Shown here: positions 1 to 64,000 of the stretch, in pieces
Numbering within the stretch: the first letter of the stretch is position 1
Layout of the letters: the number at the start of each line of letters is the position of its first letter
DNA from: Panorpa germanica
Taxonomy: Eukaryota > Arthropoda > Insecta > Mecoptera > Panorpidae
Length of the DNA stretch: 64,000 nt
Direction of reading: 5' to 3'
NCBI GenBank assembly: GCA_963678705.1
Contig: OY783210.1
Span: 18,043,331 to 18,107,330 of the forward strand
Notes under the pieces: generated by a model
What the model saw: only the letters and a program-made list of their open reading frames with translations
What the model was told of the DNA's origin: nothing
Databases searched by the model: none
Translations under genes and position numbers: made by a program

Positions 1-2458
1 AACATTGTAAGAGATAATTCTAAATATAGAAATGCGTTGTTGCCAAATCGTTCAACAAAGTTTGATAAACAAACTTGGTTACGATCTTAAGGATTTTAAG
101 AGAAGCTATACATAATAATAATTTTATATCGTTTTAAAGAGTTAAAATAGTATTAACTATCTCGTTTAAAGAACATTCGTCTACAATTGATCCCTTGAGT
201 TCACGCGTACACGTTTTTCGTTACATTTGAATGAAATTTTAATTTTTCATCTATGTTCTTACTTTACTTTACTAAAGACGTCTGTAGTTTATAAAAATAT
301 TGAAAGTAATCTCTATTACTTCAGAAAGTATCTAAAGATGTTAGCTAATTAAATCAATACTGGATAACATTCACAGTAACAGAATTGAACAGAAACACGA
401 AACTTTATGGTCTTCATCATAACGACTGCTGATTCCAACTTTTTGCTGGGTTATATCTGTACTTTACAAATAGCTGCTACAGAGATGAACTCAAGCGCGA
501 GTTCGCGAAAATTAATTTGTAAGAGAAGAAAAATTATATGTACATTTATAGATAGGGCCTCAGATTTGGAAAAAATATTCATCCTTTCAACTTGGTTTTG
601 ACATAATACCTAAAAAGAGTTTTCCGATTCTGAATACCGAATCAGAATAACACTTGTCAAACCATTGGTTTGCTTGAACGGTATTTTCCACTATTAAAAT
701 GCTTTATGAAGGTTTTTCAGAGGTTTTTTGAAAAAATTAAGCTACTCAAGTTCGCCATAAAGTATTTAATCTCTTTTGTAACTTATTTAAGATTGGACGA
801 TAGCTGTGGTAGACTACAAAATTATAAAATAAGGGTCTTAGTCTACTGTCCATTTAATTAAAAACTTGTTTATATACCAAACGCGAAAGTTTGACCAAGC
901 TTGCAAAAAATTAGAGATTAGCTCGTAGAAAATCATCGAATAGCTTAAGAATTTAAACTCATACTCAAACTCACTTTTCTGTACTAAATATTTCCAATTC
1001 GAATCTGATTATATATACAGTATAATAAAATAATATCTATACTCGTATGTATATCTATACAAAAGATGTAAAGGTCACTGTACGATCCTCCATCCCTTAT
1101 TTTACCCCCGTATTGTCTCGGGGTTATTTTTATAACAAACAGCAGCAAATCCATATCAATATTATTCTACAAAAGTACGGTTTATTTTCACACTGAAAAA
1201 TATTCAACGTTATCCAAATCTGAACGATTCTTTAAATATACATTTAATATCGTATTACAGATGTAAAGCGATTGTTCGTGATGTAAAGCGTCATACTGAA
1301 TGACAATGACAATGTTTTGATAACAGATTAAGGAATTAAAATATGAAGAAAGAAATAAAGATAGTAGAGTTATAATTGATCACGCCTAGTAATGAGGATT
1401 CAATTATGTTTGTTTCGGGATAAATGTTTTTCCAATTTTCCAAAATATCGTATATAAAGTGAATGTTATTGTGGAATAGATCTGTAATAAAAAGAAAGGC
1501 AGCAACAGATGACGTAATTAATGAAAGTAATGTAGGTCTAATAAAGCGAGCCTCTAAACTCGTTACAATATACTTTTTATTTCTAATTGGAATTTTGATT
1601 TTATATACTTTTTAGGTATGTACTTATGAACTATAATGTGTGTTTCTTCTTTTAATAAAAATATCAATCAAATTTGAATTTTCTTTAATGTTTTTTTGCA
1701 TAATTTTTAGAACAAAACATAATTCTTTTTTTAATCTTTCATGGTTATTCTTGTGTGTTTCAGTGTACTGCGAAATTTTCTCAAAATTGACATGTAAAAT
1801 CTCTGTTATTAGCAATTGTAGATGTAGTAATACCTTCTTTGTACACAACAACTCACTTCAGCTTGACATCTAAGCGTGAACAGGTAATTTTTGGGTTCAC
1901 AAACCATAACAACGATGTAAACCCTTTCACAACATCAATTCACCTTGTATCTGTGGTGTGAACCAACCAGTCTATTGTGGTTTTGTCATTCTGTACCCAT
2001 AGAACCTGCCCCTAGCTTTAGAGCCCTCTAGAACTAGACCGCTTTATGCTGTGATATGATTTTCGTAGGTCCTTCACGACCTCTGGCTTCTAGTCTCTAC
2101 TCTGCGTTTGACCTGTGACATGCAGTACAGCATATAAAATAAGAACCAAGCCTCCAGGCGAGCATATGTAAACGGCTGTGATTTTATTTCACAAATATGA
2201 TTTAAAGGTTTTTGTTTATTTTGTAAATGTTAGCATTTCGAGATTTTGTGCTTATATTATGAATTTATAAAATATGATAAATAGAACAATTAACTAAAAA
2301 CAATAAAGCGTTCTTTTATGTTAAATAACCTTACATTTACGTAACTGTATTTACCGGGTAAGCTTTGATAAATGAACTATCTCAATTACTTTAATTCATC
2401 GGTACTTTTTTTTTGTTTAACAATTCTTTTATTTTGTACAGCATGAATTTTATTCTTT
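1..2458. other. AT-rich non-coding stretch
   Basis: No supported gene. A small inverted repeat (ACCCCC...GGGGTT) lies near 1105-1125 and a GC-richer patch at 1880-2160 contains GGGTTCACAAACC and an inverted-like GGTGTGAACC. Short frames at 407-601, 670-861 and 1624-1873 look incidental. Confidence 0.6.
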
Positions 2459-2646
2459 TAGAGTTCCGTTGGTCGGATGGTGTAACACTGGGATTCCAGA
2501 TCGATCTTCAAACCGCGAGAAACCCGCGACTCTTCGGCACCGACATAAAAAATACCACTACATGGTTACACCGAACTGAGCTGAACTGGTTGCTGATGCG
2601 GTGGTTTGCAGTCCTCTTTAACAAGCATACGCGGTTATTTAAGTAA
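2459..2646 (+). CDS. GC-richer island with an open frame; possible terminal exon
   Basis: After TTTATTCTTTTAG (acceptor-like, ends about 2460) a markedly GC-rich stretch stays open to a TAA at 2644-2646, encoding a frame that includes FRWSDGVTLGFQIDL and NTTTWLHRTELNWLL. A possible AATAAA polyadenylation signal follows near 2769. A minus-strand frame is also open across the same island (2508-2729), so coding direction is not settled. It may instead be a repeat copy with higher GC. I do not recognise the protein. Confidence 0.22.
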
Positions 2647-3631
2647 TACCAAAAACTCCTATATAAATCTATTACTTTATTTAACTGGCAAATTATATAC
2701 TTGTTAAATGAGAGAACATATTGAAACATATGGTTGAGTATTGAGTATTCTTATGAGGATTTTCACTGAATAAAAATGTGTGTGGAATTCTAGCCGAATA
2801 TTTCTATTGGAATATTGCATTTAAGAAAGGTACATTGCTTCTTATAACATATAATTAATCACGTATAAAATAGAGTAGTAAATAAAATAACAAATTTAAT
2901 TACATTGTACAGGAACTAATAGCAGCGTCCTAATTTCCCGGTCAATAATTCCAAATGATAGTTCAGCTTGTCAAAGGTTTGGTCGTAAAAGTTTAGATGC
3001 TTTTGATCTGATGTTGAAATGTGATTGATTTAGAAATAAATGGCTATTAAAAGATAACAATACTTTAGATTACTTACTATACGTCAGTATTACACGAGGT
3101 TCTTTAGACAAATTGAAGAGGTTATAATTATAAAAACCTTTGGGTGTTTGTTTAGAAAAGTTAACTGAACTTTCTTATGTCAGAAAGATACAAGTATCAT
3201 ACCATTCCTGAATCGGCATAACATGAGCAAGTTTTTAAAGTAATTTGCTCATTTCGTGTCTAGTATTTTTTTTACACGGCAGCAAGTCAAAGACGAAGTA
3301 AATATTTTTGCTGAGGATTTAAGTCAAGATTAAACCAGAAATTTTTCGTATTTTATATAAGTCATCGACAAAATAATGCTTGTCTCGTCTTAAGTAACTA
3401 TTTATGATAGCGTAGAAACAAAAATAACTAAAGGAAAGAGCTATCCAAGAATACGCTAACACTAATAATGTTAAAAAACGGAGAATTTTAAAAAACTTTA
3501 AACTGACGATATCTCGAAAACCTTTTAATTAAGAAATTAGGCTTATTCGATGCGTCTGAGGCAGGTCTACCTTCAGTGTCAGTTTGACATGCTACTTTAA
3601 AACGTATCTAACATCCTGTTTTTATAAATCT
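2647..3631. other. AT-rich non-coding stretch
   Basis: AATAAA near 2769 follows the possible exon. Otherwise nothing recognisable; a weak splice-like pair near 3070-3115 (minus) was not accepted. Confidence 0.6.
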
Positions 3632-3985
3632 ACTAGCTGTCCCGGCCACGCGTTGCTGTGACTAACGTTTTTGTCATATTACATTACATAGCGCCATCTA
3701 TTGAATATTTACTCAATCTAGTCAACAGAATATTTACTCAATCTAGTCAACAGATGTCGCCATCATCGTCGCCAGATGTCATATGTCATATACAGATAAT
3801 TAATAGACAAATAATTTGCAATAAGATAATATTGCAATAATAAATTGAGATGTAAGCTATCCTATCTTTCAAGTTGGATCAAACTGCACCCGGTGTACAA
3901 ATTTGATTAAAATCGGTTAAGTAGTTTAGGAGTCCATCGCGGACATACAACGTGACACGTAATTTATATATATTAAGATATATAG
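3632..3985 (+). mobile_element. Retroposon-like repeat, copy 1
   Basis: It begins CTAGCTGTCCCGGCCACG, carries the block ATAGCGCCATCTATTGAAT, a direct 25-nt tandem duplication (3703-3727, 3728-3752), and a conserved 3' part with AAAATCGGTTAAGTAGTTTA, GTCCATCGCGGACATACAA and ACGTGACACG before an AT tail (TATATATTAAGATATATA). This organisation, especially the GCGGACATACAACGTGACAC end and simple tail, is known from non-LTR (RTE-like) elements and their SINEs in insects. Copy 2 in inverted orientation lies at 17894-18202. No coding frame; the 60-codon frame across it is incidental. Confidence 0.8.
3703..3752 (+). repeat. Two perfect copies of a 25-nt unit
   Basis: GAATATTTACTCAATCTAGT plus CAACA occurs twice head to tail with no difference. 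The related copy at 18100-18180 has the same pair separated by extra sequence, so the duplication predates the two insertions or was part of the source element. Confidence 0.95.
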
Positions 3986-4574
3986 AAACAAAATGTTCTA
4001 ATACTGTTTCAATTTCATTTTATGGATAACTTGGTACATTATAACCTGAAGTCTTTATAAAGAAGTTTTGTATTTAACCCACTCCGCCATATATGTAACC
4101 TTTTATTAACCAAACACACATCTTCAAGAAACACATGCTTAATTTAATTCACATCACCATTTTGTCTGTCTTTTTATTTAACACTTTATCTTTTCATCTT
4201 AATAAACATTTACATATACATTTATATACGAGTATAAACTTGTCAACATGAATTCATGATCAGTCTGATTTAGATTCAAAACTGAACACGTCTGTGCGTC
4301 CCTTTGCCCGTTTAATTTATGTATTTATATCAATCAGTGTTTGGTGATGGATTTTAAATGTCCGGTCTGTCGTCCAAACACGATTTGTTTACCATGGAGT
4401 GATTATATATGCGTAATCTATAAAATCTGTTGACAATTTAAAGTCTATATGTTATTTAAACATCAATTATAACAGTACTTGTTTACAGCGGAATATCTTT
4501 TATTTGATATAAAAAAAACAATACAATTTTTGGTAGAGTATAATCGATTAAAAATTGAAAATTAATTACCCCGT
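3986..4574. other. AT-rich non-coding stretch
   Basis: Nothing recognised apart from one TACGAGTA motif at 4227 and the AATAAA (minus) at 4499-4504. Confidence 0.6.
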
Positions 4575-4772
4575 CTAGGGCCCTATAAGGGCCTCGTGAG
4601 GCATCCGTGTTACAGCCGCTTCCAGCGCCTTATCAAGAAGTGAGGCCTGCCTCATCAGAATCCTTGCAGTATCTACGGTAGCATTCCACTCAGTATTGTG
4701 AAGCTTTCTACTTTTATTGAACCTATTATTTTGGTAATAACTTGCATAAAACTCTTCGCGCTTTCTTTTCAC
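4575..4772 (-). CDS. GC-rich open frame, possible 3' exon or element fragment
   Basis: The minus-strand frame is basic at its start (MKRKREEFYASYYQNNRFNK), then helical-looking with DTARILMRQASLLDKALEAA, ending at TAG. Its last 130 nt are about half G+C, standing out sharply. An AATAAA signal lies about 70 nt downstream on the same strand (4499-4504 on plus). No convincing acceptor was found, so either the whole frame is a single-exon remnant or the true boundary is hidden. Three short GC palindromes occur inside it (see 4579-4654). It could be the end of a retroelement or of a cellular gene; I cannot tell. Confidence 0.25.
   Translation of the reverse strand: MKRKREEFYASYYQNNRFNKSRKLHNTEWNATVDTARILMRQASLLDKALEAAVTRMPHEALIGP
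4579..4654. repeat. Cluster of three GC-rich palindromes
   Basis: Within 76 nt there are GGCCCT-ATA-AGGGCC (4579-4593), GCCTC-GT-GAGGC (4591-4602) and TGAGGC-CT-GCCTCA (4641-4654). The last two share the GAGGC/GCCTC arm and could pair with each other. They lie in the 3' part of the open frame above and are striking because the surroundings have very little G+C. Confidence 0.7.
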
Positions 4773-6589
4773 GTAAAAAATATTAAATAGTAATCAATTA
4801 TGGTCTTCAAATAGGAATAAAACTCATATAAACAAGAAAACAAGAAAATGTTAACAGCGCAGTTAGTACCTAGACAGTAAATACAATACGCTCTTGAAAA
4901 TAAGCTTGATAAGCTTGATCTTGAGCCATCCTAACAACGTTATCCAACAGTCAGCTTTGAAACAACGCAGCAGTGAATAGCTAATAAGATTTTTATCACG
5001 TTAAGCAGTTGCAACAAACAGGGAAATATAAGAAAGCACTTTTAAATAAAAAGTTGTTATAACATCTACCATCTAAGTCTACCAGACCAAATTTGGAAAA
5101 GACTATAAGTATAATCTGAACCTAATTCCTTAAACCGGAAGTCAGTAATACGACAGAAATTATACTTTTATTAATTTTTTGCTGTAGATAACATTTATTT
5201 CGTTTTGTTGTAGTAACATTTTGATTAAAAATGATATAAGAATCTAATTAAATGTTATACTTGACCTTTATTCTTGACCGTAGAATTAACCTTATAAAAT
5301 TGTTAATATTTAGACATAACCTTCACTAGATAAACAAACTTACAGATCAGAATTTGATAAACCTAGTTAATTATACTATTTTCATTATAAACGACATATT
5401 ACAACATTCCATATATAATTAAAAATGTTTAAAATAGTTTACAAAGTTGTGTTTTTCATGCACTCTTGCAGTGACATAGAAAAATTCGCTGTTCACACTG
5501 ACGTCACTTTTGAATGGTTTTGCGAATTAAAAATGTTTGAGTTTGTTAAATTACGTACAAAATGTATGGTATGAAATGTTGGACACATTATTTGAGTGGT
5601 ATTTTTAATTAAAATTAAAAAAATATATATAATAAGAGTGGTCAGTGGTTAAAGCATATGACAGAGTCGCATTGGAAGATAAATATATTTAGTATGTAAG
5701 TTTTCTGTCATTAATTGTAACAATTTTTATAGGAGATAAGCTGTTCAATATAAATGCTATAACCACTGTATTTATATTTCGATACAATTCACGTAAAAGG
5801 TGTGGTGTTTATCAGAGGATTTATTTAATCAACAGTTTACGTTATCTTTAATGATTTAATTGTTTTTCATTTATAACGTTTAATTTAAATGATAATGTAA
5901 AATTACTATTCTAATCATCTTGTTCGACACTTCTATATAAAACTAGATGAGTATACGACCAGTTAGTGGAAGCATCCGTTCTCGCACCCGTTGGCTTAAA
6001 TCATCTAAATCATCTAATTGCGTAATCTTTCATAATTTACGTTATCTTTGAATACAAAATAAACATTTAATTTTATACTGTAATTAATGTCACCTTTAAA
6101 CTAAAACAGTGTATTTGTATTATGTGTTAGATATATGTATACTTAATTTATATAAATGTATTTGGCTGATTTTCAACAAGCCTATGTGAGGTGCGCTCAA
6201 AAAGTAAAAAAGTAATAAGCACTAATTATTTTACAAAAATCTTTTTTCCATGCACTGTAAACGAACGGGTTGACCGATCTTGTTCAAATTTGGCATAGTA
6301 ATTAAGTACAGTGTTACTAATTTTAGTATCGGTATGGTTTTGGCTTTCGATAACCGATATCAGTTCTCATCACAGTACACCTGTAGCGATCGGGCGTATG
6401 CCTTTGCTCCGCAGTATTGAAACAGTTCGTATCTGAATACACGTTCACTTATATTATTTATTATATTAATTGTGTGCCTTTCGGCTTTACAATCTACATT
6501 ATTATATTTCTTAATGCATTTCATATAAATTCAAAGTTAAAACTAAACTTAAACTATTCTAGACTATTACTACTTCGAATAGTACTTTC
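4773..6589. other. AT-rich non-coding stretch with a repeat-like block
   Basis: 5500 holds a CRE-like TGACGTCA; 5934 is the possible promoter. 6190-6420 (GGTTGACCGATCTTGTTCAA, TTGGCATAG, GATAACCGATATCAG) reads like the end of a transposon, but no partner terminus was found. Confidence 0.5.
5934..5966 (+). promoter_or_regulatory. Possible core promoter: TATA box plus initiator
   Basis: TATATAAA at 5934-5941 is followed at a suitable distance by the initiator-like ACCAGTTAG (A at 5961), then a GC-richer leader-like patch containing GTTCTCGCACCCGTTGG. Insect initiators resemble TCAGTY. Spacing and order are right, but no exon or coding frame can be assigned downstream. Confidence 0.22.
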
Positions 6590-6890
6590 TGTTTCTTCTT
6601 TTCTTGATCCTCTCCATTCATGTCCTCTACTCCTCTTTTATTCACACCGTTTCCTGCTTCTCCTTCCTTATTGCCTGTATCTTCATCTATCACCTCTTGC
6701 CTTCCTTGTCTCCTCTCGACAAACCCTCTATTATCTTTTCATTATCCTTCCTGCCTTCTCTCTTCGTTTTCACTTCTCCACTTATGTCTATTACAGGCAT
6801 AAACACTCTATCTTTACTATTTCCTCTTGACTCTCTAACTTTACTATTTCTTCTTGACTCACCCGTTCTTGACACGCTCACTTATAGTTA
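6590..6890 (-). repeat. Purine-rich tract, copy 1 (pyrimidine-rich on plus)
   Basis: About 300 nt with an extreme strand bias. On the minus strand it contains GAGAGGAGACAAGGAAGGCA, AGTAAAGTTAGAGAGTCAAG and an imperfect repeat of GAGTCAAGAGGAAATAGTAAAG. Phrases match the tracts at 25025 (GAGAAGAGACAAGGAAGGAA) and 60120 (GAGAGGAGACAATAAAAAG), so this is a dispersed family, not simple low complexity. Overlapping open frames on both strands result from the bias. Confidence 0.6.
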
Positions 6891-8842
6891 TAGCTTATTA
6901 ATTACGTTTGCAAACACAATAATATAAATGTTAAAACGTATCTGATACATTATAATACAAGAAACAATGCTATATAATTAGAACAAACAAAACATAGCTT
7001 CCTTACAGTAGAACAGTAGTATAGTTAATGTGAATAGGACAAGGGGACCTATTTAAAAAGTTAAAATACTACAAAATACTTCTGTGATTGTTCAAATATT
7101 ATTAAGTAAACATAAATTTAAAAGGGTTCAAAAATAAATAAGTAAAACTACAAAAAAATTATTTACCTTCTGTGTTATTTTATGAGGATTCTTTTACATA
7201 ATAATGGTAAACTTTATTCATCAAATTTTAATAATAATTTATATTTTTAGTAAAGTCCAAATGTTTTGTTGAAGATTTAAGTTTTAGTAATTGTCAATTT
7301 TGTTTTGGACTTTTTGATGAACTTTACAAACATTCACATGCTTTCAAAAATGAACTAGCAGACAAGTGTGGATACTTGGTACTAATTTTATTCGCATGAA
7401 ATCAAAAGTGAAAAGAATGAATAAAATATCAAAGATGAACTTTATAACTCACTTGTGAGTTATAAACCAGCCCCTGGAATGGGTACTTATTTGTTTGGAT
7501 GCTAAATAAATGTTATAAACTTTGTGTTATTTATAATTAAAATGGTTTAATTGGAATTATTGCTAGTTAATTTTAAGTATTATTTTGTTTTACTTGTTTT
7601 TGCTTTATTTATTTAGTATTAGTCTATAAAATCAAAGAAATTAATGCTTGATACACACAGTAACTTAAACTTAATGTTAAGAAAAAATAACTGAAAGACA
7701 ATGTTACATCATTTTATATTTTTTTGATAAACTCCAAATTGAAAATATAAAAGTTAACATATAGCTCGCCCAATGTCTTACGCATGTGGCACTGTATTAC
7801 ACAAATATAAAACAAACATAATTGAGTTTTTCTTATTTGAATTTAAATTCTACAACACAACAAGTACAAGTATATTAGTTACATTCCCGTTAAACGTAAC
7901 TTCAAAATATATGCAAAATATAAAAATAAAACTCTTTTATATTAATAGAATCCTTGACATATCCGCTTTAGTTCTTACGTCATATCTGCAAAGAGTCGCA
8001 ATATTTTTTGACGCAAACTTGTATTTTCTAAATTATTAAAGACTACGCAACATTAAAATACATGAACAACAATATATTGTACATCTATAGTTCCTTGAAA
8101 CGTTTTCTTATATGCTAAGTACTATAGAACAAAAGCAAAAAGATCGATGGATTCTTATTTGGAATAAAACAAATTATAGTTATTTTGTTTATGTAATTAT
8201 GTTTACGTTATCAAATGTCGTTTTGTGTGAACTACACCAATGCTAAATAAATATTTATATGAGATAGTTATTTACTCATATGTTCATTGACACGCAGTGT
8301 TTCCAAGCGGGCTCCCTGATTAATTTCAATGACAACAAGGAATCTTTTCCACTAAACACAATCTAACACAAAAAGTTACTAATTACGTAAATGATTTTAT
8401 CTGAATTAACAACAAAGTGTGACCTATTTTACTGCTTTTTGAAAAATAACTTTGAACATAAAAGTTCCTAAGAACATCTTCTTAACGATTATAATATCTT
8501 AAAAATTACTTTTAAATGAATAGCTTTTATGAATAGGTTTAAATATTACTCCCACTAAACACAAGGCGTATACAGGTGTTACTTTAAGTAATATTTTTTA
8601 CTTAACGTTATCCATTGTTATTTACCGAAGTTTAACATAATTCTGTTACATTGTCATAAAACAAATGCAAATTAAAAATATTTTAATAATATATTAATAC
8701 AGTTCAACAGATTTATATAATAGTTCAATGTCTTTTGAGCATGAATGTCAGTCCATCTCTCGTAAATTCAACTATAACGTATTCGGTTACATATGAAAAT
8801 AAGTCTTACCTCTAAATTTTTTTTTGTTAATTTAAGATATCA
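6891..8842. other. AT-rich non-coding stretch
   Basis: It holds the palindrome at 7441. The 88-codon frame at 7773-8039 is AT-rich and unconvincing. 8276-8315 (minus) has a weak exon-like signature (GARLETLRVNEHM between CAG and GTAAAT). Confidence 0.55.
7441..7466. repeat. Perfect 12-bp inverted repeat with 2-nt centre
   Basis: TTTATAACTCAC-TT-GTGAGTTATAAA. It is too short for a transposon pair and could be a DNA-binding site or a MITE relic. Confidence 0.9.
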
Positions 8843-9160
8843 TCAAATACCACAAGCACTCTTTCCTAATTTAAATGGTTCACATTCCAGGAAGAGTATA
8901 CTCGTACGTTGTGTGACTAAACCGTCAATTGGCACTTGATACCAGACTGCTATGTTTTCTGGTATAACCTTCAGAATAACGCTATATTTTCTACGGTTGA
9001 TTCTTATTAAGTTTATTTGATTAAATCCATACATCACTTCGTAGTTAGAAGTGTAGTTCACGCATATGACCCCCCAAGACACCATAAAAACTGCCAACAT
9101 CGTATAAAGTCATCAGGACTCAGTATCAGAAGGAAAGGCCGACGTTAAATAAATCATATT
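8843..9160 (+). mobile_element. Diverged SINE copy carrying an antisense 85-codon frame
   Basis: The right end, GGCCGACGTTAAATAAAT, and the preceding AACATCGTATAAAGTCATCAGGAC match the tail region of the 47340-47590 element when that one is reverse-complemented, and the left part aligns loosely with its tRNA-like head. On the minus strand an 85-codon frame (9100 to 8843) begins MLAVFMVSWGVICVNYTSNY with a hydrophobic start, an NYT glycosylation motif and two late cysteines, and could pass for a small secreted protein. Part of it (VMYGFNQINLIRINRRKY) resembles the translation of the 35905-36050 copy (IMYAHNQFNL, RKY), which is expected if both come from one repeat. I favour repeat over gene. 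Confidence 0.5.
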
Positions 9161-9499
9161 TTTGAAAACATGTTGTGTTACAAGTATATGAATATAAAAA
9201 TTCAAATGTTCTGCTACTTTTATTCAAATTGTTTGATCAATCGATTACGTCTCTGCTTCCAATTATATTTCAGTCAGAATAACAGAAAATAAAAACCCTG
9301 TATATTAACAGTAAGTTCTTTAATAATTCAATTTTCCAATCAAACTCAATTAATTTATTTTATTTTTTTCTTTCCATTGACTTTATTCTCATATAACGAT
9401 TCTAATATATAAATATACCCCTTTCCTCCGTATATAATTCCTCTTAATACAATATTCTAGCGCGTGCTATAACGTGGCGCTAGTATAGCTTCCGGTCTT

Positions 9500-9507
9500 T
9501 ATATAAT
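9500..9507 (+). promoter_or_regulatory. TATA-like box upstream of the possible 5' exon
   Basis: The sequence TATATAAT lies in a locally mixed-composition stretch about 30 nt before the proposed transcript start. In DNA this AT-rich a TATA box alone is weak evidence; the downstream donor at 10052 is what makes it worth noting. Confidence 0.2.
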
Positions 9508-9530
9508 ACAGAGTTACGGAATATATATCT

Positions 9531-10051
9531 ATCTCACTCGTTCATATAACATTTTAAATGTATTTTACACAGTGTGATAATACTATCTCTTTTTAACGTG
9601 TGTCGTTAGAAAGCTCTCTTTTACTCTTGCTTTAAACCTAAAGTGGGCTTTTACTAAAGTTCTACTGCATTCGGCGTTTTGCTGTTGACGGTGCTGGACG
9701 TGTTAGCTTCATGTATTTGTAAATTTACGCGCGGAGAGCTTTTTTACGTAAAACATAATTTATTAAAAGTGCTTATATACTGTGTTGTGTTTTTTATAAT
9801 TTTTGATTAAAATGAAAAATAATTAAAATTTTAATGAATATGAATTGTTTTAAATAAAAAAAAAATCTTTTTATTATTTTCTTTTTGTGTGGACAATATT
9901 TGTTCGTGAATTCTTCTGACGTGAGAACTGAAGATTAATTATATTTTTTGTGTTGGTGCTTTAATTGCTTTTTTTTTTTGATTAGTTTTGTGTGTTTGTG
10001 ATTTTATAAACAATATATTGTATTGTGGATCTTTTACATTCAAATATAACG
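9531..10051 (+). other. Possible transcribed 5' non-coding exon with splice donor
   Basis: A TATATAAT box at 9500-9507 precedes a stretch with several GC-richer patches (around 9600-9740) that then becomes strongly T/G-rich (runs like TTTTGTGTGTTTGTG), a look common in insect 5' untranslated regions. It ends in AACG followed by GTAAGTTTT (GT at 10052-10053), a consensus donor. There is no long open frame, and short ATG-initiated frames close quickly, so I read it as a non-coding first exon of a plus-strand transcript. The exact start is a guess placed about 30 nt after the TATA-like box. No partner acceptor can be tied to it. It would run opposite to the minus-strand micro-exons. Confidence 0.28.
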
Positions 10052-12102
10052 GTAAGTTTTGTTTAACAATTTAATGACGATAAATTTTATAATAAAAAAC
10101 TTTTTATTTTTGATATATGAAAGCTTTTATGATTGTCACATGAAATAAAGTTGTTTAAAAAGCTTTTGTTTTTTGTGATATATTGACGGGCGCTAAATAA
10201 AAAATATCAAACTAAACTAAAAACTATTTTACACATAGTAAAATATAAAGTTATGTATATAATAAAGTTATTATATATAATATAATTATAAAATGTATAA
10301 AACACATAGTATATTTAAAAATTTAATGAGTATGGCTCGGTCGTTGGAAGTTTTCAAAAAGTGAACTTTATGAAATATACGAAAGAACTTTTGCAAAGTT
10401 TTATATGCGGAATTAAACGAAAAAAACTACATTATAAAAATAACATTTCGTTATGTGTAAAGAAACCAAGACAAGATTTCCGCAGATTAGAATTTCTGTT
10501 AAAAATTTAAAACTATGGATCATCCAGTTCATTACTGAGACAACTTCGAAATTTCTCAAAATATAAAAATCTCATAAATGCAACTAATCAAAATTATAAT
10601 GAAGATAAATTGGTCGAATAGCACAGAGATGCTAAAAACTCGAATATTGCTTTCATCGTTATCTCAAATCACAATATTTGGAAATGTTTTACTAATTGAT
10701 ATAACAATTGATCGATATAAACCCGTTAAACACAGTTACGCGTATATGACGTTTACTAAACATAACACAAGTTATCTATTGCGAAAGCTATGTAACGTAA
10801 AATACAACGGTTTGCTACCTATTTGACTGATATTCGAAAAATAATTTCTATTCTAAAATTTTATGCACATTAAGTTTTCCTCCAGCAACGATTTTGTTTT
10901 AGGAACATTTATACATAATTAGAAAAATTTTAATTAAAAAGTAACTGAATTAATATTTTAAATAAGTATTAAAAGATAATGAAGAATATTGTATCTACTT
11001 CATAAATAAACATTTTCAGAATCATTTTGTAGGTACTCAAAGAACGTTTATACAAGATTATGACTTTGATATTAAGTAGAAGTATAATAAAATGAAGTAT
11101 TGACCAAAGTGAGGGGAGGGGGTAGATACAACAGGAAGATCCAAGGCAATTATAACAGCCCTTGAGTATGGGTCTGGTAGAAAATTGGTTTATTATTTTG
11201 GGTTAATTATTTCAATTATTTCATAAAGTACACCCCACCCCTACCCACTCTTCCTTTGAGTGGGGACCGAGGCGAAATAATGCTGACATCTTGAAATTTG
11301 AACAAACGTTTATTTTTATATCTATAGTTATACGTTTTTTTAATTTTGATATCATGATGTCCTTGAACTTTTATGATATAAACTAATTATCAGATAGTTG
11401 GAGAGTATAGGATATTGTGAAACTGCTGTTATATTAATAATATTAATATTACAACGTGTCCAGTAGATACGTTTAAGATTTAGATACTTATTTGTATCTA
11501 AATTTGTATCTATATACAAAATGTTACAACATATAATAATTGAAATAATATATGTGTAGTCCACTATTAACTACTACTACAGCCGTCTTCTTGCGATTTG
11601 CGATAGCTCGGTAGTGTAGTCATATTAACACATTTTATCATGAGAGGAATTTTCTATTTTAATGTTTATTAACAAACAACTGTATATAATTCGCATGTCT
11701 GTATTTATAATCTGGTTCATACGTTTTGATATCAAAGTGCCGATCGACAATTTACTCAGAGTATCATATTTCCAAACCTTACCGGGATTCAACACAGATG
11801 CGAGGTACTAACAATATAGTACAGATACAGTGGTGTATTTATAAATATTAAAAAAGATGAGATGAACCATCGGGTCTTCACTGAATGCGAAAGAACTTGA
11901 ATACGTCCTACTCAAAAAGTCGCCTTAATTTGCCCTGAACTTCCAGGGTTACAAACAGGGTATCTTTGTGTGATATTTATGTCTGGAAAGAATGAGATGC
12001 AAAATATGAGAATCAAGAAAGTCGATTGATTAAAATTGTCTGAAAATGTGCGCTTGCTATAAAGTTTGCTAGACCTAATACCATAAGTTCATTGCGACTC
12101 GC
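10052..12102. other. AT-rich stretch, possibly intron after the 10051 donor
   Basis: G/C-run patches occur at 11110-11125 (GAGGGGAGGGGG) and 11230-11265, where CCCACTC and GAGTGGG form a 7-bp hairpin. A weak minus-strand 25-nt exon-like segment (11783-11807) was not accepted. Other frames are incidental. Confidence 0.5.
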
Positions 12103-12106
12103 TTAA

Positions 12107-12856
12107 GGGGGGGGTCTGGGTTTTCACTTTCGAAAAATCGATTTTTTGTTTTTTGTTTTATCTTATTGTTTAACATTTCAAGAATATGTCCTTAAAATTT
12201 TAAGCCGATCTAAGCAATATTCTTGAAGTTATTGTCTTATTAATCCGGTATATTATATTGTATTATATGTTAATCAGGTATACAGTTTATTCATTGCTAT
12301 AGTCCTGACGCGTTTTTCTCAAAACTACTTTTTCAAAGTCCGTGTTCACTGCCATTTGAAAACTACTCGACCGATTCATTTCAAACTTTGTACACATTTT
12401 CTTCATATAAAATACCTCCCCCCTACGTTTAGTAAAAATTTCTTTTTTAACATTAAGGGTGTTTCCCACCCACAAAATGGCGGAAATTTTAGTCGAAAAT
12501 AACGGTTCACACTTTAGATGGCCGCCAAAAATTTTTAAATTAAAAAAAAAATAATCAGAGAACGTTGGGGGGAAGATTTGTTTATAATTTAACTAAATTT
12601 TTATAGTTTTTCATTTTCTGATAATTTCCGGCCGAGTTACAGTGAACACCGCAAATTGTTTTTTTTTCAAGACGTCCTGGGGGAAGCTCTGTCACGGGCT
12701 AATGATTTAATATTTTTGCATGAAAAATTTACAGAACATAGTCAAAACTATGCTCAACAATGTATAGAAGGTTTGAATAAAATTGCTCAATCGATATTTG
12801 AGATAAAAAATCACAAAAAAAGTGTTTTTTTTTACGCTGAAACCCAGGCCCCTTCC
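12107..12856. mobile_element. TTAA-flanked non-autonomous DNA transposon A (750 bp)
   Basis: TTAA at 12103-12106 and 12857-12860 flank imperfect terminal inverted repeats: left GGGGGGGGTCTGGGTTTTCA, right (reverse complement) GGAAGGGGCCTGGGTTTCAG. Internally there is CGCGTTTTTCTCAAAACTAC and GTCCGTGTTCACTG, with a partly inverted counterpart (GAGTTACAGTGAACACCGC). There is no transposase, so it was mobilised in trans. TTAA duplications are typical of piggyBac and Kolobok; piggyBac ends start with C, these with G, so Kolobok-like is my guess. The 112-codon frame 12656-12994 crosses the right terminus and is not a gene. Confidence 0.75.
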
Positions 12857-12860
12857 TTAA

Positions 12861-14059
12861 AATTATTTTATAACTGCGAAATTTCACTCTCAGAAATTAT
12901 TGCATTATATTTATCAATAAAACAAAACTCACGATTTATATTATTTGATGGTACTTACAATAATTTGAATAGCACATTATCATATTTCAATTAAAGAATA
13001 ATTCTCAAAAGAGATAATCATCATCATCTGCAATTAAATGATGTAAACATTGTCGTCACATAATTATTTCTTTTATTATTTTGATGATTCTCCATTAGCA
13101 AATAAGTTTTCCAATTAAAATCATAATCTACGGGAAGCAATTTGAGTGTGGCACAACTTTAAATTAATATATGATAATTATTACGTAATGTTTTAGACTT
13201 TTGAAATAACATTTAACGAATATACGTATGCGTACAAATAATTGTTACACTGTTAAATATTTAATGAAATTATTTTCTAGTGTTTGTTAGTTACAATGTC
13301 AATGTCAATATTGAAAAAGTTGAGAAAGGTTAAAAGAAATATTTCTAGTTAATAATTATTCAATTGAAACAAAATATGGTTCTAACTTTAAAATAAACAC
13401 AAGTCTAGTGTAAAAAAATTTATGGTTTTAGCATTTTAATTTAAGCAATTATAAAAAATCAATGTCTTTGACAAATACTTTTTTTTAAGTAATTTCAAAA
13501 AGTAAAAACATATAATGCTCTTTAATAATCTGTGTCATGTTTTTCAAATTGAGAGTTTCAAAATTAATAATTATTTATACATTATATAACTTTTGTTTGA
13601 CGTTATATTATTTCCATATTGCATTTAGACATTTTGTATGTACAGTTACATACATTTAAGGTTTATTTAACATAAAAAAGTTTCCGTTAACAAAAATTTA
13701 CGTTTCTAGACTAGGATGATATGTTAGTAAAAGATTTGTATTGTTTTTTGCACTTATTTAATAATACTAAAGTAACGTATATATAGGTTACTAAGTAAGT
13801 AACGTAAGATTACGGATTACATTTAAGGTAAAAAGAATCTAAAAAGTATGATCAGTATGGATGAAATTATTCTTAATTTGTTCTTTTTTCTATTTTAGAA
13901 TTTTCTAATAAATGTTGATATCTCGAAAAATATGACACTTTGACACTAAGAAATTTGTGATTTAATGCTATAATATTAATAAGAATTTTTATAAGTTATA
14001 AAGAATATACCACAGACAATATAATACAAAACATATAATATATGTGTTAGAGTGCGTAT
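12861..14059. other. AT-rich non-coding stretch
   Basis: Nothing recognised. Confidence 0.6.

Positions 14060-14139
<80 letters not shown>
14060..14139. repeat. (CA)4-(TA)n microsatellite
   Basis: A short CA run passes directly into about 36 uninterrupted TA units. Confidence 0.98.
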
Positions 14140-14143
<4 letters not shown>

Positions 14144-14306
14144 AAGAGCAAGTGCTATATAATTATCTGTGACAACAAAAATAACCTAAAATCGCGTAAA
14201 ACAAATACCAGAGCGGAAGTAGACATTGGTCTTCCTTGACAGATAGCAACAATATAGCGTACCTGTCCTTGCTTTATAGACTTTAGCTATAGTATGCAGT
14301 ATATAC

Positions 14307-14472
14307 CAGAGATGGCAAACCCTCTTATGTACACGTGCTGAAAATTTACACAAAATATTCATAGAATTGCGTGTCAGAGACATTACATATTTAAGATGCC
14401 ACGCTGAATTCTACTCATCTTGTACTCACTCAAACTCTAACTCTAATACATGTCATAGGTTCACCATCCCTG
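14307..14472. mobile_element. hAT-type MITE (166 bp)
   Basis: Terminal repeats CAGAGATGGCAAACC (left) and CAGGGATGGTGAACC (right, reverse complement) match the CAGGGRTGGCNAACC style of hAT ends. The 8-bp flanks GTATATAC and GTTTACAC agree at 6 of 8 positions and have the T at 2 and A at 7 usual for hAT target duplications. The interior is too short for a transposase. Two opposite open frames overlapping it (14186-14383 and 14367-14555) are incidental. Confidence 0.78.
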
Positions 14473-16090
14473 GTTTACACCAAAGAGCTTATCTTATACA
14501 TAACATAGTAAATGTTTTCTGTATTCTTTGCCGATATAATAGATCTCTACTTTAGATCCACACAAAAACAATGTTGTTTTTTTCTGTTATAAAAACACTA
14601 AAACATTCAGTAAAGCTAAAACAGGGGGCTGTTAAAACTAAACGATGTATACCCCAATACCCCCTACCTCACTACCCTTCTATACGAGTACGAGCATGTG
14701 AATAAAATCACAAAAAAGAAGACGAACTATTCAGCCATCGTAGCAAACGTGGTAAATACTGAAGGACTTATAAATAGCGGAATCAAACTTTTATGATCCA
14801 ATAGAATCCATGTGTACATGAGTGTCGACAGAAAATATATAAAAAAAGAAAATAATATTTCCAGTACTTTAATTAGTGAGTTGAATAATTAAATTACTTT
14901 AAACGAATATTAATAATAATTAATGCACTAAAAGTGTAAACTGTAAAGCATGACTTGAATCGCGTAAAAAAAATACCGCTATCAATAAGTTCCGCTAATA
15001 ATAAGGATAAGAAGAAAATCTTGATCTAACATATTATCTATTATAATCATCTCAAAAAACCAGTACCAGTATATAACATAATTCTAAGCCATGTAACTAC
15101 CCTAAATACAAGATTATATATACTCGTACAATAAAATAACAAGTCAAAAAATAATTGTTTTCAATAGCACCTAAAATGTAATCCAATTACTTTTGTGGTA
15201 AAAACGTTACCTTTTTTATCTAGTTTTTTTTCAAGTGTTGGTCATTTTAGTCCCATTGTTTTCTTAACTGGCTTCACAGTGGTTATAGAAACACTTTAAC
15301 AGCGGGGGTGACTTTTTGTGACTTACCGTAGTCTTAACCTATTATCTTTTAGACAGGGGTATGAAACTTTTTGGAAATGTGTCAAATATAGAAATATTTT
15401 GTAATATATTTTGTAATATTTTGTATTATGATTATGATATTGAAATAAGAATAAAGAAGAAGTTACATCAATTAATTTAGAAAGATATTCTTTGTTTTTA
15501 ATAATTATTGGTCACGGTTGTAATAAGTTTTTTGTTATAGGAAGAAGCGTGAATATTGAAGCGTTTTCGTTAATATATAGGCATTGTGCTGGTGTGTTTC
15601 GATTCTATTCCCTAAGCAGCGCTTTATTACAGCGATGTACTTAACTTTTTGTAAAACATATGTAGTATATAGATTACAATTTCTTTCATAATTTAAACTA
15701 TTATAGAAACATGTTATATTGAAGTGGACCTACACTACCTTCAAAATTAATTAATGTACAAAATTAAGTCGCTAAAAAATTAATTCCATATTTTCTGACT
15801 ATTGTATACGTATTTTAATTGTTCTTTTTAGTTTTAAAGGATTACTCGTTTTGTTTACATTTATTAAAGAATTTACTCCTTCTTTTTATCGCTTCAAAAT
15901 ATGGTTATGTACTCCAATGTATTAAAAAGCAAAAAACAAATCGATTCCGTTTTTGGAATTACCCGCGTTTTTGAACGACTAAATATTAGGAATTTTTAAT
16001 TGTTTTAACTATAAAGTGTTTAAAGATGAAAATATCATAATAGGTTTTTCTACATATATACAAAATAAGAATTATATGATTGAAACATAC
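14473..16090. other. AT-rich non-coding stretch
   Basis: A C-rich patch at 14650-14680 is followed by TACGAGTACGAGCATG. Otherwise nothing recognised. Confidence 0.6.
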
Positions 16091-16149
16091 CATAAAATTC
16101 GGTCAATACATAATCATCAGCCGTGGTAGTAATCCGCTGAAGCAGGCTC
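16091..16149 (-). CDS. Candidate 59-nt internal micro-exon, unidentified protein
   Basis: On the minus strand a textbook acceptor, TTTCTCTCTTTTCAG, abuts this segment and the donor GTATGT follows at once (GT at 16090-16089). The segment is clearly richer in G+C than its surroundings. Only one of three frames is open: starting at the second base it reads SLLQRITTTADDYVLTEFY, leaving one base over, so the exon would begin after a phase-2 junction and end in phase 1. The other two frames have stops (after HG, and after MIMY). I do not recognise the protein; the sequence is soluble-looking with no membrane segment. If real, it marks a minus-strand gene whose neighbouring exons are far away. The signals and open frame are seen directly; that it is spliced is inference. 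A chance match remains possible because AT-rich DNA offers many splice-like sites. Confidence 0.5.
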
Positions 16150-17490
16150 CTGAAAAGAGAGAAATCGATTTTGAAAAAAAATATTTATGGATTAACATAA
16201 CAAAAAGATTATTACTTTATGGTATTTAAAAATATAGTTAGTATCCTATATCCTTATATACTCGTATACAAAATGTTACAACAAATATATTAACTAATTC
16301 GAAAGCATAAGTTTCTGCATCCCTGTTTTAGGGGTACTAGTATTTGTAGTAACATAATACGTACGTTATTAAATTAAATGCTATAGTACTTATTACTATC
16401 ATCTATTATTTACTAAGTCTAAGGATAATATTACATCATTACAAGGATACGTATACATGTATCTAGGTATAGGTATAACTAAGTTCATTTATTATTTATA
16501 GCACACGTCATATAAATTATTAGTGTTAGCTTTTATTAGTGATTCTACCGCTCTACTGATATCTTCTGGGAATGTAATAACATTATAACTATGGATCTTA
16601 GTAGATATACTCGTATTATGTGAGGGCAGTTAAGTTTATCAATTGTTGGAGATATGTATAAGTAACTTTATTCTTTAGTTAATAGTTAGTCCATTGGTAA
16701 TAAATGGATCACGTAAAAGAAGAATTTAATAAGAACAATATCACGATTGACAGTTAATATATAAATAATGACTCACTCAAGGTAATTTAATTAACAAAAT
16801 TACGTTAAGAAGAGTCTGATATAGATCTGGTTCTAACAGCATCAATTTGAGTAGCCTGAACTTTTTCTTCAATACAAAAATACTGTTTTGCTTTCTTTTT
16901 ATTTTTGTAATTTACTTAATTTAAAAAATAAACTTAGAATATGAATTTAGAATATAAACTTGAAATTATAAGTTTAGAATACAGAATATAATTAATGTTG
17001 CCAGTGCAAAACACGAAACAAGAACGATACTTAGTTTACAAATAGAACTACTTTTTGTAGCGGACATATTCTTCTTGCCATAAGAAGAGTACTGATTTTA
17101 CAATTCCTACTCATCATCATCATTTCTCTTAACAAATATTTCAAATAATAAAAAAAGTAAATACTCGTATACATGTTTGTATATAGTTTAATTAAATATG
17201 TTATTTAAATTTAATCTAATATTAATGAAGTCACGTTTTAACCTTTAATTCAATACATAAATCTGTTTAGTTTACGTAAGTGTATTTCTTAGTACATCAT
17301 TTTATGTGGGTAAACAAAATTAATTGCCAAATCAAAACTAAAAAAAAAAACGTAACAGGAGGTAATGTTTGTTCAGTACATACACATACATACTCAAATA
17401 TACACGTAAGCATATATATTATAAATAAATACTGTACCTATATAGACACTTTTAATATTTAGATACTTTTACTATATATGAAAACGTATC
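16150..17490. other. AT-rich stretch upstream (minus sense) of the 59-nt exon candidate
   Basis: It contains three TACTCGTA motifs (16259, 16608, 17162) and a small TCTTCTT/AAGAAGA hairpin near 17070. No gene seen. Confidence 0.6.
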
Positions 17491-17492
17491 TA

Positions 17493-17867
17493 CCCAGTAA
17501 ACAATTTGGTGAAGTGTCCTATTTGGTGAAGTTCGAGTCACTCGTACAATTCTATTCTAACGCTTTACAAGTTCTCTACCTGTCACAGATTTTGTGTTAG
17601 TTTTTCATAATAATATTCTTTCTTTTTCCAACATCATTCATTAAGTATTTCTGTTTCTTTCCCACATGGGTATATTTTTATTATCCGGTCATAAATCATA
17701 AACCTACTCCGCTTTTAATTCAGCAGTGAACCGTCGTTGCAATGTCTGTAGCTCATAAAAAGGACCTTTCCTTTGAACGACTGAATAGAAAACGAACACG
17801 TTCCAGACAAAAAATTCATGATACGTAATAAAAATTAAGTAGAATTTACTCCAAAATGTTTACTGGG
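17493..17867. mobile_element. TA-flanked element with CCCAGTAAAC termini (375 bp)
   Basis: Flanked by TA (17491-17492 and 17868-17869), with inverted termini CCCAGTAAACAATTTGGTGA (left) and CCCAGTAAACATTTTGGAGT (right, reverse complement). The right third is homologous to 25400-25596, including the shared GTCGTTCA and ACTCC...GTTTACTGGG blocks. No coding capacity. The TA duplication suits Tc1/mariner-like or other TA-targeting families; superfamily unassigned. Confidence 0.75.
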
Positions 17868-17893
17868 TAGTAGACTGCATATCTTCTTATCTT

Positions 17894-18202
17894 CTTAATA
17901 TATATAAATTACGTGTCACTGTGTTGTCCGCGATGGACTCCTAAACTACTTAACCGATTTTAATCAAATTTGTACACCGTGTCCAGTTTGATCCAACTTG
18001 AAAGATAGGATACCTTACATCTCAATTTATTTATCTTATTGCTAATTATTTGTCTATTAATTATCTGTATATGACATATGACATCGGGCGACGATGATGG
18101 CGACATCTGTTGACTAGATTGAGTAAATATTCTGTTGAGTAAATCGAAATCTGTTGACTAGATTGAGTAAATATTCAATAGATGGCGCTACGTTAGGCAC
18201 AT
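17894..18202 (-). mobile_element. Retroposon-like repeat, copy 2 (inverted, 5'-truncated)
   Basis: The reverse complement matches copy 1 almost base for base over the 3' half (GTCCGCGATGGACTCCTAAA, AAAGATAGGATACC, TGTCTATTAATTATCTGTAT, GACGATGATGGCGACATCTG). The tandem unit is also present but interrupted by a short insertion (TGAGTAAATCGAAATC). The match runs to the GATGGCGCTACGTTAG block; the CTAGCTGTCCCGG start is missing. It sits 25 nt after the TA-flanked element ending at 17867. Confidence 0.85.
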
Positions 18203-18325
18203 CTATATATAAAATGGTACAAGACTGGATGCAATAGTGAAGTTTCCTACAACGTACTCTACTTTAGAGCCCTGTATCTTTGTAAAAAATATTTTTGGAA
18301 GACATAAATAACTATATTTGTTAAG

Positions 18326-18361
18326 ACTATATAACTTACCGTAACTATATAACTTACCGTA
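18326..18361 (+). repeat. Perfect 18-nt tandem duplication
   Basis: ACTATATAACTTACCGTA occurs twice head to tail. Each copy contains CTTACC, the reverse complement of a GGTAAG donor, so it duplicates a potential minus-strand splice donor. Confidence 0.95.
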
Positions 18362-18699
18362 ACTTGTTAAAACAGTTAGAATAGAGTTCTGCTAAACTTC
18401 TATCATACCTACGTTAATTTGCCGTTGAAATTATATACCGAGCCCATAATCTCTCAATTAGAAGCAATTTGTTTAAACAATATAAACGTTCTTAGTATAA
18501 TTTATAGGTGTAATATTTTTTTGCATGTTTGCATTTTTCTTTTTCAACGATTAATGGTTTCTTGTAGCATCGATGCTGGATAAAGTAATGATGCTTTTAC
18601 TGCGCTTGCGCATGTGCTACTACTTCATATATATTTTACTTTTTATAAACATACGTTTTATTGTTTTTTTTTATTGTTATTTTTGTTTGATGTCTGCAG

Positions 18700-18738
18700 A
18701 AGATGCTTGCCGTGAGAAATTTAATGTTAAATGTTTTT
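18700..18738 (+). CDS. Candidate 39-nt exon, plus strand
   Basis: A long T-rich tract ending in TTTGATGTCTGCAG precedes 39 nt that end at a GTAAGC donor. Frames 1 (KMLAVRNLMLNVF) and 3 (DACREKFNVKCF) are open; frame 2 is closed by TGA. Read without splicing, frame 3 belongs to a 65-codon frame (18573-18770) with a hydrophobic stretch and four late cysteines, which could suggest a small secreted peptide but is equally what a T-rich tract gives by chance. A perfect 12-bp palindrome AGCATCGATGCT sits just upstream (18566-18577). Not identified. Confidence 0.22.
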
Positions 18739-19933
18739 GTAAGCCCACGCAACATATAATAAATTTATGATGTTTTATTTATTTAGAAAAAATATATATT
18801 ACTTATTAACTTGATCATAAGACCTTGTATAATCTGGATAGGAATGCGGGAGTTTTAAAGTGAAAGAAATCTAATGAAATTAGTGATATGTATTAACAAT
18901 TCTCTTGTATTGTACAGTTATATTGAATATATAATATTTATAAACTATATATTATAGACACTTCGTGAGTATTTTAATTTGAAACTTGACAATTTTCTAT
19001 TATTTAAATTATTTTCAGTTTTTAGACTTTAGGAGTCATACCGTAATAATATTAAATTTAAATAATCTTTTAAATAAATCAGTTCGACTTTGGTATTTTA
19101 ATATTAAATAAAATCAATATTTTCTCATGCTCAAATCAACTGATTTCAAATTTTCTCTTTCTTTGGTTTACAATTTATTGACAAAATATTTAAATAAATT
19201 TGTTATATTGCTAAAATAATAGAAACAAATTTATAAGCCATTTATAATAAAAGAATATTAAATTTAAATTAATTTTAAATATGTGGTTAATAATTAGAAA
19301 AAAAGCATTGTTAATTTTTGCAAACAAAAAAAGAAAAATTAATTGTGCAGTTAAGCTACAGTTAAATCACATTTAAACTACAGATCCTTAAACAGCGGCA
19401 CTGGTTATACTACATTATAAATTTATGAAACAGGCTTACGAATTTGATCGAAGTTTCATTATACTCAATACTTATATCAAATACTTCTAATTTATCTTCT
19501 AATATCGACTATTCTTGTCTTTCAATAATAAATATTATATTACTAACAATTTCAAATTCAATAAAATAAGAAAATGATGAAACTATTGTTTATATTACAA
19601 TTTAGCATGTAATTTAAAAGATACAAAAATAAATCTATTGAATTATTGAAAAATAATACCACTTTGTAACTATCTACAGAAATTTCTATAAAGAGTTTTT
19701 AACAATGATGAAATAGATAGTTTATTTGTCTTCAAGGTAATTTCACCTGGATTGAATAAATAAAGAAGTAGTACGACTTTAATTTATGAACATGTCTAGA
19801 GTAAAAAGTCATTAAAATTACTTTTTAATTAGAGAGTATTAAGTAATTAGTACTTGTAGTATGGTGTATGCTATCTTTTTTTTAAACAAAATACAGCACT
19901 CTATTAATTAGTAAATTTACAGAAAGAAATCAT

Positions 19934-19985
19934 TTAAATGCAAAATAATATTAACTAGTAAGAAATAATATTATTTTGCATTTAA
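19934..19985. repeat. Perfect 20-bp hairpin
   Basis: TTAAATGCAAAATAATATTA and its exact reverse complement are separated by 12 nt. Each arm contains ATGCAAAA, close to the octamer bound by POU proteins. It might fold in RNA, but no known microRNA seed was recognised. Confidence 0.9.
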
Positions 19986-21917
19986 TGGAAATATAAATTT
20001 TTTTGAAAATAAATATTCTTTCTGATTTTTAAAACGTATCCCGCTAAAAACAAAACATAGATGTTACTTTTCATTCAAATATTTTACTTAAACAAAAACT
20101 ACTAATATTTAATCGAAAATGATCTTATTTTGTGGCTATTTTAAAAGTCTTTAATCGTTAAAAGAGTGTTGTTAAGAATCTATAATCCTCAAAATGGTTT
20201 ACTTTGGAAGTTTTATGATTAAGTTAAAACGCAACGTATTTTTAAAACCTAAAGTTAAGTTGCTTCAAAACCAAACCAATGCAGAAATAATTATATTACT
20301 ACAGGAACGAAAAAAGGTAAATGCCTAAGCAGAGTCATACTGAAAAATATACAAATATTTAATAGTAAATGCCTGTACTAGAGTTGTTATATTTATTTTT
20401 AACACTACCTACCACACTAAAAATTAACTAGAATATCTAAAAGCAACATTATTTATAAATGAGTGCCTATCAAAATGTAAACACGTTTCTACTCAATAAA
20501 AAATTAATAAAATAAAACATCACAGTGCGGCGTATCATTTCTTACATAAAATATTAATAGATCGTAAAAGAAATTTTCATTAATTTATTTATACTAATAC
20601 ATTAAACTATCATTATATTCATTTTTTATTCATACTGAATCATAATTATAATTACCATTATAATAAAAAATGTATATACAAATTTGACTTGTTAAAAAAC
20701 ATTAATTTATTGTGTTTGTTAAAGGAATTATTTTATTTAAATAAATATTAGGTTGGTACCAGTTATATATCTAAATAGATTTTTACATGAAATTTTGTGA
20801 TATTTTATATTTCTTATTATACTTTATAACATCATTTACAAATGATTATGCGAGAGATGTTATATCGACTGCTAGAATACAGAAGTAACTAAGCAATTAA
20901 AACTTCTATTACCTCATTAGCAGAGCTAAATGCTCAAGCAATCATGTGTAAAAATATTAACATATTAAATGACTTCACCTGAATGGTTCGGGTCATTCAT
21001 CTGTTCTGGAATCCTATTTTAGATATAAACATACATCGATATTATCGTTCCAACCCTATAAGTATTTATGCTAATTCTTTGGCTAAGCACAAAGCACATA
21101 GTTAGCTGGAAATCAGCTGGGACATTAAGATAACAGCGCGTTAACTACCCCACTTCCCCCCTTGTTCATACTATGGTTGTAAAAATGACATGCAATGACC
21201 TCAATGAATAAATTTGACACATTGCGTTATATTACATTACTGTTGAGTAATTATGTTTTGTTTATGGAAAATATTGATTTTAGATTAATTGGAATACGTA
21301 AGTGAACCAACGGAATGACCGACGGGGGGAAATATCTGACATTTAGGTTAAGTAAGCCATTTTCTGTCGAAGTATTACAACTATAGTAATATATTTTACA
21401 GTATAATATTAAAAAATGAATAAGTAATTTCTTTTTTTTTACATATTTGGTAATTTAGATGTAATTTTGGGTATAACGTGTGCAGTGATTATTATAATTG
21501 TATTAATTATTAGTTGTTTGTAGGGTATGGAAAAGAGGTGGAGGGACAGGGATGGAAGTGTGGATAATCGCAGATAGTTGGATGCAGAATGCAAGTCATT
21601 GTGTGGTCAATGTGCCCCGGATCACGTGTGCTTATTACAACACAATAATATCATTACGAACAGGTTAAATAATATATTATAGCTTGGTCGGTTCACAATA
21701 TTACAATATAACAGTTCGAAAAGTGTAGAAAAGAATTTCTCTTTTTAACATTAATACTTTAAAGATGCAATTGCTTCAAATTTATATTGTATATATTTCT
21801 ATTTGAAAGTACAAAGAACTTTTTGAACCTTACTTAATATTTTGTACGTTGCTGCGATAATATTTCAAAATAGAACAAAGATTGAAAGCTGGGGACTGTA
21901 ATTTCAGTACTATTTAC

Positions 21918-21954
21918 CCACTCAACTTCTAAACACTCAGAAAATGCTGTCGGC
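21918..21954 (-). CDS. Weak 37-nt exon candidate
   Basis: On the minus strand CATCTCACACTTTGTAG is followed by 37 nt and then GTAAATAG. Frame 2 is open (PTAFSECLEVEW, ending in phase 0); the others have stops. The acceptor ends TAG and the donor departs from consensus at position 5, so this is weaker than the 16091 and 55025 candidates. It lies between them in transcript order but does not repair their phase mismatch by itself. Confidence 0.13.
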
Positions 21955-22745
21955 CTACAAAGTGTGAGATGCATCAATCTGAAATAACCAAACCCATATT
22001 GTTAACCTTAGAACCGTATCTTGGTACAACGGTACTTTTCCATGTTTCCGATTTTTAGGTATAAATTTATAATTTTCAAAAACGATATATCATTGCAAAA
22101 AAGAATTTAATTTTAGTTAAAACAAACATTTATTACTCTATTAATATAAAATTAGGGAAAGATTAATTGTAAAAAATAAAATAAAAAAGCAAATAAAAAT
22201 TCTTATAAATTATTACAAGTTAAAAATGTCTTATGCTATGTAAAAAGAGTAAAATGCAGTAACTAATTCTTTAACTTTAATTTTTATTCTATGCAACATA
22301 TAAAAAAACATATTATGATCTTTGTTCACAGAAGTTTGTAATTCAATAAAAAATGCTAATAAAGCAGGGAAATTATAATAAGTTACAATGGTACAGTTTT
22401 TAAAATAAATATATTATTACCACTTTTTCTAAACTCTTTTCCAAGTCTTAAATACCTGTATATACATTTTATCTGATAATTGAAAATAATACAAACATAA
22501 ATTACTTTCCCGAACATATTTGCATAATAATAAAGCACAGAAACATAAAAAATTTGTAAAATGACAAATAGTATGAGTTAACATTTAAATCAGGTGAGAA
22601 TAAACAGTGATTTTGTGAAACCGCCTGTACATGTTCGTTTGTACACATAAACAAAATAATATATTCGTGTAATGCCGGTGGGGCCTTAAAACATAAATGG
22701 TTAGACCGTCAGGTCGCTTAGGTGGTTAGGTCTACTGTTCTACTT

Positions 22746-23318
22746 CAGGGGTTAACAAACTTTTAGGTGAGTGCCCTAGATTATAAATAATTTATGTATT
22801 TATATATAAGAGTATTTATAAGAAGTAAAACTCTATGTGTATACATATAACTAGAAATAGTTTTGTACAAAATAAAATAAGTAATACTTTTAATTATATG
22901 AGTATATATTTCTGGGTTGGTACTAAAAGGGTTAATTTTATTTTTCTTTTACAAATATTTCATTTTCTAAACATGAACATGAAATTATTTTTTGACAAAA
23001 AGTTATAGCGCAATTCTTTCAAATAGTAATTTTTGTTTCCAATGCGAAATTTTGACATTCGCTCTTTTAGTTCCAAATAGTATATACCTTTTATGAAAAA
23101 TATATTTGTTCCTAAAATTCTTATGCAAACGGAGAACATTATGATTTTAAATTTACATTTTCTTTGTTCTTCAGAAATTAACATAACGAACAGTTTTAAC
23201 ATATCTAGTGTATAACTATTGTTTTTAAAGTTGATTAATGTTACTTGAAATAAGAAATTAGTTTCTTAGTAAGTAATAACAACATATTAGTTCGCCTGCA
23301 TTAGTTTGATAGCCACTG
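22746..23318. mobile_element. Decayed hAT-like element (573 bp)
   Basis: It starts CAGGGGTTAACAAACTTTTA and ends, as reverse complement, CAGTGGCTATCAAACTAATG; both fit hAT termini. Flanking octamers TTCTACTT and TCCTAGTA agree at 5 of 8. The interior is AT-rich with an 80-codon minus-strand frame (23202 to 22960) of lysine/isoleucine-rich, unremarkable sequence, so no transposase is recognisable. Confidence 0.6.
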
Positions 23319-25024
23319 TCCTAGTACACGGATTCGGTAGTCCGTCGTCGGTCCATTTGAGACCGGTAGCCCATAGGTATGCTATGTAATTAAATTATGT
23401 ATACATATATGTATTTTATATAATATAAATAGTACCTCCAGGTATATGTATACGAAGACACAGGTAAATTGAATAGTAATTTAATGCACTTATATTATTA
23501 TTTGGGTCTGGACTAGCACTGGACAGTATATTTAATTAATTAAGTATATTTATTTGTACCTTTAAATATCCAGATAGCTATATAGGTAGCAGGTATTTAA
23601 TTATTAAAGGTGATACTAATTTTATTCAATTTAGATATTCAAATTAGAGAGTTATAATAATAGAATTATTTATTTAATAAGGAATTGAACCAAAACACAT
23701 TTTGAAGTTTAAATAATAAGAATATTTAGAGACATAATGGAAATTTTAAGTTTTACCCATCAACAGACATACGCTTGGGTCGCCATCTTGAAAAAATGGC
23801 GGTCTGAAACTGTTTCTTTTCTTGAAATATCTTTTACTTAAGTACCTTTTTGATAATATAACCATTTTTGATATATAAACCATTTATTATATAGATTAAA
23901 ATTCAATAGTGAAATATTAGATGTGATTAAAACTTTTCCTGTTAATACTAAATTTTTGTTAAGTGATTCAAAATTAATTAGTGAATTATTTAAATATTTA
24001 AAAATTTGTGAAATAGAATTATAAAATGTTAAATATGTATAAAAAATGTTTGATGATGGCTATGATGAATAAAAGTCAAGGCAAAAAAAAAAATGGTTTC
24101 ATTTTATGATTTTGGTTTGTTTAATAAAACATTTCAAAATTGTAAATTAAGTTTTTGTGAGGGACCTTATCATGTCTTTTTTTAACAATTTGTGATAACA
24201 ACAGTTCAGCTAAATGCGTATAACTCAATTTCACGTAAATATCAGTATATTATTCATTCACCAATTATCTCTCTACGTACAACTATATCAATATTGATGA
24301 ATAAACATTCTAATGTACTATTTATCAAGCTATATCGTACAAGTAACTATTTCAGATTAGAGAATCATCAAATATTTAAATTATACACCGGCGCAGCGAT
24401 CAAATGTTTAATCAACTAATTGAACTTAAATTCCCTCGTTAACTTTAAACATTGAATTAAACTGAGGTATAATTAAATAAACGTCACACATCGATCATAA
24501 TTATCGTTAATATAATATGTTGTTAGTTCAAACGCAGTACAATGGGAGATCTAGCTCTATAGTATACAATTGTGATGCAATTAATAACAAGTTCTTAGTG
24601 CACAAAAGCAATCAAGTGTTAAGATAGTGTTCATGGCTAGAAGCATGTAAAAAATAGATGTTCTACAGCACATTTATTAGCAATTATAATAATTAGTTAA
24701 GTATGTGAATTTGTATATGAAAGAAACACGTAAACAAAGGAAAGCCGCCACCTTTATAATGTGTATAAAATACTCTAAAACTTTTCTTTTTTATTATAGA
24801 ACGTATATTACTTTATTAAAAATAATATTTTACAATGAAAAATGTTTTGCACATATTTGAAACAATAGCGTACTATTTATTATACCTATAACGTTTCATT
24901 ATATTTTCAAAATTGATTAAAGCGAAACAGTCGATTTATATGGGAACAAAAGAATTTCGTAGAACAGTTTCATTTAAAATTTACGCGTGTAAGCCAACAG
25001 AAATATTTTAAATGTTAGAGAACA
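23319..25024. other. AT-rich non-coding stretch
   Basis: A small inverted pair GTCGCCATCTTG...ATGGCG lies at 23780-23806. No gene or element recognised. Confidence 0.6.
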
Positions 25025-25390
25025 GGGTGTTGGATATATCGATGTTAAATTTCAACTTGTTTAAAATGGAAAAGATTAATTGTATAGGAAAGGATGCAAC
25101 GAAGGAAGGAGGTGGATGGCGGAAGTACAGAGAAGATGAGGATGTCAGGGAAATAATTGCTGAGAAGAGACAAGGAAGGAACGAGATATATGGCAGAGCA
25201 GATATAGAGAATGTTAAGTTTGTCAATAAAGGAGCTAGATAAGGAAGATAGTGAATGATGGAGATTCAGAGAGGAAAAAAGAAGAGAGAGAGAGGAAATA
25301 AGGAGAAAAAGAATGTTTAGAAAGATGAAGTAGAGGAGTAGAGAACAGAGAAAGTGAGGCGAGGAGAAAAAGGAAGAGTAAACAATTTTG
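25025..25390 (+). repeat. Purine-rich tract, copy 2
   Basis: It contains GGAGGTGGATGGCGGAAGTA and GGCAGAGCAGATATAGAGAA, which correspond to AGAGGTGGATGGAGGAAGTG and GGCAGAGTAGCAGAGGAGGG in the 59885 tract. It lies just left of the 25400-25598 segment homologous to the TA-flanked element, so it may be internal sequence of that element. Open frames on both strands here are by-products. Confidence 0.6.
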
Positions 25391-25399
25391 TGACTATTG

Positions 25400-25596
25400 C
25401 ACTTCAATTACTGTTCGCATCAACTTTATCTTCATTTGTATTTCGACAGGTGGAGTGGTTTCACCATTTGTAGCCGATAAACAGACATTCGTATGAACGA
25501 CTGTGAGAAACTGAACTGTAAATGAACTCTTTCATGACAAAAACAGCATACGCATCTTCCATATGATGGCAAAGTGACTCCAAAATGTTTACTGGG
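25400..25596. mobile_element. Right end of a second CCCAGTAAAC element
   Basis: It ends GACTCCAAAATGTTTACTGGG followed by TA, as at 17868, and the 190 nt inside match the right part of that element in order (GTCGTTCA, GGCTACAAATGG versus GAGCTACAGACATTG on the minus strand). I could not find its left terminus; the adjacent purine-rich tract (25025-25390) may be internal to it. Confidence 0.65.
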
Positions 25597-25598
25597 TA

Positions 25599-27530
25599 TT
25601 TTAAGTTTAATTAGAGTTTTAGTTCAATATATTAAAATGTAATTAAAGATTTAATATGGAAGAATGTGAAGCCTGCATTCACGGCATGCATTAAATATAA
25701 ATATACATATATTAATTGCATTAAAGATAGTATTGTATATATTAAACTACCCTATTCGAGCATTGCAATGTAATGTCGCTACTATTCTATTACATTCTCG
25801 TAGCTATCACAAGCAACTGTAAATAATGCAGCACCATCAGATTAAACTATAATCAGCCGATTAATCCATTAGAAGCTTTATCTTAATACTTGCTGCTTTA
25901 AAGGGTAACCAGTGATACAGCTACACCCTTAGAATCTACCACGGGATATTGTCGCTATTCGCCAACTGTAGTACGATTGATTATTGTTGTGTAATTGAGA
26001 TGCATGGCCATAATATCTAGGATAATCTATTATATTGGTCCTACTACTGCTAGCTATGTATGTTAACAGAATGTCTGTGTATTTGTGTATGGAATTGGAG
26101 GTGTATGTATACATATAGAGTACTTCAATACATATACACAACAAACAAGCAACCATCCAATTCCAAATAATTGTTATTGTTATTGGAGGCAGCTAATTAG
26201 TAACTGATATTGGAGAGGACGTGCAGTAATAAGAAGGTTGGGAACAGGAAATTCAATTACAGTGATATTAAATTGTTATGCGGTATGTTGTTCTTAGCTT
26301 ACAGATGTTTGTTTGTGTGTTTGTTTGTATGCATTGATAAAATATATGGTAAAAGAAAAGCTAACAATCTAGCTACGATGAAAGCTATAAACTATTTTGT
26401 TTTGTATTTTAATTTGTTTTATTTTCTTTATACTTTTTAATTATAGTTTATTTGTATTATATATATATATATTTAAAGCAATATTTTGAAACTCTGCGCG
26501 CTTATCTTTATTTTAGACGGCGATGGACACCAAACGTTGCATCGTAGAGTATGGTTGCTTTTACCGCGTCTACAAACTATTAAATAATTTTAAATTTATT
26601 TCCGCACTATTCTTTTTCGCAGTGCAGCTTTAGCCTAACAAAGAGACGTCCAAAGCATATTTTTTCTTTTACAGTGTATACACTTTTTAAAAATATCTAA
26701 ACTCTTAAGAAAATGTTCAAGTAAAAGCGAATTTATATTTTTTGATCTTAAAGTATGAAATTGTATAATATTTGCTAGCACAAATATTATTTATTACAAT
26801 AAGTTTAATAATTCAACAAATCGAAAATAATATGCAAATTACCACTACATTAATCTAAAACCTTTCTAACTTTAGATATGATTTGTTGAATGTCAAGTTG
26901 TCAGACAATTTATGCAATATCTAATAAGCTAACTTTATTTCCTATCTAATAGATTATATTACTCGTATAGTATTATATATAACTTTCTGTCCATACTGTA
27001 TTTGCTGTTGAGTCTTTCAGGGAATGCAAATGATAGAATTTGTTGTGTACTTTGGAATTAAGACAGGGATAAACGGGATAGCATGTGGTCAGAACCAGAC
27101 CTTACAGAAACTGAGAATACAGTCTGAGTTGCACGCCATACTGTTTGTAAAATATTTCATTTAACTTAGATGCAAATGCAAATAATCAAATAGTAACAAT
27201 AAGATTGTATCGTTAAATTATATAAATATAAGAGGAATTTTGTTTTTAAAAGATATTTCTTAGCGCTAAATATTGCTTAACATTTTATAATGGAGTGTGT
27301 TGAGAAAATTGACAGCATCTGCTGCGATTGGGGTTTAGTACATTAATGTGACACACTTCTTCACAACATTTACGTTCTTGTATTCTAACCAATACTTCCT
27401 TAACTAAAGACAGTGAACTCTACATACAAAATAAGTACTTTTATGTAATTAATTATAATATACAAGTTAAATGCAATAATTTCTTAGAGAATATAAATAC
27501 TATTTATATTTATTAAATAGGTGCATATCA
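25599..27530. other. AT-rich non-coding stretch
   Basis: Apart from the short frame at 26523, it has TTTG-rich runs at 26305-26330 and a GC-richer patch at 27015-27140 containing the octamer ATGCAAAT (27026). No gene supported. Confidence 0.55.
26523..26633 (+). CDS. Short open frame after a good acceptor, unknown
   Basis: The splice-acceptor-like CTTTATTTTAG ends at 26516, and 6 nt later an ATG opens a 36-codon frame beginning MDTKRCIVEYGCFYRVYK. The first half uses GC-containing codons unlike the surroundings; the second half is AT-rich and hydrophobic (FKFISALFFFAVQL). It may be a terminal exon, a small peptide, or a decayed fragment. No relative recognised. Confidence 0.18.
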   Translation: MDTKRCIVEYGCFYRVYKLLNNFKFISALFFFAVQL

Positions 27531-28965
27531 CATCACTAAATAAGTTAGTGGGATGACATATAGATGGCGGTACTATTAAAAAATCCATATAATTTTTAGA
27601 TAGTACCAACCTTCAAACGATATGTGTCAAAATTTCGTGACATTCCGATCATTAGTTTACAAATTACAGAGGTTTTAGTGACGCTACTTTTGTAATTTTC
27701 AAAACAATTTTGGAAAAGTAATTTTAAGAAAAACTGTTGGCTTTATGTTAATATTCTGAGAATATTTCACAGAAAACAAAAAAAAAACGTCTTTAGGTCC
27801 TAAACGTTCAGGAAATACACAATTTAAATCCTGATAATGCTGCGTAGAATTAGCTATTATCAAAAATTAGAAATAAAAACATTTGTGTTATGGTGTTATA
27901 AATTTAATGTTACATTATGTTTTAAAGTAAGAATATTGAGAACCGCTGAACCCTTCGGTTATGTGGCTGTAAGGTAAACTTTACTTAACTTTGTGTTTGT
28001 TTTAGCTTAACTTCAAGTTTGCATAAGACGTACCAAAGCAATAGGCTTAACATTGTTTTACACTGTATAATATTATTTGATAAATATTTAAAAAGAAAAA
28101 AATGAAATTTATTAAAAAGTAATCATTATTATTATTTTATAAGTAAGTTATTGTAAAAATTTGATAAAAATCTTTTATTAGAGGTGTAAATAAGTTGTCA
28201 AAAGTCTTATCTTTATTTAATTTACTAATATAAATGTTCAGTTTATTATGTTATACTTTCGTTGTTTTGATTGTTGAATCGTAACAACTTTATTAACGTC
28301 TGACACCTGACAGTTCAAATGGAAAAGTAACAAAAGGTGTTGTTCAAACAGTTCAAACAATGTTATTTTCGTTAGCTAAGTTTTTATCTTTTTGTACACT
28401 TACCACAAAAAAATAATAGAAATAAGTTTGTAAATTTAGCAAATTCTACCATGAAAATTATTAAAATATTTGAAATTTGAGCACAGGTGCATATAGAAGG
28501 TGTTAAATATTCCGATAACAAATTTGAAGAGGTTGAAAGAGTCTAAATGGAATTATTCTAATATAATGTGCCTTGGTTTATACTGGATGCACAAATATCT
28601 TCTGATACTCTTGTCTTTGTTGAATAAAAATTGAAACAACATTTATAGTAGCAAGATCTATAGCATAGTGTATCTTTTCTTCTTCTTACCTCATGTTTAC
28701 AGTATTTTTTCCTACTAAAAAACAATGCTTGCCTAAATATAATAGTAACAACACACAAAATATAAAGTATTCCATTGTTTTGAAAATTACAAAAGTAGTG
28801 TCACTGAAACTCCTGTAACTTGTAATCTAACGGTCCGAATGTCATGAAATGTTGACACATATCGTTTGAAGGTTGGAACTATCTAAAAATCATATGGGTT
28901 TCTCAATAGTGACGCCATTTATATGCCAACCTACGAACTTATTGAGTGTGATCTGACATATTACT
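27531..28965 (-). mobile_element. Decayed mariner-like element with long inverted repeats
   Basis: Arms of about 180 nt (27533-27708 and 28776-28963) are inverted copies: TAGATGGCGGTACTATT / AAATGGCGTCACTATTG, TTTTTAGATAGTACCAACCT, TCAAACGATATGTGTCAA and CTACTTTTGTAATTTTCAAA. Immediately inside the right arm, on the minus strand, ATG (28775-28773) begins a frame reading MEYFIFCV and, after a short insertion, GKHCFLVGKNT, the start expected for a mariner-family transposase. The frame is soon broken and the middle of the element has no recognisable catalytic domain. The fragment at 34275-34445 is a second copy of the same end. Confidence 0.75.
28650..28775 (-). pseudogene. Mariner-family transposase, N-terminal remnant
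   Basis: After the inverted repeat the minus strand starts MEYFIFCV, has extra hydrophobic codons (about 16 nt not present in the 34.3-kb copy), then GKHCFLVGKNTVNMR, after which similarity fades. KHCFL.GK is the helix-turn-helix start seen in this mariner group. It is truncated and inactive; no DD34D catalytic region is visible downstream. Confidence 0.6.
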
Positions 28966-29527
28966 ATTTTATGAAAACTAACTTTTTCTAAACTCTATTA
29001 CAAACGATATCAAAAATTGTAAATAGCTAAAGATTAACTACAGATAAAAGATTTAAAATATCACATTAAATTTTCCCTAATCTGCATGCTAATTACTGAA
29101 TACAAGTATTTTGCTTTAGAAAATGGTTTTCCAATTACGGTTTCTCGTAATTCGGTTTCTAGTATATCGATGTAGCCAACACCCTGTGTATACATCCACA
29201 CATGTATTACAATGTAAATTAGCATGGTAGTACTACCAGTACGTTAGCTTGATTTTTCTTAGTACATACTTCGTTTCACGGTTGATCGGATCGTCAGCAT
29301 GCTCGTCTACCACCTCCGACCGTCACTGTGAATGGCTGTTCACTTGTTCATGATCATGGTAAGGGGGCGTCCATAAATTACGTGAGATGTTTAAGGGGGG
29401 GAGGGGGTCGAGTCAAATCTCATCTAATCTTCCGTTGGAGACAGGGGGGGTCTCGGCAAATATCACGCAATTTTTTTTCTGATTGAACCAAAAAAAAATT
29501 ATACTATTTTGGTCCATTTAATCTAGA

Positions 29528-29815
29528 TTGTACATGCTTAAGGCCTGTCTCAGTATGGGACCGTATTTAAGCGAATTTCTGCCGGACGTATACGGGCTAC
29601 TACGCTTTACCTATCCGAACCATGTAAATGTAATGAGATCGCTCTGGAGCTCTCAGACTGCACGCTACAAAGCCGTCCGAATACGGGCGGCACTACCTCG
29701 CACAGTAGAACCGAATAAAGGCGAATTTTATCCAAGCGTTACCACTACTACAACGATACCCTATCCGAACCTTTGTAAATGCAAAAAGCCGCCTCAGACT
29801 GGAGGGGATACCTAA
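29528..29815 (+). CDS. 95-codon frame inside the Harbinger-like element, doubtful
   Basis: The frame starts MYMLKACLSMGPYLSEFLPD, has TYPNHVNVMR and later PYPNLCKCKK (the two halves of the internal duplication), a threonine run and a CKCKKPP end. A second frame (29779-29994) overlaps it out of phase. The open state may only reflect lower A+T. I recognise no transposase or zinc-finger domain; CKC alone is not enough. It could be captured host sequence. Confidence 0.15.
   Translation: MYMLKACLSMGPYLSEFLPDVYGLLRFTYPNHVNVMRSLWSSQTARYKAVRIRAALPRTVEPNKGEFYPSVTTTTTIPYPNLCKCKKPPQTGGDT
29562..29805 (+). repeat. Imperfect tandem duplication of about 150 nt in the element's cargo
   Basis: Ordered matches are CCGTATTTAAGCGAATTT (29562) and CCGAATAAAGGCGAATTT (about 29711), CTATCCGAACCATGTAAATG (29611) and CTATCCGAACCTTTGTAAAT (29761), and CTCAGACTG (29652 and 29793). 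Offsets are 141-150 nt. The flanking element is well preserved while these units have diverged, so the duplication is older than the insertion. Confidence 0.7.
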
Positions 29816-30455
29816 GATCTCTTGTTGTTACGGTGCAATACGAGTCAAATGAAATCTATCGGCGACATGGGTATGTTCTGCATGCAGTTTATGTTTGTAT
29901 TTCAGTGAATCATGGACACCGATACCGATACCAATACGATAGAACTAAATTTCAATTCACGCCCACCAGAACTCAGATATATAATAAATGCTAAAGTCCC
30001 TTTAATACCAGTAGTGTATCGATAAAAATTAAAGTTAAAGTTTGCTCTTATAATAAATTATATTAATGCTAAAGAACTCCAATACACCCCCTAATACACG
30101 ACTACTGACATCTGCTGAGAGCTGAGTAGCAGCGACACACGGACAGGTTCCAACCTTGCTTTGTTTATTCTTGTAAATGTTTTACTCGACTCAGTGCATG
30201 CTCTTACTAATTTAAAATGAGTTTAATGAATTACTAGTCTTAACTAGTCGTAAATAAAAGCACGAAGCAAATTTTATTTTTCTTTTTACAATAACAATCC
30301 AACGCGTTTACGTAAGAAACCCACATTTTGAAAAATCTCACGTGAGATTGGGGGATGGGGGAGGGGGTTGAATAAAATCTCACGACATCTCACCAGGGGG
30401 GGAGGGAGTGACAGAAAATTTAAAAAAACACCTCACGTAATTTATGGACGCCCCC

Positions 30456-33400
30456 TAATCCACAATCCGTCACCAATGCATTTTATTACAATAACCACTT
30501 ATAATGTCTGAAGTATTATATTCTTATTCTCTCTCTTTGAAAAGAACATACATACATGTCTACGAGCACATACAAGAGCCGCAATTTTAATTACTTTGTC
30601 ATAAATTACGTTTCTTGTGTATCAGTATCAGTAATAAAAACAAGTATGTGACATTTAGAAATATGTTTAAAATATTTATAAATATAATGAAAAGTTGAAG
30701 TAAAGAGATAGGATGATTTAAGGAATAAAGAAGTTATGTTTCTATCATTGCAAAAAAAAAATAATTTTTGTGTAATTCAAATTGAAATAACCAGAAGCTA
30801 CTATAAAATTTAGACTTCTTAAATTAATTTCTTAGGAGAGAAAAAATGGAAGTATATTCCTCTTTGATAAAGGCCGAGATGGATTATTATAGACATTTTG
30901 AATAAACTGTTTTCATCTCACTAAAACTTCATTTGAATCCGCCAAAAAATGTGATAGCTTTTCTTTTCTAAAGAATGTTTTGAGGTCTTGATAGGGCCGT
31001 ACTAAACTTTTCAGTCTGGGAATTATTCATAGCTCTTAATCTGGCTTTGAAAATATAACAAAATAGACAACAGAATCTTGCTGAAATGTTATTTTGCTCA
31101 AAATTCGTGATAATCTTTTTAGGGTCGTTTTATTTAATTCTCTGACTACTGAGCTTTGTTATAAACTTTGGTTAACACTTTAGTTCTGCAGCTCTCATTT
31201 TTTATCAAGTAGAACATAACTGTAGCTTAACTAAACAAAATGTCACAGTAACATTTTTTGTTAACTACGGTCAATCATCGACAAAACTATAAAACTATTT
31301 TTTAGGGTAAACTTTAGTTATACTTTAGTCTAAAAAATAAAACTTCTACACCTGTTATAAGATTCATAAGTTTTATCGTTTATCATCTAATAATATTAGA
31401 TCTTAACCGTACTTTAGAACACGAGTTGTTAATTATAAGTCAAAATAAGGGTCAAAGAGATTTTGAAAAAGCGCTTAACACTAATGGACGCCAAAAATAA
31501 GTAATAAAAAAAGTTCCATCGCTCTTATAAGGGTATTAAATTTATTTAATGTGAAAACAAATATTGTGATAATTTTCAAATATTTAGAATGCTTGTGACA
31601 ATTCAAATAAATCCGCACCCATTTTGGCCAAGTATAAGCCGTTATGGGTTACACTTTATACTATGTAAATATCGTCCTAAATTCCATAACTCCGTTGGAA
31701 TTTCTTGTGTTTGACAGATTGTGTCGTAGAAACAATTCCGTTTTCATCGTATCTTGAATTTTATATTCAAGCATGTAGTTTTATGACTGAATACAATGCC
31801 ATAAATTATTAAATTGCATTCTAACATGGAAATATGACATAAACACGTCTCCGTATTATTGTTCCAGAAAGTCAAACAAAATTTAGAATAGCTACAATAT
31901 AAATACTAGCTTTTGTAAATGTATCATGGGATATTACCTAATACCATTTGTAGTTTAAAAGAAACCAGGTTTTGATATATTGCTCCCTGAATGCAGATTA
32001 ATACTGTCAGTACCACGTTATGGCAAGCGTCCATTGATCAGTAGTCATCCAGTGATTTATTGTAGAAACAAAGAAGAGAAGGGAAAGCGGAGAAAAACTT
32101 AATTTTTGAATTAGCGCAACAACTGAAACAAGTATCGTAGAAATACCTTCATGTGGTCCTATCCAAATTTGATTATGAGAGATCATATAATATCAGATTT
32201 CATTCTATCTATTGTCAATTTGTTAAAGGTTGGTTTAGCGGTCACTTGATGCAGTTACCAATTATGTCTATAAGATAACGTGCTGTTGTGAACAGTACTG
32301 CGTAAATGGTATTTATATTATAACTTTTTACTTAATTTATAAAAGTAATTTGTCAGACAGTAGAAATTTCATGACTTTGAATAATAAATTACAAATATCT
32401 TCTGTCACTTCATACAAACGCTGTTGTAATTGTTTTTTTTTTTTTAATTTTAAGTACAGGCCCATAGCTAATGAAAATTACTCATTTGCTTTAGTGTTTT
32501 TAATTTGAACGGCACCATTTTTTGGTATTACATTGTTTACGGTTATCTTTAAATAATAAGTATTTTATTGTTGGAATATACGTTGGAGCACGTGATGATT
32601 TTTAAAATTATCTACGCATCGAATTAGTTACCGCGATTAACAGTTTTTTGTTTTAAATTATATTCTGTAGTCTTCAACGTATATAATCAACAGGAGTATG
32701 TATAGTTTGGTATACACATGTATGTAAAAAATGGAATAGTATCGATTTATCGTTCGTATTGAGGACGGAGATTTGATCTGATTGTATAGGAAGACTACAT
32801 ACTTTCATTTCACATACTAAATCTTTACTTTGCATGTCCATATTGATAACTGGAGATGTTACAATACAAAAACGTGGTTAGATTATGTTATACAACAACA
32901 ATAGGTAAGAGGTTTTATCCTTTAACTATTTGTAACATAATAAATGACAGACAAGTCTCTGCGTGTTCATGTCAGACATCTTAATTCATTCGAGTCTAGA
33001 GCTAGCTATCCAGTTGTAGTACACACTTGTATGTACTATAGAATTCTGTAGTAACGTTAAACCTAAGTTCTGCTGAAAGCAGACCACAGCCAGCATCTTC
33101 TGACATCTCAGCTCAAGCACACACAGACGCAGCCACAGACATAGCACAGACAGATCTCTCGGAGGTATTCGGATGAAGATTATATAACTTAATGTCTACA
33201 ACGTTTAAAACTTAAAGAACTAATTAATAATCGTAATGGCTCGTTAATATGTTCGTGTATTTTATGAGGATGATTGAATGAATGAAATATTTCAAGGAAA
33301 TGTGAGATCTTAAGCTAGTATTTTGTGTTTTACTAAGTGAGGTGTATGAAAGAATTAAGATTTAAATGTTTTGAGTAAATTCTAATATTGTAAATGATAT

Positions 33401-34274
33401 AACATCGTTAACAAATCATCCGACAACTTCTTTAACTAAACAAATTTATAATGGAAAACGTTTTTTAGAGTAGATGTTATAGCGTGTATCATTAAGAGGT
33501 GACTGTTTTGTTTCTTGAATAAATCATAAAATAATGAGAATATTTTTATTTTTTTTTACTTATTGTGAAACACATATATGGGAAATATTTATAAATGTAA
33601 TGTCACTCAAATGGACGCATCAGATGACTCTGACAGATTACGAATTCTTTGTCCTTGTCATCCATAATTATTTTACATAAACCTGTTCTGAATATTACTA
33701 CATAAACAATCAGATCACATTGATATATCTTTTTCAACTTACTATCTATGATTCACTTCTCCTGTAAAACTAAAAGGAAAACAATGCGCGATTAATTAGT
33801 ATTTCACTATCAAAAATATAATTACAGTCATAAATCTTCGGATATGTTTTTTTATTACCTAATTAATAAATGTTACAAACAGATTTGCATTACGTTGAAC
33901 CTCTATTAATTAATTTTGAATAAATTATGATTATTAAAACGATTTCTATTTGTCAAAACTTATTAAGGAAACACCAATAGCATAAAATTAATATTCATGA
34001 ATATTAATGAAGACAAAAGTGTGAAATATTTAAATTTATATGATGGCTGGATTAGGTAATTTACATATTGAAATATTATATATTATTTTTGTTTTATTTT
34101 TAGTTCTGAAAGAAATTTCGAATGTTTAGTTATTCTTTCTTTTTAGTTATATTACTACGATTTTAACATTATTTTCTTTAGTGTAATATTTGTTTGATTT
34201 TCATTTCGTTGCCAGACATGGAATAAATTTATTTTATTCTCAGGAATCGAATCCGGATCCAATAATATCAAACC
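30456..34274. other. Non-coding stretch with one GC-richer island
   Basis: 32990-33180 stands out: CAG/CACAGAC-rich (GAAAGCAGACCACAGCCAGC, ACACACAGACGCAGCCACAG) ending CGGAGGTATTCGG. It could be a non-coding exon or an enhancer. A B-box-like GGATTCGATTCCTGAG lies on minus at 34255-34238. The rest is unremarkable. Confidence 0.5.
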
Positions 34275-34445
34275 ACTATTATAACCTTTAAATGAAATGT
34301 GACAAAATTTCATGACAATTCAACCATTAATTTATGAATTACAGTGGTTTCAGTGATACTACTTTTGTAATTTTCAAAACAATAGAATACTATAAAATTT
34401 GTGTGTTCATAAAGCATTGTTTTTTAATGGGAAAAAGTATCTTAA
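34275..34445 (+). mobile_element. Mariner-like 5' end fragment with transposase start
   Basis: TGTGACAAAATTTCATGACA, ACAGTGGTTTCAGTGATACT and ACTTTTGTAATTTTCAAAAC repeat the inner arm of the 27.5-29.0 kb element; then a frame reads EYYKICVFIKHCFLMGKS. The initiator ATG of the related copy is ATA here. Similarity ends after about 170 nt and no second terminus is found. The 74-codon frame 34334-34558 includes this piece. Confidence 0.7.
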
Positions 34446-35904
34446 GCAATGAAACATATGATATTACATTTTTTGACGTTAATAAAGTTTTACTTACAAG
34501 ATTAATATATCAGTACAAGATTTTCAATATCATTTGCTTTTATTTAATGACAATGTAACAGAATTATGTTACACTTTTGTAAATAACAAATTGTAACGTT
34601 AGGTAAAACATATTACGTTAAATAATACATAAGTTTACGTTTTGTGTTTTGTTAAATCAAAAAATATAAATGTTTTATAAAATCCCAGTTTTACTCATAT
34701 TTACGGATTCTATTATCTTGAATTGTTAACATATTAAAAAGAGAAAAGAGATACACATATGAACAGACCGTGTTAGAGCACTGGAGTACTCAAATATGAA
34801 TCCGACAAGCTAAACAAAACCGTGGATAATATTTTAAGCCTTAAATAAAACCCATAAATGTACCTCAAAAAGGTTTTAATAATAACACAGCGGCCGGGAC
34901 GGGATTTCTATATGAATCATTTTTAATGAAATATTTCTTTAGTGTCATTCACATACAAATACATAAGTGCTTTGGAATTAAGGTCAAATGTGTACACTGT
35001 ACAATATACATATGTTAACGTGAATCTGTGTTATTCAAAAATACTGATTTACACGAGTAATCCTATAGAAGCATTTATTTCATCGTATTTTATATAAATT
35101 TATAGGGTATTAAACATTCATGTTCTACAAATTCTTTCAATGTTATATTTTTATAATTATTTTTTTTTAATCAATATTTTATAATAGTATTATTGTTCGA
35201 TAAAATGAAACACTTAAAGTAATTATTAGACCCTATAGAGTGTTATTGATATTATGTATTTAATGTTTTTGTAATTGCTGCACTATGAAGTTAAAAGCTC
35301 ATTATAAATAAATGCCAAGAAATAGTGACGGACTACAGTAGAAAATATTGGGTGTATTCTTTCTTGATTGCACATACAAATTTTTATTCTTTAAATTCAC
35401 ATAGTTCGTCATTGGGGCTACCCAATCCATTTGTCTACTTGCCACTGAGATCAGTCCGCTACTGTCAAAAAAAAGAATTAATATCGTTCCCTTTTTACAG
35501 AAAGTTTTGCACTTTTTTGAAAAGTTTCTCTGAACGTTTAATATGTTAGAGTGAGATCCCAGAGCCGGCAGACATCACTTATTTTCTATAATGTCAAAGA
35601 TTGACAAGATAAACAAAATGTCTAAGATTGAGTATCAGGTAATCAAGGTTTATGTCTCACTCACTCTCATGCGCACGGATACTGCCCTCTTGCTCCTACT
35701 CATAGCGAAATCAAAATTGGGTCTGGGGGATGTTTGATCCCTTGGATCGGTCTATCATCCTATAAAACGTTTTAAAACAGTTGCTAGCTTATCACAAGCT
35801 AATTCATTAATGCCAAGGTTTATTTTTTACCTGAGATATGTTTGTTTCCTTTTATTCCCTTACTGCATTAATTGTAAATATTTTTTGTATAATTTAAATA
35901 AATT
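34446..35904. other. Non-coding stretch with a mixed-composition island
   Basis: 35550-35770 is GC-richer (GATCCCAGAGCCGGCAGACA, CTCACTCTCATGCGCACGGA, CTCCTACTCATAGCG) and looks like a repeat I cannot name. The 74-codon frame at 35325-35549 is unconvincing. Confidence 0.5.
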
Positions 35905-36050
35905 TAAATGTTTCCTATTCCGATGTTGAGTGTTATTACCTCTTTCTATGTTGGTAGTATTTGTGGTGTCGTGATCACATATATGTGGACCACATCGCTG
36001 CTTAATAACTTTATGATTATGTATGCACATAATCAATTTAACTTAATAAT
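35905..36050 (-). mobile_element. SINE-family fragment
   Basis: The plus-strand blocks CTATTCCGATGTTGAGTG, AGTATTTGTGGTGTC, CATCGCTGCTTAATAA and TTATGTATGCACATAATCAA line up in order with TTCCGATGTTAAATCCTA, AGTATTTGTGGAGTT, CGTCGCTGCCTAATAA and CATGTATGTACATAATCAA of 47340-47590. The tRNA-like head has decayed or been lost. A 64-codon frame over it (35908-36102) is incidental. Confidence 0.6.
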
Positions 36051-38269
36051 AACTAAACCCAGAAAATATATTTTTATTATTTGGATATACTTAATGTGTT
36101 AAATCCATTACTAATAGAAATATTTACTCACAGTTACTTAAAAATAACAAAAATATTCTGTAAAATATTATTTGTATTTATTGTAAATATATCATAAAGA
36201 TTTTCTCTTATTAAATATCTTTCTTTGCAAGTGCAACTTCATGAATAATTGCTACTAATTGCTTCACATTGCAACTCCTTAGCGATTTACTTTTCTAACT
36301 TGTTATATTAAAATCAATCCGCATTTTCTACATCACAGAAGGCGCCTTTAAGTCAGTTAACAGACAAATCATTTTTCAATTTAAATGCTCTCAACTTAAT
36401 GGAATAAAATTCTTTTACGATTTATTTCAAAAGAGATATTTAAAAGGATAATTCAAATGATATTCATAATGTCTTTATTTATTGTTTCTATCTCTGAGTG
36501 ATGTACAATTACAAGTGGAAGTTATGGATTTTAAATCTTGGTAAATAAGTTGAAGATATGATTTTATGTCTAAGTGTGGGATAGTGATTAATTATTATCT
36601 TGGTAAAAGATTCTCTGAGAATAATTTTATTTATAAATAATTTGAACGTTTTTTTCATTTTTTATTATTTATTTGATTTTGGATTGGGATACTTTTAAAT
36701 AAATTTCTTAAAAATAAAACAACTTTACTTAAATTTGTACATAATAAACTTTACGACTATTTACTGATAAAAGTGTTACAAAGAATTTATTTGTAATCAA
36801 AATGGATAGGAATTTATGACTTATTATTAAAACGAATTAAGTATTTATTAAAAACACTGTAATTAGCTTATTTAATATGTAGAATTATTTCGATCACTAT
36901 TATTTTCGTCTAAAACAAACACCTATTTATGTAATTAAATTTCTTACAATGTTCATTATTCAAAAGTAAAATACCGACATTCTATATATGCTATCATATA
37001 TTCTTACATAAGAAAAACAGGCTATAAATTGCTATATTCAAAGTTTTGGACGCTATAATTATAGAATATATTTAACATCATATGTGAAGAAATAACGTAA
37101 TGTATTATTTAATGAAAATAGTAATATATTGAGAAACATGTATATATACACGTAAATTATTTATAAATAAAAGTATTAAGATTTCTTATCAATAATATAT
37201 CACTTTTATTTTTAATTTTGTAATTACTATTTTTTAGGTTCTCTTTAGAACGAAATATGGCGAATCAATAGGAGCTGATTGTTTGGTATTTTTAATAAAA
37301 CGACCAAACAATTTGGCTGCAACTTTTGAATGAATGATTTACAACTGGCGCCGGTTTCTCGGCGTGTAAAACTGCTTATGTCAATGCAATATAACATATT
37401 TTCGTAAATTTGTTAACGTTAATAAACCTAATATTTTATAAATGTATAACTTTACATTAAATAATTCATATAACCTCTAACGCAGGTTTTCTAGAATCAT
37501 GAGATGACATTGAAATAGAGCATGTTTAAAAAGTATTATTCATATAAAAAGTACTTAGAAATTTAAATCGATACATAGAGCCACGTCATGTTTATCAATT
37601 AAATAACAGATAAACCATTTGACAGATAGTACACCTTAAATATTTAATTTAATGTAATTATATTCCCTCAACCATAAAAAAAATATTACTTTTAAGTTAA
37701 AGTTCTAATAAATGTCTAGCCAGTTATAATAATAGAACTTTTTTACTGTTAGTCGTTTTCACTTAATAAACTATTAACCTAATTTAAGGGAGGCAACACT
37801 CGTATATCATTCGGGTAGCACATAAAACTGACTATTGATAGTCATTATATCTAAAGCTGTTATACTTGTACACACGGCTGGTGTACAATAGTGTTCATTG
37901 TCTATAATGTTATGGTAATCAAACCACCCCCATCCCCGTGTTATCACCACCCACAATCTATGTACACCTCTTCCACTCCTTTACATAATAACGCGATGCC
38001 TGATTATGATTAGTGTAGCATGATATGACGTCACAACTTATGCGATTCATGTTACAGTTATGTTTTGTATTTAATTAATATTTAAGATAGTGGATGCGCA
38101 ATTATTCAAATAAGTAGGGTTATTAATAGCTTAAGAAACTATATACCTTTGGAGAGAAGTTTTAGGGAGTAACTGAAAGTTCCGCCCAGGTAATGTCACA
38201 ATTACATTTCAACATATTTTGATCCTCACTAAAATTAAATAAATCACAACTGGACAAGTTTCCTCTTCG
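36051..38269. other. AT-rich non-coding stretch
   Basis: Only a C-rich patch at 37922-37980 stands out. No gene seen. Confidence 0.6.
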
Positions 38270-38650
38270 TCACATTCTCTATTTTTTCTGTGCATTGTTC
38301 TTTCTCCAATTCTAGTATTGCCATAAATCCTTCGAATCGTTGTTCTGTTCTTTCCCTCTATTTATCTTATTACTACTCGTGTATATTTTGTTTCTTTTCG
38401 TCCAGTCTTTTTCAAAAGCTGTTCAGTTTTCCAACTGAATTCCTTCCTCTTTCGCTTTCTTTCACTGCTTTGTTCTTTTCTCCACGCCTTTTATTTATTC
38501 CTCTCTTGCTCTCTCCTATCAACAATTCTTCCACGTTCTGTTCACTTCTCCCTACACCTACTCTTCATGTGAGCCCGCTTTTCACTTTTCATTCCCATTT
38601 ATCCTGTATGCTCTTTTCAAAAATCTTTCTTCGAAGCTATAACCTCGCGT
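38270..38650 (-). repeat. Purine-rich tract, copy 3 (pyrimidine-rich on plus)
   Basis: About 380 nt, strongly C/T-rich on the plus strand, with TTCTTCCTCTTTCGC-like runs. The family character is similar to the other tracts, but exact shared phrases are fewer, so family membership is less certain. The 124-codon frame across it is serine/leucine/phenylalanine-rich, as expected from C/T bias. Confidence 0.45.
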
Positions 38651-41354
38651 TCATTCTAATATAAATAAATAACTTATTCTTTTTCTTTTCTTAAGATTTA
38701 CTTATCATAGTAATATCGCCGTTAAGGGTTGATATTTGATGTCAAGACAGTTTGCTGTATCTTTGGGTTTGATTTCAAGACAATCGCTATATTTTTTGGG
38801 TTGTTATCAATGTAATTGAATATACGTTTTATAAATAGATATTCATTACCCAACTGAAAAAGTCGGAGGTCGCAAGTAGCCTATTCTACAAGACCCTTAA
38901 GCTCTTATCATACACGCAGTAATTAACTACACAAATTTAGTTTTATTAAAAACATTTTGTGAGTAATTATTTATCTCAGTTTAAATGTTAGCGCCTTAAA
39001 TATTATCATTTTAGTTTTATCAGTCTGACGTTGATGTATCAGTCGATACGCAGACGTAGAAATGAAATGGTGGACTTATAAAGCGACAATATTATTAATG
39101 TATTACATGTGTTAGATATTAAATATAAAATATGATTTAACTAACACTAACTGCTTTATTGATTTCATGAACTAAAATACCTTATATTTACATATACTAA
39201 TCGAAATATCAGTGCCAATCAATGCTACATGTGGCTTAAATAACAATTAATATGTTATATCTATTTAGAATAATTTATATTATGTTTTGATTGTAACAGA
39301 ATAGGAATTGTGGTACGTCAAAAGCACATCAACATATAATGCGTTAAATTATAACAATTTAACTAAAATTCATACATACATACATACAAATATTCGTGTA
39401 TATGTTAGTAGTAGGTAGACTAGGTAAGTTCCTATTGAAATCAATTCGTTATCTTGAAAACTTACACACAATGTAGGCTTTACAATGCCCTAAGGGGATG
39501 ATACAATCACCCCTCATTGATGAGTGGTGGGGATTGGGAGAGGGTGGTTCTGGTAGCTTTAGATTCCAATGGTTGAGTGGGTGGATGCCTGTTTTGCTGG
39601 TTGTTGTGTTGTTATGTACATGTTGTTGTTGAACGTCAAGGTTGTTACGTTTATGTGGTTGTTCAATTCACACATATGACGCCCTGAGGATATTCTCAGT
39701 ATGTCAGTTAACACACTATGTAGTGTCTAGAATGTGTTATCTATGACTATATGATATCAATGTCTATATTCTATCTATAGTCTAAAGTCGATAGTTTATG
39801 CCTATACTGTACAATGTATGGCATTTACATCATTTTATAAAACATATGTATTAATAGGTATTTACCATTTAGATTTTAATTTTATTTTATATAGTTATAG
39901 TAAGAAGATTGTAATTAATAAAGGCATATAAAAAGTTGTTTACACTTAATTAAATACTTTTTTTTTTCATTTCTTTCGAACACAACCGAATAAACATTTT
40001 TATTATAGTTTTTGACGTAAGACGTATCGTCTAGTCTCGCTTTACATATTTATTACACCACACTGCTACTACAACAGTATAGAAAAGAGATTAGTTTTTA
40101 CGCAGTTGATAACTTTAAGATAATAAACGTGTTCTACAGCTGGTTTAAGAGAGATTTAACCCTTTATCGGTTGCTTTTTAGTAGAAAACATACAAATACT
40201 TTTATTTTAAGTTATTATATACATTCTTAACAGGTTTCTTATAGATACGATAATAGCCATTTGTAATAGAACGGAAGTATATTTTACTTATTGTTATCCT
40301 TAGCAACTAATTGCTTTGAGAATACTTCAATCGCTTCACATTTTAAATGTTCTTATATTGTCAGCTTTGCCATCACGCAGCCGGGAAATTATAATGTTAT
40401 GAAACTTACCAGTTTTTAATCCATTTTACAATTTGTTATTTATACGTTGTCAAATCATTATTTTTAACTATACAAATTACTTAAATAAACGATGTTAATT
40501 AACGTGTTTTTCTTATTATTTTTCTGTAATGGTTCGCTAAAATAAACAATATAGGACTATCAGAAAATGTCATTTGTAAAAGTGTCAATATAATTACGAT
40601 GTAATATCTAAAAAGGAAGTATACAGCATAAATATTTTAGGAAATAAATTACAGTACATATATCCGTACATAATATTCCATCATTACCTCATTATATTTA
40701 TATTATTTCAACATTAACCTGAACATGACTTCAGATAATTTTGAAACAAATATAATGATACTCATCTTTTATTGACCCATCATGTCATATTGTCGTGAGA
40801 AAGAGATGAAACTAATATATTTTTAAATGTGTATGAATGAAATGCATATATTTCTATAATGTAATGTATACATTAGATATGCATTATTATATACATACAA
40901 TTTATATGTATATTAAGTTATCAACACCACTCGATCAGTGTTGACAAGGAATGTCGTGTCCTCCGTCCTTAGTCCTTTTAACATCATATAAACGTATAAC
41001 AGACCTGTACACGTACATGATACACACCCCCGTGCGCCCCCGCCCCCAGCGTGTACCTCATGCGGCTATGATATATGTGTCACTTAGTAAATTGTGTGTA
41101 TTGAAATATAACAAGAGATAAATAATGTGGTGGGTACGTTCACATCAAGATCTTAAACTGATATTAAAAGAAATGCTATTCAGGTGAAAAATAGTTTGTA
41201 AAGAACTAAATAGAAGTGAAATTTAAGTCAACTGAATTAAATCGTGTTATAGTGATCATATTTAACACATGTCTTGAATCGTATTTTTATGCTGTACGAT
41301 GTAATACATTATGTTTCAATATAACATAATTAGCAAGTATGTTTTCTTCAGTTC
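38651..41354. other. AT-rich non-coding stretch with GC-rich patches
   Basis: 39500-39640 is G/T-rich (GAGTGGTGGGGATTGGGAGA, TTGTTGTGTTGTTATG). 41020-41075 is C-rich (ACACCCCCGTGCGCCCCCGC). Neither codes. They may be regulatory islands. Confidence 0.5.
39370..39390 (+). repeat. (CATA)n microsatellite
   Basis: Four to five CATA units. Confidence 0.85.
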
Positions 41355-41358
41355 TTAA

Positions 41359-42064
41359 GGGGGTTCTCCCGTGTGACGGCCTGTTTCTTAACCATTTTTT
41401 GAGAATCCTTTTTGACGTCCAATGAAAAGATAGAACTTTGAGATTTTTATCAGTTATTTATTACTATTTCAAAAGTATGTAAAACAAATTGCTTAAAAAA
41501 AATTTCATTAGAACGTATCCAGTATCACTCTGAAGACACGTGCCTCAAAAGAAGAGGCGCTGACTTCGTCCACGATTTTGGCTGATTGGCTTATCAGAAA
41601 GAAAGAAAGAAAACGGCATTTTCATCTATAGACCAAAATACATGGAATGAACTAGAATCATTTGAAAATATTGAAAATTAAGTTTTTGGCAGACTTCTGA
41701 AAAAAAAGTTTCAAATTTTTTCATTTCATGACTTTTTCGTTTAGAAATAATTAGAAATACTCGGAATTTTTGGAAGAGTTTAGTTCATTCCGTGCGTCTA
41801 TATGTGCTGAGCCTATCCTATACATTTTAAGTGAATCGGTCAAACCGTTCTTCAAATTTTGAAAAACACAATTTTCAGAGAAACGCCTTTAAAGTTCCTA
41901 CCACTCAACTACGCGCTCCGAACATCTGCTTCTTCTAACTGCTGTGTCTATATAACGACTTCGAATTTTAAAAAATCACTTTACCAGCATATTCTACGAA
42001 TGTTAAGGAATAAATTTATGCAAAAAAAAACGATTTTTGGGACTAATCACACGGGAGAACCCCC
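41359..42064. mobile_element. TTAA-flanked non-autonomous DNA transposon B (706 bp)
   Basis: TTAA at 41355-41358 and 42065-42068 flank perfect 18-bp terminal inverted repeats GGGGGTTCTCCCGTGTGA (41359-41376; reverse complement at 42047-42064). The interior is AT-rich with one GC patch (GAAGACACGTGCCTC, GAAGAGGCGCTGACTTCG at 41530-41590) and a GAAAGAAAGAAAG run. It has no transposase. Because the junctions read CTTAAG on both sides, a 2-bp TA duplication with an AGGGGG start is an equally valid reading. The 69-codon frame 41859-42068 runs into the right terminus and is incidental. Confidence 0.85.
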
Positions 42065-42068
42065 TTAA

Positions 42069-43637
42069 GTCACTCGATAATGGTAACAAATAAACATTAT
42101 TTACAGAAATTTTGACGTAAACATACCTGGCTTGAACTCTATGTACTTGTTAGAATCATTAATAGTTGGAGAAAGTCTTATTCAAGCGAATCTAGTGGTA
42201 AATTAAAGGCTTGCGTTAATTTAAATTGTGGTTATATTTCGTACAAAAATAAATACTTGAGTTGTGTGCTTGATGAAGTTGTAATTGTGATTTTAGTTGT
42301 TGCCTGTAACTTTTGAATTTTGATTCATTAAATACGAATTGAAATATAAGATGAAATTTTGATAGTATCACAACTAAATGGAACTATTTGCTGTCCACTA
42401 AGACTACATTATCTTTTCATCCTTCCTAGAATGGACTGAGTGTATAAAGAAATAAGTTATTAATTATTAAAGTATAAATGATACTAAGAAGAGAGAATAT
42501 TTTACATTTCAAAGCTTAATGCATTTTTACAATAAAGTATATATTTATCAGCAATCTACTTTTCTACATCTGACACAAATTTAAAAGAAACTAATTTAGC
42601 ACTGTACTATAGTCGTAAATTATTCAAGAATCAATGTTTTAAACTGGGTCATACTATAATATCATTTTTATACTAACAAGTAAGGTTCGTATCAATAGAA
42701 ATTCACACTTCTTCTTCAATGACGATTTGATGATACCTTTTTTTTAATAAATATATATCTTGAAATAAGTCGTATTTTTTTATTGTTTCAGAGATAACTG
42801 AAATGAAATATGATAATAAAAAGAGGGTGAATATTCGTATAGCGCGTGGAACTGACTACTCATTACACATAAAGAACAGCAATTTTAAAAACGTTAAATA
42901 TAAATGTGTTTATATAATGAATGTTTAAAATTTTTAAATATTCCTTCCGTAAAATGAAAACTAATTTAAATATTATTCACTTTATAAATAATAAAAGAAA
43001 TTTTAACAAGTCATAGAGTTAATTATTTTTTATCTTGATTTCATATAAATAACTACTGAAATAATAGTTATTAAAAAAAAAACGATCATCCCACGCTATA
43101 AAGCGTGTTAATAATGAAAATATTTTACCAGTGACGTAGAATTATATAGGGTACCACTAGTGTAAACTTCGTTATTTAACCAGATTATTGCGCTGCAATT
43201 TTTCAATATCTTTTACTTCATTTATTTTGAATTTGAATTGTATTTTATGAAAAGTGAAATATATCAACAACACACTGACTGTATTATCTTCGGATTTTTA
43301 TTCTGCATTTCTTTAACTGATTTTTTACCTACAAGTAAAATTTATTTCTCCTACGCCACTGTATTCTATTAGAGCATAAAGCAGTATATTACCTAAACTA
43401 CACGGATCTCCTGCTGGTAATTGTCTAAATGATAAACTGGTGTTATTTAAATTAAAATATAACTCACTATGATACTTAACAATATTAAAATAGAGAAATG
43501 TTCTAGTTAGATAATAACAATATTATTTAATCAATATTTAATTGAGCTTTAAAAAACCGACAATAACAAAATACAATTATTAGTTCTTTCTGTGTAGTGA
43601 TAAATAAACGAACCTCTCAAAAAAAAAAGATTCCAAA
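42069..43637. other. AT-rich non-coding stretch
   Basis: It contains the possible exon at 42792; otherwise nothing recognised. Confidence 0.55.
42792..42928 (+). CDS. Possible terminal exon, about 44 codons
   Basis: The acceptor is very good: TTTTTTTATTGTTTCAG ends at 42791. Only the third frame is open; it starts ITEMKYDNKKR, runs through RIARGTDYSLHIKN and ends at a TAA near 42926. An AATAAA-type signal follows at about 42988. An internal donor-like GTGAAT lies after KKR. This fits a short last exon, but the region is AT-rich, length is modest and the protein is unrecognised. The strand is opposite to the better micro-exon candidates. Confidence 0.2.
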
Positions 43638-43728
43638 ATTTATTTAACGTCGACTTACTGCTCTGTTAGCAGCTTCCATAATATCAAAGTTTGACCTTAT
43701 ATCCTACATCAATATGTGTGGAGTCACC
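43638..43728 (-). mobile_element. SINE-family fragment, tail half
   Basis: It shares AATTTATTTAACGTCGACTT with the 47340 copy (AATTTATTTAACGTCGGCTT) and then looser matches (GCTTCCATAATAT, TGTGGAGTCACCC versus GCTTCATACTAT, TGTGGAGTTCTAGTCCC). It stops at a C-run, where another repeat begins. Confidence 0.5.
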
Positions 43729-43970
43729 CATCACCCCCCCCCACCCCCCGCGTGACGTAACACTTTTGAAAAGAAAATCTTACAATCTTATTTTGTTTGT
43801 TTGTTTGTTTTGATATTATTTTCCATTTTTTTCGAAAATATCAATTTCAATTTCAGTCAAATTTTAGATTAGATGTGACGTCACGAAACTTATAACTTCT
43901 CCCCCCTCCTTGTCACATTTTGTGGGCATCCTCCTCTCACTTCTGCGCGTGACGTAATTAATGCATTATA
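43725..43970 (-). mobile_element. Degenerate element with ATTAATTACGTCACG end
   Basis: On the minus strand it starts near GCATTAATTACGTCACGCGC, then GAAGTGAGAGGAGGATGCC, CACAAAATGTGACAAGGAGG and a GTTTCGTGACGTCACATC palindromic block. At the far side is a C-run followed by GCGTGACGTAACAC. The end resembles the CCATAAATTACGTGAG terminus of the 29363 element, with GT/AC changes, suggesting a related Harbinger-type family. A (GTTT)4 run lies inside (about 43795-43810). Confidence 0.4.
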
Positions 43971-46900
43971 AGTGATTTATTCATAAATGAAGTTAGAAGC
44001 GACTGTTTCTAATTCATTATCTTCCTGACTACTGCTAAATAGTTTTAAATGAACGATTCATTTGTGGGTGGCTTAGAATCCATTAACTAATTTTACGATC
44101 ATCGATTACGAAATACCTTAAATACCTTTTAAAGTATAAACACTATTTGACAAGGGTTTCTATTCTTTTAAAATATATTATCCTTGTCATTTCTTGTGGT
44201 CAATCGAATTGTTTCTCTTTTTTTCTTATTGAATTCTTTTTAAGATTTAACAAAGTTATTGATGTTTTTAGGCACCTTTTTAAAACGAATATAAGGTAAA
44301 ATCTTTTAACCTTTATTTTATTTTTAAAATCTCGCATCAGAATTCGAGGTAGCTCAACACAGCGCTCTATTAAGATAAAGATCATCTAGACTTGTGTTTA
44401 TAGTGTTTAGACATGTCTTGGAGAGATATAATACAGCTTATAGTTTATACAGACGAAGACTCAGACGCAGACGACGCTTATCAAGAAGACTTTGAAAAGT
44501 TGAGAATTTATACACATCAGAAGTGGGAACTGATAAAACATTTGGAGATTTATTATAGGAAACGTATTGACTTTAAAATACAGTACGTTAAGTAATTATA
44601 GAAATGGTTAAATATTGATTGTTGCAGCAAATAATACTGATAGATTAGAACATTCAAAAATTGGAAAATAATTCATATATTAGAAATGAATGAATCAATA
44701 TGATGAAGTGGTTTCATCCGCATATTTCCATTCCCTTTTCTAAAGAGCTTGTTTAATATATGAGATACCCTTAAACAAAATATTAATATCCCTTTAGAAG
44801 GTAGATATTGTTCCGAGAAAAACATTTAACTTTTCATATATCATCAAACCTTTCGTTATTAGCTCGAGCACATAAACAATAAATTATTGACCTGAAATGT
44901 TATTGATCTCTAGCGCTAGAGTACGAGTATTTCCCTCTGAATTCTAAATCAGGTATTAGCCCTTAGCTGTTCAGTGGCCAAATCAGCTATTAGCTATTGT
45001 AGGTAGGTGTAGGTGTATGCTAGCTTTGAACAACACTTTCTATAATACAAGTTTCTATCACTAATAAACTTGACTGAAGTGAGGACTGGCTTTGATCGGA
45101 CATAGGTGAGATAACGAGAACAATCCTCTCTCTCCCTTCTCCTTACTACTTCTCAATCATTATCCCCCGTTCGCCACAGGACTTAACAACATAACCTTCA
45201 CAGTTTGGGGTTTAATTGGTTTAACCCCCGTGTTTAGTGGAGCGTTTCTTATCCCTTCTACGTTCTATACTTAACTTTTATATGCGGCTTTGGCTTTGTA
45301 CGAGTATGTACACTGTACACTTTCTTAGAGCTCTCTTTATTCAGCTATTAAGAGGGTCTTATACCATTAAATTGCATTGAATTTTAAATGAGATAACATA
45401 ATAGATAAAGAGTACTTTATCTTTTGGAGTACATTTACTTGCAGTATGCATTCTATTGGATGTTAACTTTGGTAGTATCGTGATAATGGTACACCCCAGT
45501 CGTTTATTATAATTAAATAAGAAGATTTAACTAAAATAACTTTATAATCGATTCATCTATAAAAAATACGCAAAACCAGTAGTCCAGGCCAGTCGATATT
45601 TTAGTCGTTAAAATATGTCAAACTTATCAAACTCAGGTTTGCCCGTTCATATCATATCATATCACATTCACGTTGGGACTTGGTTTGATTCCTAATTGCA
45701 TTTATTTATTGCCAAATTGGAAAAATATGCCAATAGGTTTAATGCCACATCTTAAAAAGTTCCAAGAGTTCTCGTTCCCATTTGAGCCCCAGTTGTTTTC
45801 TAACACTAAGATTAAATATTAATTTGGTAAAGCTAGTACTTCGATGGCTTCACAGATACGATGGCGAAAAGATACGCGAATCTGGTTAGTTATTATATGA
45901 AAAACAGTAAAGAATCTATGTCAAAATATCTAATGTTTTAGTTATAAAACAACTGATTAGCCTGACATCCGAAATTTGAAGTAGGTCATTACCACCCGGA
46001 TTGGTTTTTAAAGTATTTAAGGTATAACATTGATCCTCCCTAGGTAAGATTAAAGTTTCTGCTGATTAGTAACGGCATTATAACATATTTATACAAATCG
46101 TTCCAATATCTCGAAAACACAAAAATTGACTTGACCCCAATTTTTAATTAGGGTTCAACTAATTTTATATATATAGGGGTACATATAATTTGCGTTTCTA
46201 AATCAATTACACAATTATTTTCATTTATGTGTTGGCTATTAATGTGGATGTTAATATTTTTAATACACTTATAATACATAAATAATATTCGTTGTCAATT
46301 GTTACTCTGTACATAATAAGACCAACTGTATCTCGTGACTATCTGGCAACACATTTTCGTTGTAAATGCACAGCCGAACTTTTAAAGTAAAATAATTGCT
46401 TACATATGTTTTTTCATTTTGTAAATTATGACGATAAAATTTCAATTTTACACTTCCAACAAATATTCCCTTATTATTTTCTTGTAGTTTAAATTTATTA
46501 ATTAATTTATTATATAAAAAACGTATTAAGGTATGTAATATTTCTGTTATAAAATTGTAAGAAATGATATAAACATTTTTATCATATAGTTGCTTAAGAA
46601 ATAAGCGCTTTAGAAATATAGAACTTTAATAACGAACTCTTTACATTAATTTTTGAAGTTTTTATTAAAAATATAAAGGAAAATGTTGACAAGCATTTAA
46701 CTTACGTCGTGATATTTTGTACAACGTTTTAATAACATGTCTATTTATAAATAAATTAACACATCACATCTTAATGAGTTATTTTCTTGAAGGAAATGGG
46801 AGGAGAGAAGAAAATACAAATAATTATAAGTTAAAAATAACGAAAAAATATTGAAGCAATTTATTATTTTTATATAATAATTTATATAGTATTTTAATAA

Positions 46901-47204
46901 CTGACACTTAATTAAAGAGTTACTGCGGTGTTGTTAATTACAATCTTATCCAATTCTTTATTTCCAATAATGGTATATAAACTGATTTTCTATGAATTTA
47001 TTCATTTTTATATTTTCGTGTATTTCTTGTTATATAATTTTGTATGTTAATTGAAACGAATCTAAATTGTGTAAAGAAAGCTTAGTTCGGTTTAAATGAA
47101 CCGAAATAATTCTAATAGTCTTATAAAAACCTTCCTAAAATACTCTTAAGAAAAAAAGACTCTTGAGAAGGATGAATCAAATAATACTTCTATAACAAAA
47201 AAAA
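43971..47204. other. Non-coding stretch with scattered islands
   Basis: It includes the 44413 frame. 45110-45260 has a strong C/T tract ending CGCCACAG and then GC-rich sequence. 45648-45664 is (CATAT)3, followed by a B-box-like GGTTTGATTCC at 45673-45684 that could mark another SINE. Confidence 0.5.
44413..44595 (+). CDS. Small acidic open frame, 60 codons, unknown
   Basis: The frame starts MSWRDIIQLIVYTDEDSD and continues with a short acidic patch, then a lysine/tyrosine-rich helix-like half ending KIQYVK. It is richer in G+C than its flanks, mainly because of an imperfect GAC/GCA trinucleotide run around 44451-44478 that encodes the acidic patch. An alternative reading is an exon starting after the TTTATACAG acceptor at about 44450. 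No signal peptide, membrane segment or known motif is visible. Codon content looks more protein-like than most frames here, but the trinucleotide run could create that impression. Function unknown; I am unsure it is a gene. Confidence 0.27.
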   Translation: MSWRDIIQLIVYTDEDSDADDAYQEDFEKLRIYTHQKWELIKHLEIYYRKRIDFKIQYVK

Positions 47205-47293
47205 CAAGGGTGTCCCAAAAAATGTATAAGTGATCATAACTTTCTGAAAGTTATAGGCATTCAAATTTTGTATACATTTTTTTGGGCACTCTG
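47205..47293. mobile_element. Small palindromic MITE (about 90 bp)
   Basis: The left end CAAGGGTGTCCCAAAAAATG and the right end (reverse complement) CAGAGTGCCCAAAAAAATGT are inverted repeats of about 23 nt with a few mismatches, enclosing AT-rich sequence with its own ACTTTCTGAAAGT palindrome. The RGGGTGTCCCAAAA start is frequent in insect mariner-type MITEs. Target duplication unclear. It sits 47 nt from the SINE at 47340. Confidence 0.6.
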
Positions 47294-47339
47294 CATTTTT
47301 ATTTTGGGTTCACATCATTATTACAAAATTATATAATTC

Positions 47340-47590
47340 AATTTATTTAACGTCGGCTTAGTTCCGATGTTAAATCCTATCACCGACGGCTTCATACTAT
47401 TTTGAAAGTATTTGTGGAGTTCTAGTCCCATACATGTCTCCTACGTCGCTGCCTAATAAGTGTGCGATCATGTATGTACATAATCAATATAAAAACCAAA
47501 TGCAGAAGGTATAATGCAGACCAGGGGTTTGAACCCGAAGCAATCAGCGTTAAGCATCAATGTTCTCAACCGCTGTGTCTTCATGAAATG
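47340..47590 (-). mobile_element. tRNA-derived SINE, best-preserved copy
   Basis: Read on the minus strand, the head contains an A-box-like ACACAGCGGTTGAGAAC (about 47577-47561) and, about 25 nt on, a B-box-like CGGGTTCAAACCCC (47537-47524), the internal RNA polymerase III promoter layout of tRNA-derived SINEs. A body of about 180 nt follows, ending GCCGACGTTAAATAAATTG. Related copies occur at 8843-9160, 35905-36050 and 43638-43728. It is not a tRNA gene: there is no cloverleaf acceptor stem and the body continues past the B box. Confidence 0.65.
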
Positions 47591-47671
47591 ACATAAAAAA
47601 TAAAAATTCTTCAACATAATATTCTTTTTGGTTTCTATTATTTTCTATATTATATATTTTCTAAACATCCA

Positions 47672-47740
47672 TCCATTAATTACGTCACACATAAGTGGGG
47701 AGACGGGCAAAATATGACAAAGAGCGGAGAGACGTTTATT
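47672..47740 (+). mobile_element. End fragment related to the 43.7-kb element
   Basis: CATCCATTAATTACGTCACA, AAGTGGGGAGACGGGCAAAA and TATGACAAAGAGCGGAGAG match in order the minus strand of 43970-43890. Only this one end is seen; the remainder is AT-rich. Confidence 0.45.
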
Positions 47741-48390
47741 ATATTATATTTTATATAAGACCTTTAACTAGTTTGGTAATGCATCTTTATACGTTAAGTA
47801 TTTAGATACTTCCGTTATATATTAGCAAACATATCTATTAGCACTCTGTATTTGTAAATGAAATTGCATCTAGATACAATGCTTTTAACATTATATTTAT
47901 TGGAATATAAACTTCTATTATATTTTTGTATTCATTACAATAAATAACCGACTTGGAAAAATATATTGAACTTCATATTTATATATTTAAACTAATATCT
48001 CTCTCGAATTAAATATTCAACACGGATTTTTATGTTTCATAGCTCGTTAATAAAATAAAAAAGTGTTAAAAAGTTTTTTTTTCCTTAAATTAATTTAATT
48101 TTTAAATTTTATCATCTTCTATAAAGAATGTAAAAAAAAAGTAGGAAATGTAAAAATGTTCCCTCCCTGTTTTTCATTTAAATTTTTAAATATTTCGAGT
48201 GTCATCATGGAAATCACTTTATTTCTGTAAGAGACAAAGATGTGACATTTTTTTTGTTACAAGATTCGTTAAGGGTGTTGAAAAAAAAAATGAAAATAAT
48301 TGTCTGTCTACTATCTTATATAAAATAAAGGAGGGTTGATTATAAAATATCATTGTTCGCTTTTATCTTTTATCTAACCGTTTCAATGTC

Positions 48391-48498
<108 letters not shown>

Positions 48499-49139
48499 TG
48501 TGGGTCTTACACGATATGTAGAGAGCCTATTATGTAAAAGATGCTAATTGGAGCTTTTAGAATAACTATATATACATTCTAGTGGATATATAGGTATAGG
48601 TATATTACATTCAAAGAAATTCGTTTTGGATTGAAAACAAAAACATATATTTTAATGAGTTTAATCTCGTTTCAAAATCCTACTGTACATTTTACCTTTG
48701 TTATTATTTTTACACATACACAAACAGTGCCGACAGAATTTAGATAGGGTTGACTAATTTTGTATCATTATATTGTACCATTGATTAAATAAAGATTTTA
48801 TTTAAAATATTCTTTAAATTTTATTTGTTAGGATTAATTAATTATGATATATGAGAAACAACTTTAAACAATATGTTTGTGTTTAATTTATCTCAAAAAT
48901 ATATATTTATTATTTTTTTTTATTAATACTTCACGGACTTCTTATCAAAAATATGTATTCTCCCTAAACGCAGTTATGTGTATTTACATAACAAAAGTTA
49001 ATATTACCTAACATTAGAATATTACCTAATATCAGAAGAAGTTTTTTTAAAATATCAAACGATTTTGGAATAACTTTAAATTGATAAGGTTTTAATTTTT
49101 CTTCTTATTTAATATTGATGTACAACATATTAACTTTAT

Positions 49140-49345
49140 TGTGTGAAAATTTGAAGTCGATTGGAGTAATACTGTCGGAGATATAGAGTTTTAAGTATTC
49201 ACATTTCTGGTCTGGTATCGTTTTTCTTTGAAACTTTTAAAAGCGTTTTTCTCACACTTTGCTTTTTCAGAGTCTGTGTCCTCTCTAGCTCAAAATCAAC
49301 TGCACCGATCCTTAGTACATAGAACATAGTCTACATAGAAATTTT
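49140..49345. mobile_element. Diverged fragment related to element A
   Basis: The series TCGATTGGAGTAATACTGTC-GGAGATATAGAGTT, then GCGTTTTTCTCACACTTTGC and AGAGTCTGTGTCCTC, parallels GCCGATCTAAGCAATATTCT, GCGTTTTTCTCAAAACTAC and AAAGTCCGTGTTCACTG in 12180-12350, in the same order and spacing. Neither G-rich terminus is recognisable, so boundaries are approximate. Confidence 0.45.
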
Positions 49346-52300
49346 CTCTATATAAACTACATGCACGTATATTAATAATCAATCAAAAATGAAATATGCT
49401 ATAATCTTACAATGAAGCCAGAGCTGTAATTGATTTTATGCGAACATAAATAAATTACTCAAACTTTAAGTTGAGCGTCTATAACTGGAACCTTTATTAA
49501 AATTCCTGGGGGCCTGATAGGTAGAAGCATTTTATAACCCGTTTTATTACCACAATATAAAACTTCTCAATATTAATTTCACTTCATTTTACTAAAATCA
49601 ATAACTAATTTATTACACTGATTGATTAAGTAGGTATGTGTTTTATACGATAAATTTACGAGTACGAGTTCAGAATCTAAAGTCTTGGTATAAAATAAAT
49701 TTATAGGGTAATTTGAGAGGAGTATACCCTCCTCACACTCTCTTGCACGGTAGATAACATTAATATTGTCGGAAAATACAGAATTGATGAATTTGTGAAT
49801 CACGGTATTTGGATACAACAAAACGTAATGTAAAAGTATAGGAAAAAACACGCATGAGTTTGAATGTATTCTACATTGTTAGATTTTTAGGGGATAGTTG
49901 GGAGAGTTGGAGAAGGTTAAGGGAGGTTGTTCTTCAAAAGTACAATTGTTAACATTCAAGTTTAACCATTCGAGTAAAATACTTTACTGTCCCTCATACA
50001 GAAGAATAAAAGATAATGTCACAATAGTGAATAACGTATGAGAAGGAACTACTTACATATGTATGGAGCTAGGAGCTATTGTTATCTATTTGGATATTTG
50101 TAAACTGGCTGGATGACAAACCTGCATATATTATAAGCGGAAAAGGATACAGTTCACAATTCTAATATATGTAATTATGGAATCTAATGACATACTTAAT
50201 CTCCATCAGTTTTCATATCTTAGTTTACCATTTTAAAAATAGTCCTTTTTTGCCTTTGTGTACTATCGCAATAAGAAAAATTAAAATGGCTGTTATTTGT
50301 AGGAGATAGCGAAGGACCCCTTATAGGTCCGTATTTGGTTTAGAGAAAAGTTGTGAAAATGAAATTTGTTCAAAATTTTGTCTCTTCAGGATTGATAATA
50401 ATATGAATAGAGAAAAAACTCTTACATGATCTTTTGTGCACTAAGGCCATTTATTTGAACCTACAAGATTTATTTTTTAAATCTTAAAATTATAATAATT
50501 CAAAAAACCAATTCATGATTCAACTAAAATATAGATAGCAACACATTATATTTAGAAAATGTATTTGATGCAAAAAGGTAACTTTTGAAATGTAAAATAA
50601 ACCTTAAATATAAGTAATTTTGTATATTTGTATTTTATGTCTTCTTTAAGGCTCATTTAGAACTACATTGAACTAATTAAAAATAATATATATTGCAGTG
50701 TATTTTTAATAATGTCTTTAGACTAATGGGATTGTAATAAATGTTATAATTAATAACAAATATAAACATAAAATCAAAATATGTTGAATAGAATAGAACA
50801 TGTGTAAAACTATATTAAAATAAAATCAGAAGATTTAAATATATACATTGATCTAATTGGTAATATTATTTGGATTATTGTCAATGTCAGTAGAAAATAA
50901 TTCAGATATCTTAAGTTCTGATAACGAACGTTATTCATAATTTATTCTGCAAATTCTGTTTCCAGGAACATAACTCAGATTTACTGCTTTAGAGGATGAG
51001 AACAATTAACATTTTCCAAGATGTGCATACTAAGAAATATTTATCTACATATCTAATAATAAAACAAACTCATAATGTGCTATTCTTCCATCTATCGTAG
51101 AACAAGTGTCGACCGTGCTCTCAGTTTGCTTTACTAATTAAAATAAGACGTATATTAGTTTCGAACTGCAGTATGATGAAATATGCACTTGTATATTGTG
51201 AACGGACCTAACGTCAGTATTAGACATCAGTAAAGGAAACAGGACGTAAAAGTTTGCGTTGAGATTTGTGCGGGCTACAGAAGATTCAGTCGTTCTTACT
51301 GGAAGGGTGGCACTAGGTGGATGGATGGTAAGGGTTTAACATTTTGAGAAGATTCGTGGACAACTTAGGACAACGAAGGGTAATGGAGGGCGATCACTAA
51401 ACTTTTAGTCACGGTAACGTCAAACTGAAACGAGAACACTCAGTGAATGACAACGGGACCCTAAGCTTTACTTTAACTTGTATTGATCATCACAACGGAT
51501 TTCTTTTACACTCGAGAAGTGTTATATCTAATTGATTTAGTTTGAAATAAAAGTTACAACAGAGTATTATCTTTATTGTTACAAGGAAATGTCTTTATTT
51601 GAGGAATAACAATATTCTTTTACTGGGTCAATTATGTTTTCTTTTCTTTTCTTTTGTATTATGAGAAGTAAATGGTTTTGTTTAACATTGTTAAATGATC
51701 AACTCAAAAGTCTAGCATGATCAAAATTAACTTTTTGTAATACGTTGTACAAACTGAAAATGTAGCTATTAGAAGTTTGGAGTTAACAAATACTAGAGTA
51801 AAATTAGGTATAGAAATAATTTCTATGTTTACTAACCTGATATACATACGAGGTAAAAGTTCACATTAAAGAGAAAAGAAGTACATGTTACATATATGAA
51901 AGATAATAAAATAATGTAATACAAATCTTCGTAAGTTATGCAGCTAAATTATTGATCGAATGATTCAATTTGAATCTATTTTTTTCGAGATTTTACGATT
52001 CCATGAATACAAAAAAGTATATTTTACATAATCCACAAGTTTCAAGTCTATTTAAATATTCTAACGTCAAAAGAAACAGAGCTCCTCCTCTCTAAAGTCT
52101 AAAGCATTGGTAAATTTAAAGGAAAAACACCTATCTTCTTATTTCTTTTTATATACTTTTGAAACTGAATTGAAACCTTTAATTTTACATAAAGAGGTAT
52201 ATTCAAATTACCATAATGTTCATGTCGAAATATTTAAATTTTTAACTTCTGTGTTTACAGAGATAAAATAAATATACATCGATTTGTACAAAATAAAGTT

Positions 52301-55024
52301 CTTGGAGAAACGATACAGGAGCAGAAGATTTATGTTTGAAGGAATTCTTTATATCATTATACATATAACATACTTTATAAATAAATTACTTTTAGATCGG
52401 ATTTAAAAAACTTAGAAACACAGTTATTCTGAAAGAGATACACAAATTTGTTGTGCTGAGTTTTATTCGAAAAGATTTTGTTAAGTTAAAGAAAATTGTT
52501 TTGAAAATGTTTGTGATGTTATGTATATTATATACAACCAGTAAGTTACACATATTATTTACATGATTCTGTTTAGAATCTTGTGTATAATGTTGTTTAA
52601 GTTCACAAGAATTACTTCATTAAAATAAATGAACTTAAGTAATTGGATATAGGTAATTGATTATTCAACAAAGTAGAGTAGCTTCACTAAGTATATCTCT
52701 GAATGCTTACAACAGAACTTGCAACAGATAGAAAATAAGTGTATCCGTTAAATACAAAACATTGATTTTACTTTAAATACATTTTAGGAATATCAGTAAT
52801 ATTTAATCAAAATGTAAACCTAAATACAAAAAGTATACTTATCTCTAATGTAATGTAATACCTACCTCATTCATGCCTCATTCCCATTCACTGAGTTGCA
52901 GTGCTAACTTAAAATTTTAACCTGAAATGGAAATTTCAGCTAGAAAAATATAAAGAAATATATTAAAAATCATAATTTAAATTAAATAGAGATAGTAATT
53001 ATTGATTTAATGAAGCATATTACTGATGAACGACGCATGATTACGTTACGCAACGTTACGTTTTGTTATTTGTCGAAATTTAACATAATATAGTTACATT
53101 GTCATTAAAAAAATGAAAATCATTAAGTAATATATTAATTTAATATGAAAAACTTTAGTAACTTCATAAAATCATAAATTTATGTTGAAAGATAACTTAT
53201 GTTATGTAATTCTAGATTATATTAACCTAAAAAAAAAGATGTATAAGAATTTTTTATAATAATTCTGAAACTGAAACTGTGTTTAGCGGGAAGATACATA
53301 ATTCCTTAAACCTCTAAGAAGTCTGCTTAAAATTTTAGCTTATTTATCCAATCTAGAAAAGGTTATAGTATAGAAGAGTCTCTGATAAAAATCGACGTCA
53401 AAAAAAAATCACAAAAAGTTTGGATGTCATTTCAAAATTTCATTAAAGCGCGTTTTTCGGCGCGTAAAATTGGTCGTGTGATTTAATTAAATAAAGTAAA
53501 ACCTTATTTTAGATTTAATATGCTTCTACAATGACCTGTGACATTTCACAAATCTAAAGTTTTTAATAACCTATCTAGTAAGCAGAGAAAGTAAACGTAA
53601 ATGCTACATAAACATTACTGATATTTTCTCAAAGATATTTCTGGGAAAAAATATCAATATAAATACGTATGGTAGTACTCCGATATGAATTATGATGATG
53701 TGATATATTTACGAGTATATTTGGTCTCATTATATATTAAAATATACCAAGAGGTGAATATGTCAGGTGTCAGAAATGCCTTAACACTTCGTTTAACGTA
53801 AATATATACAAATGTGTTATTTGGGGTAGAAGTAATAATATATACTTCAATGTAAAATGCAAACCATAACAGCAAAAAGTAAAATAAAAAGAAATATAAT
53901 AAAAAAAAAAAAAAACAAAAATGTCAAGGTGGGAAAAATATGTAAATCTACCCCTATATTTATTTTAAAAGCCCACCAACTTGTCAACATTAAAGTGTTT
54001 AAGGATGTGCTCTACTCTCTCTCTCTCTCTCTCTACCCTTGTGGGACCCCTTGAAACTAAATGGTTGACAGGCAAATTAGTTACGCCGTTTTATTTCATT
54101 TTTATTGATAAATGATTAAAAAAAAACTTATAATAGAAACACGCAGGTATTGTTTTAATTAATTTTTATATCAAACTATTGTTTTATGATGTTAGAGAAA
54201 TGTGATGACATTTATAAACCTTCAAGTTTAAAGGGCATTTGAATAAATAGGGAGAGCTTGTGGAAAAAATTATTTTAATTCAAATGTTAGCGCCTTAAAT
54301 AATTACATTTCAGTTCTATCAGTTGATAACCGACTGTGAAAACATTTGATTCTCAACTCTGCCAGTCAAAATTGGCTTAAATTTATTACCCTTTGAGTCT
54401 ATTTAATTAATTTTCAACAATTAGGTGTAAATCTATTTCATCGTTATTAAGTAATAGCCATCGACTTAAAATTATAAACTACTGCAATTAAAAATCATAA
54501 ACTAAAAATACAGAAGACATATTTAGCTTTTTGTTTCTTTATAATCACCGATATTTCGAAGACCGCGACGTAAAAATTAATTTCAAGATGGACAACTCAA
54601 ATTTCAGTAGTTTAACATCGAAAGGAAAACGTTTCCTTATATTCTTGTTATTTCAAAAGCATAATAGTAATTCAAACAAGGTGGCTTTAAAGTTAACCTG
54701 AGGAATGTATTATAAATTTATAAAGCAATTATAATTAAATAATTCCGTTTATAAATGATCATAATATAAAATACTGTAGTAGTAGTTGTGTAAATGAATG
54801 AATAGCTTGGAAATTGGGATTTGGAGAATGTTAAATGGAATTTTAGTTCAACAATGTCATTGGGCGCAGAAAGGAATGTTTTCTATTGTAACTTGTATAG
54901 TCTTTTGTATACAATAAACTTTGTTCATTAAATGTATATGAATTAAAATCATTTGTTGAATACTTTAAGGATAAACCAGAATAAGACAGTTTTATGAAAG
55001 AGAGTTATTTAAATATTTACTCAC
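49346..55024. other. Long AT-rich stretch without genes
   Basis: 49890-49930 is G-rich. 51240-51420 is a GC-richer island (GCGTTGAGATTTGTGCGGGC, TGGATGGATGGTAAGG) with a donor-like GGTAAG. Frames at 49579-49851 and 53690-54054 look incidental. Confidence 0.55.
54013..54035 (+). repeat. (CT)n microsatellite
   Basis: About ten CT units, followed by ACCCTTGTGGGACCCCTTG; the C/T run also looks like a polypyrimidine tract but no convincing exon follows. Confidence 0.9.
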
Positions 55025-55053
55025 CAATTTTTGATACCGCACCATCAAATGTC
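55025..55053 (-). CDS. Candidate 29-nt internal micro-exon
   Basis: Read on the minus strand, a T-rich tract ending TTATTTATTTTGTTTCAG is followed by 29 nt and then the near-consensus donor GTGAGTAAAT. The 29-nt body contains GGTGCGG, unusual in this AT-rich setting. Frame 2 reads TFDGAVSKI with one base at each end; frame 3 reads HLMVRYQKL; frame 1 hits TGA. It lies about 39 kb upstream, in transcript order, of the 59-nt candidate at 16149, but its exit phase (1 or 0) does not match the phase-2 entry of that exon, so at least one exon would be missing between them. Lengths under 30 nt are known for insect micro-exons but also arise easily by chance. I cannot name a gene. Confidence 0.38.
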
Positions 55054-56016
55054 CTGAAACAAAATAAATAACAATTAATTTGCGGTTATATTTTTATTAT
55101 GAAACATCTTAATAATACGGTGACTCTACTTTATTTTATTATGTATAATAAAAAAGAAAATCAACATTACAATACGTCTTCTTCAAATAGAGTGACAAAT
55201 CAGATTTAAGCTAATAAGCTAAATTTCCTGCTGTTAAAAGTATACAGAAATCATTTATTATCAATTTGCATCAAATGAAAATGACATATGACAAATTTTA
55301 TTATGTGAGGTAATGCAAGAATTGCAGAAGTCATGATTTAATACGTTCGTGATGTGAACCCACATACCGCAAATATCGTGCTTACAAACTTTTAAACTTT
55401 TATATATTATTTTATTTTTCAAATGGAGTGACACTACATAAATGTAAAGAGAAAACTTATGTACTAAACTAAGAATGTTTATTATCTTCATAACTACATA
55501 AGAAAACATTCTGTTTATTTATTTGATATATATCATTTTGCTGCTTGCTAAATTTCATCATATAACTTGTGTATTGAGTACATACTAAGAAGACGGATTA
55601 AATTGATATTTTTCTACAATTACAATTAGAACTAAATGTTTATGTTATATAAATTATACGTTTAACTAAAAAATGTTATGGATAGATAACAAGAGCAATT
55701 TGAGTAGTCTTAGATTCTTTTTAATTAAAGAAATACAGTTTACAACCATGTTTTTATTTGTGTGTTTCATTTAATTTAGAATATAAATTTAAAATAAAAT
55801 TTAATATTAAATTTAGAATGCCTGTTTAGAGCTCGAAACTAGAATGATTCCCAGTTCAAAAATAGAAAAATTTTGAGTTTAAAATTAAAACGAAGTGAGT
55901 TACAGAAAGTGTCTCCTTTTTTAATTTCTTAATAAGTATTCGTAACTAGTTGTAACCCGAATAGAAATATTACCCGAAATACACAAGTGCCCGAGTAAGC
56001 CCTATCAGTCCCTTAC

Positions 56017-56174
56017 CTTGTAAGTCGATCGGGTAATTAATAGGACATACTCCATCCCGATCGGGTTATTATCTGATGAACTTAAATTATATTTCATGAT
56101 ATGAATAAACATTGCTACCGCCCTTAAAATTTTCTGCTTAACTAAAGAAAGCTCCTTAGAACTATTAAAGTAAA
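56017..56174 (-). CDS. Weak 158-nt exon candidate
   Basis: On the minus strand the pyrimidine-rich ACTTTACTTTTACTTTCTTAG precedes 158 nt that stay open in one frame (containing YFNSSKELSLVKQKILRAV and NNPIGMEYVLLITRSTYK) and end AAG|GTAAGGG, a strong donor. Exit phase is 0, which does not match the open frames of the 29-nt candidate 960 nt downstream. Two copies of CCGATCG sit near the 3' end and make a repeat origin equally likely. Confidence 0.17.
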
Positions 56175-56579
56175 CTAAGAAAGTAAAAGTAAAGTTCAAG
56201 CGCACAACATGTTACACTTTGCAATTAATTGATCTTAGTTTAATAAAATTTCTTAATGAGCTAATTGCTTCCTTACTTCTAGGTATCGTTTCATTAACGT
56301 ATTCAAATAAATTTCCATAAAATATTTTATGTTTCTTTTTTAACCTAGTTTTAATCTAATTATGAACGTAAAATACTTTGTGTCTGACTTAACTACCAGC
56401 CTCGTTTGACTTCCTGTAATTTTACGTTATGCAATGAGATTAACCCATTCTGATTTAAGCGTAAAATGAATCCTTTACATATCAGAGATTCTTAAACTAT
56501 TTCTGTTTCTTTCGTGGTTATTATTTTATAGAACAATAAAAACAAAAATCAGAATTTTACATTTTTAATCAATTAGCTG
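56175..56579. other. AT-rich gap
   Basis: Nothing recognised. Confidence 0.6.
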
Positions 56580-56970
56580 AAGAGTAGGGAAATCTTTATG
56601 GAATGAGATCTAACAAGGAGAAAAAGAACGTGAAAGTGAGGCTGAGAGTATAGGCGAAGTAACAGACAGAAAAGAAAAAGAAATAAGTGAAGGTTGGGTT
56701 TAGAAAAGTGTGGATGAAAGAAGATTCTTGTATATGAAATGAAGAGAAAAAGGAAATAGAAAAGGAGGTGTCCGAGAAAAGAGTGATAAGCAAGGAAAAA
56801 AAGCAAAGAAGGAGTAAGAAGCGAAGGAAAAATGAGTGAGAGAAAAACAAGGAAGAATGGAAAAAAGAAAATAAAGGGGAAGTCAAATAATAGACAAATG
56901 TTCAGAACAGGAGAGTAAGTGTAATGGAAAAGAGGAAAGTAGAAGAGGGAACAAAGCGAATGAGGTGAAG
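56580..56970 (+). repeat. Purine-rich tract, copy 4
   Basis: About 390 nt of A/G-rich sequence on plus (GGAGAAAAAGAACGTGAAAG, GAAGAGAAAAAGGAAATAG). Minus-strand frames through it are phenylalanine/leucine/serine-rich artefacts. No terminal inverted repeats found. Confidence 0.5.
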
Positions 56971-58976
56971 CTGTTAGTTACAGTTTAAGCAAATGATATC
57001 AAATGGAATATAAAAGAGATTGTAAAGACTATAATCTCTAAATAATTAGGTAAACAATATAAATAATTTTAATATTTTTGAAAGAAATAATTGTTGTTTT
57101 ATAATTAATAACAACGACTTCATTAATAATTCAGAACATATAGTTCTTTTTCTTTTCAATGTTTCACTAGTATTCATTTCATTAGTATTTCACATACAGG
57201 TTGAATGAATATTTGATCAAATTTAGATATAAAATACAAGACAAAGTTAAATAACATTCTCTCGTGGTCATATCATGTCCAGTGGTTTTCATTCATTTTT
57301 TATGAGCTCTAGGTTTTGAGAACTTGTGACCTGTATTCTGTCTGTAGTATGTACGATATACCGTATATTTGGAGCACGTACCTACACAGACTCTTGTTAT
57401 AAAGTATTACATACATACACACACACACACTTACACTTATCTGCATGGAAAGGTAAATAAGGGTTGGTACTTGTCGGAAGTTATATTATCCTCTACAAAA
57501 ATTTATCTAAATTGGACTAAATATACCATATATAGAAATACTGTCTTTATGGTACTATTAAAAATAGAATTAGATTTGTATGGGGTTAACAACATGGCAT
57601 TAATAAAGAAATGGATAAATGTGATTCGCTACTGAGCCATTGAATTTCATAGCCTGAAGCAAATCAAATTAAAAATATTACCGGCTGTACACAATGGATG
57701 AACGGAACCGTTATTTTGGGCAGGTGAAAGAAGGTTTCTTTTGTGTTTTCGTAGAAATAAAAACTCTGGTGTTTCTAAAACAGAAACGTGATCCTTCTTA
57801 AAAGTAACACATCGTAACAAAAGTAACACGTGTTTTCCTTTGATCTTATCTATTCCAGATGGGAATGTGTTTTGTTTACTAAAACAGTTTTTAAAGACAA
57901 AAATGTTTTAAGAAATGTCTCTTTGATGAAAACATTCGAGTTTTTGTTCAGAAAGACAAGTTTTTATTCGTGTTTTATTGAACTGTCTCCCTGGTGTGAA
58001 ACCGGCATAACATTATAACTGCGAAAATACAAAAAATGTGAGAACTACATATGTAGTTACTGTTGTTATATAAGCGCTACTTCGCCATTGACGGTTCTAA
58101 ATAATTTACATTAGTTAAGTAAAAAAGAGAGAGTACAAAGGGTTAATAACTCAACATTTTCATTCGGAACTTAATTCTAAACATTCAGCCTTGATCCTAG
58201 ATCACTAAGTTAAACACAAATATTTACTCATGTTGTTCTTGAAATACTTTACTTCAGTTCAATCTATGGCCACGATATTCTAGGCCTTTGTTACACACAA
58301 CAAATATATTAGACAATTTAAAAGTAAAATTTAATTTATTTTTCTTATAAAGATCGTGTTTCATGAGTAATGAGCTGATTCACAAGAGAATTTGGAGTAT
58401 CCAAAGACACAATAATCTGGAAACGCTAATTGATAAAACTAATAGGGTTCCTAATCATCTATAAACCTTGTGATTCTCTCTTTATGTAACTTAACGTAGT
58501 TTTTACAGTGGCAACGTAACCATAAACCCCTCTCCTCTAAATCTTGGATGGAACATATTCTTTTTCCTATAAGTACATAGGATATATTGTGTGTGCAGAA
58601 ATTCCCTTATAGGTGGCGATCGAGTATAACCAGCCTAGATAGTGGATCTATCATATATCTGTTATACGATAGAAATGCTAACTTGTATAAGCTAGCTTAT
58701 AGATTTAACTTCAGCTGTTGAAGCAAAAATAACACATTTCTTTTCACAAAATGTTGTGACTAACAAAGTTGGTCATTGTACAACTGGCTCTATCATTTTA
58801 TGTCCATGGAATTTCAGAGGCGAGTTGTGTGTGGACTTGTGGGTATGCTAACGTGTATGTTCCATTCTGATTTAAACTAAAATTTGCATATCAATTCGTT
58901 TTGTAGCCACTTGACTTGAAATTACAATCATGAGATTTTCTCTATGTGATATATGTATATTACAGGGTGATTCAAA
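56971..58976. other. AT-rich non-coding stretch
   Basis: Frames at 57369-57635, 57647-57829 and 57830-58018 have no recognisable features and no supporting signals. Otherwise nothing. Confidence 0.55.
57411..57430 (+). repeat. (CA)n microsatellite
   Basis: A short CA run after CATACATACA, 8-9 units. Confidence 0.9.
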
Positions 58977-59540
58977 AATAATTAAACGATTTTGGGAAAG
59001 TATATTATTTTTACACTATTATAATTTATTTGTTTTGTATTATTTTTAACTGCATACGAAAACATGGAATACAAAGTTATTTTCAGTGGTAATTTTGATA
59101 ATTATTACTGTACTTTTTAAATTCCATAAAAATGAAATAAAAGAACATAGCATTACTTTTGGGACATGTTGCACACATATTCATAGCATACCTATTCAAA
59201 CTTCTTACACGAATAGTATGAGTATTATTCAGCTGCAGACATTATATATACATAAAACTTTTAAAAGTGTTCAGCAAATAAAATTTGTAATTATAACTCT
59301 GTTTATTAAAATGTTGACCATTGTTGTAAACTAAATTATAGTTATTATATAATAAATTAAGTAATTAACATAATTTTTTATTATTTTTAAGTCTGAGAAA
59401 AACAAATTATGCTTTATAAAAAAAACTAATTGACATGCAAAAGTAAGAATATAAACATCCAAATATATACGCCTGGGTTGCCGCAACATGTTCAACATCT
59501 CCCTTTGGTAATAACGCTGATTGCAGACCGAGACAAGGAT
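58977..59540 (-). pseudogene. Possible decayed transposase C-terminus with element end
   Basis: On the minus strand, broken frames near 59600-59450 read RRTNEIRARI and, after a shift, LLPKGDVEHVAATQA, loosely like the C-terminal R...I..GG.hvEHl pattern of Tc1/mariner-type transposases. At 58977 the plus strand has CAGGGTGATTCAAAAATAAT, a plausible terminus. The 3' gap (about 470 nt) is long for such elements and no matching terminus was found, so this is tentative. Confidence 0.2.
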
Positions 59541-59884
59541 TTTAAAATGTCATACACATTTTATATGATACGAGCACGAATCTCATTAGTTCGTCGAGGA
59601 CTAATGTCACGTCAGATTATAAACAAAATGAATACAAAGTAGATTTGATGAAAACCGAGAATAGGTAGCGCTAGTGGTGATGATGAACGTGGTGATATTG
59701 AAGGCAGAAAAGTCAAAGCAGTTTTAAAATATATCTAATATGTTCCAGACATCTTAGATGAAAAAGAACTATCAAGACGCACAATTATAAAAATAAAAGT
59801 AATTATGTGAAATTTTAATTTATATTAAATTTTAAGGACATCTGCTTTACATATTTAAAATAGGAACAATGTGTAATGGAAACA

Positions 59885-60200
59885 GAGCATAAAGGATATC
59901 ATAATGGGGAAATGGAGTTTAGCCAAGGTGTAGAGATAAATAAAAGAAAAAGACGATGGAAAGAGCGGATGAAAAGAAAGGAAGATGGAAGTTCTGAAGA
60001 GAGGAGGTAAGGAAGGAAAGAGGTGGATGGAGGAAGTGCAGAGAAACAGAAAGGAAAGAGAGGAAAAGGCAGAGTAGCAGAGGAGGGAATAGTAAAGAAA
60101 TTAAAGTTGTCAGTGAAAAGAACTGCTGAGAGGAGACAATAAAAAGAGAAAACCACGGAATTGGTTGCAAACTTGGCAATAAAAAGAGCGACACGAGAAG
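59885..60200 (+). repeat. Purine-rich tract, copy 5
   Basis: It shares ordered phrases with the 25025 copy: GGTGGATGGAGGAAGTGCAG, GGCAGAGTAGCAGAGG, AAATTAAAGTTGTCAGTG and GAGAGGAGACAA. A 9-bp inverted repeat AAACATAAG/CTTATGTTT (60204-60226) lies just beyond its end. Confidence 0.6.
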
Positions 60201-63200
60201 AATAAACATAAGTTTAGCTTATGTTTGTTTGTTATAAAGACCTCTAGTCATTAGAAAGGCCCTTAATCTGGACTTAAGATTTTGTAATCATTAAAAAAAA
60301 AGTTGTTAAAAAGTTGCATGTTTTTACCAAGAGTAACATTTCTTTTTAAATTTTTTAAACATCTTAAAGTTTATTAAATATATCTAGAAAAGGTGTTCTT
60401 AAGAAGTTTTATCAGCATGCTAATATGCAAAAGGATTGTAAAAAAGCAGTAAATGGGTCTCTAAACATTTTATATTAAATAATACAGTTTACGTAACAGG
60501 TAAATTTTGTTATATTAGTTACAGCTTAAATATACGTAACTGTGTTTAGCGCAAAATATATTTGAAGGCCCCTCTTCGTTATAGCAACTGTTACTGGATA
60601 TAAATGGATTAGAAAGGCTGTCAGACAAAGAACTTTGGTTGAAAATACTTAAATATCTGATGAAAAGAACACAGTTCTTAATAAACTGCATTCAAAAAGA
60701 AAATAGAAAACAATAATTTGCATGTTATAATTTATTGAAAAACCCTAATAAAGCACGTAAATATAACATAATTAATATTATCCGCATTAACTAATTTGTA
60801 TATAAATTGAATTTATAATATGTAATAACATAGTTTTGATAAAATGATGTGACCTTAAGACCTATAAAATATAAAATAAACAACAACATACTTGATTCTA
60901 AAATGATTGTGTAATGTTACATATATCAAAAAGATTTTGCATGTCCACTACCTATTGAGGCACAAGTGTAGTATAGATTGACGATTACAAGAAAGAAAAG
61001 TAGGATAGAAATATAATAGGTGTAACATGTTAGAAAGGGATAGTACTATATCATGACGTACATATATGACGTGATAGAACTCACGCGAAGGACTTTCAGT
61101 GGGTTTAATATGTACTTCACAACGGTCTTTCGAATAATATATTGAACTTATCGCTATATATATATATATTTACTTATTTACTGGATTAAATGGCTTCCTA
61201 GGTTCACAGATTTCATTCAACCCGTTCCATATCTGACACAATATCAGATAAAAGCAAGTATATAACTAGTTTGGAAGAGTAGACATACACTAGTCCTCGT
61301 AGTCGCATATTCTACAATTCTTCTGCTTTTATTTAAATTTATTGTCACGCTTTGTATCACGCTTCAACATCCGAACGAGAAGCATCTAAAATTGTAACGT
61401 CTATTCCTCGGACAACCAGCACAAAAACTGACACATTGATGATATTGAAGACGAGAAGGAAATTTGATATATTATTTATCTAAATTATTTTATACTATTC
61501 TTACGTTATTTGATTAAGAAACAGACACGGTTAGTGTGCGCCCCTAGGAATTTAATGCAGTTTCTTTTAGTATTTTTGAAATGCTTGTAGATTTTGAATC
61601 TTTGAGAGTCACGACTATCCTTCGCTCCCCCTATTGCAATATTTCTACGTGAATAATGGCTTCAATTATTGAATAACTTATATTAAATGACTATTAGAAA
61701 ACAAGTGTAAATTAAATGCTACTTGTATTAAGTTATAATACAATATATTATCAGTTTTATTTACTTATAACAACAATACTTAATTTAAGTTGAAATCAAA
61801 ATTTCTCTTAGTTTTATAAGTTCTTTTTTTTTGTTTTGTTTCTTTAGTTTGAGAAATGAGGTATTGTAAAAATATCTATACCTTTTGATACATACATCTA
61901 TATATTTATGTATCTATCGGTATAAGGTATATAACTTTGTGAAACTAAAAAAGAAAAAAATATATACGAAATAACAGGAGTTATAAAGAACTATGGTGCC
62001 AAACCGAGACGCCCCCGAACTCGTATACGTACCTCCTACATATGTTTACATTTACACTGTTAGAAAATTCGGGAAATAATATGTATATAAGTATATAACA
62101 TTTATGTAAAGCTATCGCTCTCATTTTACAATGATCAAAGTAGAATTAAAGCAAGGCATAATTCACAATTTATATTATACTAAGGGTAGGTCGTTGAACT
62201 CATATTTATCACAAAAGATAGTTATAGTTCAAATTACGAGAGTTCGGCAGCGACTCATGCTTAGAATAACTTGTGCTGTAAAAATCTGCAATACTATGAA
62301 AAAGCACTATGTCATTAATTTGTTTTTATAAGATATATATAGGAATAAATAAGATAAAATTCACCATCGTATCGTTACAGAAAAATATGAACAGTTAAAA
62401 AAAAATAAGAAATCGTTCGGTAGATTTTGTAGTCGATTCAGTATATGTTACATAGTCGTCAGATCGATTTAGTGTTACTTGTCTTTATTTAGCTTTGTTA
62501 AATAACTTTTGCAATAACTATGACTTCAGCAACCGGTCACAAATGTGCCAATGGTGTTCGACTAATAACCATCTTATCAACAATCTATAAAAACAGGATC
62601 GGTGAAATTATAATTCATTAGGCGGAAACACGCTAATTTAATTAGGGTAATGAAAGTAGCATTAAACTAATATGCATTTCATAATCAAATATTAGAATAC
62701 GTGTAATGCATTATAGGTATACCTACACGTAATAAAAGTGATTATACCTTTTAGAATATCACTTACATAAAACACTTTGATTTTCAATTTAAAATGTCCT
62801 GCGGCATGTGAAGCATTGGTCGGTTAAGAAGTCGTTAATTTTGAAAGAAAAAAAAATGTTATAAATATACATAGCTATAAAACTGGTAATGAATAGTTGT
62901 CAAAAATAGAAATATGTTGTATTTAATACAATGTTTATAAAATTTAATAAATTGGATGGTAAAGTATGGTGTGAAAATCAATTTGGTATATGTATAATAC
63001 GGATGTTCTTTTAAATAGTAATTAGAGTTTCAAATAACGCGCCTTTTTTAAAATGTCAAGCATGTGTGCATACCCAGATTTTGTTTAGTTATTATGTACT
63101 ATTTTTATTATTAGACATTTTGAAACTGGCATTATTACTTTTCACGTAATTTTTCATAAATACTTTTTTAGATTAAATTTTTCTTGACAATTTGCGAAAT

Positions 63201-64000
63201 TTTTTTGATTAACTTTTCCTATAGTATATATAACAGTGTATATCTATATTTAGTCCTTTCTACGGTACCAAGGGTGCTACACCACTTCAGTGTTATACCC
63301 CGACCCATCACAAATCATTTACAGAGGTATTCTGTCTATCGTTTTACATTGAAAGCTAATAGAATTTTTGATGAGCTACACCTGTCCAACTTGAAGCATA
63401 CTTCTTTTGTTCAATGCTTATATTATACTATTGTACTAAACTAAATCTTTGCATTTCACTCACTCTTTAATATTTTCGTATAATGTTCTCTCTTTTTAAC
63501 AGTAATAATGAAACTGAAAGTATACAACTGACTCTTACTATGTTACATAATTCATTGACTACATTTTCTACAGTTTATTTTTTGTAAGAACTGTTTTTGT
63601 GTTCTCGGAATTTGTTTAGAATTTGTTAATTTATTAATGAGTATTGAAATATTCTGAATTTGAATTAATTTTTTTTTTAATTAATGGAACTCTGTATTAG
63701 CTTTCATTAAATATTCTGCTTATTTTTTTTTGCTTTGTTGAATCACTTTTTTTTAGTAATTATAAAAAGCCATTAGATTGGGATTTTCGGTTTAATTACT
63801 GAACGTTTCTAATGAATAAATTTTTTCTTTGATATTATTTGTAATTAATATAGTGGGAGCGGATCTACTAACAACAGTTATGTAAATATTATATATGTGT
63901 TACATTAAAAAAACAAAATCTATTCCAAATATAGTACCACACTATTTAATTTCAAGCTTAAGGACTATTTAAGATGATCAGATCAGATTCAGAAAGTTTT
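60201..64000. other. AT-rich non-coding stretch
   Basis: A GC-richer block at 63260-63420 lies in an 86-codon frame (63184-63444) and may be a repeat; it is not recognised. The 62131-62331 frame is likewise unsupported. Confidence 0.5.

Follow-up and report, generated by a model that had tools for sequence, protein, structure and literature searches.

We concluded that, within the window (the whole 64-kb stretch of DNA that was analysed), the 59-nt minus-strand segment 16149-16091 is probably a canonical GT-AG internal exon, and a coding one, of an ordinary minus-strand host gene. The segment starts with GAGCC directly after TTTCTCTCTTTTCAG and ends with TTTTATG directly before GTATGT, and reads AG/GAGCCTGCTTCAGCGGATTACTACCACGGCTGATGATTATGTATTGACCGAATTTTATG/GTATGT with its splice dinucleotides. 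The original prediction had described splice signals, a minus-strand open frame and a GC-richer 59-nt island at this place, and every one of these elements was recovered where it had been put. The positions of the segment, its splice signals and its possible neighbours are collected in Table 1.

Table 1. Candidate exon, adjoining splice signals and possible partner exons, with positions in the window.
Feature	Position	Strand	Detail
Candidate internal exon, 59 nt	16091..16149	minus	SLLQRITTTADDYVLTEFY; splice ranks, GC step
Candidate 3' end of upstream intron	16150..16215	minus	pyrimidine-rich TTTCTCTCTTTTCAG
Candidate donor GTATGT	16085..16090, starting at 16090	minus	rank 38/3416 on strand
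Possible upstream partner exon, 73 nt, phase-compatible	17708..17780	minus	VQRKGPFYELQTLQRRFTAELKA; weak donor GA/GTAGGT
Possible downstream partner exon, 75 nt, phase-compatible	14263..14337	minus	RVHKRVCHLWYILHTIAKVYKART

Splice sites were scored with untrained, hand-written matrices that approximate general knowledge of insect splice sites. With these matrices, the acceptor ATCGATTTCTCTCTTTTCAG, which runs up to 16150 and directly precedes GAG, ranked first among the 3066 scored AGs of the minus strand, and the donor GTATGT ranked 38th among its 3416 scored GTs. Both ends agree with the U2 type, with an AG acceptor and its pyrimidine tract (TTTCTCTCTTTTCAG) on one side and a GT donor on the other. 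The next AG lies about 65 nt upstream of the acceptor, so that no AG intervenes between the acceptor and the branch-point candidate, a TTAAT-like word chosen by eye about 40 nt upstream. This word is weak evidence, since AT-rich DNA should contain many of its kind. Among open AG..GT units of 30-400 nt on both real strands, 16149-16091 had the highest score (11.5 bits), followed by units of 10.8 bits on the minus strand and 10.4 bits on the plus strand. The decoys, which were the real window reversed or complemented, almost equalled it with best splice scores of 11.3 and 11.3; therefore, splice strength alone is unconvincing for this segment.

In the minus direction the first nucleotide of the segment completes a codon and one nucleotide remains at its end. 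Minus frame 1 is open from 16149 to 16091 (SLLQRITTTADDYVLTEFY), while frames 0 and 2 contain stops; on the plus strand, one frame is likewise open over the segment. A stretch of 59 nt at 44% GC often has at least one open frame by chance (an estimate, not a computed value), and thus the open frame is weak evidence. The GC content of the segment is 0.441, against 0.17 and 0.20 in the adjoining 100-nt flanks. Taken alone, this GC level is unremarkable, and 5.8% of all 59-mers of the 64-kb window reach 0.44 or more. What stands out is the sharpness of the GC step.

The main rival to an internal exon is a chance pseudo-exon, in which a strong acceptor that is not used coincides in non-coding DNA with a donor of fair quality and a small patch of higher GC, and the spliceosome ignores them. 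We regard this as rather unlikely, and much of the evidence on splice strength is compatible with it. Besides the nearly equal decoys, comparable splice sites with an open segment occurred in 36-52% of simulated windows: an acceptor, a donor and an open segment of 30-400 nt at this total score were present in 37, 52 and 36% of windows under Markov nulls of order 1, 2 and 3, respectively, each with 300 simulated 64-kb windows. When a GC content of at least 0.44 was added to the same splice score and open segment, the values were 3.7, 2.7 and 2.0%. The real sequence is patchier in GC than these nulls, and 10.2% of its open AG..GT segments of 30-120 nt have a GC content of 0.44 or more vs. 2.2% of the simulated ones. 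Under a patchy null that retained local GC patches, with 400 windows for each block size, such a unit with GC of at least 0.44 was found in about 8-12% of windows (11.75% with 150-nt blocks and 7.75% with 300-nt blocks). A statement in PMC3098058 likewise puts decoy exons in human introns at approximately tenfold the number of real exons. The lack of a homologue in Pfam, PDB and viral or prokaryote DNA and of a significant exon chain, both described below, would also fit a pseudo-exon.

The GC step points the other way. It was defined as a GC content at least 0.24 above that of both 100-nt flanks, and none of 180 simulated windows had a step located exactly at both splice sites together with this splice score, compared with 6 of 180 for a score of 9 or more. 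On both real strands, 16149-16091 was the sole segment of 40-200 nt with such a step and a splice score of at least 4; one decoy segment, with a splice score of 8.8, also showed it. The GC step is mainly why the coincidence exceeds chance, and the open frame contributes little. Combined with the splice score, it is moderate evidence for a real exon, given that the criteria for the GC step and for the flanked anchor discussed next were set after the finding and are partly post hoc.

Two candidate partners, 17780-17708 and 14337-14263, each lie less than 2 kb from 16149-16091 on the same strand. Under thresholds that were chosen post hoc, 3 of 400 and 1 of 400 simulated windows contained an anchor with such phase-compatible flanking candidates. 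A blind chain search with the laxer penalty returned 17780-17708, 16149-16091 and 14337-14263 as the best minus-strand chain, with a score of 15.0; with the stricter penalty, 14337-14263 was dropped and the first two exons were kept at a score of 9.7. The null means for the best of both strands were 18.3 (laxer) and 14.6 (stricter), from 150 windows each. The plus strand scored above the minus strand (22.8 with the laxer and 18.8 with the stricter penalty), and so did the decoys, at 18.4 and 19.9 with the laxer and 16.4 and 15.0 with the stricter penalty. What drives these plus-strand and decoy scores is mainly the codon composition of segments rich in GC, for instance plus-strand 33042-33164. 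The coding signal of 14337-14263 was close to nil (+0.6 bits), and exon-candidate rows showed no excess on the real strands (4 and 7) vs. the decoys (15 and 7). The three-exon chain, promising by the post hoc splice-only thresholds, was therefore rejected as an established structure and is a lead rather than a result, because the blind test put it below the null, the plus strand and the decoys. We consider it very unlikely that the segment is a coding exon specific to its lineage, or belongs to a set of small exons used in a mutually exclusive way, within a long gene that has no described protein family, perhaps with this very chain.

The codon log-odds of 16149-16091, calculated with an approximate codon table, was +3.6 bits, a weak coding signal. 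The original prediction had called the segment the strongest sign of a cellular gene in the window. This held for the splice score and for the splice score with the GC step, by which it came out top on either strand, but not for the codon-weighted score, where it reached 7.1 vs., for example, 17.0 for plus-strand 33042-33164, a segment with poor splice sites. Searches of PDB returned nothing for the 20-mer, the 41-aa stop-free frame or the joined two- and three-exon models, and Pfam returned nothing for the 20-mer or the 44-aa joined model and nothing usable for the partner-exon frames of 17708-17780 and 14263-14337; 19 residues are too short for detection in Pfam or PDB unless the relative is close. 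A PHD_like hit to a 68-aa joined model (13.1 bits, E 0.1) was under the cut-off of 27 and was disregarded. Degenerate back-translations, which have little power, gave 0 matches for ADDYVLTEFY in viral contigs and 0 matches for DDYVLTEFY plus one base in prokaryote genomes, and peptide strings had 0 matches in literature text. To our knowledge, no parent protein has been described for this peptide.

The weak coding signal, the estimated frequency of open frames over 59 nt and the lack of a protein homologue in PDB and Pfam would suit a real but non-coding exon, belonging to a 5' UTR or a long non-coding RNA, with an incidental open frame. We consider this improbable, since the GC step suits coding at least equally and nothing specific was found in favour of a non-coding exon. 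Membership of 16149-16091 in a cellular gene is likely but unproven, in view of the absence of a homologue in these searches, of a clearly supported neighbour exon and of a strong coding signal.

An old transposable element fragment or a structured small RNA that is GC-richer by chance is hardly credible as an origin of the segment. The window has at least one further GC-rich island that is repeat-like, the inverted-terminus element 29363-30455, which gives such an origin some plausibility; however, 16091-16149 lies outside the three direct-repeat families listed for the window and outside the 25 inverted pairs listed out of 96. An Rfam scan gave no family match at the gathering score and a tRNA scan no match, and folding of either strand was not clearly better than that of shuffled sequences (z from -0.69 to 0.87). 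The Rfam and folding results together rule against a structured non-coding RNA.

Several repeats were observed elsewhere in the window. The element at 29363-30455, of approximately 1.1 kb, has perfect 24-nt inverted termini (GGGGGCGTCCATAAATTACGTGAG and its complement), lies in the GC-richest part of the window and looks like a MITE-like, non-autonomous DNA transposon; its terminus was not found in viral contigs (23 bases used) or in literature text. One repeat occurs as inverted copies at 3713-3945 and 17925-18147, which are 96-97% complementary and lie about 14 kb from each other. Three related repeat arms occur at 27534-27708, 28774-28948 and 34283-34407; the first and second are inverted relative to each other, with 1065 nt between them, and 86% complementary. 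The word TACTCGTA is over-represented window-wide, with 13 occurrences over both strands vs. 1.8 expected (e.g., at 1040, 8899, 15121, 16259, 16608, 17162 and 26960), as is TATACTCGTA, with 7 vs. 0.25 expected.

Among the scanned frames of this AT-rich window, Pfam recognised no protein family. The scans comprised 10 translations from four regions, at E up to 5, and the ORFs 12593-12994, 29522-29815, 12287-12592 and 22960-23265, a minority of the listed ORFs; 15 further regions were inspected by eye. The plus-strand interval 12593-12991 carries a 133-residue stop-to-stop frame that is partly protein-like (QDVLGEALSRANDLIFLHEKFTEHS...) and had no Pfam match; its pattern matched 27 viral-contig stretches, none of which was confirmed as a relative. 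At 44413-44592 on the plus strand lies a frame of 60 residues that starts with ATG and contains an acidic stretch (MSWRDIIQLIVYTDEDSDADDAYQEDFEK...), also with no Pfam match. On the minus strand, 4578-4793 holds a frame of 72 residues that terminates in MPHEALIGP-stop and whose 3' part is GC-rich (GC 0.64 for the 59-mer from 4569); the scanned part of this region, 4530-4752, had no Pfam match.

Considering the signals at 16149-16091 and their coincidence, both directly observed, we infer that the segment is transcribed, spliced and coding and that a parent gene exists, and propose the following model. A minus-strand host gene would be transcribed, and the major (GT-AG) spliceosome would recognise the segment as an internal exon. 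Recognition may proceed by exon definition, in which the segment would stand out from AT-rich intron DNA by its strong acceptor, its donor and its sharp GC step. The segment would most likely code for about 19 residues. Its length of 59 nt is not divisible by three, so that skipping would shift the reading frame; thus, if the exon is coding, constitutive inclusion is more likely than free skipping as a cassette. The surroundings, as had also been predicted, would be intron of a minus-strand gene only provided that the exon is real. In that case, the AT-rich window would sit inside a minus-strand gene that would escape an ORF or domain search owing to the shortness of the exon. If the exon is not real, the segment would be an example of how frequently strong splice sites surround an open segment by chance in 64 kb. 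Either reading represents ordinary eukaryotic gene anatomy, with relevance to annotation rather than to biology at large.

Three known systems can be compared with 16149-16091. A recursive-splicing ratchet point resembles it in having a strong acceptor within apparently non-coding DNA. In a ratchet point, as described in PMC8605326, a donor is juxtaposed to the acceptor (AG/GT), whereas GAG instead of GT follows the acceptor that ends at 16150, and a ratchet point was therefore ruled out. Pseudo-exons, or decoy exons, share the splice-like ends flanking a short open segment (PMC3098058); they differ in the GC step, which at both ends of a segment with this splice score was seen in 0 of the 180 simulated windows. 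With the canonical U2-type (GT-AG) small internal coding exon, the candidate exon 16149-16091 agrees throughout its predicted anatomy, having an AG with a pyrimidine tract, a GT donor, a GC-richer body in AT-rich DNA and one open frame.
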